In this document: positions 1-64,000 of the stretch, one piece after another
Position numbering within the stretch: position 1 is the stretch's first letter
Layout of the letters: each line of letters opens with the position of its first letter
Source: Halorhabdus tiamatea SARL4B
GTDB taxonomy: Archaea; Halobacteriota; Halobacteria; Halobacteriales; Haloarculaceae
NCBI RefSeq assembly: GCF_000470655.1
Contig: NC_021921.1
Coordinates: forward strand, 2,356,001 to 2,420,000
Direction: 5' to 3'
DNA: 64,000 nucleotides
Notes under the pieces: generated by a model
Seen by the model: only the letters and a program-made list of their open reading frames with translations
Database searches by the model: none
Told to the model about the DNA's origin: nothing
Program-made: the position numbers and the translations under genes

Positions 1-1
1 A

Positions 2-595
2 AGCGGGTTCTGGGCAATGGACGGCGAGACCGTCTCGTTCGAGGTCGTCGTGCCGAGTAGCTGGAGTGACTGGGTCACGGCGACCCAGGCTGTGGTCCCA
101 CAGCTTCAGGACGCCGGATTCGACGTGGAGATGAACCGTGTCAACAACATCAACACGGTCGTCGGCGAAGGGAACTTCAAGATGGCGGCCCGTCCGTGGT
201 CGCCTGGCAACGCCCGGTCCTCGCACCCGTACTTCCCGCTGAACTGGGTCTTCGGCCGTGCGTACAACAACGCCCACAGTTACCCCGGTGCCGAGGAAGG
301 CGCCGAGATCGAGGTTCCGGCGATGGACGGCGACGGCACCATGTCGGTCAACGTCCAGAAGCGCCTCGACGATCTCTCGACAGCAAGCGGCGACGAAGCC
401 AAGTCGATCGTCCAGGAGCTCGCGTGGGTCTCCCATCAGGATCTCCCGTACCTGCCGGTCATCAACAAGGTAGAGCAGTCCTGGATCAGCGAACGGCGGC
501 TGTCGGCTCCCGACCCCGACGACCCGGCGGGCAACGTCAAGTGGCCGACGTTCTACGCTCCGCGTGTCGGAAAGATGCAGTGGCAGGGCGAGTGA
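2..595 (+). CDS. dppA: Oligopeptide ABC transporter substrate-binding protein, C-terminal part
   Basis: The frame is open to the left window edge, so only about the last 197 codons are present and the true start lies outside. The protein would be the extracellular, membrane-anchored receptor that delivers peptides to the permeases encoded directly downstream. The residues (NWVFGRAYNN, a PYLPVINKVEQ-like stretch and a C-terminal FYAPRVG) resemble the final lobe of solute-binding family 5 (DppA/OppA) proteins. No signal peptide or lipobox can be seen because the N-terminus is missing. A 59-base gap with an AT-rich TTTAGAAT stretch separates it from dppB. The substrate class is inferred from the family and the operon, and could be another oligomer such as an oligosaccharide. 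Confidence 0.8.
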   Translation, partial: SGFWAMDGETVSFEVVVPSSWSDWVTATQAVVPQLQDAGFDVEMNRVNNINTVVGEGNFKMAARPWSPGNARSSHPYFPLNWVFGRAYNNAHSYPGAEEGAEIEVPAMDGDGTMSVNVQKRLDDLSTASGDEAKSIVQELAWVSHQDLPYLPVINKVEQSWISERRLSAPDPDDPAGNVKWPTFYAPRVGKMQWQGE

Positions 596-654
596 AGCGC
601 GCCCCTGGCGTATCGGCCTGATCGAACAATTATTCATCAAATTTAGAATACCCG

Positions 655-1665
655 ATGGTAAACTACTACGTCAAACGGACGGCGAAGGCGATTGTGACGA
701 TCTACGTCGTCATCACCCTGAGCTTCGGCCTCACCCGAATGCTTCCCGGTAATCCGGCAAGCAGGATCAGAGGGCGGCTCTCGTCGATAGGGTATACAGA
801 AGAACAGATCCAAGTCGTCCTCTCGAACCTCGGATACAATCCGGACGTACCGCTCCCGCAAAAGTTCATCGACTACATTGTTGGCTTACACCAGGGAAGC
901 CTGGGTTCGTCGATCCAGGTCGCGGGTGGTGGCACACCTGTTACCGAGATCATGGCCACTCGTCTCCCGTGGACGATCATGATCACCTTGGTCTCGATCG
1001 TCCTCTTCTTCGCGATCTCGATCACGCTCGGTGCGATCATGGCCTACCGGGAAGGGTCGCGCTTCGACACCGCCAACTCGGCGATCGCGATCTTCGCCAG
1101 TGGGATCCCCTTCTTCGTCATGGCGATCCTTCTGGTATTCATCTTTGGGCAGACTCTCGGGTGGTTCCCGACTGGACGACGATACTCGCTCGACGTGACC
1201 CCTGGTTTCAACCTGGCGTTTCTCCACAGCGTGATCTATCACGGCACGCTTCCGATCGCGGCGATCGTCATCTCGCGATACGGCGTTCGCGCGCTCTCGA
1301 TGCGTGGGAACAGTATCTCCATTCTCGGGAAGGGCTACGTCGAGGTCGCAAAGCTCAGGGGCCTTCCCGAACGCGTCATCGCACTCCGATACGTCGGCCG
1401 CAACGCCGTGTTGCCGATGTACACCGGGATGTTGCTGTCGTTCGGGTGGGTCCTCGGTGGGACGATCGTCCTCGAGGACGTGTTCAATTACAAGGGACTA
1501 GGCTGGATGTTGTTCCAGGCGTACGACTACCGTGATTACCCCGTCCTCATGGGGGCGTTCCTGGTGATTACATTGTCGCTAGTGATCGGCATCTTCCTGG
1601 CTGACCTCTCGTATGGGTTCGTCGATCCGCGGATCAAGACGGGTGATGAAAGTGAGTCATTCTGA
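655..1665 (+). CDS. dppB: Dipeptide/oligopeptide ABC transporter permease (DppB type)
   Basis: A 336-residue inner permease of the DppB/OppB family. It starts with the typical N-terminal helix after a short basic segment (about residues 10-30), has a long external loop to about residue 100, then five further hydrophobic segments (about 100-120, 130-160, 175-200, 255-285, 295-325). The EAA loop that docks the ATPase is visible around residues 229-255 (EVAKLRGLP...RNAVLP). The family works as a heterodimer with the DppC-type permease, whose start overlaps this stop. Length and topology are normal for the family. Peptide specificity is inferred, not shown. Confidence 0.9.
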   Translation: MVNYYVKRTAKAIVTIYVVITLSFGLTRMLPGNPASRIRGRLSSIGYTEEQIQVVLSNLGYNPDVPLPQKFIDYIVGLHQGSLGSSIQVAGGGTPVTEIMATRLPWTIMITLVSIVLFFAISITLGAIMAYREGSRFDTANSAIAIFASGIPFFVMAILLVFIFGQTLGWFPTGRRYSLDVTPGFNLAFLHSVIYHGTLPIAAIVISRYGVRALSMRGNSISILGKGYVEVAKLRGLPERVIALRYVGRNAVLPMYTGMLLSFGWVLGGTIVLEDVFNYKGLGWMLFQAYDYRDYPVLMGAFLVITLSLVIGIFLADLSYGFVDPRIKTGDESESF

Positions 1666-2797
1666 ATCGGAGACGTCGGCAGACGAACTGCAGTGGACCT
1701 ACGACGCGGAAGACGCTGTCGAGGTGAGCCTCCGCGACAAGGCCCGGGAGTTCTATCGGAACCGCATCTACGAACCGGGCGTCGTCGTCCTCGACGACTG
1801 GCGGTTCATCATTGGGGGACTCATCCTCCTCCTGTACGTCTTCGTCGCGACGATCGGCGTCTGGCTGGTTCCCTATCCCGAGACGCATCTCACGCCGGCA
1901 CTGCGGCTGACACCGGCGTTCGACTGGCATAGTCTATTCAACCTCGGAGGGTTCAACCTCGCGTACCCCACGTTCCACGATCTGTCGTATCCGCTCGGGA
2001 CGACAAAGACTGGGCGGTCCATCTTCGGTCTCGTCGTCCACTCGACGCCGAAGATGCTGGTCATGGTCATTTCGGGCGGTGTCTTCGCGACGGTCATCGC
2101 GACGCTCCTCGGGACGGTTGCGGGGTACAAGGGTGGCCGCGTCGACGGGGCGATCTCGATGTTCATCGACATCGCGATGACGATCCCCGGCCTCCCGCTC
2201 GTGATGGTCCTCGCGCTCGCGCTCCAGGACCTGGAAGTCTTCGGGATCGGCATCGGATTCGCCCAGCTCGGTAGGCTCCCGGAGCCGTTGAACGTCCTCC
2301 GGCCGGCGACCATCGGGATGGTCATCATGATCAACTACTGGGGCGGCCTCGGACGGGCGATCCGCTCGCAGGTGTTGACGCTGCGCCAGGAGAACTACGT
2401 CGAGGCGTCCCGGACGATGGGCGTCAGCTCCTGGAAGATCATCTTAAAGGACGTGATCCCGAACCTGATGCCGTACATTCTGATCAACTTCGTCACCGCG
2501 GCCCGGTTCGTGGTCTTCTCGGCCGTCGGGTTGTACTACCTCGGCGTCCTGCCGACGGACGTCGCCAACTGGGGCGTCATGATCAGCGACGCCTACGACC
2601 AGGGCGCGATCGCTGGGCTCAGCATCTGGAACTGGCTGTTCCCACCCGTCCTCGCCATGTTGTTCCTGGCGCTGGGACTGATCTTGCTCTCCCAGTCGAT
2701 GGACCGCGTCTTCAACCCACGGGTCCGGACGAAACTGTCGTCGTTCGACCAAATTGATTCCGACGAGGACGACGTCGAGGAGGTTATGAACGAATGA
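1646..2797 (+). CDS. dppC: Dipeptide/oligopeptide ABC transporter permease (DppC type)
   Basis: The second permease of the importer, 383 residues from the ATG at 1646, which overlaps the dppB stop by 20 bases. An in-frame ATG at 1613 would extend it into dppB coding sequence with no sign of selection, so 1646 is preferred; a GTG one codon earlier is also possible. It has an acidic, soluble N-terminus of about 50 residues, a first membrane helix (about 55-78), then five more hydrophobic segments. The EAA motif lies near residues 250-280 (YVEASRTMGVSS...IPN). The last 25 residues are acidic. The gene overlaps the ATPase start by four bases (ATGA), indicating translational coupling. Confidence 0.9.
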   Translation: MKVSHSESETSADELQWTYDAEDAVEVSLRDKAREFYRNRIYEPGVVVLDDWRFIIGGLILLLYVFVATIGVWLVPYPETHLTPALRLTPAFDWHSLFNLGGFNLAYPTFHDLSYPLGTTKTGRSIFGLVVHSTPKMLVMVISGGVFATVIATLLGTVAGYKGGRVDGAISMFIDIAMTIPGLPLVMVLALALQDLEVFGIGIGFAQLGRLPEPLNVLRPATIGMVIMINYWGGLGRAIRSQVLTLRQENYVEASRTMGVSSWKIILKDVIPNLMPYILINFVTAARFVVFSAVGLYYLGVLPTDVANWGVMISDAYDQGAIAGLSIWNWLFPPVLAMLFLALGLILLSQSMDRVFNPRVRTKLSSFDQIDSDEDDVEEVMNE

Positions 2798-5004
2798 GTA
2801 CTGACAACCTGACTGCGGCGTCTGACGAACAGCCACTCGAAGTCGAGAAAGTCGAGAAGCCCGACCCGATCATGCGTCTCGACGACGTTCGGGTCACCTT
2901 CGAGATGGATCGGGGGATCTCACGGGTCCTCGACGACATCAACATGGACATCGGCCGCGGCGAAATCGTCGGCATCGTCGGTGAGAGCGGCGCGGGCAAG
3001 TCCACGCTGGTCTCAGCGATGATGGACTCCGTCGAGGAACCCGGCGTCCTCGAGGGCTCGATCGAATATCGGCCTTCGGAGGGCGAGGCTGTCGACATTC
3101 TCGAGTTCAACGACGAACAGCTCCGGCAGTGGCGCTGGGAGGAAGTCGCGATGGTCTTCCAGGGGGCGATGAGTTCGTTCAACCCCGTCAAACAGATCAA
3201 AGACCATTTCGTCGAAACGCTGAAAGCCCACGACGAAAATGTCAAGGAGGGTATGCAGCGGGCTCGCGATCTCATCGCGGACCTCTACATGCAGCCCGAC
3301 CGCGTGATGAGTGCGTATCCACACGAACTCTCGGGCGGCATGCGCCAGCGCACGCTGTTGGCTCTGGCGATGGTGCTCGATCCCGAGATGTTGATCATGG
3401 ACGAGCCGACGGCTGCTCTGGACCTGCTGATGCAGCGTTCGATCCTCCAGCTCCTCCGAGATCTCCAACAGGAGTACGACATCTCGATGGTGTTCATCAC
3501 GCACGACCTGGCGCTTGTGGCCAGCCTGGCCGACCGCCTGGCGGTGATGTACGCCTTCCGGATGGTCGAGGTCGGGCCCAAAGAGAAGATGCTCAGGGAT
3601 CCCGGCCACCCCTACACGCGAATGCTGTTGAACTCGACGCCGGACATCGACGCCCCGATCGACCAGAACCGCTCGATCGAGGGGTCGAGTCCGGACCCGC
3701 TGAACGTCCCCCAGGGGTGTTCGTTCCACCCCCGGTGTCCACTGGCCGAGGACGCGTGCCTCGAGGCCGAACCCAACCAGTTCCTGCTCGATGACGACCA
3801 CGGCGCCGCGTGTTTCCGCTGGGAGGAGGCCCAGGAGTCGATGCCACTGGTCTACGAGCAGGAGGTCGAGAGCGTAGACAGTGAGGAAGTGGAAACCTCG
3901 ACCAGCGCCAGGCACTCGCCGGACGAGGTGCCGTTGATTTCCATCAACGACCTCGAAGTCCACTTCGAGCAGTCACAGGGGATCGTCCAGTCGATGTTCG
4001 GTGACGATCCGAACGTCGTCCGCGCCGTCGACGGCGTCAACCTCGACATCTACGAACAGGACGTGGTCGCGCTGGTCGGCGAATCCGGCTGTGGAAAGAC
4101 GACCCTCGGGAAGACGATCCTCGGACTTCAGGAACCCACCAATGGGTCCATCGAGTACCGCGGCGTCGACCTCGTGGAGGCCAAGAAAGGCAACGCCGAG
4201 ATGTCCTGGGACGAGATCCGCAAGTCATTGCAGATCATCCACCAGGACCCGGGGAGTTCGCTCAATCCCAACCGTCGGCTAAAGTCGATCCTGTCGGTTC
4301 CGCTCAAGCAGATCCACCCCGAGATGAGTACCGGGGAGCGCCTCGACCGGATCTACACGCTGATGAACTACGTCGGCTTGACGCCGGCGACGGAGTACGG
4401 CGAACGGTATCCCCACCAGCTCAGCGGCGGAGAGAAACAGCGCGTCGCGCTGTGTCGCGCGTTGCTGATGAACCCGGACCTGATCCTGGCCGACGAGGCC
4501 ATCTCGGCGCTCGACGTCTCCTTGCGCGTCGAGATGATGGACCTGATGCTCGAGCTCCAGGAGGAGTTCGACACGTCGTTCCTGTTCATCTCTCATGACC
4601 TCTCGAACGCCCGATATCTCGCCCAGAAGTCCGGCGGCCGCATCGCCGGGATGTATCTCGGCGAGTTCGTCGAGATCGGGCCGGCCGAGCAGATTACGCG
4701 GAATCCGTCCCATCCCTATACGGACGTCCTGCGATGGGGGACGCCCAATATCGACCCCGAGAAGGCCGATATCGGCGAGATGCCGATGCGCAAAATCGAC
4801 ATCCCCGACCCGATCAATCCACCTTCTGGTTGTCGGTTCCACACGCGCTGTCCAGAAGCTCGCGAGGCCTGCATCAAGGAGAAGCCTGCGGCCCAACAGA
4901 TCGACGTCGACGGCTTCCACACCTCGAGTTGCTTCCGGGAGTACGGTGAGGACCACCCCTACTGGGATAGCGAGCCGGTCACCGACGAGATGATCGACGA
5001 CTGA
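2794..5004 (+). CDS. Fused double ATPase of the oligopeptide ABC transporter (DppD-DppF)
   Basis: A 736-residue protein with two ABC nucleotide-binding domains joined by an acidic linker of about 60 residues rich in Glu, Asp and Ser. Domain 1 has Walker A GESGAGKST (63-71), signature LSGGMRQR and Walker B LLIMDEP-like LIMDEPTAALD. Domain 2 has Walker A GESGCGKTT (about 429-437), signature LSGGEKQR and LADEAISALD. Each is followed by the Cys-containing oligopeptide-transporter C-terminal extension (FHPRCPLAEDAC and FHTRCPEAREAC). In most bacteria these are separate genes; here one chain supplies both ATP sites that drive the DppB/DppC pore. It is the last gene of the operon, and a T5 run follows about 30 bases after the stop. 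Confidence 0.92.
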   Translation: MSTDNLTAASDEQPLEVEKVEKPDPIMRLDDVRVTFEMDRGISRVLDDINMDIGRGEIVGIVGESGAGKSTLVSAMMDSVEEPGVLEGSIEYRPSEGEAVDILEFNDEQLRQWRWEEVAMVFQGAMSSFNPVKQIKDHFVETLKAHDENVKEGMQRARDLIADLYMQPDRVMSAYPHELSGGMRQRTLLALAMVLDPEMLIMDEPTAALDLLMQRSILQLLRDLQQEYDISMVFITHDLALVASLADRLAVMYAFRMVEVGPKEKMLRDPGHPYTRMLLNSTPDIDAPIDQNRSIEGSSPDPLNVPQGCSFHPRCPLAEDACLEAEPNQFLLDDDHGAACFRWEEAQESMPLVYEQEVESVDSEEVETSTSARHSPDEVPLISINDLEVHFEQSQGIVQSMFGDDPNVVRAVDGVNLDIYEQDVVALVGESGCGKTTLGKTILGLQEPTNGSIEYRGVDLVEAKKGNAEMSWDEIRKSLQIIHQDPGSSLNPNRRLKSILSVPLKQIHPEMSTGERLDRIYTLMNYVGLTPATEYGERYPHQLSGGEKQRVALCRALLMNPDLILADEAISALDVSLRVEMMDLMLELQEEFDTSFLFISHDLSNARYLAQKSGGRIAGMYLGEFVEIGPAEQITRNPSHPYTDVLRWGTPNIDPEKADIGEMPMRKIDIPDPINPPSGCRFHTRCPEAREACIKEKPAAQQIDVDGFHTSSCFREYGEDHPYWDSEPVTDEMIDD

Positions 5005-5107
5005 AGCCGGATCGCTCGTCTCCCCACGACCGTCCGTTTTTGTCCGCGTCCTGCTTTGCTCTCGATTTCGTTGTCCGACAGTCGAACCCACCTAAGTCAG
5101 CGAGGGA

Positions 5108-5180
5108 GTCCCGCCGTCGTCGGGCGAGGCCCGACTGCCTGAGGGATCTCCGATCCCTCTCTGTTCACGGCGGGCGGGAA
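5108..5180 (+). repeat. Left-end structured element of TnpB copy 1 (three-way junction)
   Basis: An outer stem (5110-5117 with 5167-5174, 8 bp) encloses two perfect hairpins: 5119-5125/5129-5135 (7 bp, 3-base loop) and 5141-5147/5153-5159 (7 bp, 5-base loop). It ends GGGAATCGCG, a sequence also present in the left end of the third TnpB element (minus strand near 60579-60587). The fold is the same as that at the right end of this element (6518-6582). It lies about 90 bases before tnpB. Whether it acts as DNA (subterminal hairpin) or as RNA is unknown. Confidence 0.75.
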
Positions 5181-5235
5181 TCGCGTAAGCTCCGAGAATC
5201 ACACAACAATCAACAACCCGGCCTACTCCCCTGAA

Positions 5236-5247
5236 TTTTTATATACA
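5236..5247 (+). promoter_or_regulatory. TATA-box region of tnpB copy 1
   Basis: An AT-rich stretch TTTTTATATACA lies 24-35 bases before the tnpB ATG. That spacing would give a nearly leaderless transcript, the usual haloarchaeal pattern. It is inside the element, so the gene carries its own promoter. Confidence 0.55.
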
Positions 5248-5269
5248 TAGAGCCACAAGTGGCGTATAG

Positions 5270-6490
5270 ATGGAGATTAATCGTACCGCAGTTGTCAAGC
5301 TCTCCGTCCCTAGCGACCGCCGTGACGACCTGAAACGGACGATGAACACGTTTCGGGACGCAACACAGTGGTTCGCAGACCGGGGATGGGATGGTGATGA
5401 CGACGGGTACGTGATTACGTCGGGTAATCATCTCCAGCGCCTTGTCTACGACGACATTCGTGAGGACACTGGATTGCACGCTGACCTGACCGTTGCCGCA
5501 GCAGACCATGCCGCGAACGTACTTGATGGGTGCGTTGAAAAAATGAAAGCGGGTGAACGCACCTCAAAGCCGGTGTTCACGTCGAATACAACGGTCTACA
5601 ACACGAACGCAATCACCTACTTCGACGGTTATTGCTCACTGGCCGCGTATGGTGGCAGTCGCGTTCATGCGGAATACATCTATCCAGACGACTCGATTCA
5701 GGCCGAGTATATGGAAAGCGACGAATGGCAGAAACAGGGCGCAAAGCTCCGGTACGACCACCAATCAGATACCTATTATCTCCACGTCTCCGTCAAGAAG
5801 GAACGCGAAGATTCGTCGGGAGAAGCCGAGAACCAATCAACCGTTCTCGGCGTAGACCGGAACGTGGACGGGTATCTCGCAGTCACCAGCACAGGCGCGT
5901 TCATCGGGAACGCCGACCTGCTGAATCACAAACGCCGCGAGTACGAACGCCGCCGCGCTCGCCTCCAACAACAGGGCACACGAAGCGCACACATCACTAT
6001 CCAGTCCATCGGTGACACTTTCGCTAACTGGTCAGAGGACTTCTTGCACCAAGCATCGAAGGAACTGATCAAAGAAGCTGTTTCTCAGAACTGTACGACC
6101 ATTGTCTTCGAGAACTTGGAGAATATTCGTGACTGTATCTCGAACGCCTCGAAGTTCCAGCAATGGGCATTCAACGAACTGAAACGCCAAGTCGAATACA
6201 AGGCGAAGGCCGAAGGAATTTCGGTTAGGACAGTGCATCCAGCCTACACCAGTCAACGGTGTTCCGAAACGGGGTGTGGCTTTACGCACGAGGACAACCG
6301 TGATGGTGACGAGTTCGCGTGCCAGAAATGTGGCAAAGAGCTACACAGCGACTACAATGCGGCGCGAAACATTGCACACAAATATATCCAGAATCGGCGC
6401 AAGTCTGGTTCTGGAGGGGTAACCTATCACCTTGCCCTGAAGTCGGGAACAGTGAACGGGAATGGTGACTACTCACCTTCCACGGTCTAG
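5270..6490 (+). CDS. tnpB: TnpB RNA-guided nuclease (IS1341-type), copy 1
   Basis: A 406-residue TnpB protein. The RuvC-like catalytic residues are all visible: Asp in VLGVDRNVDG, Glu in IVFENLEN and Asp in HSDYNAARNIA. A zinc finger with two CxxC-type pairs (CSETGCGF ... CQKCGK) sits between the last two. Length is normal, so the gene looks intact. Family members are omega-RNA-guided DNA nucleases that cut target DNA next to a transposon-associated motif and help the element persist. The guide would be read from the flank just after the right end (6595 onward, starting TCGTCTTGGCG). No TnpA is encoded. Activity here is inferred from motif conservation. Confidence 0.9.
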   Translation: MEINRTAVVKLSVPSDRRDDLKRTMNTFRDATQWFADRGWDGDDDGYVITSGNHLQRLVYDDIREDTGLHADLTVAAADHAANVLDGCVEKMKAGERTSKPVFTSNTTVYNTNAITYFDGYCSLAAYGGSRVHAEYIYPDDSIQAEYMESDEWQKQGAKLRYDHQSDTYYLHVSVKKEREDSSGEAENQSTVLGVDRNVDGYLAVTSTGAFIGNADLLNHKRREYERRRARLQQQGTRSAHITIQSIGDTFANWSEDFLHQASKELIKEAVSQNCTTIVFENLENIRDCISNASKFQQWAFNELKRQVEYKAKAEGISVRTVHPAYTSQRCSETGCGFTHEDNRDGDEFACQKCGKELHSDYNAARNIAHKYIQNRRKSGSGGVTYHLALKSGTVNGNGDYSPSTV

Positions 6491-6517
6491 TGGATAGACC
6501 GGGAGTTCACCGACAAA

Positions 6518-6594
6518 CCTCGGCGTCGTCGGCCTACGGCCGACTGCTTGAGGGACGAAGTCCCTCTCCGTTCACGCCGAGGTAGGTGATTTAC
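6518..6594 (+). ncRNA. Right-end omega-RNA scaffold of TnpB copy 1
   Basis: The outer stem CCTCGGCGT (6518-6526) pairs with ACGCCGAGG (6574-6582). Inside are hairpins 6528-6534/6538-6544 (loop TAC) and 6550-6556/6560-6566 (loop GAA). The segment ends in TTTAC at 6594, after which the guide would begin. Known omega-RNAs of TnpB elements come from exactly this position, 3' of tnpB and reaching into the flank. Transcription is inferred. Confidence 0.65.
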
Positions 6595-6851
6595 TCGTCT
6601 TGGCGTTCTTCCGGCTGCCATTCACCACGTCGCCGTTCGTTTTTCGCACAGCGCCACTGGAGAAAGACCGTCATTCCGGCCGCGGCCACTACCAGGATCA
6701 GGTCGATCACTGCGATGTAGTACGACGCCGAGCCCACCGTCGTAAATGCGAGTGAGAATACCGTCAGGACGAACAGGACGGACAGGGTCGCGAACAGGAA
6801 CCGGAGACGCGGCACGTGATCACAAACGACGGTCCAGAATTCCTCTTTCAT
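6591..6851 (-). CDS. Small two-helix membrane protein, 3' end altered by the TnpB element
   Basis: 86 residues from ATG 6851. It has two strong hydrophobic segments (about 18-40 and 46-66) and a charged C-terminal tail (WRCAKNERRRGEW...). I do not recognise a family. The upstream in-frame extension to 7037 is rich in Arg and Ser and looks non-coding, so the internal ATG was chosen. The TAA stop is formed by the TTTAC right end of the neighbouring TnpB element. Joining the inferred empty site would give ...RQDD and a TAG stop, so the insertion probably changed only the last residue. Confidence 0.55.
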   Translation of the reverse strand: MKEEFWTVVCDHVPRLRFLFATLSVLFVLTVFSLAFTTVGSASYYIAVIDLILVVAAAGMTVFLQWRCAKNERRRGEWQPEERQDE

Positions 6852-7038
6852 GTACGTACCGAGTGCAGGGTGACAGTGATAACTATTGGCTATTTTTTGC
6901 GAGGAGAGAATCCCGCGGCTTACGACGGGGTGGATGTCACCTGTTTCGAGGGAGGGCCGTTCCCGCGGCGATTCGAACGACCGGCGTTTCCTGTGCCCGC
7001 TGGCCGGCTTCGATCGGCCCGTGCGGGGCAGTCTCACG

Positions 7039-7806
7039 TCACACCACCACGACTGCCAGTGCCAGCAGGCCGAGACCGATCGCGACGGGGACGACGCCGA
7101 GTTTCCCCACGTCCCAGGCGACGCCGCGCTCGCGGCCGTCGGCGATCAGAAACCGCCGGATTCCATCACCGTCGATGACGACGTTGACCTCGCCGCCGTG
7201 CTGGCCTGCCCCGGTGTCGTACTGTGCCCGGCCGTAGACGAAACAGTCCTCACCGGGGTCGAGTCGGCGTTCGATAAACCGCTGGTCGTTCCCCAGTCGG
7301 AGTTCAGTGACGCCGAGGTCGACTGTCTCGTCCTGTGCGGTGATGTTCGCGTTCCCGGCGACGAAGTCGGCGAGACGATCGGGGAGGCTCGTCCCGCCGG
7401 GGACAGTCACAGTCTGTTCTTCCAGATGCCGAACTGACCCGGCGGGTTCGACCCGACAGCTCGCCGTGTCGTCGGCGAGTCGGAACGGACCGCCGAGAAG
7501 TCCCTCGTCGAGGGTCTTCCAGTACGTGTTGGTTCCTTTTCCCGCGCTGGTCGTCCGGCGTTCCTGGACTTCCCACTCACAAATCAGACTCGACGAACCG
7601 GAGATCGGCGACTGTACCGTCCCCTCGTCGGGCTCGGCGACGCCCTGGACTTCGACCGGGCCGAGTTCGTTCGGGAGTTCGTAGACGGCGAGGGGCTCGC
7701 CACGGTAGATCTGCCACGCGAACCATAGCTCGCGCGCGCCGAGCGCAATCAGCGTCAGGCCAGCGATCCCAAGGAGGCCTGCGAACAGGAGGGCAAGTGA
7801 CACCAT
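7039..7806 (-). CDS. Membrane-anchored GIDE-domain-like protein
   Basis: 255 residues with a hydrophobic N-terminal helix (about 3-26), a central soluble region of about 200 residues and a C-terminal helix (about 235-254). The central part has the pattern of GIDE/BAM (beside-a-membrane) domains found in the MUL1 E3 ligase family and many prokaryotes: an AxPDEGTVQSPISGSSSLICEWEVQE segment early on and a LDPGEDCFVYGRA segment late. No RING domain follows, so no ligase activity is implied. Function in archaea is unknown. It lies tail-to-head upstream of the small membrane gene ending at 6591, on the same strand. Confidence 0.65.
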   Translation of the reverse strand: MVSLALLFAGLLGIAGLTLIALGARELWFAWQIYRGEPLAVYELPNELGPVEVQGVAEPDEGTVQSPISGSSSLICEWEVQERRTTSAGKGTNTYWKTLDEGLLGGPFRLADDTASCRVEPAGSVRHLEEQTVTVPGGTSLPDRLADFVAGNANITAQDETVDLGVTELRLGNDQRFIERRLDPGEDCFVYGRAQYDTGAGQHGGEVNVVIDGDGIRRFLIADGRERGVAWDVGKLGVVPVAIGLGLLALAVVVV

Positions 7807-7923
7807 CGACGTCGACTTCTCGGGGCCCCCGAATCAACGTTGTGCTCTGCTCGGCAGATCGAAACGTGCTCGGCCCGTATTGCGGGGTGAAGCTTCTTGG
7901 TCGGGCCGCCCGCTGGCTTCCGT

Positions 7924-8097
7924 ATGGAAGCCGAAGCCTGGGAGTCGATCGACGTGATCCACGACAACAAGGGCGAACCCCACGTCCTCCAGCAGAAGGT
8001 CGAGGTGTTCACCGCCGGTGTCACCGAGGAGTCAAGTGGCTATACGAAGCCGACGATGGAGCATCGGCTGGTGCCCCTGGCTGATATCACCAAGTGA
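7924..8097 (+). CDS. Small conserved-type hypothetical protein
   Basis: 57 residues from ATG 7924: hydrophilic, acidic, with no helix or zinc motif. An in-frame ATG at 7897 would add nine residues (MVGPPAGFR) that look unlike haloarchaeal coding sequence, so the downstream start is preferred. It is divergent from the GIDE-like gene. Codon use (strong GC3) supports a real gene. Function unknown. Confidence 0.55.
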   Translation: MEAEAWESIDVIHDNKGEPHVLQQKVEVFTAGVTEESSGYTKPTMEHRLVPLADITK

Positions 8098-8177
8098 CCA
8101 CTACTCGGTCACGGGCGAAGCCAGCGGCTCAGTGTGTGAAATAGTGTATTAGGAAATCGCGAGTCGCGTCGAAAGCC

Positions 8178-8372
8178 TTACTGGCGGACGACGTTGGTCG
8201 CGCGGGGGCCCTTCTCGGCCTGTTCGATGTCGAATTCGACTTCCTGTCCTTCTTCGAGGTCCGGGCCGCCGACGTCTTCCATGTGGAAGAACACGTCTTC
8301 GTCCGCATCCTCAGTCTCGATGAAACCGTAACCGCCAGTGTCGTTGAAGAAATCGACCGTACCAGTTGCCAT
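8178..8372 (-). CDS. cspA: Cold-shock domain protein CspA
   Basis: 64 residues, the usual length for single cold-shock domain proteins. It contains the RNP1-like GGYGFIETED and RNP2-like VFFHMED motifs that bind single-stranded nucleic acid. The sequence is unusually acidic, as expected for a halophile. In the family these proteins act as RNA chaperones in the cytoplasm. The start was set at ATG 8372 because a TATA box (TTATAC at 8399-8404) lies 27-32 bases upstream, giving a leaderless or near-leaderless transcript; the longer frame to 8447 would include the promoter. Confidence 0.93.
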   Translation of the reverse strand: MATGTVDFFNDTGGYGFIETEDADEDVFFHMEDVGGPDLEEGQEVEFDIEQAEKGPRATNVVRQ

Positions 8373-8398
8373 TGCAATTCTACCAATGGGAGGCCGAT

Positions 8399-8404
8399 GT
8401 ATAA
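8399..8404 (-). promoter_or_regulatory. TATA box of cspA
   Basis: TTATAC read on the minus strand, 27-32 bases before the cspA start codon, the spacing seen in haloarchaeal promoters with short or absent leaders. Confidence 0.5.
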
Positions 8405-8459
8405 GGGTTCCGAGAGATACCGTACCACGGGTCGGTGAGACATGCACCGTGGTTGGAAG

Positions 8460-9650
8460 TCATTCACATCTGGCGTTTCTGGCGCGCCATCTGTGGAGTG
8501 TCTCGTGGATACCGAGTACCAGCGCCGGGACGACGAGCATGAACAGGTGTTCCTCGATCGGAATCCCGAGCAGGTTGACTCCGGTCCGAAGCTCGATGGC
8601 GAAGACGCCGACTTCGAGCGTGTACCAGTCCCAGACGTACGCCAGTGGATACAGAACGGCGATTGTTCGGGCGGCATTTGGGATGGCGTCGGCTCGCCAC
8701 AACAGCGCCAGAGCGAACGCGCCGAAGACGACCTCGGTCGCGATGTAGGTATAGGGGCCGAGCACACCGATGTCGACGGGAAGCGGCCCAGCGAGCGGGC
8801 GGTACCACAGCGCGACGAGCAACACCGCGAGGAAGACGTACGCACCACGGACGAGCAGCATTGTCGCCAGGCGTGGCTCGGCCCGGTGGGCGATAGCTGC
8901 CACGGCCCCGAACGCGAAGACTGCGAGAATCGTTTCCGTCGGAAAAACGCCGACGGCAGCGAGAACGGCCACACCGAGCAATCCAGCCGCCAGTATCCCC
9001 TCCGCCAGTCGGCGTGCGCGCGTCGGACCGAGGACGACGGCTACAGTCCGTTTGTCGATCGAGCGGTCGTACGCCAGGTCCTGGGCGTCGTCGATGATCT
9101 TGATTCCCAGGAGGACGGCGAGCAACACGCCCGCCAGTCCGAGCACCGTCCTCGAGACCGTTCCGGCCCCCGCTACGTAGGCACCCAGCAACGACAGCGC
9201 GATCCCGGCCGGATACCCGCCCGTCGCCGTCACGGGATGTGTGTCCAACTGTGGTGCGTGGAAGTACCCAAGCGCCCACGTCGGCGCGGTCAGCGCGGCG
9301 GCCCCTGCGCCAGCGGTCAAGAAGAGGCCAGCGAGGGCGGCCACGAAGACGAGCCCAGCCGCGAGTAACGCTACTCGACACCCGCCGACCGACAGCGGGT
9401 GGTCGTCGTCCTCGCTCCGGACGAAGAAGTCGACGTAGCCGTCCTTGACGTGCGCCGTGTAGACGGCCGCGAAGATAGCCGTCGCGTGCAGCGCGGCGAC
9501 TGTGGGTGTGAACGAACCCGTCGCCCGGGCGGCGAGTAGCGATCCCGTCAGTGAGACGGCAATCGGCGGGAGCATGAACACCGGATGGACCTGTGACGCC
9601 AGTGCCCGGGCCGCCGGGACGCTGCCTGACCGGTGACGGGCGATCGCCAT
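8460..9650 (-). CDS. UbiA prenyltransferase fused to a lycopene-cyclase-like domain
   Basis: About 396 residues, nearly all membrane-embedded. The N-terminal two thirds is a UbiA-type prenyltransferase: aspartate motif 1 is HVKDGYVDFF and motif 2 is IIDDAQDLAYDRSID, the Mg-diphosphate binding sites of this family. The last 100 residues form a separate domain with YPLAYVWDWYTLE and GIPIEEHLFML; the PxEExxF signature is typical of one half of heterodimeric CrtYcd/CrtYe-f lycopene cyclases. UbiA enzymes of this kind elongate lycopene in C50 carotenoid synthesis (bacterioruberin in haloarchaea), and UbiA-cyclase fusions are known in actinobacterial C50 pathways. The exact substrate is inferred. 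Start 9650 is preferred over 9689; both are possible. Confidence 0.75.
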   Translation of the reverse strand: MAIARHRSGSVPAARALASQVHPVFMLPPIAVSLTGSLLAARATGSFTPTVAALHATAIFAAVYTAHVKDGYVDFFVRSEDDDHPLSVGGCRVALLAAGLVFVAALAGLFLTAGAGAAALTAPTWALGYFHAPQLDTHPVTATGGYPAGIALSLLGAYVAGAGTVSRTVLGLAGVLLAVLLGIKIIDDAQDLAYDRSIDKRTVAVVLGPTRARRLAEGILAAGLLGVAVLAAVGVFPTETILAVFAFGAVAAIAHRAEPRLATMLLVRGAYVFLAVLLVALWYRPLAGPLPVDIGVLGPYTYIATEVVFGAFALALLWRADAIPNAARTIAVLYPLAYVWDWYTLEVGVFAIELRTGVNLLGIPIEEHLFMLVVPALVLGIHETLHRWRARNARCE

Positions 9651-9776
9651 GCGTGTTCCTCGGTATCGATCCGCAAAGACGTGTCGCACCGTTCAAGTGT
9701 TGCTGGGAGTCATTTTCGATCTCGGACGCTCCTCGGCGGCGAAAGCGCTTACTGACGGCTGCTCGAATGGTGAACC

Positions 9777-10082
9777 ATGACCGCACATTTTCCCGAGAAC
9801 CGCAAGCACAACCTCGCGATCGAGTTCACCCGCTACGCGCAATTCGGGATCGGGGACGTCCTCGAAACCCCCGATGGCGAGGAAGTGACCGTCGAGGATT
9901 TCGCCTTCCGCTTCGAGATCGACGAGTTCGTCTACTGGTTCGAGGAGTGGGAGGGAAGCTATGCCGAGCCCGAACTCGAAGACTGGGCGCTGGTATCCGA
10001 GGGCGAACGCGAGGAGTACGTCGATCCCGGATTCGAAAGCCAACAGATCCCGGACCCCAACGGCGTCGACGAATCGTCATGA
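9777..10082 (+). CDS. Conserved-type acidic hypothetical protein
   Basis: 101 residues, strongly acidic, rich in aromatic residues in the middle (FRFEIDEFVYWFEEWEG). No membrane segment, zinc ligand or known motif. The ATG at 9777 follows a CGAAAGCGCTTA promoter-like stretch about 35 bases upstream. The stop overlaps the ATG of the zinc-finger gene at 10079 (ATGA), so the two are translationally coupled and may act together. Function unknown. Confidence 0.75.
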   Translation: MTAHFPENRKHNLAIEFTRYAQFGIGDVLETPDGEEVTVEDFAFRFEIDEFVYWFEEWEGSYAEPELEDWALVSEGEREEYVDPGFESQQIPDPNGVDESS

Positions 10083-10297
10083 CGACTGATCCCTGTGACG
10101 GCTGTGGCCGCGAGGTGCGGATCGCCGGCGGGATCGGCGACATGTGGGGTGCTGACCACTCGGCCACTGGCGGGATGACCCTCGAACTCGCCGATGGGAC
10201 CGAGCACTTCCTGTGTTCGGACTGCATCGAGGCGCTGCCCGACCACCGCGAGGTCGAGGCGGCTGACGTGGCCGCACTCGAGACCCGAGACGACTGA
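10079..10297 (+). CDS. Small zinc-finger protein
   Basis: 72 residues with two Cys pairs, CDGCG (residues 6-10) and CSDC (46-49), forming a likely treble-clef or zinc-ribbon site of the small CPxCG-related class common in haloarchaea. Such proteins often regulate transcription or bind nucleic acid, but no target can be named here. It overlaps the upstream gene by four bases (ATGA). The start was chosen from that overlap; the longer frame from 9593 runs through the neighbour gene and is a shadow. Confidence 0.75.
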   Translation: MTTDPCDGCGREVRIAGGIGDMWGADHSATGGMTLELADGTEHFLCSDCIEALPDHREVEAADVAALETRDD

Positions 10298-10434
10298 GCG
10301 GCGCTCCCTCGGCGATCGCTAATCCGTTGATCGCTTGCGGCGGTCACCGGTTTCCTGTCGACCGTCGCCGGATTTGAACCGTTCGACAGGAATGTGGTTC
10401 GGATCAGCACTGCCAGGGCACCGTGACACGTCGC

Positions 10435-10617
10435 CTAGCCAGATTCGTCCGCGTACTCGAAGTAATCGATGACTTCCGCCTCGAGTTGGGTCCACTCACC
10501 GTCCTGTCGCTCTTCGGTGACTCGTCTGATGCGGTCTGCGTTCGACCCGTCGAGTACGCGGATCCGGCGCGGCGGGCTTCCGATCGGGTGGTACTCCATT
10601 TTGAAGATCACAGCCAT
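10435..10617 (-). CDS. Small hypothetical protein
   Basis: 60 residues from ATG 10617 (or 54 from the internal ATG at 10599). Charged, with a C-terminal acidic tail (VIDYFEYADESG). The longer frame to 11463 overlaps the esterase gene on the other strand and has shadow-like composition. Nothing identifies its function. About 270 bases before the esterase start hold no other gene I can support. Confidence 0.5.
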   Translation of the reverse strand: MAVIFKMEYHPIGSPPRRIRVLDGSNADRIRRVTEERQDGEWTQLEAEVIDYFEYADESG

Positions 10618-10890
10618 GCGATCACTGATGTCCGATCCGCGGGTGAGCAGATAGTTGCCACATCCCTTAGCGGCTGGTATGAGCGTAACGTAGATCTCGG
10701 GAGCGCAATTACCGGTACGTGGGTCGGCTTCACGAGGGTGGCTGCGGGTATCTGACGGTGTCCACTGTGGCGATTTCCACACGAATGACAGGGGTTTCAG
10801 ACCGGCCATGCTGTCTGTCCGGCTCTCTTGGCACTGACGACTGACGGCTTCGCACCACTCTTTTGGCATCGACGCTCTATATCGACCCCA

Positions 10891-11823
10891 ATGCGCGCAG
10901 ACGAGATGGACCCACAGGCACAGGCCGTCGTCGACCGACGGCTCGGCATCTCGCCGATCGCCGATCACGATCACCGGGTCTTGCGCTTGCTGCAGCGGGT
11001 GAGTACCTGGTTCGGCAACCGCGATCCGCCAGCGGTCGGCGCGACCACTGACGGCTCCATCCCAGGGCCCGAAAGTGACCTCCGCGTCCGTCTTTACCGC
11101 CCGGATGCGCCCGGGCCGTACCCGACGATCGTCTTCTTCCACGGCGGTGGGTTCGTCCTCGGGAGTATCGGGACTCACGACTGGCTGTGTCGGCAGTTGA
11201 CCCGCGAGACGGGCGCGGTCGTCGTCTCCGTCGACTATCGGCTCGCCCCCGAACACCCGTTTCCGGCGGCTGTCGAGGACGCCTACGCAGCCACGCAGTG
11301 GGCCGCGGACAACCCCGACCGGCTCGCTTCCGACGGGACACTCGCGGTGGCGGGCGACAGCGCCGGCGGGAACCTCGCGGCTGTCGTCGCACTCATGGCC
11401 CGGGACCGAGGCGAACCCGACATCGACTACCAGACACTGCTCTACCCCGGGATCGGCATCCACGAGGGCCAGGAGTCCGTCCGGCAGAACGACGGCATCG
11501 TGCTCTCACTCGCCGATATCGAGTGGTTCGAAGATTGCTATTACGACGGCGAGATTCACCAGCGCAATCCGTACGCCGATCCGGCGGCGGCCTGTGATCT
11601 CGCGGGTGTCGCCCCCGCGACGGTCGTGACTGCGGGGTTCGATCCGCTCCGGGACGGTGGCGTCGACTATGCCGAACGACTTGCGACCGATGGCGTCGAC
11701 GTCACCCATCGCCACTACCCGGACATGATTCACGGGTTCGCGACCTCGCCGAGGATCGACCGGGCCGAGGAGGTCGTCGGCGACATCGCTACTGATATCG
11801 CTGATGCGGTCGATCGGTCGTGA
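10891..11823 (+). CDS. Alpha/beta hydrolase, hormone-sensitive lipase family esterase
   Basis: 310 residues. The oxyanion-hole motif HGGG is at 84-87, the nucleophile Ser157 lies in GDSAGG, and Asp251 (FDPLRD) and His281 (DMIHGF) complete the catalytic triad, the standard order for the bacterial HSL family (carboxylesterases of acyl esters). There is no signal peptide, so it is probably cytoplasmic. The ATG at 10891 follows an AT-containing CTCTATATCG stretch. An extension to 10828 is open but lacks coding character. The substrate is unknown. Confidence 0.9.
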   Translation: MRADEMDPQAQAVVDRRLGISPIADHDHRVLRLLQRVSTWFGNRDPPAVGATTDGSIPGPESDLRVRLYRPDAPGPYPTIVFFHGGGFVLGSIGTHDWLCRQLTRETGAVVVSVDYRLAPEHPFPAAVEDAYAATQWAADNPDRLASDGTLAVAGDSAGGNLAAVVALMARDRGEPDIDYQTLLYPGIGIHEGQESVRQNDGIVLSLADIEWFEDCYYDGEIHQRNPYADPAAACDLAGVAPATVVTAGFDPLRDGGVDYAERLATDGVDVTHRHYPDMIHGFATSPRIDRAEEVVGDIATDIADAVDRS

Positions 11824-11849
11824 AAATCGTCCCGACGTGGCGAGAAGAG

Positions 11850-12206
11850 TTACTGCGCCGTCGGCGTGTCGTCGTTGCCCATCGCCTGCTTGACCTGGAG
11901 AGCTGCGCTGGCGGCGAGGCCCTGGGCGAGGTCCGTACACTCCTGGTCGTCGATCCGGAGGTCGGTGTCCGGTTCGGGGGTGTATCCGGCACTCACTGGC
12001 GACCCGACTGGCGGCTGGACGGCGATCATCGCTTCGGGGCCGCTGGCCCCGCTCGACAGTTCCGAGCCCACGACGAACTCGCCGGGCAGCAACTCCCGCG
12101 TCTTGGCGGCGACACGGGAGAGATCGTTCCGGAGCGACCGACGCTCTTCCGGCGTGAGTTCGACGTCAGGCTCCGACTGCCCGGAGACCGGCGAATTTCC
12201 ATACAT
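11850..12206 (-). CDS. Conserved haloarchaeal protein (DUF5811-like)
   Basis: 118 residues, acidic and soluble. The features I associate with the haloarchaeal DUF5811 family are present: an N-terminal ELTPEERRSLRNDL helix, the central LLPGEFVVGSELS and IAVQPPVGSPVSAGY segments, and a C-terminal LAASAALQVKQAMG helix. The family assignment is from memory and not searched. Function unknown. It is convergent with the esterase gene and read in the same direction as the arginine decarboxylase gene ending at 12301. Confidence 0.75.
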   Translation of the reverse strand: MYGNSPVSGQSEPDVELTPEERRSLRNDLSRVAAKTRELLPGEFVVGSELSSGASGPEAMIAVQPPVGSPVSAGYTPEPDTDLRIDDQECTDLAQGLAASAALQVKQAMGNDDTPTAQ

Positions 12207-12300
12207 GAATCGTTCTCGGATGTATGCGAGGGGCCGGTATAAACGCGCCGACTTGTGTCTTCGAGACGACGTATTTGGCGAGCGGTCCCTGCCACTGCCA

Positions 12301-12780
12301 CTATTCGATCAACGTGTGCGTTCGGCCGTAGACCGCCAGGACGATCGCAGACGTGTATTCGTCGTCGTTCTCGGTGGTCCTCGCCGTCTCGAGTGCGACG
12401 TGGTCGTCGCCGAACTCCCATTCCCGGAGGTCGCGACCGGACGCGAGCCCGGCTTCGATGTCTTCGCGCACACGTCGCTCGTTCGACCCGGAGACTTCAT
12501 AGAAGATGCCCGGGCCATCGGCCTCGCGCGTCCAGCCGATCGCCGCCGCTGCCTCGCCGTCGGCTGTCGTCTCCGCTGCCTGCACGACGTACTGCCCGTG
12601 TCCCGCTGGCCCGAGGTCCGGGGCCGTCCCGACGCGCTCGATCGTCGCGTCGGCGGGGATGACCGACGACAGCGTCACGAGGTTGTAGTTGTGGACGCCG
12701 GCCTCGGCCAGGGCGGCGTCGTAGGCGGCCGTTGGTGTCGGCCCGTGGCCTGTCCCTGTGACGATCCGAATCGTTCCCAT
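12301..12780 (-). CDS. pdaD: Pyruvoyl-dependent arginine decarboxylase
   Basis: 159 residues, the normal size for PvlArgDC proenzymes. The self-cleavage site is the Ser-Ser pair at residues 38-39 in NLVTLSSVIP; cleavage gives a beta chain and an alpha chain that starts with the pyruvoyl cofactor. A conserved Glu segment (GIFYEVSGSNE) follows. The enzyme makes agmatine from arginine, the entry to polyamine synthesis and to agmatidine-modified tRNA(Ile) in archaea. The ATG at 12780 was chosen; the longer frame to 13119 overlaps the hydrogenase gene. It is divergent from the hydrogenase operon. Confidence 0.9.
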   Translation of the reverse strand: MGTIRIVTGTGHGPTPTAAYDAALAEAGVHNYNLVTLSSVIPADATIERVGTAPDLGPAGHGQYVVQAAETTADGEAAAAIGWTREADGPGIFYEVSGSNERRVREDIEAGLASGRDLREWEFGDDHVALETARTTENDDEYTSAIVLAVYGRTHTLIE

Positions 12781-12855
12781 CACCGGAAATTCGGGCGAGC
12801 GGCAAGTAAAGTCCGTCGTTCGGGACTTGTGCCTCCGGCTGAATATGCAAGAACG

Positions 12856-12869
12856 ACCATTATAATGGT
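12856..12869. promoter_or_regulatory. 14-bp perfect palindrome overlapping a TATA box
   Basis: ACCATTATAATGGT is identical on both strands. It lies between the divergent pdaD and hydrogenase genes, about 76 bases before pdaD and 106 before hydB. The TATAAT core could be a promoter in either direction, so a dimeric repressor bound here would block it. No regulator is encoded next to it. Confidence 0.45.
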
Positions 12870-12974
12870 AGTTTCTCATAAACTGGGAACGGCCGGCAGA
12901 ACTTACACCGCCACTGACACTCTTGGGGCCAAGAGACGCGTGAGTGACGCTCACACTGTCTCGGGGAGACAAGT

Positions 12975-14012
12975 ATGAAAGTAATCGAGCAATCGGAGTT
13001 CGCGACGCTGATCGACGAGTTGATTGCGTCAGATCCACGGGATGTGGTTGGAGTACAGGCGGACGGGGAGCAATACGTCTTCGACCGGTTGGAATCGGCT
13101 GCGGACCTCGCCCTGGCACACGATCTCACGGCGTTGTCGCCGAAGAAGTACGTCATGCCACAGCGCGAGACGTTACTGACCTACGATCGGAGTGACGACG
13201 ACTACGAGATGCGGGCCGAAGCCGATCCGACGGGTCGCATCATCGTCGGCGTCCATCCTTACGACCTGGCGGCGATCGCCCACCTCGACAAGATCTTCAT
13301 CGATACGCTGCAGGACGAACCATATCGCCGGAAACGGGAGAACTCCGTGCTCATCGGGGTGACTATGCAGGACGTGGCCGACACTTGCTTCGCCGCAAGC
13401 ATGGGGACGGCGACGGTCGACTCGGGGTATGACCTCATGGTGACCGATCTCGGTGACGCCGTCGCCGTCGACATCGGGACCTTCGAGGGGGATCAGTTGC
13501 TGGAGTCAGTGCCGACCCGGAACGCCAGCGCCGAGGAGGTAGAGCGCGTCGCCGAGATCGAGGCGGACCTCGAAGCCGAGTTCGACCGCGAACTCGCGTT
13601 CCCGCCGGCGGAACTCCCGACGCTGCTCGAAGCCAGTTACGACGACATGGACTTCTGGGCCGAGTACGCCGAACAGTGTCTCTCGTGTGGCACCTGCAAC
13701 GTGGTCTGTCCGACCTGCTTCTGTTTCAGCGTGGATATGATTCGCGACCTCGAGGGCGACAGCGGCCGACAGGAACGCCGGTGGGACGGCTGTCTGCTCG
13801 AGGACTTCGCGACGGTTGCCCAGGGCGAGAACTTCCGGGAGGAGGTCGCCCAACGCCACCGCCATCGGTTCATGCGCAAGGGCTGGTACGTCTACGAACG
13901 ATACGGCGACGTCGCCTGCGTCGGGTGTGGCCGGTGTACCCGCCATTGCGTCGCCGACGTGGCCGACCCCTGTGAGGTCTACAACGAACTTCGGGAGGCC
14001 CACTATGCGTAG
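12975..14012 (+). CDS. hydB: Cytosolic NiFe (sulf)hydrogenase, beta subunit (4Fe-4S electron-transfer)
   Basis: 345 residues. The C-terminal third carries two ferredoxin-like clusters: CLSCGTCNVVCPTC (about 235-248) and CVGCGRCTRHC with a later CE (about 315-334). The N-terminal 220 residues match the layout of HydB/AsrA-type iron-sulfur subunits, including VGVHPYDLAAI. In group 3b hydrogenases this subunit passes electrons between the small subunit and the flavin subunit. It is the first gene of a four-gene overlapping operon: the ATG of hydG lies eight bases inside its end. An inverted repeat (GTGAG-N5-CTCAC) lies about 25 bases upstream of the start. Confidence 0.88.
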   Translation: MKVIEQSEFATLIDELIASDPRDVVGVQADGEQYVFDRLESAADLALAHDLTALSPKKYVMPQRETLLTYDRSDDDYEMRAEADPTGRIIVGVHPYDLAAIAHLDKIFIDTLQDEPYRRKRENSVLIGVTMQDVADTCFAASMGTATVDSGYDLMVTDLGDAVAVDIGTFEGDQLLESVPTRNASAEEVERVAEIEADLEAEFDRELAFPPAELPTLLEASYDDMDFWAEYAEQCLSCGTCNVVCPTCFCFSVDMIRDLEGDSGRQERRWDGCLLEDFATVAQGENFREEVAQRHRHRFMRKGWYVYERYGDVACVGCGRCTRHCVADVADPCEVYNELREAHYA

Positions 14013-14865
14013 CCAGGCCCGAAAGCGCTTCGAACACGGCGAGAGCGAGTACCAGCCCACCGAGGGCCGGATCGTCTGGATCGACGACCACACGGACGAC
14101 GACAAGCTGTTCGTGATCGACCTACCCGACGGCGTGAGCCTGGATCACGATCCCGGCCAGTTCGTTCAGCTGTTCGTCCCCGGCGTCGGTGAAGCACCGT
14201 TCTCGATCGCGTCCTCGCCGACCAAGGGCGGCCCCTTCGAGTTGTGTATCCGCGCGGTCGGCAACGTCACCAACGCGATCCACGATCTGGAAGCGGGTGA
14301 CGTGGTCGGCATCCGCGGCCCGTACGGCCAGGGGTTCGACGTCGACGCCATCGCCGGCGAGGATCTGTTGTTTATCGCTGGCGGGATCGGACTCGCGCCG
14401 TTGCGCTCGGTGATCAACTACGCCCTGGACCGCCCCGGGGAGTTCGGCGAGTTGACGACGCTGTACGGCTGTACGGAGCCCGCCGAACAGCTGTTCCCGG
14501 ACGAACTCGAGTCGTGGGCTGGCTCCGAGGAGATGGACTACCGCGAGACAGTCGACGAGGTGCCCGTGGGTCAGGAGTGGGACGGCAATACCGGTGTCAT
14601 TACGTCGCTCATTCCGCCACTCGAATTCGACCCCGACACGACGGTCGCACTCGTCTGTGGCCCGCCCGTGATGTACCGCTTCGTCATCAAGGCCCTCCGG
14701 GAGAAGGGGCTTGCCGACGACCGTATCTACCTCTCTCTGGAACGCAACATGCACTGCGGTCGGGGACTCTGTGGGCACTGCCAGCTCAACGAACTGTACG
14801 TCTGTCTCGACGGGCCGGTGTTTCACTATCCGACCGTCCGCGACAAGGAGGAGGCGGAAGTATGA
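14005..14865 (+). CDS. hydG: Cytosolic NiFe (sulf)hydrogenase, gamma subunit (FAD/NAD(P) reductase)
   Basis: 286 residues. Family features in order: FAD-binding barrel with APFSIASSPT, NAD(P) fold with IAGGIGLAPLRSVI, VCGPPVMY, and a C-terminal 2Fe-2S ligand set CGRGLCGHCQLNELYVC (about 251-267). The subunit couples H2 oxidation to NAD(P)+ reduction or the reverse. Its ATG at 14005 lies inside the end of hydB; the longer frame to 13816 is a shadow of hydB. It overlaps hydD by ATGA. Which nucleotide is used cannot be told from sequence alone. Confidence 0.9.
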   Translation: MRSQARKRFEHGESEYQPTEGRIVWIDDHTDDDKLFVIDLPDGVSLDHDPGQFVQLFVPGVGEAPFSIASSPTKGGPFELCIRAVGNVTNAIHDLEAGDVVGIRGPYGQGFDVDAIAGEDLLFIAGGIGLAPLRSVINYALDRPGEFGELTTLYGCTEPAEQLFPDELESWAGSEEMDYRETVDEVPVGQEWDGNTGVITSLIPPLEFDPDTTVALVCGPPVMYRFVIKALREKGLADDRIYLSLERNMHCGRGLCGHCQLNELYVCLDGPVFHYPTVRDKEEAEV

Positions 14866-15722
14866 GCGACGCGAGCGCGCCGTCGGACGGCGACGGGCGG
14901 CGACCGCGGGACCGACCCCGGGTCGCCTTCTTCGACTTCACGGGGTGTGAGGGCGATCAGCTACAGGTGATCAACCTCGAAGACCGGCTGCTCGACCTCG
15001 TCGAGGTCGTCGAGGTCGTCAGCTTCCGTGAAGCCATGACCGACCACAGCGACGACTACGAGATCGCCTTCGTCGAGGGCGGCGTCGCGACGGCCCACGA
15101 CGAACGTCGGCTGACCCGGATCAGGAACCACGCCGACGCCGTCGTCGCGCTGGGCTCGTGTGCCGCCTTCGGGGGTATCAACGCCCTGCGCAACGACCAG
15201 GACTTCGAGACCGTCACGGAGCGGGTCTACGGGGAGGACGCCGATTCGATCACGTCCTATCCGACCGCCCGGCCGATCGGAGACGTCATCGCGGTCGACT
15301 ACGAGATCCCCGGCTGTCCGATCGACCGCGAGGAGTTCGTCCAGGCGGTCACGGCGCTGGTCAACGGGGCCGAACCGTCGATCCCCAACTATCCCGTCTG
15401 CCTGGAGTGCAAGTTCGCGGAGAACACCTGTGCCTTCGAGCGCGGCGAGACCTGTCTCGGGCCGATCACCCGCGGCGGCTGTTCGGCGACCTGCGTCTCG
15501 GCTGGGACCCACTGCTGGGGCTGTCGGGGCATGGTCGACCATCCGAACGAGGACGCTTACACGGACGTCCTCGAAGCCAACGGGTTGACCACCGAGGAAG
15601 TAATCGAGGAGTATCAACTCTACTGGGGTTGGCAACGCGAGCAACGAACTGTCGGCGACGGTGGGAACCGACCCGTCGCCGACGATGACCACCTACCCAT
15701 CGGCGACGGAGGGGCACGATGA
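14862..15722 (+). CDS. hydD: Cytosolic NiFe (sulf)hydrogenase, delta (small) subunit
   Basis: 286 residues. It has the cysteine pattern of NiFe small subunits of group 3b: TGCEGD near the N-terminus (proximal cluster), GSCAAFGG, EIPGCPID, then CLECKFAENTC, ETCLGPITRGGCSATC and HCWGCRG for further clusters. It lacks a twin-arginine signal, so the enzyme is cytoplasmic. The N-terminal 20 residues are a disordered-looking, charged extension (SDGDGRRPRDRPR). Both ends overlap neighbours by four bases, so all subunits are made in step. Confidence 0.9.
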   Translation: MSDASAPSDGDGRRPRDRPRVAFFDFTGCEGDQLQVINLEDRLLDLVEVVEVVSFREAMTDHSDDYEIAFVEGGVATAHDERRLTRIRNHADAVVALGSCAAFGGINALRNDQDFETVTERVYGEDADSITSYPTARPIGDVIAVDYEIPGCPIDREEFVQAVTALVNGAEPSIPNYPVCLECKFAENTCAFERGETCLGPITRGGCSATCVSAGTHCWGCRGMVDHPNEDAYTDVLEANGLTTEEVIEEYQLYWGWQREQRTVGDGGNRPVADDDHLPIGDGGAR

Positions 15723-17038
15723 GCCACACGATCGACGTCGAGGGCGACCTCGTCACCCGGGTCGAAGGCCACGGCTCGATCGTGGTGAACGTCGAGGACG
15801 GCGAACTCGAAACCTGCGAGTGGCAGGTCGTCGAATCCCCACGGTATTTCGAGTCGATGCTCGTCGGCCGGTCGTTCCGCGAATCCCATCACGTCACTTC
15901 GCGGATCTGTGCCATCTGCTCGGTCAGCCACACCATCGCCTCGCTGCAGGCGACCGAGGCTGCGATGGGCGTCTCCGTCTCCGAGCAGGACCGGCGGCTC
16001 CGCAAACTCGCGCTCTACGGCGAGACGCTTCAGAGTCACGTCCTGCACCTGGGCTATCTCGCCCTGCCGGACCTGGTCGGTGAGAAGTCCGTCCTGCCGC
16101 TGGCCGAGACCCATCCGGACGAACTCCAGACGGTCATCGACCTCCACCGGCTGGGTAACGAGCTGACCGAAGTCGTCACTGGCCGTTCAGTCCACGCCCA
16201 GCGGCTGCTCCCCGGTGGCTTCTCCCAGCTTCCCGAGGAACGCGAACTCGAAGCGCTGCTCGATCGACTCGTCAACAGCTGGGACGCGGTTGCGGACCTC
16301 GCCGATCTGCTCGCGGTGCTGGCCGACGAACTCCCCGACTTCGAACGCGAGACCGAGTACATCTCGCTGACCCATCCCGAGGAGTACGCCTTCGCCGAGG
16401 GCACGATCCACTCCTCGGACGTCGGCGAGATCCCCGTCTCCGACTACCGGGACGTGGCCAACGAGTACGTCGTCGAGCACTCGACGGCCAAGTTCGCGCG
16501 CCACGAACGCGATTCGTACATGGTCGGCGCACTGGCCCGCTTCAACAACAACGCCGACCAGCTTGCCCCGCGGGCGGCGGACATCGTCGATCGCTTCGGC
16601 CTGGAGCCGCCTGTCCACAACCCGTACCTCAACAACGTCGCCCAGCTCGTCGAGGTCGCCCACCTGCTCGCCGAGTCCGTCCGGCTGATCGAGGCGGTGC
16701 TTGCCGACGGGCTCGCCCCCCAGTCGAACTACCACGTCCCGGAGATCGACCCGACTGCCGGATCAGGAATCGGGGCCATCGAGGTACCTCGCGGCGTGCT
16801 CTTCCACGAGTACGCCTACGACGACGCGGGCGAGGTGACCGAGGCAAACTGCGTCATTCCGACCAACCAGAACCACGGCAACATCCAGCGCGACATGGAG
16901 ACGCTGGTGCCGACGATCATCGAACGACCCGAAGACGACGTCAAACACACCCTGGAGATGCTCGTGCGAGCCTACGACCCGTGTATCTCCTGTTCGACTC
17001 ACTACCTCGACGTCGAGTTCGTCGGTGAGGCGGCATGA
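15719..17038 (+). CDS. hydA: Cytosolic NiFe (sulf)hydrogenase, alpha (large, catalytic) subunit
   Basis: 439 residues. Both active-site motifs are complete: RICAICSVSHT (about 62-72) and DPCISCSTH (about 420-428), giving the four Cys ligands of the NiFe(CN)2CO centre. A short tail after the second motif (YLDVEFVGEAA) is the piece normally removed by the maturation protease, which is encoded 33 bases downstream. Group 3b enzymes catalyse reversible H2 oxidation with NAD(P) and can reduce sulfur or polysulfide. The hyp genes for cofactor assembly are not in this window. Confidence 0.92.
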   Translation: MSHTIDVEGDLVTRVEGHGSIVVNVEDGELETCEWQVVESPRYFESMLVGRSFRESHHVTSRICAICSVSHTIASLQATEAAMGVSVSEQDRRLRKLALYGETLQSHVLHLGYLALPDLVGEKSVLPLAETHPDELQTVIDLHRLGNELTEVVTGRSVHAQRLLPGGFSQLPEERELEALLDRLVNSWDAVADLADLLAVLADELPDFERETEYISLTHPEEYAFAEGTIHSSDVGEIPVSDYRDVANEYVVEHSTAKFARHERDSYMVGALARFNNNADQLAPRAADIVDRFGLEPPVHNPYLNNVAQLVEVAHLLAESVRLIEAVLADGLAPQSNYHVPEIDPTAGSGIGAIEVPRGVLFHEYAYDDAGEVTEANCVIPTNQNHGNIQRDMETLVPTIIERPEDDVKHTLEMLVRAYDPCISCSTHYLDVEFVGEAA

Positions 17039-17071
17039 TCGGAAGAGCAGCCAGGAGCGGCTAGCGCGATC

Positions 17072-17623
17072 ATGGTTGCTGAACGAGCTATCGTCGCGCT
17101 CGGGAACCCCTACCGCCGTGACGACGGTGTTGGTCCCGCGCTCGTCGATCGACTCCGCGGTCGGGAGTTGCCGTCGGTGGACTGTCTCGACCTCGGCGAC
17201 GCGGGGTTCGATCTGGTGCACGTCGTCGCGGACTACGCGGCCGTCGTGATCGTCGACGCCGTGGACTTCGGGGGTGACCCTGGCGAGATTGTGGTCTTCG
17301 ACCCGGCGGACGGGATGGAGACCGGCGATCGGCGGGGAACTCACGCCACGGACGCGTTCGAACTCCTCGCAGTCGGCGAGGGGCTGGCGGAGACGCCGAC
17401 ACCGATCCGCGTCGTCGGCGTCCAGCCGGCCGAAACCGGGTACGGTGACACGCTGAGCCCGGCGGTCGCACAGGCACTGCCCGAGGCGAGCGAGACGTTG
17501 ACGGCGACCGTCCGGTCGCTGTCGGCCGAGGGACGCCTCTCGATTGAGTCCCAATCATCGTGCCATGTCATGTGTATTCAAACCAAGATTGATAATCCCC
17601 GGCGACGAAATACAAGTGGTACG
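17072..17623 (+). CDS. Hydrogenase maturation protease, in one open frame with the next gene
   Basis: The first 155 or so residues match the HycI/HybD peptidase family: ALGNPYRRDDGVGPAL with the Ni-sensing Asp, VIVDAVDFGG with the second Asp, and GTHATDAFELL with the His. Such proteases cut the C-terminal tail of the large subunit after Ni insertion. There is no stop codon before the CBS gene: the frame runs from 17072 to 18766. Residues about 155-184 look like translated promoter DNA, so either a stop was lost or a 564-residue fusion is made. The CBS gene has its own ATG at 17624, so I list the two parts separately. Confidence 0.75.
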
Positions 17624-18766
17624 ATGGATATTGCTGATATAGCCACCCGCGACTACATCGAAGTCGATGCGGACGAGCGCCTGGGCAAAGTCCGGTCGAT
17701 CTTCGAACGAGAGAACCCGAAAGGAATTATCGTGACCGAGGCGGGTGAGTACGCCGGTGTGATCACCCAAAAGGAACTGGTCCAATCTCACGTCGAGGAC
17801 CGGGCCAAAGCCAGTGCGCTGATGCAACACGCGCCGAAGGTCAAGCGGACGGGCGACGTTCGCGAGACGGCACGCGTCCTCGTCGAGAGTGGGACCAAGG
17901 TCGCACCTGTCTTCGAGGCCAACAAGCTCTGGGGCGTCATCACCGACGACGACATCCTGGAAGCCGTTCTCGACAGCCTCGACGCCCTCACCGTCGAGCA
18001 GATCTTTACCGGCGACGTCGTCACGGCCACTGAGGACACTGAAGTCGGCCAGGTGATCAACAAGCTCCGCGAGCACGGCATCTCTCGGCTTCCCGTCCTG
18101 AGTGACGACGGGAAGCTGACGGGGATGGTGACCCGCCACGACATCGTCGACGTCGTCGTCCGGGACATGGACAAGGCGACGACCGGCGAGCGCGCCGGCG
18201 ACGTCGATCGCGTTCTCGATCTGCCCGTCTACGACGTGATGAGCAGTCCCGTCGCGACGACGACCATCGACGAGTCAGTCGAGGACGCCGTCCGCCGGAT
18301 GCTCGAGAACGACTACGCCGGCCTCGTCGTCACGCCCGAACACGACGACTCGCTGGTCGCCGGAATCATCACCAAGACGGACGTCCTCCGGGCGCTGTCG
18401 TTCACCGAGGAGGAACACATGGACGTCCAGATCACGAACATCAAGCTCCTCGATACCCTCTCCCGCCAGGACGTCCGCGTCGGGATCGAAGACGTCGCCG
18501 ACAAGTACCAGGCGATGCAGGTTCAACACGCCCACGTCCGCTTTCAGGAACACAAGGAGAAACTCCGCGGGACGCCCCTGATCAACTGCCAGATCCGCCT
18601 TCGAACCAACAAGGGCCAGGTCGCGGGCACCGGCGAGGGCTACGGCTCGAAGACCGCCTTCAACGTCGCGCTCGATAAACTCCAGCGCAACGTCCTCGAA
18701 CGCAAGGGCGTCCGGAGCGACGAGGAGTACCGCGGGCAACTCCTGCGGAAACTCGGCGAGTTGTAA
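17624..18766 (+). CDS. CBS-domain protein with ribosome-hibernation-factor-like C-terminus
   Basis: 380 residues from ATG 17624. The first 260 or so residues form four CBS motifs in two pairs (for example IIVTEAGEYAGVITQKEL, KLTGMVTRHDIVDVV, GIITKTDVLRAL), which bind adenosine ligands in this family. The last 110 residues (IKLLDTLSRQDVRVGI ... EGYGSKTAFNVALDKLQ) resemble the HPF/RaiA fold that occupies the ribosome, suggesting a nucleotide-sensing ribosome hibernation factor. That role is inferred. The last 12 codons are duplicated 150 bases downstream. The upstream protease frame reads straight into this gene. Confidence 0.8.
   Translation: MDIADIATRDYIEVDADERLGKVRSIFERENPKGIIVTEAGEYAGVITQKELVQSHVEDRAKASALMQHAPKVKRTGDVRETARVLVESGTKVAPVFEANKLWGVITDDDILEAVLDSLDALTVEQIFTGDVVTATEDTEVGQVINKLREHGISRLPVLSDDGKLTGMVTRHDIVDVVVRDMDKATTGERAGDVDRVLDLPVYDVMSSPVATTTIDESVEDAVRRMLENDYAGLVVTPEHDDSLVAGIITKTDVLRALSFTEEEHMDVQITNIKLLDTLSRQDVRVGIEDVADKYQAMQVQHAHVRFQEHKEKLRGTPLINCQIRLRTNKGQVAGTGEGYGSKTAFNVALDKLQRNVLERKGVRSDEEYRGQLLRKLGEL
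18722..18759 (+). repeat. 38-bp direct repeat, copy A (inside the CBS gene 3' end)
   Basis: Identical to 18872-18909, exactly 150 bases away. It codes the last residues of the CBS protein (EEYRGQLLRKLGE). See copy B. Confidence 0.9.
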
Positions 18767-18781
18767 GGCTCTCATCTTGGA

Positions 18782-18812
18782 CTCGACCGAACGGAGTGAG
18801 GTCGAGCTTTTT
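18782..18812 (+). terminator. Hairpin followed by T5, after the CBS gene
   Basis: CTCGACC (18782-18788) pairs with GGTCGAG (18800-18806), and a TTTTT run follows. It is 16 bases past the stop. A second 9-bp hairpin (18834-18842 with 18846-18854) follows within the 112-base insert between the two 38-bp repeats. Confidence 0.5.
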
Positions 18813-18871
18813 CACCCATGTTTTTGCGCAAGTGGTGAGCGCCGTGCGCTCACCCGCAGCGGAAAAAGATG

Positions 18872-18909
18872 GAGGAGTACCGCGGGCAACTCCTGCGGAA
18901 ACTCGGCGA
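18872..18909 (+). repeat. 38-bp direct repeat, copy B (intergenic)
   Basis: Repeats the 3' end of the CBS gene, followed by a different but still in-frame end (CTC TAG). The arrangement of gene end, 112-base spacer with hairpins and copied gene end resembles the footprint of an element that enters a gene 3' end and carries a replacement end, or a local tandem duplication later filled by an insert. Confidence 0.9.
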
Positions 18910-19026
18910 ACTCTAGCGAGCAGCGGCTTCGAATCTGTAACGGACAGTGCGTTTTATATCCGTTTCCGCCGGGTAGACACCGCAGCACGCCCAATATTTT
19001 TCAGCGACCTGGTCCGCTATGAACAC

Positions 19027-19446
19027 ATGACCCCTCCAAACCGAGAGCTTCTGGCTGCACTCACCGTCGGTGCAGTGATCGGGGTCGGGCTCCACTGGCT
19101 CCTCGGGCAGGTCATCCTCGCGGTCGTGGCGGCCGTCACCTGGGCGGTGGCCATCGGACTCACACTCCACATCCGGCGTGCGTACCCAGCCTTCAGGACG
19201 GGCGAGTCCTGGACCGACAAGCGATGAACGGGGCTCGGCGTCGCCGTCGTCTCACTGGCTGCCTTCATCGGTGTGGGACCGGCACTTCCCGTTTCGGTGG
19301 ACCTTCGGTTCGCACTCGGCCTCCTGGTTCTCGGTGCGTCCTTTACCGCGTATTCGGCCGGAACGCTTGCCGTGCTCGACCGCGTCGACGTTGATTCGAA
19401 CACGTTACAGTCACCTCGTGTTTCAGACGTAGCGGACGACGATTGA
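19027..19446 (+). pseudogene. Small membrane protein interrupted by an in-frame TGA
   Basis: From ATG 19027 the frame codes 66 residues with two helices (ELLAALTVGAVIG, VILAVVAAVTWAVAIGL) and stops at TGA 19225-19227. The same frame continues without another stop to 19446 and codes two more helices (VAVVSLAAFIGVG, ALGLLVLGASFTAYS) and an acidic end (VADDD). The context is ACAAGCGATGAACG, where one change (for example CGA to TGA) would create the stop. I read it as one four-helix protein of about 139 residues broken by a nonsense mutation. No family recognised. Confidence 0.6.
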
Positions 19447-19589
19447 GGGCGGGAACGGGAATGCGGTTCTTGTGCAGTCCTCATTTCGGGAGAACTTCTT
19501 CGCTCGTCCTTTGCTGATTCCCCGGTTTGATTCGAGTGGAATCGTTGTTCAGCAAAACCGGCGTTGGTTGCGGTCCTGAGGAACGTTTT

Positions 19590-19647
19590 CCGGCGCGCGT
19601 AGCGCGCCGGTTCACCGCCGGAGCGGGACGCAGTCCCGCGACGGCGG
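19590..19647. terminator. Two GC-rich hairpins downstream of cdc48
   Basis: A 9-bp hairpin (19590-19598 with 19602-19610) is followed by a larger imperfect one (19615-19647). T-runs lie on the far side (19648-19653), and A-runs for the minus strand near 19713. They sit in the 277-base gap between the broken membrane gene and the convergent cdc48 gene and probably end transcription from one or both sides. Nothing else is apparent in the gap. Confidence 0.4.
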
Positions 19648-19723
19648 CTTTTTTGGCCGAGCTTTTTGGAGTGAGCGGTGGACGAACGAAGTGAGTCCAC
19701 CCGAACTCGAAAAAGGTCGTCTC

Positions 19724-21952
19724 CTACTGGAAGCCGATCCGGTCGGAGCCGCGAGGCTGGCGCGAGTCGGGGCCGCCGCCCTTGAACTGGTCTTCCATCT
19801 GCTCGAAGTACTCACGGATGTCGTCGGTGACGGTCGGCCGGACGCCTTCCAGTGCCGACCGGAAGTGCGCCATCCCGATCTCCTCGGCGTCGTCGTTCTC
19901 CCGCAACGCCTGGATGGCCGACTCGCGAGCGATGCTCTCTAAGTCGCTGCCGACGTAGCCCTCAGTGATCTCGGCGAGTTCGCGCAGCGAGACGTCGGGC
20001 GAGAGCGGGGAGTCACGTGTGTGGATCTGGAGGATCTCCTCGCGACCGTCGACGTCTGGCTCGCCGATGTAGACGAGGCGGTCGAACCGACCCGACCGGA
20101 TGAGGGCGGGGTCGATCATGTCCGGGCGGTTGGTCGCGCCGATGACCATCACGTCCTCCATGTCTTCGAGACCGTCCATCTCGGTCAACAGTTGGTTGAC
20201 GACGCGCTCGGAGACGTTCGAACCCGATCCCTGGCCGCCGCGACCGGGGGCAAGCGAGTCGAGTTCGTCGAAGAACACGACCGTCGGGGCGACCTGTCGA
20301 GCCTTCCGGAAGGTCTGGCGGATGGCTTTCTCGCTTTCGCCGACCCACTTGCTGAGCAGTTGTGGCCCGCGCACCGAGATGAAGTTGGCGTCGGTCTCGT
20401 TGGCGACGGCTTTGGCCATCAGCGTCTTGCCGGTCCCCGGTGGCCCATAGAGCAGGACGCCCGACGGGGGTGCGACGCCCATCCGCTCGAACTTCTCCGG
20501 GGTGGTCATCGGCCACTCGATGGACTCCTGGACGTCGTTTTTCGCCGATTCGAGCCCGCCGACGTCGTCCCAGCTAATCTTGGGTAACTCGACGAGGACC
20601 TCCCGCATCGCCGACGGTGAGACCTCGTTGAGTGCACCCTTGAAGTCGTCGCGCTTGATGATCATCCGGTCGATCAGACTCGGCGGGATGTCCTCCTCGT
20701 CCAGATCGATCTCGGGGAGGTACCGCCGGAGGGCCTTCATCGCCGCCTCCTTGGTGAGGCTCTCGATGTCCGCACCGACGAAGCCGTGAGTGTCCTCGGC
20801 CAATCCGGGGAGGTCGACGTCGTCTGAGAGGGGCATCCCGCGGGTGTGGATCTTGAGGATCTCCTCGCGGCCGGTCTCGTCGGGCACGCCGATCTCGATC
20901 TCGCGGTCGAAGCGGCCCGGCCGTCGGAGCGCGGGATCGACCGAATCGACGCGGTTGGTCGCGGCGATGACCACGACCTGCCCCCGGGATTCGAGGCCGT
21001 CCATCATCGTCAGCAACTGGGCGACGACGCGGCGCTCGACCTCGCCGGTGACGTCCTCGCGTTTGGGCGCGATCGAGTCGAGTTCGTCGATGAAGATGAT
21101 CGACGGGGACTCCTCGGTGGCGTCCTCGAAGATCTCCCGAAGTTGCTGTTCACTTTCCCCGTAGTACTTCGAGATGATCTCCGGGCCGGCGATCGAGAAG
21201 AAACTCGCAGAGGTTTCGTTGGCGACGGCTTTGGCAAGCAGCGTCTTCCCAGTCCCGGGCGGGCCGTGGAGGAGGACGCCGCTCGGCGGTTCGATCCCTA
21301 GTTTCTTGAAGATCTGGGGGTGTTTCATCGGCAGTTCGACCATCTCGCGGACGCGCTGGATCTCGTTCTCCAGGCCGCCGATGTCCTCGTAGGTGATCCC
21401 GCCGCCGGTCTTGTCGTACCCGGAGATGGGTTCCTCGCGCAACTCGACGTCGGTGTCCTCGGTGATGAGGACGACCCCGTCCGGTTCGGTCTCGACGGCG
21501 ATCAGCGGGATGGCCTGGCCCGGCGAGCGCATGAACGGATGGTTCGTGCTCGACATCACGGGAACGATGTCGCGCTCGACCACCGGGCGTTTGAGAATCT
21601 GGCGTTTGACCATGCCGGCGGCGTCGGAGCCGAACTGGACGCTCGCTTCCTCGGGCGGGGCGAGCACGAGCGAGTCGGCCTTCTCTGCCTCGGCCTTGCG
21701 GATCTCGACGCGTTCGCCGATGCCGACGTCGGCGTTCTGGCGGGTGAAGCCGTCGATCCGGACCGTGTCGGTGTTCCAGTCCTGGCGGTCCGCACGCCAG
21801 ACCTTCGCGGCGGTGGTCTCGGCCCCTTCGATCTCGATGATGTCGCCGGGGGAGAGCTTCAGGTGCAGCAGCGTATCGGGATCGAGGCGCGCGATGCCTC
21901 GGCCCGAGTCGTTCGGGTAGGCCTTCGCGACCTCAAGTTGGACTTCGTTCAT
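19724..21952 (-). CDS. cdc48: Cdc48/VAT-type AAA+ ATPase
   Basis: 742 residues: an N-terminal substrate-binding double-psi barrel domain (about 1-180) and two AAA domains. Walker A GPPGTGKT occurs near residues 229 and 502; Walker B is [12 protein letters not shown] and [12 protein letters not shown]; the arginine-finger region is [13 protein letters not shown] and [12 protein letters not shown]. Archaeal Cdc48 forms hexamers that unfold proteins, often for the 20S proteasome, whose genes are at 61759-63197. The start was set at ATG 21952, where the conserved [15 protein letters not shown] begins, rather than 21973. The C-terminal tail is acidic, then Gly/Arg-rich. Confidence 0.95.
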
Positions 21953-22067
21953 GATGGGGGTACAGTATGTCACTGTCAGGCATCCTGGGAGATATGCCTT
22001 TTGCTAATCGGGGTGTCGTCGCTCGATAGTTCTCTCCCTGAGAGTGGATCGGGTGTCTGCCCGGTCG

Positions 22068-23291
22068 TCAGGAGAACAGGCCGGTATGCACGGGTGCAAA
22101 GTCGCTTTCGGTCGGTTCGTCGTCATCGTCGCTCGTGTCCGTGACGGCCGATCCTGTGACGCCCGCTTCGAGGAAATCGGCAAGTGGCGGACCGACGTTC
22201 TCGGGTTCGACGAGGAACGCGTCGTGGCCGTGGTCGGATTCGACGACGTGGTGGGCGGTCGCGGTTCCGGCCTCCCTGAGTGACTCGGCCAGCGATTCAG
22301 CCTGGCTCACCGTGAAGTGCCAGTCCGCGGTGAAAGACATCACCAGGGCAGACCCATCGAACGCCGAGAGTGCGTCGGCGTCGGACTCGAAGCCCGCGGC
22401 GAGATCGTAGTTCTCGGTCGCACGCGTCATCGTCAGGAAGGCGTTGGCGTCGAAGCGATCGACGAACTTCTCGGCCTGGTAGTCGAGGTAGGATTCGACG
22501 TCCCGGTAGGGAAAGAAGGCCGCCGCTGGTTCTTCAGGGAAGGTGCGCTCGGCTTCTCGCCCAGCCGATCGGCGACCGAACTTCCGGTCCATCGAGGCTT
22601 TCGAGAGGTACATCACGTGGCCGATCTGGCGGGCCAGGGCCAGACCGTCGGTGGGATCGGGGTGGTCCTCGCCGTAGTAATCGCCGCCGTCCCAGGCGGG
22701 ATCGGCGGTGATCGCCCGGCGCTTGATGCCGTGGAGCGCGAGCGACTGGGTGTCGAGTCGGGGGGCGGTAGCGATCGTCGCGATGCGATCGACGTGATCC
22801 GGGTGACGCTTGGCCCACTCGAGGACGTTCATCCCGCCGACGCTCCCGCCGACGACGGCATGGAGGTGCGGGACCCCGAGTTCGTCGAGCAGGGCGCGCT
22901 GGGCCTCCGTCCAGTCGCGCACTGTCACGGGTGGGAAGTCCGTGCCGTAGGGCTCGCCGGTCTCGGGGTTCGTGCTCGCGGGCCCGGTCGTGCCATAGCA
23001 GGAGCCGGGGACGTTCGCACAGACGACGTAGTACTCGGTGGTGTCGATGGCCTTCCCGGGACCGACGATGTCGTCCCACCACGCGCGGGCCTGGCCGCTG
23101 GTGGCGTCGTCGGCATCGGGATGGGCGGCGACGTGGGCGGAACCGGTCAGGGCGTGACAGATCAGTACCGCATTGTCGCCCTCGAACTCGCCGTAGGTCT
23201 CGTAGGCGATCTCGAGTTCGGGAATCGACTCCCCACACTCGAAGTCGAACTCGCCCACCGAGACTGTATCGCGTTCGGCGGTGACCGTCAT
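22068..23291 (-). CDS. metX: Homoserine O-acetyltransferase
   Basis: 407 residues of the alpha/beta-hydrolase MetX family. The catalytic Ser150 lies in [14 protein letters not shown], with [12 protein letters not shown] before it, and the Asp/His pair near the end (SFTADWHFT and SDHGHDAFL). It transfers acetyl from acetyl-CoA to homoserine to give the substrate of MetY. An extra acidic tail of about 30 residues ([13 protein letters not shown]...) follows the catalytic domain. It overlaps the end of metY by four bases and forms a two-gene methionine operon with it. Confidence 0.93.
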
Positions 23292-24586
23292 GTGGCTGTC
23301 TCTATCCCGTCTTCGAGGTCCCCAATGATGTCTCTGACGTCTTCGATGCCGACCGACAGCCGGATCATGTCCGGGGCGACGCCGCTCGCCCGCTGTTCCT
23401 CGGGTGAGAGTTTGGCGTGGGTCGTCGAGGCCGGGTGGATGAGCAGCGTCTTGGCATCGCCGACGTTCGCCAGGAACTGCGCGAGGTCGGTCTCCTCACA
23501 GAGCCGCTTTGCCCCCTCGTAACCGCCGGACAGGCCGAACGTGACCATGCCGCCGTATCCTCCCTGCAGACATTCGCTGGCTTGCTCGTGTGTCTCGTGG
23601 GATTCCAGGCCCGGATAGGAGACCCACTCGACGTCAGGGTGGGCATCGAGGAATTCGGCGACGCGAGCGGCGTTCTCGCAGTGGCGTTCCATCCGGACCG
23701 CGAGGGTCTCGGCACCCTGCAGCGTCGTCCAGGCGTCGAAGGGCTTCTGACCGTCGCCGACGTTCCGGACCGCCCGCTGGCGGGTCGCGACCGCGAACGC
23801 GCGGTCGCCGAAGCGATCGACGAAACTCTCGCCGTCGAGCGCGCCCGCACTCTCGCCCAGCGCGGGGTACTTCTCGGGGTACTCCGCCCAGGGGAAGGAA
23901 CCGCCGTCGACTACCACGCCGCCGATGGTGGTACCCGAGCCGTGGATCCACTTCGTCGTCGACTCCCAGACCACGTCCGCGCCGTGGTCGATCGGATTGC
24001 AGAGATACGGTGTCGCGAACGTGTTGTCGACGACGAGTGGCGCGCCGTGGTCGTGGGCGATCGCGGCGATCCGCTCGATGTCGGGCGTCACGAGGGAGGG
24101 ATTGCCGATGGTTTCGAGGTGGACGTAGGCCGTCCCGTCGTCGATGGTTTCGGCGTAGGCGTCGTAGTCAAGGGTGTCGACGAAGCGCGCTTCGATCCCC
24201 CGCTCGCGGGCGGTCGTCGTCAGATAGGAGTGGGTCCCGCCGTAGATGGAGGCGGCCGAGACGACGTTCTCGCCCGCGCTCGCGAGGACGGTCGTCGTCG
24301 CGTCGAGGGCGGCCATCCCCGAGGCCGTCGCGACGGCGTCGACGCCGCCCTCCAGGGACGCCAGCCGTCGTTCGAGCGTCCGGACAGTCGGGTTGTCGAA
24401 GCGGCTGTAGACGTTCCCTTCGGCCTCCAAGGCGTACAGATCCGCCGCGTGATCGGCGTCCTCGAAGGCGTAGGACGTCGTCTGGTGGATCGGCGGTGCG
24501 ACGGCACCGGACTCGGGATCGGGGGACTGCCCGGCGTGGAGACACCGCGTCCCGAAGCGTCGTGGTGGAGGCTCCTGCTCGCTCAT
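23288..24586 (-). CDS. metY: O-acetylhomoserine aminocarboxypropyltransferase (sulfhydrylase)
   Basis: 432 residues of the Cys/Met-metabolism PLP enzyme family. The PLP lysine is K212 in [18 protein letters not shown]. Further features are [13 protein letters not shown], the [10 protein letters not shown] cofactor site, [11 protein letters not shown], and the C-terminal [15 protein letters not shown]. It makes homocysteine from O-acetylhomoserine and sulfide. The gene starts just upstream of metX and overlaps it, and the intergenic region to 24715 contains AT-rich promoter-like sequence. Confidence 0.93.
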
Positions 24587-24715
24587 GTTTCGTATGCATA
24601 TACCTCTGGCTTCGTATAACTAAGAGTTACGGCAAAATTGTGTCGTGTGCTGCTTCGGCGGTTCTGCTCTATTCACCGGAATCTATTTTGGCAGACTGAT
24701 CGGATACACTAGTCG

Positions 24716-24931
24716 ATGAAGACGAACGACTGGTGGCGAGTTCTCGTCTCGACGGTCGGGTTCTGGATCTTGTTGTTTCTCCTTGCGATGGCACTGAAAG
24801 AGCTATATTTAAAACCTGCTACGGCGGCGGTTCGGGCATTACTTGTCGCTTTGCCGTGGTTGCTTGGGTTCGTTTTCGCTTGGATTGTCGTTACATCGGA
24901 GACGATTCCGTGGCCGGGTGACGAAGACTGA
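24716..24931 (+). CDS. Small two-helix membrane protein
   Basis: 71 residues with helices at about 8-27 and 36-59, and an acidic end (PWPGDED). Base composition is lower in GC than the neighbours, with TTA and TTG codons. Divergent from metY. No family recognised. Confidence 0.55.
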   Translation: MKTNDWWRVLVSTVGFWILLFLLAMALKELYLKPATAAVRALLVALPWLLGFVFAWIVVTSETIPWPGDED

Positions 24932-24964
24932 ACGTCTCTTTCGCGGTGTTACTGGCTCCATATA

Positions 24965-25939
24965 TCACTCGCCGCGTAGATCCCACTCCTCGAAGCCGAG
25001 CGACTCGATCGCGTTCAGGCGTTCACGCTCTTCGTCGGTGAAGCTGATCTCGCTGGCCTGGAGGTTCGCTTCGAGTTGTTCCATCGTACTCACGCCGACG
25101 ACGGGAATCGTCGGCAGATCGCGGTCGAGCATCCACGCCAGTACGACGGCGTTGCCGTCGACGCCCTTGCGCTCGGCGATGGTCTCGACGACGTCCATCT
25201 TGAGGCGGTTCTCCGAGCGGACGTAGCCATCGGGGATTGGGCGGTCGTCGCGGTCGTAGCAGCCCTGCATTGTCGGCGAGTAGGGAAGGACGGTCAGGTC
25301 CTCCTGGTCGCAGTAGTCCAGGAGTTCGTCGCTGGCGGGGAGTTGCCCGGCGAAGTCGGCGTCCCGATCGGGGATCATGTACGAGAAGCGCGTCTGAACA
25401 GCCTCGAAGCGGGGCCAGCCCTGTTCGGCGGCGATCCGGTTTGCCCGGGCGATCCGCCAGGCGGGCACGTTACTCGCCCCGAGATGCCGGACGTCGCCCG
25501 CCTCGACGGCCCCGGCGAGCGTCTCCATCACGTCGACCTGCGGGGTGTCCGGGTCGTCGACGTGGATATACAACAGGTCGATCGTCTCGATCCCCAGGCG
25601 CTCGCGGCTCTTTGCGATCTCCTCGTCGATCAGCGCCGGATCGAGACTCCGGGGGACGTCGCCGTAGCTGAACCCGAGTTTCGTCGCGATCGTCATCTCC
25701 TCGCGGACGCCGCGCTCCTCGAGCCACTCGCCGACGAGCGGTTCGCTCTCCGGTTCGTCGTAGCCGTCGACCCACGTCGCGTAGATGTTCGCGGTGTCGA
25801 TGAACCGACCGCCGGCCTCGTAGTACCGATCCAGCAGCGCGAAGGACGTTTCCCGGTCGATCCGGCTGCCGAAGTACATCGCACCCAGCGAGAGTTCGCT
25901 CACTGATTCGCCGGTCGTACCAAGCGGTTTGGTGTCCAT
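24965..25939 (-). CDS. Aldo/keto reductase
   Basis: 324 residues with a TIM-barrel AKR pattern. The catalytic tetrad is visible: Asp48 and Tyr53 in FIDTANIYATWVDG, Lys87 in IATKLGF, and His126 in LLYIHVDDP. The NADPH-binding end has SNVPAWRI, VLPYSPTMQG and VGVSTMEQLEANL. These enzymes reduce aldehydes or ketones with NADPH; the substrate here is unknown. The start was set at ATG 25939, since the longer frame to 26065 enters the divergent upstream region. Confidence 0.9.
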   Translation of the reverse strand: MDTKPLGTTGESVSELSLGAMYFGSRIDRETSFALLDRYYEAGGRFIDTANIYATWVDGYDEPESEPLVGEWLEERGVREEMTIATKLGFSYGDVPRSLDPALIDEEIAKSRERLGIETIDLLYIHVDDPDTPQVDVMETLAGAVEAGDVRHLGASNVPAWRIARANRIAAEQGWPRFEAVQTRFSYMIPDRDADFAGQLPASDELLDYCDQEDLTVLPYSPTMQGCYDRDDRPIPDGYVRSENRLKMDVVETIAERKGVDGNAVVLAWMLDRDLPTIPVVGVSTMEQLEANLQASEISFTDEERERLNAIESLGFEEWDLRGE

Positions 25940-26105
25940 GCCCGAACTGTCGTCGGGACGGTCGAAAAACGTTCGCGTCAAATGGAGTCGTGTCGAATGG
26001 GGTCGTGTCGATCGGGCGGCGGGTTCGTTTGAGGCGGCGGCGCAGCGTCGTATCAAAACTACCATACATCCCGACTGCGAGAGTCCGGATACGAAGGTGG
26101 AATCC

Positions 26106-27218
26106 GTGACCGAGAAACGCGAATATACCGACGATTACCCCGAGAAGACGCTGTACATCCCCGGTCCGACCGAAGTCCGCGAAGACGTCATCGAGGCGAT
26201 GGCCCAGCCGATGTTCGGCCACCGGATGGATCGGATGACCGACCTCTACACCACGATCGTCGAGGACACGAAGGACTTCCTCGATACCGACAACGAGGTC
26301 ATCATCCTTACGGGCTCGGGGACGGAGTTCTGGGAGGCCTCGACGCTGAACCTCGTCGACGAGAAGATCCTCGTGCCGACCTGCGGGAGTTTCAGCGAAC
26401 GCCACGCCAACGTCGCCGAGCGACTGGGCAAGGACGTCGACCGCCTGGAGTACGACTGGGGCGAGGCGATCAAGCCCGAGGACGTCCGGGAGGCAATCGA
26501 GGCGAGCGACAACGAGTACGACGTCGTCGCGAGCGTGATGAACGAGTCCTCGACTGGCGTCCGGAATCCGATCGAGGAGATCGGCGACGTCGTCGCTGAA
26601 TACGAGGACACGTACTTTGTCGTCGACGCCGTGAGCGCACTGGGCGGCGATTACGTCGACATCGACAAGCACAACATCGACGTCATCTTCACCTCGACCC
26701 AGAAGGCCTTCGCGATGCCGCCCGGGCTCGCGATCGCCGTCGTCAGCGACGAGGCCTACGAGCGCGAACTCGAGAAGGACTCGGCATCGTGGTACGGTGG
26801 CTTCCAGCGCTGTCTGGACTACTACGACCGGAAAGGCCAGACACACTCGACGCCCGCGATCCCGATCATGCTGGCCTACCGCAAGCAAATGAAACACATG
26901 CTCGAAGAGGGCCATCACGCCAGGGACGAGCGCCACCGCGAGATGACCGAGTACGTCCACGAGTGGGCACGCGAGCACTTCGATCTGTTCGCCGAGGAAG
27001 GCTATCGCTCCCAGACGGTCTCCTGCATCGAGAACACCCAGGGCATCGACGTGGCTGCGACGATCGAGGAGGTCTCCGAGAAGTACGACATGGTCTTCTC
27101 GAACGGCTACGGCTCCCAACTCGGCGAGGACACGTTCCGGATCGGTCACATGGGCGAACACGACCTCGAGAGCATCAAGGAGTTGACCGACGCGATCGAG
27201 GACGTCGCCGAATTGTAG
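26106..27218 (+). CDS. Class V aminotransferase (alanine-glyoxylate/serine-pyruvate type)
   Basis: 370 residues if started at the GTG at 26106, just before the conserved TLYIPGPTEVREDVIEAM. No good ATG is available: the frame is open to 25929, but that part has no coding character. The PLP lysine is K200 in IFTSTQKAFAMPPG, and VVDAVSALGG carries the Asp contacting the PLP nitrogen. The family transfers amino groups among alanine, serine, glyoxylate and pyruvate; the substrate here is not determined. Confidence 0.88.
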   Translation: MTEKREYTDDYPEKTLYIPGPTEVREDVIEAMAQPMFGHRMDRMTDLYTTIVEDTKDFLDTDNEVIILTGSGTEFWEASTLNLVDEKILVPTCGSFSERHANVAERLGKDVDRLEYDWGEAIKPEDVREAIEASDNEYDVVASVMNESSTGVRNPIEEIGDVVAEYEDTYFVVDAVSALGGDYVDIDKHNIDVIFTSTQKAFAMPPGLAIAVVSDEAYERELEKDSASWYGGFQRCLDYYDRKGQTHSTPAIPIMLAYRKQMKHMLEEGHHARDERHREMTEYVHEWAREHFDLFAEEGYRSQTVSCIENTQGIDVAATIEEVSEKYDMVFSNGYGSQLGEDTFRIGHMGEHDLESIKELTDAIEDVAEL

Positions 27219-27253
27219 GGACTCGACGGTCGACCACGCGGACGGCAGTAATT

Positions 27254-27263
27254 ACTATATACA
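27254..27263 (+). promoter_or_regulatory. TATA box of the vapBC operon
   Basis: ACTATATACA lies 27-36 bases before the vapB start, consistent with a leaderless transcript. Two short direct copies of ATACACAGA follow right at the expected start point and could be an operator for VapBC autoregulation. Confidence 0.5.
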
Positions 27264-27289
27264 CAGCCTTCGAATACACAGATACACAG

Positions 27290-27519
27290 ATGTCGAGCAA
27301 GACGATCAGTCTCAAGGAGGAAACCTACGAGCGACTGCGGCGAGCGAAGGGGGACGACGAGAGCTTCAGCGACGCGATCGATCGGTTACTCGGCGGTGAC
27401 GACGGGCACCCGCTGTTCGATCTCGTCGGACTACTCGACGATGCGGAAGCCGAGCGTGTCCGTGAGCGGGCGGACAAGTTTCGCGAGAACGTCGACGAGC
27501 GAGTGGGCGAGGTCGATCA

Positions 27520-27523
<4 letters not shown>
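27290..27523 (+). CDS. vapB: VapB-type antitoxin (ribbon-helix-helix)
   Basis: 77 residues. The N-terminus (KTISLKEETYERLRRAK) is a beta-strand followed by a helix, as in archaeal VapB/DUF217 antitoxins; DDESFSDAIDRLL is the second helix; the acidic C-terminus would wrap around the toxin. Its stop overlaps the toxin GTG start (GTGA), the coupling typical of toxin-antitoxin pairs. It binds its own promoter in the family. Confidence 0.88.
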
Positions 27524-30035
<2,512 letters not shown>

Positions 30036-30138
30036 TCCGGGAGTGCCCGGAACCGTTTCCGGACCGTTTCACTACCGACTCGACGCGTTTTGACGCATCC
30101 CGCGCCCATATGCCTGTCCGGTCCGAATACTATCTACA

Positions 30139-30891
30139 ATGAGTCTCGAATCGACGGGCACCCTCTACAAGGCCTCACGCACGGACGTCTCACAGAACCA
30201 GGGGAAGTTTCGCACTCGCTTCAATTTCCCCGGGCGGAACCTTCCCGACCACGACGACCACGGATACGGCCCGCTCGCGACCGTTGTCGAGTCGTTCATG
30301 GACCCGGACACCCTCATTTCGATGCACCAGCACCGTAACGAGGAAATCATCTCCTGGGTGCCCGCGGGCGTGATGCGCCACGACGACGGCGAGGGGAACA
30401 AGCTCGTCACCGATCCCGAGCATCTCATGGTGATGAACGCCGGCAGCGGGTTCTGGCACGAGGAGCGAACCCTCGCCGACGATCCACCGCTGCGGATGCT
30501 CCAGATCTTCGTCCGCCCGCACAGCCTCGACCTCGAACCAGAGATCCAGCACGAGCCGATTCCCGAGCCAGTCGAGGGTGAGTGGCGACATCTCTTCGGC
30601 CCCGAAGGATCGGACGCACCGCTGTTCGTCCGTAACGACGTTCACTTCTACGACGTTCGCCTCACTGAGGGCGAACGCATCGACCTGCCGACCGAACCCG
30701 GGTGGGACACGTACTTCTACGTCTTCGACGGGGCGGTCACGGCCCGGGATACACACTTCGGAAAGACGGAGAGCGGTTTGCTCGTCGATGGGAATGAGAC
30801 GACAGTCACTGCCGAAGCTGACACGCTACTCGTTGCGTTCACCATCGACCCCGACGCACCGATCACCCGTCAGGGGACGATCGGCCGCTGA
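30139..30891 (+). CDS. Pirin-family cupin protein
   Basis: 250 residues. The N-terminal cupin has the metal-site pattern HQHRNEEIISWV ... GEG ... GSGFWHEE (His, His, then His and Glu). The C-terminal cupin is degenerate, with HFYDVRLTEGERIDLP. Pirins range from quercetinase-like dioxygenases to redox sensors; no specific role can be assigned. The ATG at 30139 follows TACTATCTACA. Confidence 0.85.
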   Translation: MSLESTGTLYKASRTDVSQNQGKFRTRFNFPGRNLPDHDDHGYGPLATVVESFMDPDTLISMHQHRNEEIISWVPAGVMRHDDGEGNKLVTDPEHLMVMNAGSGFWHEERTLADDPPLRMLQIFVRPHSLDLEPEIQHEPIPEPVEGEWRHLFGPEGSDAPLFVRNDVHFYDVRLTEGERIDLPTEPGWDTYFYVFDGAVTARDTHFGKTESGLLVDGNETTVTAEADTLLVAFTIDPDAPITRQGTIGR

Positions 30892-30926
30892 ACAGACCAG
30901 CAATCCACGCTTCGGACCGTCGCGTC

Positions 30927-31763
30927 CTACAGATCTGACGTCTGGAATCGCCAGTAGCCGATCGCCAGCGGCAGGACGATCCACGCGAGCACGACGACGC
31001 CGGCGAAGGCGGGTTCCTGATACCACGGGAGTCCATCGCCGACACTTCCGGCCGCGAGCGGGAACGAACCGACGATCTCTTCGAGGACCGGTTCGGCGAG
31101 GTTCCGCAGGGCGGCGAACGGCGATAGCTGGACGAAGACGGCCGCCCACTCCGGCTGTGGCCCGCTCGGCATCGAGAGACCGTTGAGGAGATACCTGACT
31201 CCGCTGGGGATGACCGTCCACAGTTGCATGACGAACAGGAGGAAGACGCCGAAGGAGCCCCCGGCAGAGAGCGTCGTCGATCTGGTGAACGTCGAGATGC
31301 CGAGCGCGATCGCGGTGAACACCAGCGACAGGAGCCAGATCATCGCGAAGGCACCGGCCAGTGCGACCGGATCGACCGGCGCACCCCGGACGGCCACCAC
31401 GAGTGGCGCGAGGACGAACACCGGGACGAGGACGACGGTCATGACGGCCATCCGTCCGACCAGACTCCCGAGGACGATCGTCCGCCGGGAGAAGGGCAGA
31501 CTCAACAAGACGGAGAGTTCGCCGGTGGCTCGCTTCCCGACGACGTCGGCCTGGCTGATCGTCAGTGCGACGATCGGGGCGAGAAAGGCAAACACCGAAA
31601 GCAGGATCATCGCCGTGTCGCCGCCGGAGACGAACTCGGGATTGTCGCCCACGAAGTAGCCGATCCCGAGGGCAAACAGCCCGAGCAGCGCGAGCAGGTA
31701 GTAGAGCTGTCGATCGCGACGGGAGTCGGCGAAGTCCTTGCGGGCGATCTGCAACCAGCGCAT
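30927..31763 (-). CDS. ABC-2 type exporter permease (pair 1)
   Basis: 278 residues, six hydrophobic segments with a cytosolic N-terminus (WLQIARKDFADSRRDR). VVGKRATGELSVLLSLPFSRR is the coupling region typical of NosY-type permeases. It lies one base after the stop of its ATPase gene. It is clearly related to the permease at 32722-33552; both end WRF.T.DL. The longer frame to 31967 is a shadow of the ATPase gene. Confidence 0.85.
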   Translation of the reverse strand: MRWLQIARKDFADSRRDRQLYYLLALLGLFALGIGYFVGDNPEFVSGGDTAMILLSVFAFLAPIVALTISQADVVGKRATGELSVLLSLPFSRRTIVLGSLVGRMAVMTVVLVPVFVLAPLVVAVRGAPVDPVALAGAFAMIWLLSLVFTAIALGISTFTRSTTLSAGGSFGVFLLFVMQLWTVIPSGVRYLLNGLSMPSGPQPEWAAVFVQLSPFAALRNLAEPVLEEIVGSFPLAAGSVGDGLPWYQEPAFAGVVVLAWIVLPLAIGYWRFQTSDL

Positions 31764-31764
31764 C

Positions 31765-32670
31765 TCAGGCACCCCCCGTGTAGGCGGCGAACAGATCCTC
31801 CAGGCTCGCCTCGCTGGTCTCGATGTTCTCGACGGTCGCGCCCGCTTGCTGGCACGTCCGGACGACGCTCCCCTTCGCGGGGTTCTCACAGCCGGCGACG
31901 ATCGCATCCCCGTCTGTGCGGACCGATGTGACGCCCTCGATCGTTTCGACGTCCTCGGCCAGCCCATCGGGGACGCCGTCGAGCGTCACGGTCATCTCGC
32001 CGGTCGTCCCGGCAGCCTCCCGGAGCCCGTCGATGGAGTCGACCGCGACGAGGTTGCCGTAATCGAGGATGCCGACCCGATCACAGACGGCCTCGACCTG
32101 CTGGAGGATGTGGCTCGAGAAGAACACGGTCGCGCCGCGTTCGGCCTCCGCCCGGACGATTTCGCGCATCTGTCGGGCACCGTTGGGATCGAGGCCGGTC
32201 GTCGGCTCGTCGAGGATGAGCAAGTCGGGCTCGCCGACCAGCGCCATCCCGAGCATGAGCCGCTGGGTCATCCCCTTCGAGTAGCCGCTTGCGGGTCGAT
32301 CGGCCGCGTGGTCGATGCCGACCCGCTCGACGATTCGGTCCGGATCGTCGGCGGCGTCTTTGGCCTCGACAGTGAATTCGACGTGCTGGCGGCCGGTCAT
32401 CTCGCCGAGCGGACCGAAGGTTTCGGGCAACACGCCCGTCCGTTCCCGGACGGCGACGGTCTCGTCCTGTGCGTCCATGCCGAGCACCGCCGCGCGACCG
32501 GCCGTCGGGCGAGCGTGATCGAGCAGGATGTCGATCGTGGTCGACTTCCCCGCCCCGTTGGGGCCGAGAAAGCCGAACACCTCGCCGTCTTCGACGGTGA
32601 GGTCGACTGACTGGAGGGCAGTGACGTCACCGTACGTCTTGGTGACGTCAGTAAGGTCGATGGCGACCAT
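31765..32670 (-). CDS. ABC exporter ATPase (pair 1)
   Basis: 301 residues. Walker A GPNGAGKST, signature YSKGMTQR, Walker B LLILDEPTTGLDP and switch His in FSSHILQQVEAV are all intact. The C-terminal 80 residues form the accessory domain common in CcmA/NosF-like ATPases. The substrate is unknown. It is about 60 percent similar by eye to the ATPase at 33549-34460, and both share the same gene order with their permease, so this is a tandem duplication. Confidence 0.9.
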   Translation of the reverse strand: MVAIDLTDVTKTYGDVTALQSVDLTVEDGEVFGFLGPNGAGKSTTIDILLDHARPTAGRAAVLGMDAQDETVAVRERTGVLPETFGPLGEMTGRQHVEFTVEAKDAADDPDRIVERVGIDHAADRPASGYSKGMTQRLMLGMALVGEPDLLILDEPTTGLDPNGARQMREIVRAEAERGATVFFSSHILQQVEAVCDRVGILDYGNLVAVDSIDGLREAAGTTGEMTVTLDGVPDGLAEDVETIEGVTSVRTDGDAIVAGCENPAKGSVVRTCQQAGATVENIETSEASLEDLFAAYTGGA

Positions 32671-32721
32671 GCCCGCCCTTCCGAAGGGGCCGCCATAATT
32701 CTTGTCGTTTCGACAGCGGGC

Positions 32722-33552
32722 CTACAGATCCGCCGTCGAGAACCGCCAGTAGCCGATCGCCAGCGGAACGACGAGCCAAAACGCGAGCATGGCGACGCCG
32801 ACCCAGGGCGTCGCGTAGAACGCCTCGAAGTCGGGGGTGCCCACGCCGGCGATGTCACCCGGCATGAGTGCGGTGAGTCCGGTCGTGAAGGCCGCACTCG
32901 GCGGGACCTGATTCACGAGGTAGACCCAGTTCGGGAACTCAGTGGGGAGCGACAGGCCGTTCGTGAGCCAGACAATACCGATGCTGACGACGCTCCAGAG
33001 AATCTCGAAGACGAGGAAGAAGCCGATCGTCAGCATCGACGCACGCGAGGTCGAGCCCGCCAGAGCGGAGATCCCCACCATGATACTGATGTACGTGACC
33101 ACGAACAACAGTGACATGACCAGCAACGCGGACAGCGAGACAATCGCGAACTCGCCCATCAGCACGCTCCCGAGGGCCGCGCCCGCGACCAGTCCAATAA
33201 GCGTCGGAACGGCCAGTGTCGCACTCCGACCGAGCACCTTCCCGAGCAGCACGTCCTGGCGCGTGTGAGGCAACGACAGGAGAATCTTGATCGAACCGCT
33301 CTCGCGCTCGCCCGCGATCGCCTTGTACGCGATCACGATCGCCGTGATCGAGACGAACAGCCCGATCTGGCTCGCGAGGAAGTACGCCAGTCCCTGGGCA
33401 GTCTGTTCTTCGACCTCCATCATCGCCGTGAACTCGGCGAACACATAGGCGATGAGTAACGACAGCAGGATGAACACCACGGACAACCCCCACAGGGCCT
33501 TCGACCGCAGCGCATCCTGAAAGTCCTTCTTCGCGACGGCGAGCGTGCTCAT
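32722..33552 (-). CDS. ABC-2 type exporter permease (pair 2)
   Basis: 276 residues with six hydrophobic segments and the same coupling motif (AGERESGSIKILLSLPHTR) as pair 1. The first cytoplasmic helix is LAVAKKDFQDALRSKALWG. It overlaps its ATPase gene by four bases. It faces pair 1 in the same direction with a 51-base gap that contains an AATTATGG promoter-like sequence for the downstream pair. Confidence 0.85.
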   Translation of the reverse strand: MSTLAVAKKDFQDALRSKALWGLSVVFILLSLLIAYVFAEFTAMMEVEEQTAQGLAYFLASQIGLFVSITAIVIAYKAIAGERESGSIKILLSLPHTRQDVLLGKVLGRSATLAVPTLIGLVAGAALGSVLMGEFAIVSLSALLVMSLLFVVTYISIMVGISALAGSTSRASMLTIGFFLVFEILWSVVSIGIVWLTNGLSLPTEFPNWVYLVNQVPPSAAFTTGLTALMPGDIAGVGTPDFEAFYATPWVGVAMLAFWLVVPLAIGYWRFSTADL

Positions 33553-34460
33553 CGTGATCCCTCCGTGTAACTCATGAATATCTCCTCGAGTGAGGTCTCC
33601 TCCGTGCGGAAGTCAGTCACCTCGTATCCGGCGTCTTCCAGTGCCGAGAGGACCCGGGTCTTCGAACCGTTGCCGACCGAGACAGTCAGCCCGCCGTCAC
33701 GTCGCTTTACCTCGGTGACCCCGCTGACGCTTTCGACGACCGCGATCGCGTCGTCGGTGACCGTCGCGAGTTCGACCCGCAGCGTCGCGCCGTCGCCGGC
33801 GGCCTCTCGGAGGCCGTCGATGGAGTCCACGGCGACGAGTTCGCCCGCCCGGAGGATGCCGACGCGGTCACAGACGGCCTCGACTTGCTCCATGATGTGG
33901 CTGGAGAAGAACACCGTCGCACCGCGCTCGGCTTCCTCGCGGACGATCTCGCGAATCTCGCGCGCGCCGGCAGGGTCGAGCCCCGTCGAGGGCTCATCAA
34001 GGATGAGCAACTCGGGCTCGCCGACCAATGCCATCGCCAGCGTGAGCCGTTGTTTCATCCCCTTGGAGTACTCGCCGGCCTTCCGGTCTGCGGCCTCCGG
34101 GATGCCGACTCGTTCTAAGAGCGCGTCGGGGTCGTTGTCGACGTCTTTCGAGTCGATCACGAACTGGACGTGCTGGCGACCCGTGAGTCGGCCGTACACC
34201 TGATACCCTTCCGGAAGGACACCTGTCCGGCGTCGGATCTCCTGGGACTGGTCCTGGGCGTCCATTCCTAGTACCGTCGCCGATCCGCTCGTCGGCCGGA
34301 CGAAGTCCAGCAGGATGTTGATCGTCGTGGACTTGCCCGCTCCGTTGGGGCCGAGGAAGCCGAAAATCTCCCCCTCATCCACACGGAGGTCGACGCCGTC
34401 GAGGGCGAGCACGTCGCCGCCAAACCGCTTTCGTAATCCGTTCGTTTCGATTGCTGGCAT
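33549..34460 (-). CDS. ABC exporter ATPase (pair 2)
   Basis: 303 residues. Walker A GPNGAGKST, signature YSKGMKQR, Walker B LLILDEPSTGLDP and the SSHIMEQVEAV switch are intact, followed by an accessory C-terminal domain. The promoter has a GATTATAA box 30-37 bases upstream (34490-34497). It would work with the permease encoded next; cross-pairing with pair 1 is possible. The substrate is unknown. Confidence 0.9.
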   Translation of the reverse strand: MPAIETNGLRKRFGGDVLALDGVDLRVDEGEIFGFLGPNGAGKSTTINILLDFVRPTSGSATVLGMDAQDQSQEIRRRTGVLPEGYQVYGRLTGRQHVQFVIDSKDVDNDPDALLERVGIPEAADRKAGEYSKGMKQRLTLAMALVGEPELLILDEPSTGLDPAGAREIREIVREEAERGATVFFSSHIMEQVEAVCDRVGILRAGELVAVDSIDGLREAAGDGATLRVELATVTDDAIAVVESVSGVTEVKRRDGGLTVSVGNGSKTRVLSALEDAGYEVTDFRTEETSLEEIFMSYTEGSR

Positions 34461-34489
34461 GTCTCGACCGGCGATACGCCGGATTCCCT

Positions 34490-34497
34490 CTTATAAT
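34490..34497 (-). promoter_or_regulatory. TATA box upstream of ABC exporter pair 2
   Basis: GATTATAA on the minus strand, 30-37 bases before ATG 34460. A small perfect inverted repeat (CCGGCG-ATA-CGCCGG) lies between it and the start codon, where it could act as an operator or leader hairpin. Confidence 0.45.
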
Positions 34498-34561
34498 CAC
34501 GTGTCAGGTTTCAGGGTCGGAAGGTCACCTGCGATTGCAGATGTCGACGGGAGACTGGCTG

Positions 34562-34789
34562 TCAACGCCGCTCGACGCGCCAGGTCGTCGCGCTCGAGTA
34601 GGCCCACCGCTCGACGTCGAGATCGTCGGCTTCTTTTCTGAGATCCGCGAACAGCTGGCCGATCTCGCGAGTCGTGAGGTCGAGATCGCGGGCGACGAAC
34701 TTGCTCTTCAGATAGCACTCGCCCTCGGCCGTCCGGCGGTGGAGGTACGCTCTGAGTTGCTGGCGCTTCGTCTCGGTCTGGGCCGTCAT
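34562..34789 (-). CDS. Small winged-helix-like conserved haloarchaeal protein (DUF7123-like)
   Basis: 75 residues. An N-terminal helix (ETKRQQLRAYLHRR) is followed by YLKSKFVARDLDLTTREIGQLFADLRKE, a helix-turn-helix-like stretch, then a beta-hairpin end (WAYSSATTWRVERR), as in small winged-helix proteins. The DUF name is from memory. The start was set at ATG 34789, which overlaps the stop of the upstream membrane gene (ATGA). Confidence 0.75.
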   Translation of the reverse strand: MTAQTETKRQQLRAYLHRRTAEGECYLKSKFVARDLDLTTREIGQLFADLRKEADDLDVERWAYSSATTWRVERR

Positions 34790-35058
34790 CGGGATCCCTC
34801 CCCGACTGGGGGACTCTCCCGGGACGCCGTACCCCACCTGGCCGACGGTTCGTGGCGTTGGCCGACCACGAGACAGACGACGTTGGCGACCAGCCCGAAC
34901 GCGACGACGTCGGCCGTCGCGGGGACGACCGCGAGCACCGGGAGCCCGACCAGCGGCAACGCGATCGCACCCCAGAATCCCGTCACCAGGATCGCCCGGC
35001 GGACGGTCGATTCGACGCTTCGAATTCGGCTTTCGACTGGAGGACCAATCCAGGTCAT
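34786..35058 (-). CDS. Small membrane protein
   Basis: 90 residues. Two hydrophobic segments (about 21-45 and 48-66) lie between a charged N-terminus and a Ser/Pro/Gly-rich tail. Overlaps the downstream DUF7123-like gene by four bases, so the two are probably co-translated. No family recognised. Confidence 0.65.
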   Translation of the reverse strand: MTWIGPPVESRIRSVESTVRRAILVTGFWGAIALPLVGLPVLAVVPATADVVAFGLVANVVCLVVGQRHEPSARWGTASRESPPVGEGSR

Positions 35059-35161
35059 GCTTGCGTGTACGGACGCCCCGTTTCAAAACCCCACGGTGGT
35101 TCAAACTGTCGTTTGAGCGGGTCCGGTGTCGGTCCGCGGCGCTGTTGGGCGTGCCAGTCGG

Positions 35162-35425
35162 TCACACCGGGTCGTCCGGGTCGTGTCGGTCTTCCATCCG
35201 CTCGGCTTCGCGGGCGTATCGGTCCTGTTCGGCCTCTTCGACGGGTTCGAGTCGGTCGGGTTCGACGTCGATGGCAGCCGTCACCTGCTTTTTCATCAGT
35301 AGTGCGCTCGATCGCTGCTGGGTGACGTGTCGTGACCCGTCGGGGGTCGCGTAGACGAGCGTCACCAGGTCCTCGTCGTAGACGTCGCGTTCGACGAGCC
35401 AGCACCGCACGGTCTCCTCGGTCAT
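35162..35425 (-). CDS. Conserved-type hypothetical protein
   Basis: 87 residues, basic-acidic and soluble. The first 55 residues look like a small beta-rich domain (VRCWLVERDVYDED ... LVYATPDGSRHVTQQRS); the end is a charged helix (RYAREAERMEDRHDPDD). No known motif. The TnpB element begins 76 bases upstream of its start. Confidence 0.65.
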   Translation of the reverse strand: MTEETVRCWLVERDVYDEDLVTLVYATPDGSRHVTQQRSSALLMKKQVTAAIDVEPDRLEPVEEAEQDRYAREAERMEDRHDPDDPV

Positions 35426-35500
35426 GACACAATGTTGATCGGGTGGCGGGTTGTATCCTCCGACCGACCGTCGTCCGCCCGAAGTGGGTCTCGCCAGCCA

Positions 35501-35582
35501 GTAAACTACCCTACCCTACTTCGCTCGGGGGCAATCGCCCCGCTCGCTCGTTGAGGGGAGGGCTTTCGCGTGGACTCCCGTT
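35501..35582 (-). ncRNA. Right-end omega-RNA region of TnpB copy 2
   Basis: GC-rich segment after the tnpB stop. It ends GTAGGGTAGGGTAGTTTAC and has a GGGC-GATT-GCCC hairpin in its middle and a weaker outer pairing between the CCCTCCCC and GGGTAGGG blocks. The guide would begin TGGCTGGCGAGACC (35500 downward). Confidence 0.5.
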
Positions 35583-36791
35583 CTACGCCTCAGATGGGGC
35601 GGGAAGGTCGTACTCTCCACTCACGTTCAACGTCCCGCGATTCAAGCGCACGTCTACGGGTGCGCCTCCGTCGTCTGCGTTTTGCCGACGCCGGAGATAC
35701 TGTAGGCCAATATTCTTGGAAGCGTTGTAGTCGGCGTGGTTCTGGTAGCCGCAATCCAGACACTCGAAGTCCTCGCCGTTGCGGTTGTCGTCGTGGGTAA
35801 ACCCACAGGTCGAACATCGCTTCGACGTGTTCTGTGGGTCCACTTGGACGGCTTCGACACCGTGTTCTTTGGCTTTGTATTCGACATACTCGTAGAGGCG
35901 ACGGAACGCCCACAGATGGTGCCACGACGCTTCTGGAACGTTCTCACGAATGTCTGTCAAGTCCTCAAACACGATATGCGAACAGTCGTGAGTGAGGGCT
36001 TCGGTGACGATTTCGTTGGCGACACGATGCAGGAATATCTCGAAGCGTCCGTCCTCTTTGCACTCGACGCCTGCTATTGCGTCGTGTGCCGCCCGTGTCC
36101 CACACTTCTGAAGGTCGCCACGCCGTTTCTCGTACTCCCGCTTCCAGTGGTTGAACTCGTCTGCCGACCAGAACCGTCCGGTCGAAGTAACCGCGAGTTG
36201 GTTCACACCGAGGTCCACACCGAGGACTGTTCTGTGCCCGGTAGTGGTGTCGGTGTCGTCGTCCTCTTTGAGCATCGACGCATGAAGATACCAGTCGCCG
36301 TCACATCGATGAAGTGTCGCCCGCCGAAACTCGAAGTCCTCGTTGGCGACGTACTTCGTCGGCGGTGTCTCGGGATTCTCAGGGAGAATATAATCGCACT
36401 CGATGCGCCCGTCCGGTGTCGATAGGGAAACGTGGTCACGGTGGAACGTGGCGCTTCGCTTGTCGTAGATAGCGGTGTCTGCCGAGAACGTCGGACGGGA
36501 CATATCTTGGCCGTTTTTGAGCCGTTCGACGCCGCTCTTGATGGCTTCGACGGCCTGATGAATCCCTTTCTGGACGAGATTCGCGGTCAACTCCGTGTCC
36601 TCACGGAGCCGGTCGTACAGTGCATCTTCGGCCTTGGCTTTGGATGTAACGTGGTAGCCGTCGTCGCCGTGCCAGCACCACTCACTCGCGGTGTTGGAAC
36701 AGTATTTGAATTGCTCGATAGTCTCCCGCAGGTGTTTATCTGCGCCTTCGGGCGTGTCGAGTTTGATAACGGCGGTTCGACGGTACTCCAC
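35583..36791 (-). CDS. tnpB: TnpB RNA-guided nuclease (IS1341-type), copy 2
   Basis: 402 residues if started at the GTG at 36791 (VEYRRTAVIKLD), which aligns with the start of copy 1 (MEINRTAVVKLS). The frame is open to an ATG at 36845. RuvC residues are intact: Asp in VLGVDLGVNQ, Glu in IVFEDLTD, Asp in HADYNASKNI. The zinc finger is CSTCGF ... CLDCGY. It differs considerably from copies 1 and 3, so it is a separate lineage, not a recent copy. Confidence 0.88.
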   Translation of the reverse strand: MEYRRTAVIKLDTPEGADKHLRETIEQFKYCSNTASEWCWHGDDGYHVTSKAKAEDALYDRLREDTELTANLVQKGIHQAVEAIKSGVERLKNGQDMSRPTFSADTAIYDKRSATFHRDHVSLSTPDGRIECDYILPENPETPPTKYVANEDFEFRRATLHRCDGDWYLHASMLKEDDDTDTTTGHRTVLGVDLGVNQLAVTSTGRFWSADEFNHWKREYEKRRGDLQKCGTRAAHDAIAGVECKEDGRFEIFLHRVANEIVTEALTHDCSHIVFEDLTDIRENVPEASWHHLWAFRRLYEYVEYKAKEHGVEAVQVDPQNTSKRCSTCGFTHDDNRNGEDFECLDCGYQNHADYNASKNIGLQYLRRRQNADDGGAPVDVRLNRGTLNVSGEYDLPAPSEA

Positions 36792-36885
36792 GATATTTTC
36801 ATATATGTGCTTGTAGTTACCTAATGGTTGGGAGTAAGCAGGCAACAGTCTGGCGGCTGGTCAGTACCGTGTCGGCTTCCTCCCC

Positions 36886-36995
36886 ACCCTACTCGCTTGT
36901 GCTTCCGCCGGGGCCGGAAGCCCGGCGTCGTCCGAAAATCTCCGATTTTCGGGATCACGAGAATCTTCGATTCTCGAACGACTCCTTGAGGGTGG
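36886..36995. repeat. Left-end structured element of TnpB copy 2
   Basis: An outer 8-bp stem (CCCACCCT with AGGGTGGG) encloses at least three hairpins: an imperfect CTTCCG/CGGAAG hairpin, CCGAAAATC/GATTTTCGG with a TCC loop, and CGAGAATC/GATTCTCG with a TTC loop. It is larger than the left end of copy 1 but has the same multi-branched layout. It occupies most of the 258-base gap between tnpB and the next gene. Confidence 0.65.
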
Positions 36996-37049
36996 GACCT
37001 CCGCCTCGAATTAGGTGACTTCTTGTGACCTGGCCGCGAAGGTCCGGTG

Positions 37050-37682
37050 ATGGCCGACTGGAGCGATCGCGTCGAGGAGCTGCTCTACGAGGGTGAGGAG
37101 GTCACTGAACGCGTCTCGGCCGGCGACGCCAACGTGATCGTTACAACTCATCGCGTACTTGCGTTTACTCCAGAGATGGACGGTGAGAACTTCCGGCAGG
37201 TCGAGCGCCCCAACGTCACGGAGGTCGCCGTCCGAAGCGACGGCGAGACGCGGTTTCTCATGACCGGCTTCCGTGCCGGACTCTTCGGTGTCGTCCTCCT
37301 CGGCGTCGGGATGGCCGTCGACTTCGGGGCGCTGATGGGCGACATCGACCTCACGGACACCTCGACCGGCCAGCTGGGGATCGGCGGCATCCTCGGGATG
37401 GTCCAGGGGATGATCTCGATTATCTCGAGTCTCGACGACTACATGCGCATGCTCGGCGCGCTGTTGCTGCTGGTCGCGCTTGTCCCCGTCGCGGTCTATC
37501 TGTACTCCCGGGAAACCCGACTCGTCCTGACGATCGCCGGCGGTGCGGATTTGCCGATCGCGACCTCGCCGGACGACGCCGAGGAGACGGTATCCCGACT
37601 CCGGGAGGCGATTCTGCCGGACGGGGCTTCCGCGGGGGCCAATAGTCGGCGGTCGCTCGACGTGCTGGATCGCATCGGCTGA
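37050..37682 (+). CDS. Membrane protein with N-terminal PH-like domain
   Basis: 210 residues from ATG 37050 (a GTG one codon earlier is also possible). The N-terminal 75 residues ([15 protein letters not shown] ... [14 protein letters not shown]) have the look of bacterial PH-like domains that sit before membrane segments. Two hydrophobic regions follow (about 75-95 and 130-150), then a short cytosolic tail. Function unknown. The gene follows TnpB copy 2 and precedes uvrC in the same direction. Confidence 0.75.
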
Positions 37683-37755
37683 GCGTGAGGTCCACTTCTC
37701 TCGACCGCGAGCCACGACGCCACGTTCAATTCGCTCCGGACCCTACGCCGAACCG

Positions 37756-39495
37756 ATGGACTCAGGCGAGGTTCGATCTCGCGCTGGCGATCTGCCACCG
37801 GAGCCCGGCGTCTATCAGTTTCTCGACGACACGGGCGAAGACGCGACCGTGCTGTACGTCGGCAAAGCCGTCGATCTACCCGATCGCGTTCGATCCTACG
37901 CTGATCCGCGCGGCGATCGAATCCGGCGGATGGTCGAGCGTGCCGTCGACGTCGAGGTGGTCGTCACCGATACCGAGACCCAGGCGCTCCTTCTGGAGGC
38001 CAACCTCATCAAGCGCCACCAGCCGCGCTACAACGTCCGGCTGCGCGACGACAAGTCCTATCCGCTCGTCCAGCTTACCGACCATCTCGCGCCACGGATC
38101 GAGGTCACGCGCGATCCCGACGAGGGCGCGGACGTCTTCGGCCCCTTTACCGAGATGGGACACGTCGAGACGGTGATCAAGGCGATCCGGGAGACGTTCG
38201 GCCTCCGTGGGTGTTCGGACCACAAGTACGCGAACCGCGACCGACCGTGTCTGGATTACGACATCGGTCTGTGTTCGGCCCCGTGTACCGGCGAAATTGA
38301 CCCGGACGCCTACCGCGATGACGTCGAAGCTGTCCGTCGGTTTTTCCGCGGTGAGACGGGCGTGCTCGCAGAGCCGATCCGAGCAGAGATGGATCAGGCT
38401 GCCGAGTCGGCGGCCTTCGAGCGGGCGGCGAACCTCCGGGACCGACTCGATGTCGTCGAGTCTTTCCATGCGGGCGGTGGCGGGGCCGTCGAGTCGACCG
38501 ACCTCCGGACGACCGACGTGCTGGCGGTCGCCCGGGCGGACGAGGCGGCGACAGTTGCCCGACTCCACAGCGACGAGGGGTCGCTGGTCGATCGAGAGCG
38601 CCACACAGTCGAGACGCCCGACGGCACGCGAGCCGGCGACGTACTCGCCGCGTTCGTCCCGCAGTACTACGCCGAGCGAGCGCTCCCCGACCGACTGCTA
38701 CTCTCGGATCGATTGACTGACGACGACGTCGAGTCCTGGCTGGCCGAGGCCGGCGTCGACGTGGTCGTCCCCGGTGCGGGACGAGAGGCGACGCTCGTCG
38801 ATCTTGCGCTGAAGAACGCCAGACGAAAGACAAGACCTGACGACGGCGTGGCCGCGCTCGCTGACGCGCTCGGTCTCGATGCTGCCGATCGCATCGAGGG
38901 CTTCGACGTGAGCCACACCGGCGGTGGGGGTGTCGTCGGAAGCGACGTCTGTTTCGTCGACGGCTCCCCGGCGAAACCGGACTATCGCCGCAAGAAGCTC
39001 CCCGAGGGTAACGACGACTACGCAGCCATGCGGTCGCTGCTCGGCTGGCGGGCCGAGCGGGCGGTGGCGGGGCGTGACGACCGGCCCGCTCCGGACCTCC
39101 TGCTCATCGACGGTGGCGAGGGACAGCTCTCGGCTGCCCGCGAGGCACTCGACGCCGCAGGGTGGGACGTGCCCGCAGTCGGGCTGGCGAAAGCCGAGGA
39201 GCGCGTGATCACGCCAGAGCGAACCTACGACTGGGACGGGGACGCACCGCAGTTGCGCCTCCTGCAACGCGTCCGCGACGAGGCCCATCGGTTTGCGGTT
39301 CAGTACCACGAGACTCTTCGGGACGACGTCTCGACGGCACTCGACGACGTGCCGGGGGTCGGTCCCGAACTACGTCAGCGGCTCCTGGGCCGGTTTGGCA
39401 GTGTTGCGGGCGTCCGCGACGCTTCAGTGGCGGAATTACGGGACGTCCCCGGCGTCGGAGAAGCGACGGCGAAAACGATTCGACGGCAGCTCTAG
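37756..39495 (+). CDS. uvrC: Excinuclease ABC subunit C
   Basis: 579 residues. In order: a GIY-YIG nuclease domain (PGVYQFLDD ... [17 protein letters not shown]), a Cys motif ([13 protein letters not shown]), a UVR motif ([20 protein letters not shown]), the RNase H-like C-terminal nuclease ([27 protein letters not shown]) and two helix-hairpin-helix repeats at the end. It makes both incisions in nucleotide excision repair with UvrA and UvrB. The start was set at ATG 37756; the open frame to 37543 lies in the upstream gene. Confidence 0.95.
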
Positions 39496-39765
39496 TCGCC
39501 GTTCGCGGCCGCTCTGGCGACCGAACCGACGTCCGTACCGACGCCCAGCCACGCCGAAGCCGGGCGGCCGAGCGGAATGTGAACCCCGGCGTTGTTGGCG
39601 AGACTGTGGGCCAGTATGTACAGCCCCAGACGAACAGCCAGCGGAAGCGCACGCCGGCGGACGATCCCGCGAACGCGAAGAGATTTCCCGTTCGAATTCG
39701 TCGGGGATCGCGGTACGGTTTCCCGTCTCCAGTGGGTCTTTATCCGCGGAGAACGAACTACTGGT

Positions 39766-40179
39766 ATGAGTGATTCACTGAACGACAGTGTGCCGGCATC
39801 TGACGAGGAGTGGCGCGAGGTTCTGACCGAGGAGGAGTACCACATTCTCCGCGAGCGCGGGACCGAACCCAAGTTCAGCGGCGAGTACCTCGACGTCGAC
39901 GACGACGGCGTCTTCCGGTGTACCGGCTGTGGCGCGGCGCTGTTCGACACAGACTCGCAGTTCGAGTCCGGCCACGGTTGGCCGAGTTTCACCGAGGTCG
40001 TAGAGGACGGCAACGTCGAGACGGAACTCGACACGCGCCACGGGCGCGAGCGGACTGAAGTGCTGTGTGCCGAGTGTGGCGGCCACCTCGGGCACGTCTT
40101 CGACGACGGGCCCGAACCGACGGGCAAGCGCTACTGTATCAACTCCGCGGCACTCGACTTCGAGTCCGACCGCGAGTGA
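39766..40179 (+). CDS. msrB: Peptide methionine-R-sulfoxide reductase
   Basis: 137 residues. Two CxxC zinc pairs (CTGCG and CAECG), the SGHGWPSF motif and the RYCINSAAL end with the catalytic Cys are all present. The enzyme repairs R-methionine sulfoxide in proteins. The ATG at 39766 begins the conserved region; the open frame to 39592 looks non-coding. The 270-base gap before it contains no gene I can support. Confidence 0.95.
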   Translation: MSDSLNDSVPASDEEWREVLTEEEYHILRERGTEPKFSGEYLDVDDDGVFRCTGCGAALFDTDSQFESGHGWPSFTEVVEDGNVETELDTRHGRERTEVLCAECGGHLGHVFDDGPEPTGKRYCINSAALDFESDRE

Positions 40180-40200
40180 GTCTACCCGGCCGGAGGTTTT

Positions 40201-41004
40201 TTGCACGTCTTCGAAGTCAATGCGAGTGTGTCACGAGACGATAACGCGGCGGAGACGAACGCGAGTACGTCACGAGACGATAACGCGGCAGAGACGAACG
40301 CGAGTACGTCACGAGACGATAATGCGGCGGAGACGAACGCGAGTACGCCACGAGACGATAATGCGGCGGAGACGAACGCGAGTACGCCACGAGACGATAC
40401 CGTGGCGGAGACGGACGGACTGCTCGCCGAGGACTGGCTGGCTGATCTCCGGGACGTTCCGTGGATCCCCGGCGTCGTTGCGGGCGGGGTGGCGTGGCTG
40501 TTCGGCTACCTTCTCATGGCCGCGCTATTCTTCGTCGGCCCGGCTACGCTGAGCGCCGGGTCGACTGTCGAACGGCTCCGCGGCATCGGGGTGATCTTCT
40601 ACAACGCACAGTTCGTCAACGGCGCTGAGACCCTCTCCGGAGGGGGTGTCCAAGAGACTGTCCGGTTCAATCTCATCCTGGAACAGACCGTCACTTCGGT
40701 CCCCACGCCGGTGTATTTCGCCATCCCTGTCGTCGCAATTCTCGCCGTCGGGACGGCGGTCGGGTACCTGGCACTCAAGGCCGACGCCGAGTACGTCACG
40801 GTCTCACTCCTCGGCGTCGTGATGGCGGCCGGCTATCTCTTGTTCGCCGTTGCTGGGACTTTTCTCATGGAACTACCCGTCAGGTGGACCCTGGGGACGC
40901 TCGTCCTGGAACCGGATCTGCTGGAAGCAGCCGCGTTCGGGTTCGCCTATCCCTTCGTCGTCGGGTCTGTGGGTGCGCTACTCGGCTACGCTCTTCAGCA
41001 GTGA
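40201..41004 (+). CDS. Membrane protein with tandem 13-residue N-terminal repeats
   Basis: Up to 267 residues. The N-terminal 70 are five copies of a 13-residue unit (NAST-RDDNAAET), each with an Asn-Ala-Ser glycosylation sequon. The remaining 200 residues form four or five membrane helices, similar to haloarchaeal DUF7978 proteins as I recall them. The frame starts at a TTG (40201); the GTG at 40228, which opens the first unit as (M)SRDDNAAET, is an attractive alternative. Repeat expansion seems to have copied the original start region. Function unknown. Confidence 0.65.
   Translation: MHVFEVNASVSRDDNAAETNASTSRDDNAAETNASTSRDDNAAETNASTPRDDNAAETNASTPRDDTVAETDGLLAEDWLADLRDVPWIPGVVAGGVAWLFGYLLMAALFFVGPATLSAGSTVERLRGIGVIFYNAQFVNGAETLSGGGVQETVRFNLILEQTVTSVPTPVYFAIPVVAILAVGTAVGYLALKADAEYVTVSLLGVVMAAGYLLFAVAGTFLMELPVRWTLGTLVLEPDLLEAAAFGFAYPFVVGSVGALLGYALQQ
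40219..40413 (+). repeat. Five tandem 39-bp repeats inside a coding region
   Basis: Five contiguous units of 39 bases beginning AAYGCGAGT and ending GAGACG, differing at a few positions (GTG/ACG, TCA/CCA, AAC/AAT). The length is a multiple of three, so copy-number changes keep the frame. Confidence 0.9.
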
Positions 41005-41023
41005 GTCCCACCGCGATTGGCCA

Positions 41024-41728
41024 TCACGAGAACGGGAGCGGCCCGGTCACGATCGCGTCGCGACGTCCGTCCAACAACCTGAAAACCTCGTCTCTACGCT
41101 GTTCCAGCCAGTGTAGCAGGCGCTCTGCCCACTGGAGTTTCTGCCGCTTCTCCGCGCCCAGCGAGTCGTCTTCGAAGTCCCAACCCGGGAAGACGAGCTC
41201 CCCAGCACCCAGATGGTCAGCCAGGAACGCCGCCCGGTCCCCGTCCGTGAATCCGCCGTAGTTCGCGACTGGCCCGCTCGGGGCGGCCTGTGTCGTCGGG
41301 ACGACACTCGCCAGGTCGAACGTCGGGACGTACTGCCGGAGTGTGTCTACGTTGTCGCCGTGGGCGTGGACGGCCACGGGGATGCCCTCGTTCGTAAGTT
41401 TCCGCACCGTTTCGGCGTGTTTGTCTAGGTCGGTCACCACGAAATCGAGGTCGAAACCGACGTCTCTGAGTCGGCCGGCGGCCGTCGAGGCGGCGACGAT
41501 CGCGTCGGCGTCGCGAACCAGTTCGGCGTCGTCCAGCAACGACGGCCCGGCCCCCGCGATGGCGACGGTCTCGCCCGCGAACGCACCGGAGTCCGGTGCG
41601 TATGGCTCGACCGCTCGCCGCTCGTACACCGACGCCAGCCAGTCCCGCGCCCGCTCGTCGCCCGCCCGGTCGTAGCCGAAGTCCGCGAGGATGGCCTCGT
41701 AGACCGGCTCCCAGGTGGCAAAGTCCAT
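41024..41728 (-). CDS. mptE: 6-hydroxymethylpterin diphosphokinase MptE-like (DUF115)
   Basis: 234 residues. The nucleotide-binding motif VAIAGAGPSLLDDAELV, the segment VVTDLDKHAETV and the block VHAHGDNVDTLRQY are typical of archaeal DUF115/MptE proteins, which pyrophosphorylate 6-hydroxymethyl-7,8-dihydropterin. Its ATG overlaps the stop of folP, which uses the product, so the two form a folate operon. The longer frame to 42106 is a shadow of folP. Confidence 0.85.
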   Translation of the reverse strand: MDFATWEPVYEAILADFGYDRAGDERARDWLASVYERRAVEPYAPDSGAFAGETVAIAGAGPSLLDDAELVRDADAIVAASTAAGRLRDVGFDLDFVVTDLDKHAETVRKLTNEGIPVAVHAHGDNVDTLRQYVPTFDLASVVPTTQAAPSGPVANYGGFTDGDRAAFLADHLGAGELVFPGWDFEDDSLGAEKRQKLQWAERLLHWLEQRRDEVFRLLDGRRDAIVTGPLPFS

Positions 41729-42603
41729 CACTCGAACGCCTCGGGACCGACGCCCAACTCGTGGCCGATTATCGCCGCGTCTCGCGTCTCCGCCACGTCG
41801 TGGGTCCGGATCACGTGCGCCCCGAGTTCGACAGCCAGCGCGGTCGCGGCGAGGCTGACTGGCAGTGCTTCCTCGGTCGATCGTCCGACGAATTCCCGGA
41901 GGAAGTTCTTGCGGTTGATCGAAACCAGCATCGGCCGGTCGAGCTCGCGGAACTCTCCCAGCCGCCGGAACGTCTCGCGGTCGTCTTCGAGGGTCTGGGC
42001 CTCGCTCCACCCGCCAAAGGCCGGGTCGACGATCGTCTTCTCGGTGAACCCGCCCTGTTTGAGCGCCTCGTAGACCTGATCGACGTAGTTGGCATCGGCC
42101 GCCCACTCGGGATCGCAGCGTTCGGTCCAGTCCGTCTCGCCGACGGCTCCCGGCCGTTCGAGGTCCGGTGGGCTGGCCATCTTCACGACGGCGGCATCGT
42201 GGGATTCACAGACGGCGGGCATCTCCGGGTCGGCGAAGCCACAGACGTCGTTGACCATGTCGAAGCCACGCGAGAGGGCCTCGTCGGCGACCTCGCTGTA
42301 GCGGGTTTCGATCGAGAAGACGGCGTCACCGTCGACGGCGTCGATGGTCTCGATCGCGGTGTCGAGGCGCTCGCGTTCCTCCTCAGCCGAGAGCACCTCC
42401 AGGCGTTTGTTGGCCGATTCGAGGCCGACGTCGATGATGTCCGCGCCGGCGTCGATCATGTCCTCGACGTAGGCGGCCGCCTCCTCCGGGTCGGCGAAGA
42501 CGCTGGGGTCGTACGGCGACTCCTGGCTGATGTTGAGCACGCCCATGATCCGGGGTGGGTGGTCGTCGCCGATCCCGAGCCCTGCGGCGTCCACGTTGTG
42601 CAT
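41728..42603 (-). CDS. folP: Dihydropteroate synthase
   Basis: 291 residues from ATG 42603. FolP motifs in order: RIMGVLNISQESPYDPSVF (pterin loop), AGADIIDVGLESAN, NDVCGFADPE, DPAFGG and the C-terminal VIRTHDVAE. The second motif has Leu-Glu where many enzymes have Gly-Glu, and the N-terminal loop reads NISQES, not NVTPDS, as in some archaeal forms; a related archaeal function cannot be excluded. The frame is open to 42708, but the extra 35 residues look non-coding. Confidence 0.88.
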   Translation of the reverse strand: MHNVDAAGLGIGDDHPPRIMGVLNISQESPYDPSVFADPEEAAAYVEDMIDAGADIIDVGLESANKRLEVLSAEEERERLDTAIETIDAVDGDAVFSIETRYSEVADEALSRGFDMVNDVCGFADPEMPAVCESHDAAVVKMASPPDLERPGAVGETDWTERCDPEWAADANYVDQVYEALKQGGFTEKTIVDPAFGGWSEAQTLEDDRETFRRLGEFRELDRPMLVSINRKNFLREFVGRSTEEALPVSLAATALAVELGAHVIRTHDVAETRDAAIIGHELGVGPEAFE

Positions 42604-42778
42604 AGTGGGAGCGACGACCGGGACGGCCAAAAACGGTTGGTCCCCGGCGAAGGCGTTTGATCGAACAGTGTTGTTGGGGCCCGGGATAGAAATCTCTGAA
42701 AAATTCAAGTAACTCTATCAATATGAGAATGGATTATGGCCAAAAATCATTTTAACTCAGTATGCAATTTCGGAAAGT

Positions 42779-43825
42779 ATGTCTGCAAGTGGTGGGCAGC
42801 GGCTGTCTACAAACGTCTGTTCCACCATCAATTATCTCGTCTCAGCCTGTAACGACACGCGAGCGAAGGTCGCGATCCTGTTGACCGACGGCCAGGGCTC
42901 GGGCGGCCGGGCTCAGGCGCGGACGGCCGCCGACCGGAATATCACGATCCACACGATCGGCTTCGGCGGTGCCGACGGGAACAAACTCTCGGATATCGCG
43001 ACGATCACCAACGGGACGTACAATTACGTTGAGGACGCCTCGGAGTTGCCGAACGTCTTCTCACGGGTCACCGAAGAAGTGGAACCCGAAGATAGTGATG
43101 GTGACGGACTGCCGGACGTCCTCGAAGAAAACGGGTTGCCGATCGGTCACACTGGCTCGGACCTTCGACAGCTTCCGACCAATGCAACCGACAAGCACAC
43201 TGACGGCGACGAGCTCACGGACGGCGAAGAGGCCGAAGAGTATCGAGAGTACCCGATCGACTTCGTCGTCAACGACCTCGAGCACGAGTACATCGTCTCG
43301 TACTTCGAACTTGACGAGCCTCACGACCTGTATCTCATGGCTGGTGGCTCACCGAGGGATTTCCTCCCGAACTCGGATGCAACAGGTGTGAATATCCAGG
43401 CCATCCTCAGAACGCACGACGAAGTGCCAGGCTGGGCACGTACCATCGCCAGCGAAATCACTGACGATGCACTCATGGTCTTCACGGAGAACATCAACGC
43501 AGGTGCGTTCGCAGACCCGAGCGATTACAACCAGACCCCATACACGAGCGAGTTACAGCTAGTCTCGGCTGGGGTGGGACTGCACGAGCTTGGACACTCC
43601 TTCCACATCGGCGAAGCTGATGACACCGTGCCGCTTCCCGGTGGTGAAGTGTATACTGCCGATGAAAATGATGGCACATTGGAAAGAGTGAAGATAAACG
43701 GGGATGAACGGCTCGCATGGAGTCTGATGCGATCTGGGTGGAGGCCTAGAATGCTATTCCAATCCAACTCCGCCGCGTATCATGTTTTCAGCCTCGAAGA
43801 ACTGTCGACCATCCAGCGACCATGA
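42779..43825 (+). CDS. Cassette 1 zincin: VWA remnant, Ca-binding repeat and metalloprotease domain
   Basis: 348 residues. Residues 1-95 are the second half of a von Willebrand A domain (AILLTDGQGSGG, ITIHTIGFG); the first strand with the DxSxS metal site is missing, and the frame has no start before 42779, so the gene is 5'-truncated. A DSDGDGLPD and a THTDGDELTD Ca-binding repeat follow (about 103-150). The protease motif HELGHSFHIGEADD (269-282) and a Met-turn-like WSLMRSGW (about 314-321) indicate a metzincin-like fold. No signal peptide remains. The stop overlaps the lipoprotein ATG (ATGA). The substrate is unknown. Confidence 0.7.
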   Translation: MSASGGQRLSTNVCSTINYLVSACNDTRAKVAILLTDGQGSGGRAQARTAADRNITIHTIGFGGADGNKLSDIATITNGTYNYVEDASELPNVFSRVTEEVEPEDSDGDGLPDVLEENGLPIGHTGSDLRQLPTNATDKHTDGDELTDGEEAEEYREYPIDFVVNDLEHEYIVSYFELDEPHDLYLMAGGSPRDFLPNSDATGVNIQAILRTHDEVPGWARTIASEITDDALMVFTENINAGAFADPSDYNQTPYTSELQLVSAGVGLHELGHSFHIGEADDTVPLPGGEVYTADENDGTLERVKINGDERLAWSLMRSGWRPRMLFQSNSAAYHVFSLEELSTIQRP

Positions 43826-44298
43826 CAATGAAAAACCAACTGCATCTACTGCTGGCCATTGGTCTGATCTTGTTCTCCGGGTGTACATGGTACACGTCGG
43901 GTCCTTCCCAAGAGGCATCGATCGAATTTTCCGGATCGATCAATGCCTCCGAAGGTGGATTTGTGATGGATGGGGAGTTGGTCAACTATGGTCAAGAATC
44001 TCATCAATTCAGAAATGTCACGGTATACCTATATGATGAAAATAAAACCCTCGTCTCAGCAACTCCTCTTGGTGCCCTCCAAGACGACCCACTTTCTACC
44101 ACAGTGCAATCCGATCGTCTACCAAAGTATGTTATCATATACTCAGAAGAATTCTGGGACGTTGACGAATTCCAGGTTTATTACTTCGTTCAAACAAATC
44201 GAAGCGACACGAGCTATCGTGAACACGTAGCTGGCTCGATAGAAGACCTGCCTGTCATACCCGGAACTGAAATGAATACGACAACAGGACGTTCATAG
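43822..44298 (+). CDS. Cassette 1 lipoprotein
   Basis: 158 residues. It has a signal peptide (MTMKNQLHLLLAIGLILFSGC) with an FSGC lipobox, so it is probably lipid-anchored outside the cell membrane. The mature part is all-beta by eye, with a shared pattern found also in the two later lipoproteins: FxGxI near the start, an NxxV core, and P-x-Y-V-I-x-Y-S-x-x-F-W (PKYVIIYSEEFW). Translationally coupled to the protease upstream. I do not recognise a named family. An inhibitor or immunity role for the protease is a guess from pairing. Confidence 0.7.
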   Translation: MTMKNQLHLLLAIGLILFSGCTWYTSGPSQEASIEFSGSINASEGGFVMDGELVNYGQESHQFRNVTVYLYDENKTLVSATPLGALQDDPLSTTVQSDRLPKYVIIYSEEFWDVDEFQVYYFVQTNRSDTSYREHVAGSIEDLPVIPGTEMNTTTGRS

Positions 44299-44299
44299 A

Positions 44300-44563
44300 A
44301 TGAGACTGGAAGCGACCGAAATCCACGCACTCGGCCATTCGTGCGGCATCGGCGAAGCCGAAGACACCGGGGCGCTACCCGGTGGCGAAGTGTATAGTGG
44401 AGATAACGACGACGAAACACCAGAGAATCTATACACGCTGTCAGCTGATGATTGGAGTATTATGCGTTCTGGTTGGGAAGACGACCTCCTCTTCACCCAC
44501 AATGGGACTAAATTTCACGTCTGCAGTATTGAAGAACTCACAACGGCCTCGGAGCCCAGATAA
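44300..44563 (+). pseudogene. Cassette 2 zincin remnant: orphan C-terminal module with altered active site
   Basis: 87 residues that match only the last third of the zincins in cassettes 1 and 3. The active site reads IHALGHSCGIGEAED: the catalytic Glu of HExxH is Ala and the distal Asp is Glu, so it should not be proteolytic. The following GALPGGEVYSG, WSIMRSGW and SIEELTT segments align well with cassette 1 (LPGGEVYTA, WSLMRSGW, SLEELST). It has a usable ATG two bases after the upstream lipoprotein stop, so a short protein may still be made. Confidence 0.65.
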
Positions 44564-44568
44564 GAACT

Positions 44569-45006
44569 ATGGCGTCTACTCGAAAGATCGTCCTCCTCGT
44601 CTGTGCGGCGCTACTAGTCTTTGGAGCAGGCTGTGAGCAACTTGATCACACACCAGACCCGAGCGTCAAATTCGATGGCAACATCACCGCGTCAGAAGGA
44701 AGCTTCGAGATAGAGGGCCACTTCTACCGATCTGTCGGAAACGAGTATGTTTACGAGAACGTGATGGTGCACTTGCTGGACGAGCGTGAGGAACGGATCG
44801 AGTCAGTCCATCTCGGGACGCTCGATGAGCGACTCCCTGTCTCGGTCTCGTCTTCGAGCATTCCAGCGTATGTCATCGTCTATTCGCCCGACTTTTGGCA
44901 GCAAAACAACTTCGCCGTGGAATACTTCGAATACAAGGACTGGAAAGGGGTGTCCTACGATCTGCAGTGGGCCAGTAACCGATCGGAGCTCCCGGCCCAA
45001 CCGTGA
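44569..45006 (+). CDS. Cassette 2 lipoprotein
   Basis: 145 residues with a signal peptide (MASTRKIVLLVCAALLVFGAGC) and GAGC lipobox. The mature part shares with cassette 1 the pattern VKFDGNITASEGSF (cassette 1: IEFSGSINASEGGF) and PAYVIVYSPDFW. It starts five bases after the orphan protease module and its stop overlaps the GTG of the next protease frame (GTGA), so the whole array reads as one operon. GC content is higher than in cassette 3. Family unknown. Confidence 0.7.
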   Translation: MASTRKIVLLVCAALLVFGAGCEQLDHTPDPSVKFDGNITASEGSFEIEGHFYRSVGNEYVYENVMVHLLDEREERIESVHLGTLDERLPVSVSSSSIPAYVIVYSPDFWQQNNFAVEYFEYKDWKGVSYDLQWASNRSELPAQP

Positions 45007-45432
45007 TACTGGCCATCATATCCCGATCCAGCCAATCAGATCCAAATCCGATGTCGTTCTATCAGAAGTTCTTAATCCGTACCCCATTGACGGGGGCGCT
45101 TGAGTTCGCTCGCTGCCTTCTCGAGAGCGAAGTGTATAGCGGAAATCTTGATGATGGCGACCTGACGGATTACGAGGAGAAGAAATTCACGCATACGGAT
45201 CCGAGTGATCCTGTGACGTATGGGATTACTGCAGAGCAAGCCGACATGATCGACGTGATCGAGGCGGATAGAGGGGTTTCGAGATTCCGCTTCGGCGCGG
45301 AAGCCCCTGGCATTCCAGAGCGGTTGGCGACAGAAGGAATCAGGGTCGGGCCGAACGGGTTGAACGATGCGACGAGTGACTTTGATTTCGTCACTGACGA
45401 CTCTCTCGATTGGAACTACGCCTCACGTAATC

Positions 45433-45461
45433 GCGAACTATTCATGCGTCTTTAGCTAAGC
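45433..45461. repeat. Left target duplication and terminal inverted repeat of the ISH8-like element
   Basis: GCGAACTATT (45433-45442) is the 10-bp target duplication, followed by the 19-bp inverted repeat CATGCGTCTTTAGCTAAGC (45443-45461). Confidence 0.95.
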
Positions 45462-46845
45462 GAAGAACCGCCTGACAGCAGCGGCTTATCGAGGTACCTT
45501 TGCAGGAGGATTGAGGAGGTTGCGAGTGTGCACAACGCTCCCTCCTCAGATCAGATTGAACGTCGGCTCACTACCCTCTTTCCCTCTGCTGCGCTGGAAG
45601 ATCACGCCGAGGCTGTCGGCGTGATCGAACGAGACGGAAAGCTCCAGATCCCGCCGCTCGTGTGGTCGTTTGCGTTCGGCTTCGCCACTGGCGAGAGCCG
45701 AACGCTCGCAGCCTTCCGTCGGAGCTACAACTCCACAGCTGACAAACCGCTGTCTCCCGGTGGGTACTACCAGCGATTGACGCCGACGTTGGCAGAGTAT
45801 CTCCACGACCTCGTCGAGTACGGCCTCGACGAGGTCGCTGTCCCCCACACTGTGACCGACCAGTTCGACCGATTCAGAGACGTGATGATTGCTGATGGGA
45901 CGGTGTTGCGCCTGCACCAGTTCCTCTCCGATGAGTTCGAAGGACGCAACGAGGAGCAGGCTGGAGCACGGCTCCACCTGCTCCACAACCCGAGCGATCA
46001 GATGCTGGAACGATTCAGCATCACCGACGAGAAAGCCCACGACAGCACGGAGTTCAACACCGGCTCGTGGCTCGAACAGCGGCTGGTACTGTTCGATCAG
46101 GCGTATTTCAAATACCGGCGGTTCGCGTTGATCGACGAGAACGATGGCTACTTTGTGAGTCGGCTGAAACCCGACGCAAATCCGGTTGTAACGGACGAGT
46201 TACGGGAATGGCGTGGCGACGCCATTCCCTTGGAAGGAGAGAAGATCCACGATGTCGTTGAGGATCTCTACCGGAAATACATCGATGTGGAAGTCGAGGC
46301 TGAGTTCAAGCGCGGGCCGTACAACGGAACACGGTCGCTGGACTCCAAGCGGTTCCGCGTCGTCGGCGTCCGCGACGAGGACGCCGACGACTACCATCTG
46401 TACATCACGAATCTGCCGCGTGAGGAGTTTCTCCCGGAAGATTTAGCGACGATCTATCGGTGTCGGTGGGCTGTCGAGCGGTTGTTTCGGGAGCTCAAGA
46501 CGCAATACGGACTGGATGAGTTCGACACAACGAAAGAGCACGTTGTGGAGATTCTGGTGTATGCGGCGTTGTTGTCGCTGTTAGTGAGTCGTGAGTTGCT
46601 GTCGCTGGTGACAGAGTGCGCCGATGATGAAGCTGTCTTCCCTCCAGGGCGTTGGGCGGCGACCTTCCGGTCGCACGCCCAACTCATTCTCAACGATTTG
46701 GGTGAATTCCTCGGCTACTCGCCACCTCCGCTGTTGGAACGGCTGATCGAAGATGCACAGAAAATCCATAGCCAACGACCGATACTACAGGAGACGCTCG
46801 CTACCGCTACACAACCGAGGACTGAGGCTTAGCTAAAGACGCATG
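45443..46845 (+). mobile_element. ISH8-like insertion sequence (IS4 family), complete
   Basis: 1403 bases with perfect 19-bp terminal inverted repeats (45443-45461 and 46827-46845) and perfect 10-bp target duplications on both sides. One transposase gene fills it. Size, repeat length and target duplication match the haloarchaeal ISH8 group of the IS4 family. The perfect duplication and intact gene point to recent insertion. It splits the cassette 3 protease gene. Confidence 0.95.
45528..46832 (+). CDS. IS4-family (ISH8 group) DDE transposase
   Basis: 434 residues from a GTG start. The first catalytic Asp lies in VMIADGTVLRLH, the second in FALIDENDGYFVSRLK, and the Glu in the YREK signature YRCRWAVERLFRELK (Y-2-R-3-E-6-K). 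All are intact. It cuts and pastes the element using the 19-bp ends. The stop codon lies inside the right inverted repeat. Confidence 0.95.
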   Translation: MHNAPSSDQIERRLTTLFPSAALEDHAEAVGVIERDGKLQIPPLVWSFAFGFATGESRTLAAFRRSYNSTADKPLSPGGYYQRLTPTLAEYLHDLVEYGLDEVAVPHTVTDQFDRFRDVMIADGTVLRLHQFLSDEFEGRNEEQAGARLHLLHNPSDQMLERFSITDEKAHDSTEFNTGSWLEQRLVLFDQAYFKYRRFALIDENDGYFVSRLKPDANPVVTDELREWRGDAIPLEGEKIHDVVEDLYRKYIDVEVEAEFKRGPYNGTRSLDSKRFRVVGVRDEDADDYHLYITNLPREEFLPEDLATIYRCRWAVERLFRELKTQYGLDEFDTTKEHVVEILVYAALLSLLVSRELLSLVTECADDEAVFPPGRWAATFRSHAQLILNDLGEFLGYSPPPLLERLIEDAQKIHSQRPILQETLATATQPRTEA

Positions 46846-46855
46846 GCGAACTATT
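46827..46855. repeat. Right terminal inverted repeat and target duplication of the ISH8-like element
   Basis: The inverted repeat GCTTAGCTAAAGACGCATG (46827-46845) is followed by the second GCGAACTATT (46846-46855). Confidence 0.95.
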
Positions 46856-48124
46856 CAACCGGATCACGTTCACTGCTCTGGATGGAACCAAGCGGACGGA
46901 CACCTGGCTGTCAAACACTCGTGAATTGGAGGAGGGAACGGACCCATGGGATCCCGACTTTGACGACGATGGATTGACCGATGGACAAGAACTGAAAGGG
47001 ATCTCGAAAGTCACCCAAGGGACCACCGGTGGTTTTGTATCGTTCACGGAATTCAACGTCAGAGAGGCGAACATACTAGAAGAACCGACTGATCCACTGA
47101 ATCCAGACACGGACGACGACGGCTACTGGGACGGCTGGATCGGCGTCCATGGTGTCGAGTATTCGGACAACGTGATTCTGTATCGGGAACACCTGCGAGA
47201 CGAAGACGACACACGCACGAATCACGCAGGTAATACGATTTACGGAATCCGTGGTGCGGAAATTGTCGAAGAACAAGTCGGACTTCATGAAGTGAGTTCC
47301 AGTCAACAGGCTGCCCCCTGGGCATCAGCCAGAATCGATGGGAAACGATATCATTCGAACATTCATGTTGGTGAATTACACTGGGGCACCGATCCAAATA
47401 GCAATGGGGTACGTGGATCTGGCTCAACCCCTCATCCATCACTAAGTGTGGAAGTCGATTTCTCAAGTCGCTCCCGGCTTGAGCTAAACCGGAGCGAGTG
47501 GGAACGAGGTATTGAGCAGAATTATCGGCTCTATGGGATCGATGTCGACATTATGAGAGACGAGATAATTCCGCGCTTTGATTCGGGACTGGATTCGCTC
47601 GGGCTGGAAATCTTAGCGAAGACGGAGAGTTCACCGGAAGCAACGGATTATCTGTTTGTCGCTGAAAAGGGAGATGGTATGTTCACGTCTGACAGTGGTG
47701 GGATTAATCTTCCAATTGATCGTGCAATGGCGCTCTTCACCGACGGAGAAGGAAATACCGTGAGTAAACTCGAAAATGGCCATACCGATTTAGTGAAGAA
47801 GTCCACATATACGAACGGTTGGCAATTACGGATGGCAAACCTCGCCCTTCACGAAATCGCACACTCTCTCCAGATCGGACGGGCAGATGATGATTATTCA
47901 CGAGCTGCCCTAAATAATGGAGAAATATATAGTGGAAGAACAGACAGTGTCAATGATAAAGGAGATGATGGACTGGAAGATAGAACACCAGAGAGAATTC
48001 AACGGAATGGCGATGCATGGTGGAGTATAATGGTAAGCGGTTATAATCCTAGTCTGATTCACGAAGATAGCGGGGTGGTTTTCTACGCCTTTTCAATAGA
48101 AGAACTATTGACAACAAGAACACC

Positions 48125-48593
48125 ATGAAAGTCAAAACATACACTGTAGTGGTGGTCTTGGTAATCTCTCTCTGGCTGTATTTTTACTGACTATCCTGAA
48201 GACTCGGTAGTGGATTTAGATTTTTACGGAGACATCAGCGACCCAAAGGAAGGTGACCTGCGGATAGAGGCTTGGATCAGCTCTCGCTCGTCCGGGACGG
48301 ACGTACGTGTTGATAATTTTAGTGTAATTGGCTATAGCTCGGAAGGAGAGGCGATATTTCTCAAAAACAAGGGGACGTATAACACTACTGAGGAAATCAA
48401 GATAAACATCTCACATCCACAAAGACCGAAGTATATCTTGTTTTCCTCCCCAGATATTTGGAGTAATCGTAATGTCAGGATCCAGTATTTAACCAAAGGG
48501 TCGGATGGATACTACGGGCAAAACTGGACCAATACAGGGGACACATTACCACTCAATGTAAGGAATGATGTGTTGAATCGAACACCACAGTGA
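48125..48593 (+). pseudogene. Cassette 3 lipoprotein with a frameshift in the signal peptide
   Basis: The ATG at 48125 overlaps the protease stop and codes MKVKTYTVVVVLVISLW, then stops at 48190. The main frame (from about 48170 to 48593) begins LSGCIFTDYPEDS, a lipobox followed by a mature part related to the other two lipoproteins (DLDFYGDI, PKYILFSSPDIW). Adding one TC unit to the TCTCTCTC run at 48165-48172 joins the two frames exactly into MKVKTYTVVVVLVISLSGC. The gene is therefore off as sequenced, perhaps reversibly. AT-rich codon use stands out from the genome. Confidence 0.72.
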
Positions 48594-48778
48594 TATACGC
48601 ATTGATTTTGATCTAAGGACGGGGCATGAAGTTGCGACTAGACGTGTAGCCGGCCGGAAAGTGGAGAAAGTGGGACTTCACTTCATTGACGGCTTTTTTA
48701 CCCACTGAGCCGCTTTTTATGTGATGCTGTACTTCTCATCCAATTTCTTTGCGAGTATTTTTGCCATCAATTTTGGCA

Positions 48779-49208
48779 TTGTTTAGACGTTTGATTTCAC
48801 CGCGTTCACGGCCGCTATTGTGGAGCGGTAGAAAGCCCTAACCCGCTTGCGTGTCGTCACTGCGTTCCTCCCGCTCGCTCGGTTCGTTGCCTCTCGTCGG
48901 TCGGAAACGTGGCTCGCGGACGCTGCGTGACATATTCTCGCTTCGCTCGAATAGAGCAAGTGTGGCGGCCGCGAGGCGGTTGCACCGCCTCGAATGAAGA
49001 CGGCGACGCCGTCTCCCCGCCGCCACGTTATAAAGCGGTCGGTGTTCACTGACTGCCCAGGTTGCGAGCCGAAACGGTGCAAGCACCGGAGCGACCGAAC
49101 GAAGGGAGAGTGAGGAGCGCAGCGAGTTGCAGGCTGCCAGCAGTCCGAGGGCCTTCTGCAATATTCGAATAGAGGCTCTATACCGCCACAATTTGAGCGT
49201 CTAAACAA
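48779..49208. mobile_element. MITE-like element with 11-bp inverted ends
   Basis: TTGTTTAGACG (48779-48789) and its exact complement (49198-49208) bound a 430-base non-coding GC-rich block in an AT-rich setting. Inside is a three-way junction: outer 8-bp stem 48962-48969/49019-49026, hairpins 48973-48980/48984-48991 and about 48998-49014. Open frames here are low-complexity shadows. No clear target duplication is visible. The 185 bases before it (48594-48778) hold no gene I can support, only a T-rich terminator-like end of the array. Confidence 0.55.
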
Positions 49209-49353
49209 GGCCAATGAAAATAAAAGTGTTACAAAGGAGATCTTTGGTGAGAACATAACAATACTAGGAGAGACACATACGGTCAATACAACGGTCCCAG
49301 AGGTACCGCTATATGTGACTGCAAAATGGAAGGGTGGAATACCCCTGGTATGA
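49198..49353 (+). pseudogene. 3' remnant of a secreted-type protein gene
   Basis: Starting inside the right end of the MITE-like block, one frame reads NENKSVTKEIFGENIT, then ILGETHTVNTTVPEVPLY and VTAKWKGGIPLV before a TGA at 49351-49353. About 47 codons with beta-strand-like alternation and Asn-x-Thr sequons look like a genuine C-terminus. No start codon or 5' part is present. The origin is unknown, and the rest may have been lost when the element entered. Confidence 0.35.
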
Positions 49354-49413
49354 AACTAATCTATATTTCGGGACAAATGTACAATCCTAATGAAAGGAGT
49401 CGACCGCCGGTGT

Positions 49414-49677
49414 TCAGATAAGAACCGGTCAAAGAGCTACTTTCTGCCGGCTACTCAGCCGAATCCTGGTGGATTGAAAGGGCGAGCCAGTTTCGGGAAC
49501 CCCGACGACGTAAGCACTGCAGGGCGCGTAGTGCCCGAAGCGCGCAGCGAGCGCGAGACGCGAACAGAGTGAGCGTCTCGGATCTCTCGAACGGCGACCG
49601 TGGGAGCCGTGAGAGTCGCGGGACCGAAACTGGCGAGGGCTTTCAGAGTGGTTCCATCATTTCGGGTCCTTATCTGA
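49414..49677. mobile_element. Second MITE-like element with nested inverted repeats
   Basis: The outer ends TCAGATAAGAACC (49414-49426) and GGTCCTTATCTGA (49665-49677) match at 12 of 13 positions. Inside, GCCAGTTTCGG (49486-49496) pairs perfectly with CCGAAACTGGC (49624-49634), and CGAGACGC (49554-49561) with GCGTCTCG (49573-49580). It has no gene. A GGTGGATTGAAAGGGCGAG string inside resembles a CRISPR repeat tail but occurs once. The region 49678-49848 is AT-rich with no gene seen. Confidence 0.5.
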
Positions 49678-49848
49678 TAACTACACGTCGACCATACGAA
49701 ATGAATAATAAAAGTAACTTCACACACAATAGATCCTCTGGCTAGATTCTTCTAACACCCTCCCCAAAATCTGCCGGCTCAGAACCACAGCCTCAAACAA
49801 CCGTCCCGACAGCGCGCTCTTTTTGGTCGCCAGGCGAGTACCCCGCGT

Positions 49849-50382
49849 ATGGCCAAGGTTTCGATCGGGTTGCGCGGCTGGCGCTTCGAGGAGGACGACG
49901 TGTTCGACGACGATGGGTCGCTCAAGACGCTCGTCGAGATGCCGCCGGACACACGGAGTCGGATCCTCCGGCTCACCGCGCTGGTCGGCGAACCGTGTGA
50001 CGCCTGCTACCTCGAGCACGGCGAGGCAAACGTCGCCGAGTGCAACGTCGGCAGCATCGTCTACGGCGAGCCGACCGGGACCGTGTTGCTGTGTGGCCCC
50101 CACGAGTCGGACTTCCTCTACTGGTATCGCGAGGAAGGCGGCAGCGACCTCGCCGGCGAGCCGGAACTCGCCAACGCCTTCCAGGCGTGGTTCGACAGCG
50201 GCGGGCGCGCCCCGGCGGGCTACGGCGGCCTGGAGCACGTCGAGGAGGATCGCGACGAACTTCCCGACGTGAATCCGGGCGCGCTCGAATCTTTGGAGGA
50301 CGAACTCTGTGCGATGGACGAATCCGAACGGGAGGAACTCGACGCCGACGTCGAGGATCTCGACCTCGATATCGACGAATGA
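49849..50382 (+). CDS. Conserved-type acidic protein with a cysteine pair, upstream of trmJ
   Basis: 177 residues, very acidic, especially the last 40 (ESEREELDADVEDLDLDIDE). The middle has GEPCDACYLEHGEANVAEC and a later VLLCGPHESDFLYW, so Cys and His could bind zinc. No named family recognised. Its stop overlaps the trmJ ATG by four bases (ATGA), which suggests a role linked to RNA modification, but that is only context. Confidence 0.75.
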   Translation: MAKVSIGLRGWRFEEDDVFDDDGSLKTLVEMPPDTRSRILRLTALVGEPCDACYLEHGEANVAECNVGSIVYGEPTGTVLLCGPHESDFLYWYREEGGSDLAGEPELANAFQAWFDSGGRAPAGYGGLEHVEEDRDELPDVNPGALESLEDELCAMDESEREELDADVEDLDLDIDE

Positions 50383-51092
50383 ACGTGAGCGTCGCCGTCG
50401 TCGATGCCCAGACGCCGGGCAACGTCGGGACGATCGCCCGCGCGATGAAGAACTTCGGCCTCTCGGATCTCAAACTGGTCGACCCGCCCGAACTCGATCC
50501 CGACGGGGAAGCTTACGGCTACGCCGGCCAGGCCCGCGATGACATCATGCCCAGCGCCGACGTGGTCTCCTTCGCGGAGATCGTCGACAACTACCACACC
50601 GTCGCGACGACGGCGATCACCAACGAGGACGCGACCAAGCACGTCCGGTATCCGTTCGTGACGCCGCGGGAACTCGTCGAGGAACTCAAGGGGATCGACA
50701 GCGACGTCTGCCTGGTCTTTGGCCGCGAGGACGTCGGCCTCTCCAACGAGGAACTCGCCGAAGTAGATCAGATCTGTTCGATCCCCGCCAGCGAGGACTA
50801 TCCCGTCCTGAACCTGGGCCAGGCCGCCACGATCGTCCTCTACGAACTCCGGGCGCTGACCGTCGAGGAGACCCAGCTGCCCGACATCACTGATCGGGCC
50901 GATCAGCCAGCGATCGAGGGATTGCACGATCAGTTCGAGGGCTTCCTCGCGGCGATCGACCATCCCGAGGAGAAACGGGCGAAGGCCGGGCGGCTCTTCC
51001 GGCGGGTGATCGGCCGTGCCCATCCCACGGGCCGGGAGGTTCGGACGCTGCGGGGGCTCTTCCGACGGGTCGAGCAGAAACTGGAGGACTAG
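50379..51092 (+). CDS. trmJ: tRNA (cytidine/uridine-2'-O-)-methyltransferase TrmJ-like (SPOUT)
   Basis: 237 residues. The SPOUT knot motifs are clear: N-terminal VDAQTPGNVGTIARAMKNFG, LVFGREDVGLSNEEL, and the C-terminal IPASEDYPVLNLGQAATIVLYEL. This group methylates the ribose at position 32 of tRNA; archaeal members prefer cytidine. A C-terminal helical extension (VIGRAHPTGREVRTLRGLFRR) follows. The ATG at 50379 was chosen; the frame to 50040 is a shadow of the upstream gene. Confidence 0.9.
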   Translation: MNVSVAVVDAQTPGNVGTIARAMKNFGLSDLKLVDPPELDPDGEAYGYAGQARDDIMPSADVVSFAEIVDNYHTVATTAITNEDATKHVRYPFVTPRELVEELKGIDSDVCLVFGREDVGLSNEELAEVDQICSIPASEDYPVLNLGQAATIVLYELRALTVEETQLPDITDRADQPAIEGLHDQFEGFLAAIDHPEEKRAKAGRLFRRVIGRAHPTGREVRTLRGLFRRVEQKLED

Positions 51093-51538
51093 GGTCGGGT
51101 TTTGTCGGCCGGGATCGTCTCGAAGTTCCGCATATCGGCGAACAGATCGGCCAACAAGTGCGCATAGAGGACTGCCGCCGAGAGAATGCCGAGGAACGGA
51201 TCGACCGCCAGCCAGACGCCGGGCACCAACACGCCCGCGATGACGACGTGGCTGATCAGCCGGTGGTAGGGACCGAGTTCGTCCGCTTCGAATATTGTTG
51301 AGGGATCAGTGACCACAATCCAGGGTGCTCGGAGAACGCGACGGAGTGGGTCGAGGCTGCCAGAGAGCGCCCACGCCAGCACGAAGTGATCGAGGTCGAT
51401 CAGCACGCCCAGCGCCACGCCGTAGGCCACTGCAATGGCGGGGGCGACCGTCGGCTCGCCAGCCAGAACGACCGACTCGGCGAGGACGATACCGCCAGCG
51501 ACGAGAAGCGAGATGACGGCGTGGGCACGGGAGTACAT
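51089..51538 (-). CDS. YdjM/DUF457-like membrane metal-dependent hydrolase
   Basis: 149 residues with four hydrophobic segments. Histidines and acids at membrane edges fit the YdjM (LexA-regulated membrane hydrolase) family: RAHAVISLLVAGG at the start, GVLIDLDHFVLAW, LGPYHRLISHVVIAG and LYAHLLADLFADMRN. The family is predicted to bind metal; its substrate is unknown. It is convergent with trmJ and overlaps it by four bases. The start at 51538 is the first ATG with good context. Confidence 0.75.
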   Translation of the reverse strand: MYSRAHAVISLLVAGGIVLAESVVLAGEPTVAPAIAVAYGVALGVLIDLDHFVLAWALSGSLDPLRRVLRAPWIVVTDPSTIFEADELGPYHRLISHVVIAGVLVPGVWLAVDPFLGILSAAVLYAHLLADLFADMRNFETIPADKTRP

Positions 51539-51569
51539 TGGGAGAGGGTCGTCTGGTCGGGCAGGGTGA

Positions 51570-53465
51570 TCAGGCGCGCTTCTGGATCTCCTCGCGGAGC
51601 ACGTCGCTGACGACGTCGCCGTCGGCCTTCCCGCGGAGTTCACCCATGCATTCGCCCATCAACCCGGAGAAGGCAGCCATCCCCTCTTCCTCGATTTGGG
51701 CTTCGTGACGCTCGACGACGGTGACGACTGCCTCCCGGACTTCGTCCTCGCCCGCACTCCCGAGGTCCTCCTGCTCGGCCGCCTCTTCGGCACCCAACTC
51801 GGGGTTCTCCGCGAGGGCGGCGAGCAGGTCCGGCACACCCTCCTTGGCGAGTTCCCCGTCGGCCAGCAGTGCGAACAGTTCCCGGAAGTGGTCGTCGGTG
51901 AGGTTCTCCACGGGTGCGCCGTCCCGCCGGATCTCGGTGACGGTCGACTCGACCGTCTGTGCGGCCAGCGTCGCGTCGACGCCCGACTCGACGGCCTCCT
52001 CGAAGAGGGCCCAGCGCTGCCCGTAGACGACCTGTTCGGCCAGTCCGGCGTCGAGATCGTACTCGCGCTGGTAGCGTTCCGTCTTCGCGGTGAGGAGTTC
52101 CGGCGTCTCGACGTCCGTTGGGTCGGGGTCGACCGGCGGGACGTCCGTCTCGGGGTACATCCGCGCCGCGCCGGGGAGCGGCCGAAGATATCGCGTTGTC
52201 GCCTCCTCGGTAGCGTCCCGAGTTTCCTCAGGGACGCCCTCCATCGCGGTCTCGGCCCGTTCAGCGACGGCTTCGATCGACTGCTCGGCAACGTCGGGCG
52301 CGTCGGCGACGATGGCGACTGCATCTTTGGCACCCTCGCCAGTGACTGCGCCGGGATCGAGGCCGACGGCTTCGGCCAGTGCCTCGACTTCACCCTCGGT
52401 GACGCCGTAGGCCGGGAGTTCGTCGGTGTGGAAGATGCCACCCGCTCCGTGGCGCTTTGCGTGGTCGGAGAACTCCGTTCCCAGGCGGCGATCGGGCTGG
52501 ATCTCTCGGCCGACGAGGCCGCCGAACCCAGGCAGGGCGACGGCCCAGACCTCACCGCCGTCAGTGAGTGCGCCCTGGATGACGCCGCTGTCTGTTTCCT
52601 CGAAGACCGCGCTCACGTCCTGTGGCTCGCCGATCATGGCGTCGCGTTTGGCCAGTTCGTCGGCGATGTCGAGCAGTTCGACCTGCCGACCCACTTCGTT
52701 GCGGACGATGTCCTCGATGTCCTCGAGGCTCTGGACCCCTTTGATCTCGACGCGGGCACCCTCGGCGATCGAGACGTTGACGTCCTGGCGGATCGTCCCC
52801 AGTCCACGGCGGACCTGACCCGTCGAGCGCAGGAGCATCCCGATGCGTTCGGCGGCCTCCTGGGCCTGTGCCGGCGAGCGGATGTCCGGATCGGTGCCGA
52901 TCTCGACGAGGGGGATGCCGAGGCGGTCGAGGCTATATCTGACGCCCGAGTCGGTCTCCTCGACGCGCTGGGCGCTCTCCTCTTCGAGCATGAGGTCCTC
53001 GACGCCGACCGGCCCCTCGCTGGTCTCGATCTCGCCGTCTGTCGCGACCAGCATGGTGCGCTGGAATCCGGAGGTGTTCGAGCCGTCGATGACGAGTTTG
53101 CGCATGACGTGTACCTGGTCGACGGCACGCATGTCCAGCAGCTGAGCGATCTCCAGAGCGACGGCCAACGCCTCGTCGTCGACTCGGTGTGGCGGCTCGT
53201 CGTCGGCCTCGACGAGGCAGGTCGTGTCGTAGGTGAGATACTCGAACTCGCGTTCGACCTGACTCTCCTCGAGGGCGGCTTCGTCGAGTTCCCCGAGTTC
53301 GCTCTTCGTCGGGTGGAGGTACCGCGTGATCGTCGTCGTCGATTCGGCGGGCTCTCTGAGCGTGGTCGGGCAGTTACAGAACAGCTTGCTTTCGGTGTCG
53401 AGTTGCTGGTGGATCTCCAGTCCGGCGACCAACCCGAGGGCCTCGTAGTCGAAGTCGGCAGTCAT
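51570..53465 (-). CDS. gatE: Glutamyl-tRNA(Gln) amidotransferase subunit E
   Basis: 631 residues, full length for archaeal GatE. The GatB-like kinase domain is marked by GLEIHQQLDTESKLFCNCP, IGTDPDIRSPAQAQE and GLGTIRQDVNVSIAEGARVEIKGVQ. An AspRS-like insertion sits in the middle (GFGGLVGREIQPDRRLGTE), and the helical YqeY tail domain ends with LMGECMGELRGKADG. With GatD it converts Glu-tRNA(Gln) to Gln-tRNA(Gln), needed because archaea lack GlnRS. gatD is not adjacent. Confidence 0.95.
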   Translation of the reverse strand: MTADFDYEALGLVAGLEIHQQLDTESKLFCNCPTTLREPAESTTTITRYLHPTKSELGELDEAALEESQVEREFEYLTYDTTCLVEADDEPPHRVDDEALAVALEIAQLLDMRAVDQVHVMRKLVIDGSNTSGFQRTMLVATDGEIETSEGPVGVEDLMLEEESAQRVEETDSGVRYSLDRLGIPLVEIGTDPDIRSPAQAQEAAERIGMLLRSTGQVRRGLGTIRQDVNVSIAEGARVEIKGVQSLEDIEDIVRNEVGRQVELLDIADELAKRDAMIGEPQDVSAVFEETDSGVIQGALTDGGEVWAVALPGFGGLVGREIQPDRRLGTEFSDHAKRHGAGGIFHTDELPAYGVTEGEVEALAEAVGLDPGAVTGEGAKDAVAIVADAPDVAEQSIEAVAERAETAMEGVPEETRDATEEATTRYLRPLPGAARMYPETDVPPVDPDPTDVETPELLTAKTERYQREYDLDAGLAEQVVYGQRWALFEEAVESGVDATLAAQTVESTVTEIRRDGAPVENLTDDHFRELFALLADGELAKEGVPDLLAALAENPELGAEEAAEQEDLGSAGEDEVREAVVTVVERHEAQIEEEGMAAFSGLMGECMGELRGKADGDVVSDVLREEIQKRA

Positions 53466-53580
53466 TACTGGCCAGTGACGCCGCTTCGGGGAAAAACGCT
53501 CCGTTGTGTTCGGCGACGATCCGCAGTCGTATGCTACCGCTTACCGCGACCTTATTTGTGTGGCGGCCGTGGTGCTCGTA

Positions 53581-54432
53581 ATGCGGTGGCGAGTCTTGGC
53601 GGTTGCTACATTGCTCGCCCTGTCCGGGTGTACTGGCCTTCTAGGCGGTGATACGTCCGCCCCGACGGTCACACCAGCACCGGTTCCCACGGACGCTCCC
53701 GACGCAGGTCCAGGGGCGATGGTCGTCCCAGGGGTCTACGCCGATGGGGACATCGAGACAGATTTGCTCGTCGACGCACACCGGGAGGCCCTCCGCGAGA
53801 CGTCCTTCGTCTGGACAGAGACAGAAAACCGAACCGGTCGGGTTGCGAACGTCACCGACAGCACGACGTCCTATCGGACTGTCAGGTTTGCGAACGCCAC
53901 CCGCTACTACTTCGATACGAACGGTCGCACGGACCGCTATCAGGGTCGGCGCGTTTATTACCCGGTGTACAACGAATACGCTGACGGCGAGGACGTCTAC
54001 GTCCGCGCGCTGTCGACGTCGTGGGCCGACTACCGTTACGATCGCGTCACGGCCAACGGAATCCGAAGCCGGTTCGTCCGGTCGGTGACGAACTCGGTCA
54101 AACGCTATCTCCCAGTTGGATCGGTCAGCATCGAACAGATCGAGTCGGCCGCGGGATCGCGTTATCGGCTGACGTCGACCGTCCCTTCCGAGACGCTCGC
54201 GCCGTTTGTCGAGGACTACCGGGTCTCCGCCGTGGTGACCCAACGCGGGCTCGTTCGAAACCTGACAGCCACGTACACGACCGAGCGGTCGACTGCCACC
54301 GACACGATCACGTTCACTCACCGGTATTCGTCGACCGTCTCGGACGTCGAGAATGTGGCCGTCTCGCCGCCCGCGTGGCTCCCGGCGGCCCAACGTCATC
54401 TCGCGAACGGGACGAGACTCTCTTCGCCGTGA
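53581..54432 (+). CDS. Haloarchaeal secreted lipoprotein (DUF7537-like)
   Basis: 283 residues from ATG 53581. A signal peptide with lipobox LSGC (MRWRVLAVATLLALSGC) is followed by a Thr/Pro/Ala linker, then a domain of about 220 residues rich in Tyr, Arg, Thr and Asn-x-Ser/Thr sequons (FVWTETENRTGRVANVTDS, YRTVRFANATRYYFD). The length and layout recall a large haloarchaeal lipoprotein family whose function is unknown. The open frame to 53506 lacks coding character. Confidence 0.8.
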   Translation: MRWRVLAVATLLALSGCTGLLGGDTSAPTVTPAPVPTDAPDAGPGAMVVPGVYADGDIETDLLVDAHREALRETSFVWTETENRTGRVANVTDSTTSYRTVRFANATRYYFDTNGRTDRYQGRRVYYPVYNEYADGEDVYVRALSTSWADYRYDRVTANGIRSRFVRSVTNSVKRYLPVGSVSIEQIESAAGSRYRLTSTVPSETLAPFVEDYRVSAVVTQRGLVRNLTATYTTERSTATDTITFTHRYSSTVSDVENVAVSPPAWLPAAQRHLANGTRLSSP

Positions 54433-54493
54433 CGGGCGCGACGGGTGTCGTTGCGGCCGAAAGCTGCCCGTCTCTATCCGCGTCGCCGGCCGC

Positions 54494-55906
54494 TCACTCG
54501 TCGCCGAGAATGACGCGCTCGGTCATTTTCGCCGGATCGAGGACGTCGTCGGCCTCGTCCTCGGTGAGGTACCCCTTCTCGATGGCGACTTCTCGGATCG
54601 TCTGGCCGGTCTTCATCGCCTCCTTGGCGACCTCGCTGGCCTTGTCGTAGCCGATCGCGGGGTTGAGTGCCGTGGCGAGGGCCATGCTCTGTTCGACGCG
54701 CGCTTCACAGTGCTCGCGATCAGCTTCGAGTTTGGCGACGAACTTCGTCGCGAAGGCACCGCTGACGTTGGCGATCAGTCGGGCCGACTCCAGGACGTTC
54801 GCCGCGATCACCGGCTTGTAGAGATTGAGGTCGATCTGGCCGTTGGCCGCGCCGGTCGAGACGGTGGCGTCGTTGCCGACGACCTGGGCGTACACCTGGT
54901 TGACTGACTCGGCGACGACGGGGTTGATCTTCCCCGGCATGATCGAGGAGCCGGGCTGGTTCTCGGGCTGGTCGATCTCGCCAAGGCCGTTGCGCGGCCC
55001 GGAGGCCAGCAGTCGGAGGTCGTTGGCGATCTTCTGGAGCGATCCCGCCACGGTCCGAAGCGCGCCGTGGACCTCGCTCATCGCGTCGTGGGCCGCCTGG
55101 GCCTCGAAGTGGTTGTCGGCCTCCCGGAAGGTGAGTAGCGTCTCCTCGCTGATGTACTCGGCCGCGAGTTCGGGAAATTCGGGGTGGGTGTTGAGCCCGG
55201 TCCCGACGGCTGTCCCACCGAGTGCCAGTTCGGCCGCCCGCTCGCGCGTCTCCTCGACGCGGGCGATCCCCTTCTCGATCTGGGTCCGGTAGCCCGAGAA
55301 CTCCTGGCCCAGCCGGATCGGCGTCGCGTCCTGGAGGTGGGTCCGGCCGGTCTTGACCACGTCGTCGAATTCCTCCTCCTTGCGTTCCAGTTCCTCCCGG
55401 AGCGTCTCCAGTCCGGGGAGGACGTCGCGTTCGATCGCCTCCAAAACGGCGACGTGCATCGCCGTCGGGATGACGTCGTTGCTCGATTGGCCGTAGTTGA
55501 CGTGGTCGTTCGGGTGGATCTCCTTCGAGCCGATCTCGCCGCCGACGATCTCGGTGGCTCGATTGCCGATCACCTCGTTGGCGTTCATGTTCGTCGAGGT
55601 GCCCGACCCCGTCTGGAAGATGTCGACCGGGAACTGGTCGTCGTGATCGCCGGCGATGACCTCGTCGGCGGCCGCGACGATGGCGTCGGCTTTCTCCTCG
55701 TCCAGCAGCCCGAGATCGCGGTTTGCCTGTGCTGCACCTTTCTTGACGACGCCGAGCGCCCGGATGAAGCGTCGTCCGAAGCGCCGATCGCTGATCGGGA
55801 AGTTTTCGATCGCGCGCTGGGTCTGTGCCCCCCAGTAGGCGTCGGCTGGTACTTCCATCTCGCCGAGGCTGTCGGCTTCGATCCGGTAGTCCTCGCTGTC
55901 GGTCAT
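54494..55906 (-). CDS. fumC: Class II fumarate hydratase
   Basis: 470 residues. Family signatures: FQTGSGTSTNMNANEVI, TGRTHLQDATPIRLGQE with the catalytic His, and GSSIMPGKINP, the fumarase/aspartase signature. Length is normal for FumC. It interconverts fumarate and malate in the citrate cycle; aspartase activity of a close relative cannot be excluded, but the TGSGTSTNMN motif favours fumarase. The start was set at ATG 55906 (MTDSEDYRIE), five codons after an upstream ATG. Confidence 0.93.
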   Translation of the reverse strand: MTDSEDYRIEADSLGEMEVPADAYWGAQTQRAIENFPISDRRFGRRFIRALGVVKKGAAQANRDLGLLDEEKADAIVAAADEVIAGDHDDQFPVDIFQTGSGTSTNMNANEVIGNRATEIVGGEIGSKEIHPNDHVNYGQSSNDVIPTAMHVAVLEAIERDVLPGLETLREELERKEEEFDDVVKTGRTHLQDATPIRLGQEFSGYRTQIEKGIARVEETRERAAELALGGTAVGTGLNTHPEFPELAAEYISEETLLTFREADNHFEAQAAHDAMSEVHGALRTVAGSLQKIANDLRLLASGPRNGLGEIDQPENQPGSSIMPGKINPVVAESVNQVYAQVVGNDATVSTGAANGQIDLNLYKPVIAANVLESARLIANVSGAFATKFVAKLEADREHCEARVEQSMALATALNPAIGYDKASEVAKEAMKTGQTIREVAIEKGYLTEDEADDVLDPAKMTERVILGDE

Positions 55907-55986
55907 TGCGTCCGGGGACACTCACGCCAGGGAGTTAAGTGTCCGCGTGACGGTGACGGCGGAACGCCTGCTCGGAGCTACCTTTC

Positions 55987-56096
55987 ATACGGACAGTTGT
56001 AATTCGTTACCGCCCTGGGGATACCAGATGACGGGGTTCGAGGGGCGATCGGACGAGTATTCCATACATGCCGAAAATAGTTACAACTGTCCGTAT
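55987..56096. repeat. 110-base element with 16-bp perfect inverted ends
   Basis: ATACGGACAGTTGTAA (55987-56002) and its exact complement (56081-56096) enclose 78 bases with no gene. The size suggests a tiny non-autonomous transposon or a large operator-like pair. No target duplication is evident. It lies between fumC and an AT-richer accessory patch. Confidence 0.6.
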
Positions 56097-56113
56097 CAGC
56101 AGGTGAAAAGCCA

Positions 56114-56644
56114 GTGGACTCCACGAGCGGGCCGCTTCGCATCGAAGCCCAATGCTACCTCGGAGACCAAAACAACGACCCACGGCCAACCAATTCAGAC
56201 AACATACAGAACGCCTGGAACAACATCACTTACGGCGTGTTCAACCCGGTGCAAATACCATCCCGGACCGGCGTCAACCAAGACCAGTACACCTGTGAAT
56301 TCGGATTCAGCCAGGAGATCAGAGACATCAAAGAAGAAACATTCTACCAGTACCGATACTTCACCCCTGAACTGAATTACTGGCCTGACAACTACACCGC
56401 ATACCAGAAACAAAAACCGTTGACCATCTACGAAGGCCGCGACCCAAGCGGAAGAATACGGACAAGAATAGAACCAGGCGGGGTAACCGGGAGCGGAAGC
56501 TACAGCTCAGTCCAAGCCCGACTAGCAGACCAACCAATGCACCACACCACCACCAACCTCTTCCAAAACTACCCAGTACCATCAGGGCGTGGGAGTCCTA
56601 TTTCTGATAGATGTCCAGTTTCCCCAAACATTCCCTGTTCTTAA
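56114..56644 (+). CDS. Hypothetical protein or 3' remnant in accessory DNA
   Basis: 176 codons from a GTG; the frame is open only from 56081. The product is rich in Asn, Gln, Tyr and Pro (NSDNIQNAWNNITYGV, NYWPDNYTAYQKQKP), unlike the acidic core proteome, and lacks a signal peptide or known motif. Its end overlaps the convergent lipoprotein stop by four bases. It may be the tail of a truncated gene or a gene of viral or plasmid origin. I am not sure it is expressed. Confidence 0.35.
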   Translation: MDSTSGPLRIEAQCYLGDQNNDPRPTNSDNIQNAWNNITYGVFNPVQIPSRTGVNQDQYTCEFGFSQEIRDIKEETFYQYRYFTPELNYWPDNYTAYQKQKPLTIYEGRDPSGRIRTRIEPGGVTGSGSYSSVQARLADQPMHHTTTNLFQNYPVPSGRGSPISDRCPVSPNIPCS

Positions 56645-57906
56645 TTTTCGTCTGAATATTTTGGGAAGTTTTCCCGGATGTTCTCTTCGTGAGTCTCATG
56701 GTCTACTGAGCTAAATGTGAACTCCTCTTCATCATAGTTCACCTGCATATATGCGTCTTCTCCTTCCACATGACTGTAGAAGAAGACTGACGCATCTTCG
56801 ATCAGTCTACGGGCCTCTGTACCGTATTCAGCAGGATTCTCATTAATGTTCTGCACGTCGAGGATTTCATCAATCCTTTGTCTTGCAGCAGGTTCATAGC
56901 TAACCTTACCATCATCACCCCCCATCAAATATCCCAGGATTAGATCATCGTTTTCACTGTCTATACTATTCCATCCATCAGGATCTAAAATTTTTCCTCC
57001 AAAAGTAGATTCGATTTGTTTTTTCGCACCATCAAGATCGAATATACTAGATACCCCATCCGGTTCGTCGCTGCTCCATGCGTCGATGATGGTTTGTTCG
57101 GTGTTGGTGGGGTTTTGTTCGTTGGGTTTGAGTATGCGGTCTTCGTATTCGGATTTGCCCCAGGGGAACACCGTGGTGACTTGTGTTTCCGGGTTGTCGG
57201 TGTCCGGGTTGGGCGTGGTGTAGACTGAGGCAGTGTGTTGTGGTGCGCCGGTCATGATGTTGCGTGCGTCGACCATGATTTCGTCGACGCTGTATCCGAG
57301 TTTGTCGTGGAGTGCGTATGCGAGCCCGGTGGCGACGTTTTCTGCCCGTGTTTCGCCGTCGATCTGCATTGCGAGGTCTTCGACGAGGTCCGGTAGTTCG
57401 TCGTCGCTGTAGTTTCCGTCTAACTGGTTTTGGATGTGGTCCCAGTTTTGATCTACTGCCTGTTTTCCGTCTGGTTTGGCTTCGATCATCTGTTCCCGGT
57501 AGATTTCTTCCAGGGTGAGGCTGTCTTCCTGGGGTGTGGTTGTTGGTTCTTCAGTCTCTGTTGGTTCCTGGGTATCGGTCGGTTCGTCGGTTTCAGTCGG
57601 CTGTTCTGTCTCTGTTGGTTCGTCCGGGTCTTCGCTGGGTGTCTCCTCTGGCGTATCAGTTGGCGCGTGTTGCGTTGTGTTTTCAGGTGTTTGTGTCGAT
57701 GTTTCTGTGGTCTGTCTGTGGGTCGCGGTGTCGTTGGTGTCCGTGATAGTTATGGGCTGATTGTCACTTGGTGCGTCGGAATCTGTTGCACTTGTGTCCT
57801 CTCCACATCCTGCGACGAACGCTGTGCTAGCTGCTACTGCCGCTATCAGCTTCCGCCGAGTGAGCTTACCTTCGTCTCCGTCCAGAATATTGTCTATCGA
57901 ATTCAC
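56641..57906 (-). CDS. Twin-arginine lipoprotein with a long Thr/Glu/Pro linker
   Basis: 421 residues. The N-terminus LTRRKLIAAVAASTAFVAGC has twin arginines, a hydrophobic stretch and a VAGC lipobox, so it is exported folded and lipid-anchored, as is common in haloarchaea. Residues 35-130 are a low-complexity linker of Thr, Glu, Pro, Asp and Gln. The C-terminal domain (130-421) is mostly alpha with GLAYALHDKLGYSVDEIMVDARNI and VTTVFPWGKSEYEDR. No family recognised. Codon use is AT-richer than the core genes, especially at the 3' end, suggesting acquired DNA. Confidence 0.7.
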   Translation of the reverse strand: MNSIDNILDGDEGKLTRRKLIAAVAASTAFVAGCGEDTSATDSDAPSDNQPITITDTNDTATHRQTTETSTQTPENTTQHAPTDTPEETPSEDPDEPTETEQPTETDEPTDTQEPTETEEPTTTPQEDSLTLEEIYREQMIEAKPDGKQAVDQNWDHIQNQLDGNYSDDELPDLVEDLAMQIDGETRAENVATGLAYALHDKLGYSVDEIMVDARNIMTGAPQHTASVYTTPNPDTDNPETQVTTVFPWGKSEYEDRILKPNEQNPTNTEQTIIDAWSSDEPDGVSSIFDLDGAKKQIESTFGGKILDPDGWNSIDSENDDLILGYLMGGDDGKVSYEPAARQRIDEILDVQNINENPAEYGTEARRLIEDASVFFYSHVEGEDAYMQVNYDEEEFTFSSVDHETHEENIRENFPKYSDEN

Positions 57907-58155
57907 AGTTTTTGATATACTCCTTTCTTGGTCGGATCTTATTTCTGTTCTCTCTTACTCTTCAAAAAAGTTTCCACCACGTTGAGCAACGCTATACTGA
58001 TTTTTCACGGACTACTGATCCGAATAACACTCCGCGTGACCCTGCATGGGTATGTTTTCCTCTGGGATGACTGATCGTCGCACATCACTGACCGAATACA
58101 AAAAGCATAGAGAACACTCCCGGCCTGGATACAACGCTGCCGAAACGCTTTAGAT

Positions 58156-58173
58156 CATAGTTCGCGTACTATG
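58156..58173. promoter_or_regulatory. Inverted repeat at the start of the regulator/PIN operon
   Basis: CATAGT and ACTATG are separated by six bases and end five bases before the ATG of the regulator; a GACTATG direct copy overlaps the ATG. A CGAAACGCTTTA promoter-like sequence lies about 25-35 bases upstream of the start, so this repeat would cover the transcription start, a good place for autorepression by the gene product. Confidence 0.5.
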
Positions 58174-58177
58174 GACT

Positions 58178-58807
58178 ATGTCGAACGCATCCGCCAACAA
58201 TGCATCACGGGCGACTGGAGATACAGCCCGGCGGTTTTTCGTGGTGCAAGAACTGCTGACTTCGCCCGAACTCGCGCAGTTTTATACGGATGTATTGCTC
58301 AACTCGCCGACGACCATCACTGCAGTACGCGAACGCCGGGGGCTTTCGAAAAGTACGGCGTATAAGTATGCCAACAAACTGGCAGAGCTTCGCATCGCCG
58401 AAGAACTCGATGCCTACGAGGATGGGTCAGCACTCTGGCGGGCAGACGCTGTGAGTGGTGTCTGGAGTGGGGAAGCCACGGTTGAATTCGGCCCAGTCCT
58501 GATCGCGGTCTTTGGCGCAACCACCGCCAACGACGACCTCCAGTTGTTCGTCCAGCGGCACGGTAAAGCAGCGCTTGCCCCGGCAGTCATGGGAACCATC
58601 GAGTACCTGCTGGGGAAGACGACACGTCGTGGCGTTGCCGAGGAATTGAACGTCTCGGCTGTCGAGGGGATCGCCGTCACGCAGGCAATCGAGGGGATCG
58701 TCGCACTGGTCAAAGATCACGATCCGACGCTTGATGACATCTCGTTCGAGGTACCAGTACACGAACGTGCCCTGGAGCAAACACCGTACCAGCGCGCCGA
58801 TGACTGA
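58178..58807 (+). CDS. Winged-helix regulator paired with a PIN-domain gene
   Basis: 209 residues. A helix-turn-helix region is visible at about 45-75 (TTITAVRERRGLSKSTAYKYANKLAEL), followed by a wing-like WRADAVSG segment. The second half contains another helical region (GKTTRRGVAEELNVSAVEGIAVTQ). Similar two-part regulators sit beside PIN genes in haloarchaea (DUF7437-like, from memory). Its stop overlaps the PIN start by eight bases. It probably acts as the antitoxin-like or repressor partner, which is an inference. Confidence 0.78.
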   Translation: MSNASANNASRATGDTARRFFVVQELLTSPELAQFYTDVLLNSPTTITAVRERRGLSKSTAYKYANKLAELRIAEELDAYEDGSALWRADAVSGVWSGEATVEFGPVLIAVFGATTANDDLQLFVQRHGKAALAPAVMGTIEYLLGKTTRRGVAEELNVSAVEGIAVTQAIEGIVALVKDHDPTLDDISFEVPVHERALEQTPYQRADD

Positions 58808-59067
58808 CGGACACGTCTTACCGTTTCCGAGCGCTCTCGTACTCGATACCAGCTTTCTTCGAACGATCGGGGGCACTGACAGCGATCCATATCAGTCCTT
58901 CGTTCAGTATGTTCGGGACAACGGTGTCGAGTTGTATCTGAGTGGGCGGGTCGTCGAAGAACTCACCGAACAGCAGGGCTACCTCAGCATCGACTGGATC
59001 GACCGCGCGGAGACGACAGCCTGGATTTCGATCGTGGATTCCATCCAGCCAGGGGTGAGGGTTCATG

Positions 59068-59131
59068 GTGACATCCTCCCCGCCGTGAACGGCGGGGCTT
59101 CCCCTACGAGGGGAATCCGGGCTGGCAGGTT
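59068..59131 (-). ncRNA. Right-end omega-RNA region of TnpB copy 3
   Basis: Two strong hairpins: TTCCCCT-CGT-AGGGGAA (59099-59115) and CCCCGCCG-TTCA-CGGCGGGG (59078-59097), followed by AGGATGTCAC at the element end. The guide would continue into the PIN gene, beginning CATGAACCCTCACCCC on the minus strand. Confidence 0.62.
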
Positions 59132-60394
59132 TCAGTCCGAGTAGGCCGCGAGCGTCATCTGTCCGGTTCTCGGACTCGTCTCTCGGTGGACTGTGGCGCT
59201 GTCACGGGCGCTCCCACCCCGAGGCGAGTCATCGCGTCCGGGTTCCCAACGGACGCTCTCTCCCCACGGGTTAGCGCGACGGGCGATATTCGCCGCCGCG
59301 TTTATGTCTGCTTGGAACTCTGTTACGTGGCAGTCGTCGTGTGGACACACGAACTCCGCTTGTTCGGCCCGCCGACCGAGACGGCCGCAAGCGTGGCACG
59401 TCTGTGACGTGTACGCCGCGTTGACGTACTCAACTCGAATCCCTGCCTCGGTCGCTTTGTCTTCGATTCGACCCTGTAGCCGAGCGAACGCCCACGAGTG
59501 AAGCCGCCTGTTCATCCACTTGCCGTAGTCGAGATTTTCACGGATGTACGACAGGTCTTCCAACACGATGACTGGGTTCTCGAAAGACTCAGCATATTCG
59601 ACGGCCCGCCGAGACGCCTTCTCGACAATATCCGTTAGTGCGTTCTGGTAGTGGTCGAATCGTTCGTCCACGCGCCACTCAGCGGCGTCTCTCGACTGTA
59701 GCCGCCGGAGCGTGGTGAACATCTCTTTGCGGAGGTGTCGCGCCTGACTGCCACTGACGAGCATCGGCTTCCGTGGTACGTCGCGTTTGAGGGCACAGCC
59801 CGTTATCAACGCGCTCTCACCTACGTCGAAACCAATGTACGTCGCGTCGTCCGATTCGGTCGGTTCATCGACCGGGTATTCGACGGTGACGTGCAACTCC
59901 CACGACGTTCGGTGGCGCTGTAGGCGCAACTCGCCTGCCGTCGCGTCTTCGGAGAGCAGGTCGAACCACAGCGATTCCTGTTCAGGGTTAATCCGAAGCG
60001 GAATCCAGAAATTCGTCCCGCGTCCGGGCATCGGAACCTGCCAGACGAAGCTGTGTTCGCGCTCGTCGGAGTAGTCGAACTTCGCGGCCCGATTGACGAG
60101 CCGAAGCGGATGCTGGTCGTCTAACTCCTCGGCGTTGTACGTGTCTCGGAGTTTCGGGACGTAGGACTTGAGCGCGTCCTTGGCTTGGTACGGCAGGTCG
60201 TAAGGCGTCACAATGTCGTTGACGGCAGACATTGTGTTTGCCCGGTTGTCGAAGGCGTCGTGGAGTGCTTCGCGGTAGGTGTCCAAGAGCCGCTGTAGGC
60301 GTTGCTCTTTGCCCGTTGTGGGCGTGGCGAGCGAAGCCTGTAGCGTCTTCGTCACCGTCTCGGACACACTACCCGGCAGGCGACCGACACACAT
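59132..60394 (-). CDS. tnpB: TnpB RNA-guided nuclease (IS1341-type), copy 3
   Basis: 420 residues from ATG 60394. RuvC residues are intact: Asp in TYIGFDVGESALI, Glu in VIVLEDLSYIREN, and Asp in FQADINAAANIARR. The zinc finger is CHACGRL ... CPHDDC. A C-terminal tail of about 45 residues rich in Arg, Glu and Ser follows. It is more distant from copies 1 and 2 than they are from each other. The open frame to 60493 would run through the divergent small gene and is rejected. Confidence 0.88.
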   Translation of the reverse strand: MCVGRLPGSVSETVTKTLQASLATPTTGKEQRLQRLLDTYREALHDAFDNRANTMSAVNDIVTPYDLPYQAKDALKSYVPKLRDTYNAEELDDQHPLRLVNRAAKFDYSDEREHSFVWQVPMPGRGTNFWIPLRINPEQESLWFDLLSEDATAGELRLQRHRTSWELHVTVEYPVDEPTESDDATYIGFDVGESALITGCALKRDVPRKPMLVSGSQARHLRKEMFTTLRRLQSRDAAEWRVDERFDHYQNALTDIVEKASRRAVEYAESFENPVIVLEDLSYIRENLDYGKWMNRRLHSWAFARLQGRIEDKATEAGIRVEYVNAAYTSQTCHACGRLGRRAEQAEFVCPHDDCHVTEFQADINAAANIARRANPWGESVRWEPGRDDSPRGGSARDSATVHRETSPRTGQMTLAAYSD

Positions 60395-60421
60395 AGATGT
60401 AACGTTGGTGTAACACCATGC

Positions 60422-60559
60422 ATGAAGTACGTCAAGATAGAGTTCGAGGACGAATCGCAGTACGAGGGCTTGAAAGAGACAAAGAAGCGCCACGGGCTGA
60501 CATGGCGGGGGATGCTACTCCACGCTCAGAAAGAGTTGGATTCCGGCAGTGCCGATTGA
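60422..60559 (+). CDS. 45-residue protein divergent from tnpB copy 3
   Basis: Starts with MKYVKIEFEDESQYEGLK and continues with a helix (KRHGLTWRGMLLHAQKEL). A beta-strand followed by two helices is the layout of small ribbon-helix-helix DNA-binding proteins. Only 27 bases separate the two divergent starts, so it could control tnpB. It lies inside the element (59068-60625) and travels with it. The composition looks coding, but expression is unproven. Confidence 0.6.
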   Translation: MKYVKIEFEDESQYEGLKETKKRHGLTWRGMLLHAQKELDSGSAD

Positions 60560-60578
60560 GCGGTGAACAGCGTAGTCA

Positions 60579-60625
60579 AGTGACGCGATTCCCCACCCGG
60601 CTAAAGGCCGGGGTTCCCTCGCTGA
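60579..60625. repeat. Left-end hairpin of TnpB copy 3
   Basis: On the plus strand CACCCGGC-TAAA-GCCGGGGT forms a 7-8 bp hairpin just inside the end. The block CGATTCCCC (minus strand GGGGAATCG) matches the left end of copy 1 (GGGAATCGCG at 5176-5185), as does the terminal TCAGCGAGGGA. Confidence 0.65.
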
Positions 60626-60923
60626 TTAAAGATGGCCCCCGTGCTGGCGAGTTGATGGATCGTGTCCACGAACGGCTGGCAGAATACGAGCAGACGGACC
60701 CGGACGAATTGCGGAAGACGGACTCAGAACTGCCTGCTGTTGCCGTGACACTGCTCGGGTCGACGCAGCACGAATCTGTCGGGATCGTGATGGACGACCG
60801 GAATGCCGAACGATCGATTTCGGGCGTCATCAAAAACACATACTACGAGGGACGTATTCGCGTACTCAATCTCTGGGAGACGATCGACTACATCGAATCC
60901 CGCAACATATAGGGGCCGCTTTC

Positions 60924-61205
60924 TCACTCGATCCGAAAGATCGGCGGCGAAAGGTTCTCGCTGTGACACTCGGGGCAGCGACTCGGCTCGTTCAGCCGGT
61001 CGTCGAACCTGTCGAACCCACAGTCTTCACACGCCGGGGGCGCGACCAGCAACTGCTCGTCAGTATCTTCGAGCGACCGGGCGATGTGCTCGACGTGATC
61101 GATCACCGTCGTCGTCGAGAGTTCGAACGCCGCGGCGAGTGCCGTCGCGGACAGCGATTCCCCCCGTAACCGATCGGCGATCCGCTCGCGCGTGGTCCGC
61201 TGCAT
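60924..61205 (-). CDS. Small HTH regulator with C-terminal zinc ribbon (COG3357-like)
   Basis: 93 residues from ATG 61205. The N-terminal half is a helix-turn-helix (RERIADRLRGESLSATALAAAFELSTTTVIDHVEHIARSL in pieces); the C-terminal half has CEDCGF and CPECHS, a two-pair zinc ribbon. The layout matches archaeal predicted regulators of COG3357, as I recall it. The longer frame to 61679 overlaps pth2. It is divergent from pth2, with a 96-base shared promoter region. Confidence 0.82.
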   Translation of the reverse strand: MQRTTRERIADRLRGESLSATALAAAFELSTTTVIDHVEHIARSLEDTDEQLLVAPPACEDCGFDRFDDRLNEPSRCPECHSENLSPPIFRIE

Positions 61206-61301
61206 ATCCGTCGTTGTCGGGGCGAGAATAAATACCAATAGCCTCGCAGTCGGGAACAGACGGAACAGTACGCCTTTACCAGCCCCGGTCCTGGAACTGC
61301 C

Positions 61302-61640
61302 ATGAAGCAGGCGATCGTCGCACGTGCGGATCTGAACATGGGTGAGGGGAAACTCGCGGCCCAGGTCGCCCACGCCGCCCTGATGGCCTACGAAGATGCC
61401 GACAGACAATCCCAGTCGGCCTGGAAGGGCAGCGGCCAGAAGAAGGTCGTCCTCCAGGCAGACGGCGAGGCGGCGCTGTTCAAACTCGCCGATAAAGCCG
61501 AACGCGAAGGACTCCCCCACGCTATCGTCCGGGACGCCGGCCACACCGAACTCGAACCGGGGACCGTCTCGGCGCTCGCTATTGGTCCAGCCAGCGAGGG
61601 AGCTATCGACCGCGTCACGGGAGACCTTTCGCTGTATTGA
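61302..61640 (+). CDS. pth2: Peptidyl-tRNA hydrolase, archaeal/eukaryotic type
   Basis: 112 residues, standard for Pth2. Motifs: [24 protein letters not shown] with the catalytic-face residues, [26 protein letters not shown], and the C-terminal [23 protein letters not shown]. It frees tRNA from peptidyl-tRNA dropped by ribosomes. Start ATG 61302 begins the conserved domain. Confidence 0.95.
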
Positions 61641-61701
61641 GACAGACTGGCCGGTCGGCGACGGATGTACCGCATTCAATCGACCTATTTATCTCTTACT
61701 G

Positions 61702-61712
61702 AAAGGTTTATG
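61702..61712 (+). promoter_or_regulatory. BRE/TATA region of the proteasome operon
   Basis: GAAAGGTTTATGT-like sequence about 47-57 bases before psmA. It would place the transcription start near 61735 and give a leader of about 25 bases, slightly longer than the leaderless pattern elsewhere. The call is tentative. Confidence 0.35.
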
Positions 61713-61758
61713 TGGTATCTGCCCTAACTCGGGGTGAACACATTACGAGGCTACGAGT

Positions 61759-62496
61759 ATGCAAGGGAACCAACAACAGCAGGCCTACGATCGCGGGATT
61801 ACGATTTTCTCGCCGGACGGCCGGCTCTATCAGGTCGAGTACGCACGGGAAGCCGTCAAACGCGGAAGCGCAAGCGTCGGTGTTCGCACCGACGAGGGCG
61901 TCGTCCTGGCGGCGGACCGACAGACGCGCTCGTCGCTCATCGAGCGCGACAGCATCGAGAAGACACACAAGATCGACGACCACATCGCCATCGCGAGCGC
62001 CGGTCACGTCGCCGACGCGCGCAAACTCATCGACTTCGCGCGCCGACGGTCGCAGGTCGAGCGCCTGCGATACGACCAGCCGATGGGTGTCGAAGCGCTG
62101 ACGAAGTCCATCACCGACACGATCCAGGAGTACACCCAGACGGGTGGCGCGCGCCCCTTCGGCGTCGCGCTGATCGTCGGCGGGATGGAGAACGGCGAGC
62201 CTCGCCTCTTCGAGACCGACCCGTCGGGGACGCCCTACGAGTGGTCGGCGCTGGCGGTCGGCGGCGGCCGTGAAGAGATCCAGGAGTACTTCGAGGACAA
62301 CTACGAGGACGGCATGACCTTAGAGCAGGGTGTCGGTCTCGCCCTGGAAGGATTGGCCGAGCCGAACGACGACGGACTCGATCCCGACGGCGTCGACCTC
62401 CAGACGGTCGACGAGGAGGGCGTCCTCGGCGTGAGCCAGGACGTGATCGAGGAGCACCTCGAGGAGAGCGACTTGCTCGGAGGTGACGACGAATGA
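61759..62496 (+). CDS. psmA: 20S proteasome alpha subunit
   Basis: 245 residues. The alpha signature YDRGITIFSPDGRLYQVEYAREAV lies at residues 9-32, followed by the conserved GVVLAADRQTRS and HIAIASAGHVADAR. Alpha subunits form the outer gated rings; the N-terminal tail (MQGNQQQQAYDRG) contains the gate. The acidic C-terminus differs from the short HbYX-binding alpha pockets of bacteria. It overlaps psmB by ATGA, so the two are made together. Confidence 0.96.
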   Translation: MQGNQQQQAYDRGITIFSPDGRLYQVEYAREAVKRGSASVGVRTDEGVVLAADRQTRSSLIERDSIEKTHKIDDHIAIASAGHVADARKLIDFARRRSQVERLRYDQPMGVEALTKSITDTIQEYTQTGGARPFGVALIVGGMENGEPRLFETDPSGTPYEWSALAVGGGREEIQEYFEDNYEDGMTLEQGVGLALEGLAEPNDDGLDPDGVDLQTVDEEGVLGVSQDVIEEHLEESDLLGGDDE

Positions 62497-63197
62497 ACCC
62501 GAATCTAAACATGAACCCACACGATAGCGGACGGACAGACCCCTACGAACCCGAACTCGGTTCGATCGCGACCGACGACGACGACGCCGAGAACGTGACG
62601 AAGACCGGGACGACGACTGTCGGTCTCTCGACCGCTGAGGGCGTTGTGATCGCGACCGACCGTCGTGCGAGTCTGGGCGGTCGGTTCGTCTCGAACAAGA
62701 ACGTCGTCAAGGTCGAGGAGATTCACCCGACTGCGGCCATGACGCTGGTCGGGAGCGTCGGCGGTGCCCAGTCGTTCATCCGAACGTTGCGCTCGGAGGC
62801 CAGCCTGTATGCGACCCGGCGCGGCGAATCCATCAGCATCAGCGCGCTGGCGACGCTTGCGGGCAACTTCGCCCGCGGCGGTCCCTTCCTCGCGATCCAC
62901 CCGATCCTTGGTGGTGTCGACGACGAGGGCACGCACGTCTACACGATCGACCCCGCCGGCGGCGTCATGGAAGACGACTACGCCGTCACCGGCAGCGGGA
63001 TGCAGGTCGCCTACGGGACCATCGAGGGCGAGTACGACGCCGAGATGTCCGTCGACGACGCGCGCGACCTCGCGACGAAGGCGGTCCAGGCCGCAAGCGA
63101 GCGTGACACCGGCTCCGGCAACGGTCTCGTGATCGCCGAGATCACCGACGAGGGCGTCGAGATCGAGGAGTTCGACGCGCTCGAAGACGCGCTGTAG
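62493..63197 (+). CDS. psmB: 20S proteasome beta subunit
   Basis: 234 residues with an N-terminal propeptide of about 48 residues that ends before the catalytic Thr in [16 protein letters not shown]. Asp in [12 protein letters not shown] and Lys in [13 protein letters not shown] complete the active site. It forms the inner proteolytic rings. Together with the Cdc48 ATPase encoded at 19724-21952 it could degrade unfolded proteins. Confidence 0.96.
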
Positions 63198-63289
63198 ACG
63201 CCAACAGTTCGGTTTTCGATCTGCGTTCTTTTCACGCATCGACCAGCACGCTCTTTTCCGGTGACAGTGTAGGACACCCAACTCTCGAT

Positions 63290-64000
63290 ATGCGCCAGGC
63301 ACATCCCGTCGAGCGAGCGGTCGGCATGGAGTACTACGTCAGCGGCAGCGACGGCGTCGGCGGGCACCTCCGTCGGGAGCCCGCAGCCTTCGGCGTCCGT
63401 GAGATCGAAGCTTTCGATGTCGAACCGATCGACGCCAAACAGGGCGCGTATCCACACGTCGTCTTCCGGGCGACGCTCTCGGGCTGGGACACCAACGACT
63501 TCGCGAGCGTCCTCTCGGATTCGCTGGGTATCAGCCGCGAACGCGTCTCCTGGGCCGGGACGAAGGACAAACACGCCCGGACGACACAGCTGTTCTCCGT
63601 GACGAAAGTCGATCCCGCAGAACTCGACGCGATCGACCTCTCCGAGGTCGAGATCGAGCTCCTGGGTCGGAGCGGCCGGCCGATCCTCTTCGGCGACCTG
63701 GCCGGCAACGCCTTCGAGATCGAGATCAGCGAACCCGACGCGCCCGGCAATCTCGATGCCGTCCTCGACGAACTCGCCGCGTTCGCCGGCAGCGCGTCCG
63801 GCGGTGGCGAGGACGACGGCTCGACCCGCATCGGCGTGCCGAACTACTTCGGCCAGCAACGCTTCGGCAGCCAGCGCCCGGTTACTCACGAGGTCGGCCT
63901 CGCCATCGCCCGCGGCGACTGGAAGGACGCCGTCCTCTCGTACGTCGGGAATCCACACGAGCGCGAGCGCGAGGACACGCGTGAAGCGCGGCGGTATGTG
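63290..64000 (+). CDS. truD: tRNA pseudouridine(13) synthase TruD, 5' part
   Basis: The first 237 codons are present; the frame is open to the window end. The catalytic Asp lies in [14 protein letters not shown] (about residues 84-97). The later [15 protein letters not shown] and [13 protein letters not shown] are also conserved in TruD. A Gly/Ser/Asp-rich insertion near residues 163-180 ([11 protein letters not shown]) is typical of halophiles. The enzyme makes pseudouridine 13 in tRNA. It starts 92 bases after psmB in the same direction. Confidence 0.93.

What the first reader, a model, noticed from the sequence alone, without database searches (positions are those of the whole stretch)
5108..6594. 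Both ends of TnpB element 1 fold into the same three-way junction with compensatory changes
Left (5110-5174) and right (6518-6582) blocks have the same plan: an outer 8-9 bp stem and two 7-bp hairpins. Differences preserve pairing: GTCGGGC/GCCCGAC versus GTCGGCC/GGCCGAC, GAGGGAT/ATCCCTC versus GAGGGAC/GTCCCTC, and outer CCCGCCGT/ACGGCGGG versus CCTCGGCGT/ACGCCGAGG. Selection for the fold at both ends is implied, although an omega-RNA role explains only the right end. The left copy could be a decoy or regulatory RNA, or both may be DNA hairpins for a TnpA acting in trans.
Basis: partly seen in the sequence, partly recalled or inferred. Interest (0 to 1): 0.66.

Follow-up and report, generated by a model that had tools for sequence, protein, structure and literature searches.

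The report
Hairpin repeats inserted in transposon ends
The matching folds at both ends of this archaeal transposon are not a built-in part of it: each end is an ordinary hairpin whose tip has been invaded by a 45-47 letter, two-hairpin repeat that has spread through most salt-loving archaeal genomes, sometimes even landing in frame inside protein genes.

Summary
Both blocks fold as described, and such junctions do not arise by chance. But in other haloarchaea the same TnpB element ends in plain hairpins with a TTCA loop at both ends. In the window each hairpin is broken at exactly GT^TCAC by a 45-47 nt double-hairpin insert (5118-5164 and 6527-6571). One related IS, 97.5-99.2% identical, occurs in three genomes with both ends filled, the left end only, or neither. 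The insert is a dispersed repeat found in 295 of 392 haloarchaeal genomes. Its stems covary strongly and it forms tandem arrays. It also sits outside IS ends, including in-frame 15-codon copies inside two protein genes of this genome; one of them has exact empty sites in relatives. Ends filled by it still transpose. So the compensatory changes belong to the repeat family, not to the two ends of this element. What moves the repeat is not shown: two copy-rich genomes lack any Y1 transposase. Closest precedents are Haloquadratum SMR-A repeats, nested REP dimers and Rickettsia palindromic elements. This is a new variant of a known kind.

The parts
5090..5195 (+). left end of the IS605/IS1341-type element: LE flank AGTCAGCGAGGGAGT, outer hairpin CCCGCCGT...TCACGGCGGG, then CGGGAATCGCGTAAGC
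   Evidence: same flanks and stem as the LE of tnpA-bearing elements in the same genome and of homologous TnpB elements
5118..5164 (+). 47-nt double-hairpin repeat inserted in the loop of the LE hairpin (hairpins GTCGGGC-GAG-GCCCGAC and GAGGGATC-TCC-GATCCCTC, ends CTGT)
   Evidence: absent from homologous left ends; R1 match 71 bits; nearest copies L002 and L003 of the same genome, 93.6%
5238..5250 (+). probable TATA region of tnpB (TTTTTATATACAT), about 20-30 nt before the ATG
   Evidence: read from the sequence; conserved in homologs
5270..6490 (+). tnpB, 406 aa, intact, motifs GVDRN / FENLEN / CxxC / HSDYNAA
   Evidence: Pfam PF07282 E 5.8e-22, PF01385 below its cut-off; motifs
6510..6592 (+). 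right end with outer hairpin CCTCGGCGT...TCACGCCGAGG followed by TAGGTGA (probable 3' part of the omega-RNA, by homology)
   Evidence: plain hairpin in 17 of 17 readable homologs
6527..6571 (+). 45-nt double-hairpin repeat inserted in the loop of the RE hairpin (GTCGGCC-TAC-GGCCGAC and GAGGGAC-GAA-GTCCCTC, ends CCGT)
   Evidence: empty site in L037 at 90.0% flank identity over 400 bp; R1 match 56.3 bits

Best explanation
The element is an ordinary tnpA-less IS200/IS605-type (IS1341-like) transposon with one plain hairpin near each end. Each hairpin loop (GT^TCAC) has independently received a copy of a 45-47 nt mobile palindromic repeat made of two hairpins. Placed in a loop, the repeat turns the hairpin into a three-way junction. 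SHOWN: precise filled and empty sites, independence of the two ends, a dispersed family, covariation of its stems, tandem and mosaic units, copies outside IS ends including in-frame ones, and copies of an element with filled ends at unrelated sites. INFERRED: the loop is a tolerated site because TnpA needs the stem foot and flanking strands and TnpB/omega-RNA tolerates a longer terminal loop, so the insert is mostly neutral to the host IS. INFERRED and uncertain: the repeat spreads through single-stranded or extruded hairpin DNA at YCGT^ sites, more likely by template switching at the shared (C)CGT...CYGT microhomology (about 45%) than by a Y1/HUH transposase in trans (about 35%). The covariation reflects selection or copying filters on the DNA hairpins.
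For: Homologs with plain ends. 172 filled/empty comparisons at 80-99% flank identity, broken at the same point. Same IS in three states in three genomes, tnpB frame intact in all. Ends not coupled: 9 elements left-filled with an empty right end, 1 the reverse, 5 both, 39 neither. 100 parsed copies: 5' flank ends GT in 98, insert ends GT in 96, 3' flank TCAC or TTAC in 88. Covariation 0/500 shuffles. 295 of 392 genomes. In-frame 45-nt copies, one with exact empty sites. Tandem arrays and a different single-hairpin insert at the same point. A filled non-autonomous element at three unrelated sites. No G-U strand bias (A.C 14, G.T 7), which favours DNA over RNA hairpins.
Against: Gain versus precise loss is not polarised by a tree; it rests on the rarity and scatter of filled ends and on different modules at one site. 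Filled left and filled right ends co-occur more than expected (Fisher p 0.003), though closely related genomes and copy-rich genomes could cause that. No experiment shows movement, and the moving enzyme is unknown. Tolerance by TnpA and TnpB is inferred from family knowledge.
Confidence: 0.86

Rival explanations
1. The three-way junction is a selected functional fold of both ends of this IS.
For: Same fold at both ends with paired changes. Several other elements also have both ends filled.
Against: Homologs up to 95% identical in TnpB lack it. Left-filled/right-empty elements are common. Three natural states of one IS. The covariation exists in the repeat wherever it sits, also in protein genes.
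Confidence: 0.05
2. The left block is a decoy or regulatory RNA mimicking the omega-RNA end.
For: It has the same fold as the right block, which by homology lies in the omega-RNA region.
Against: It lies upstream of the tnpB TATA box, is absent from homologs, and left-end inserts elsewhere often carry another second hairpin than right-end inserts.
Confidence: 0.04
3. The left junction arose by gene conversion from the right end of the same element (or the reverse).
For: 83% similar blocks within one element.
Against: The left insert is closer to two other copies in the genome (93.6%) than to the right insert, and the outer stems are unchanged.
Confidence: 0.07
4. A Y1 (HUH) transposase acting in trans moves the repeat as a minimal IS200-like or REPIN-like element: CCGT^ target, hairpin, hairpin, CYGT^.
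For: Architecture and strand-specific insertion at CCGT^ in a loop without a longer target duplication. Four Y1 transposases in this genome.
Against: G186 (32 copies) and G148 (at least 15), both about 99% complete, have no PF01797 protein. No repeat-flanked Y1 gene was noted, but this was not searched systematically.
Confidence: 0.35
5. The three-way junction is the old state and homologs lost the insert by precise deletion between the flanking (C)GT repeats.
For: A deletion between the short CYGT repeats would also give exact empty sites.
Against: Filled ends are scattered and in the minority. Different modules occupy the same point. The in-gene copy is present in 2 of 5 orthologs compared.
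Confidence: 0.06

Closest known systems
SMR-A small mobile repeats of Haloquadratum walsbyi (Dyall-Smith et al. 2011, PMC3119063)
   Same: short, gene-less repeats inserted within the near-terminal palindromes of IS605-type transposons and PATEs; no target duplication; mobiliser unknown
   Different: SMR-A are about 110 bp with inverted terminal repeats and commonly >95% alike within a type; ours is 45-47 nt, has two adjacent hairpins instead of terminal repeats, varies with compensatory changes, is order-wide and enters protein genes in frame
REP dimers nested in palindromes; CGTC- and GTAG-REPs (Di Nocera et al. 2013, PMC3733652)
   Same: small hairpins, often in pairs, sometimes nested inside a larger palindrome and sometimes inside genes; the CGTC super-family has no dedicated transposase; ours also begins CGTC
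   Different: in CGTC-REPs the tag is unpaired, the stem starts with AT and a CCA tail follows; in ours GTC is part of the stem. That survey's CGTC repeats are in five bacterial phyla, none archaeal
Rickettsia palindromic elements (protein-coding palindromes; family knowledge, and PMC3733652, which places the R. conorii ones among CGTC repeats)
   Same: palindromic repeats inserted in frame into protein genes
   Different: sequence kinship not tested, different host; here the favoured site is a transposon-end hairpin
Mitochondrial double-hairpin elements (recalled from family knowledge; papers naming them found, not read)
   Same: two adjacent hairpins, mobile, modular
   Different: organelle genomes; no sequence relation tested
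IS200/IS605 TnpB-only (IS1341-type) elements and PATEs
   Same: the host element itself: terminal hairpins, TnpB, no tnpA
   Different: the three-way junction is not part of the family; it is an insert

Membership tests
IS200/IS605 TnpB-only (IS1341-type) element (the host) | TnpB with RuvC-type catalytic motifs and zinc finger | tested here: met
   PF07282 5.8e-22; motifs GVDRN, FENLEN, HSDYNAA, CxxC in a 406-aa intact ORF
IS200/IS605 TnpB-only (IS1341-type) element (the host) | subterminal hairpin at each end | tested here: met
   outer stems identical in kind to homologs and to tnpA-bearing elements
IS200/IS605 TnpB-only (IS1341-type) element (the host) | ends recognised by a Y1 TnpA | not testable with these tools
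   four Y1 genes in the genome; needs biochemistry
omega-RNA (right end) | transcribed RE hairpin next to the guide, bound by TnpB | not testable with these tools
   position fits; no Rfam match at the gathering cut-off; no RNA data
SMR-A small mobile repeat | insertion in near-terminal palindromes of IS605-type elements | tested here: met
SMR-A small mobile repeat | about 110 bp with inverted terminal repeats | tested here: not met
   45-47 nt, two separate hairpins, no terminal inverted repeat
CGTC-REP | unpaired CGTC tag, stem starting with AT, CCA tail | tested here: not met
   GTC is paired and there is no CCA tail (against PMC3733652)
protein-coding palindromic element (RPE-like) | in-frame insertion in protein genes with homologs lacking it | tested here: met
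   459-aa ORF: 45 nt present in G000 and G072, absent in G070, G071, G002; many histidine kinase homologs align only from the residue after the 15-aa insert
protein-coding palindromic element (RPE-like) | sequence kinship with Rickettsia/Wolbachia elements | not tested
   no direct comparison made
mobile repeat | filled and empty sites in otherwise near-identical DNA | tested here: met
   99.0% over 400 bp beside the site; three states of one IS

The most novel reading that the evidence does not exclude
Haloarchaea carry an order-wide family of double-hairpin mobile elements that enter single-stranded or extruded hairpin loops at CCGT^ without a Y1 transposase, use IS200/605 terminal hairpins as hot spots, and diversify proteins by in-frame 15-codon insertions. 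They would be an archaeal counterpart of Rickettsia palindromic elements and mitochondrial double-hairpin elements, spread by a still unknown mechanism.
Probability: 0.35. Interest if true: 0.76.

Novelty: new variant of a known kind. Interest (0 to 1): 0.58.

Why it matters
It warns that matching folds with compensatory changes at the two ends of an IS can come from a nested parasite instead of selection on the IS; omega-RNA models drawn from a single element could include such inserts. It also suggests that the loop of IS200/605 terminal hairpins tolerates 45-100 nt of structured insert, which is useful for TnpA and omega-RNA engineering. And it gives a set of filled and empty sites, in IS ends and in protein genes, with which the long-open question of how short palindromic repeats without a transposase spread can be tested in culturable haloarchaea.

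Tried and rejected
Rfam gave no match in the window. blastn of the left end against phages found nothing. A decoy-RNA role was considered and set aside (position upstream of the TATA box, absence in homologs). Gene conversion between the two ends was tested by nearest-neighbour similarity and not favoured. A CGTC-REP membership was tested and not met. A Y1 transposase as the only mobiliser was weakened. The flank pattern search is mostly chance matches; only 13 entries are real left-end inserts, picked by eye. No paper describing this repeat was found, but only open-licence PMC text was searched.

Full report
CHECK. The window is G000:C2:2356001-2420000 of a haloarchaeal genome. RNA free energies are -39.6 and -39.5 kcal/mol, z -4.4 and -5.2, with no shuffle as stable; DNA parameters give the same fold for the slightly longer stretches. 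Counting perfect junctions of this geometry gives three in the window and none in 40 surrogate windows. Between them lies an intact tnpB, 5270-6490, 406 aa.

WHAT THE ENDS LOOK LIKE ELSEWHERE. The outer stem and flanks of the left block are those of the left end of two tnpA-bearing elements of the same genome, where the sequence is simply CCCGCCGTTCACGGCGGGCGTGAATCGCGTAAGC. Homologous TnpB elements from other haloarchaea have the same plain hairpin at the left end, CCCGCCGT|TCACGGCGGG, and a plain CCTCGGCGT|TCACGCCGAGG or its like at the right end. Among homologs with TnpB at least 68% identical, 17 of 17 readable right ends and 11 of 13 readable left ends are plain. One left end, L039, carries a different, one-hairpin insert at exactly the same point, and L038 is rearranged. 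In the window both hairpins are interrupted at GT^TCAC, by 47 nt (5118-5164) and 45 nt (6527-6571).

THE INSERT IS A DISPERSED REPEAT. A search of 146 genomes of the family with the left block found matches in 71; reading 60 further regions and parsing gave 100 copies. They have a fixed plan: C, hairpin 1, TGCCT, hairpin 2, TCYGT. The 5' flank ends in GT in 98 of 100, the insert itself ends in GT in 96, and the 3' flank is TCAC or TTAC in 88. On 34 distinct 47-mers 98.2% of cells pair, seven pairs show changes on both sides (41 cells), and no shuffle of 500 reaches this. A.C mismatches (14) are not rarer than G.T (7), so nothing points to selection on one RNA strand. A covariance model (R1) finds the repeat in 295 of 392 genomes of the order and in eight good places in this genome. 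Units are modular: the first hairpin can be joined to another second hairpin (CCGTGGCGTC..GACGCCACG), mainly at left ends, and units stand in tandem inside one loop (L111, L112, L114, L104).

FILLED AND EMPTY SITES. Comparing 400 bp next to each copy with all held loci gave 172 filled/empty pairs at 80-99% identity, broken at the same place. The clearest case is one IS in three genomes, 97.5-99.2% identical over 1614-1687 bp, with an intact 449-codon tnpB frame in each. In G073 both ends are filled, in G005 only the left end, in G099 neither. Over elements sampled by their left end, 5 have both ends filled, 9 only the left, 1 only the right and 39 neither. There is an excess of double filling (p 0.003), possibly from relatedness and copy-rich genomes, but the ends clearly fill independently. 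In the window the left insert is nearest to two other copies of this genome (93.6%) and the right one to other genomes (at most 89%), so they look like separate arrivals.

HOST FUNCTION SURVIVES. A non-autonomous element of about 430 bp, with two tandem units in its left end in all three copies, sits at three unrelated sites in two genomes. Its right end is filled in two copies and empty in one. Filled ends therefore still move, by inference through TnpA in trans.

OUTSIDE TRANSPOSONS. In this genome one copy is in frame in a histidine kinase (15 aa, DREGRSPSSSRTQSD). Homologs on plasmids mostly align only from the residue after it, some from within it. Another is in frame in a 459-aa ORF (GEGHSPSDSRTASGD): its 45 nt are present in G072 and absent in G070, G071 and G002, with GCCGT on the left and at the end of the insert. 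One copy, 47 nt, interrupts a transposase gene in another genome (L147). Genome G186 has 32 copies, several in frame in proteins and many in tandem between genes.

HOW IT MOVES. Not shown. The layout, CCGT^ hairpin hairpin CYGT^, looks like a minimal Y1-mobilised or REPIN-like element, and this genome has four Y1 transposases. But G186 and G148, rich in copies and about 99% complete, have none. I slightly prefer template switching at the repeated (C)CGT, which would also explain mosaics and tandems; this is inference.

KNOWN KINDS. Haloquadratum SMR-A repeats also enter IS605 terminal palindromes, with no target duplication and an unknown mobiliser, but are about 110 bp with terminal inverted repeats (PMC3119063). 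REP dimers nested in larger palindromes, REPs inside genes, and CGTC-REPs without a transposase are described in bacteria (PMC3733652); ours fails the defining traits of CGTC-REPs. Rickettsia palindromic elements and mitochondrial double-hairpin elements are the nearest analogues in behaviour (from family knowledge). I found no report of this haloarchaeal family in the searchable literature. Verdict: a new variant of a known kind; the covarying junction at both ends is explained by two nested insertions.

Noticed in passing
L278 1501-1545 (G000:C2:1466771-1466815): A 45-nt copy of the double hairpin lies in frame, antisense, inside a histidine kinase ORF (559 aa); plasmid homologs mostly align from the residue after the 15-aa insert.
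   Followed up: yes
L279 1501-1545 (G000:C2:862314-862358): A 45-nt copy in frame in a 459-aa ORF, shared with one congener (G072) and absent at the exact site in three relatives.
   Followed up: yes
L016 right end, L022, L025 (G000): A second family of double-hairpin inserts (CGTTCGAGAGAG..CTCTCTCGTGATGACGAGACG..CGTCTCGAACCACT) in IS605-type ends and inside a tnpB gene of this genome.
   Followed up: partly
window 48961-49026: Another perfect three-way junction, GTGGCGGC[two hairpins]GCCGCCAC, of unrelated sequence, next to a TATA-like stretch; not a match to model R1.
   Followed up: no
window 35500-35565 (- strand): The right end of the second TnpB element in the window also has a hairpin with an enlarged, structured loop (CCCTCCCC..CGGGGCGATTGCCCCCG..GGGTAGGG) of another sequence; similar loops in L019, L035 and L272.
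   Followed up: no
L207, L104, L206: A non-autonomous (tnpB-less) IS605-type element of about 430 bp with tandem repeat units in its left end, in three copies at unrelated sites in two genomes.
   Followed up: yes
L070, L071, L076: Left and right ends fused with an insert in the loop, that is, core-deleted terminal-only elements like the 52-bp PATEs of Haloquadratum.
   Followed up: partly
L014 left end (G000:C2, about 200 bp upstream of 1464978): A third kind of long insert in the left-end hairpin of a TnpB element (58% identical TnpB) whose right end is plain; the same element occurs twice in the genome (L014, L015).
   Followed up: no
L333 and L327 (G186:C7): Tandem double-hairpin units inside a histidine kinase give repeats such as NSVEHGSTGSRTESGDSVEHGSTSSEGRSPSGNRAPPGDSRAEPDDSVEHGG, which may explain variable inserts before the VTV motif of haloarchaeal kinases.
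   Followed up: partly
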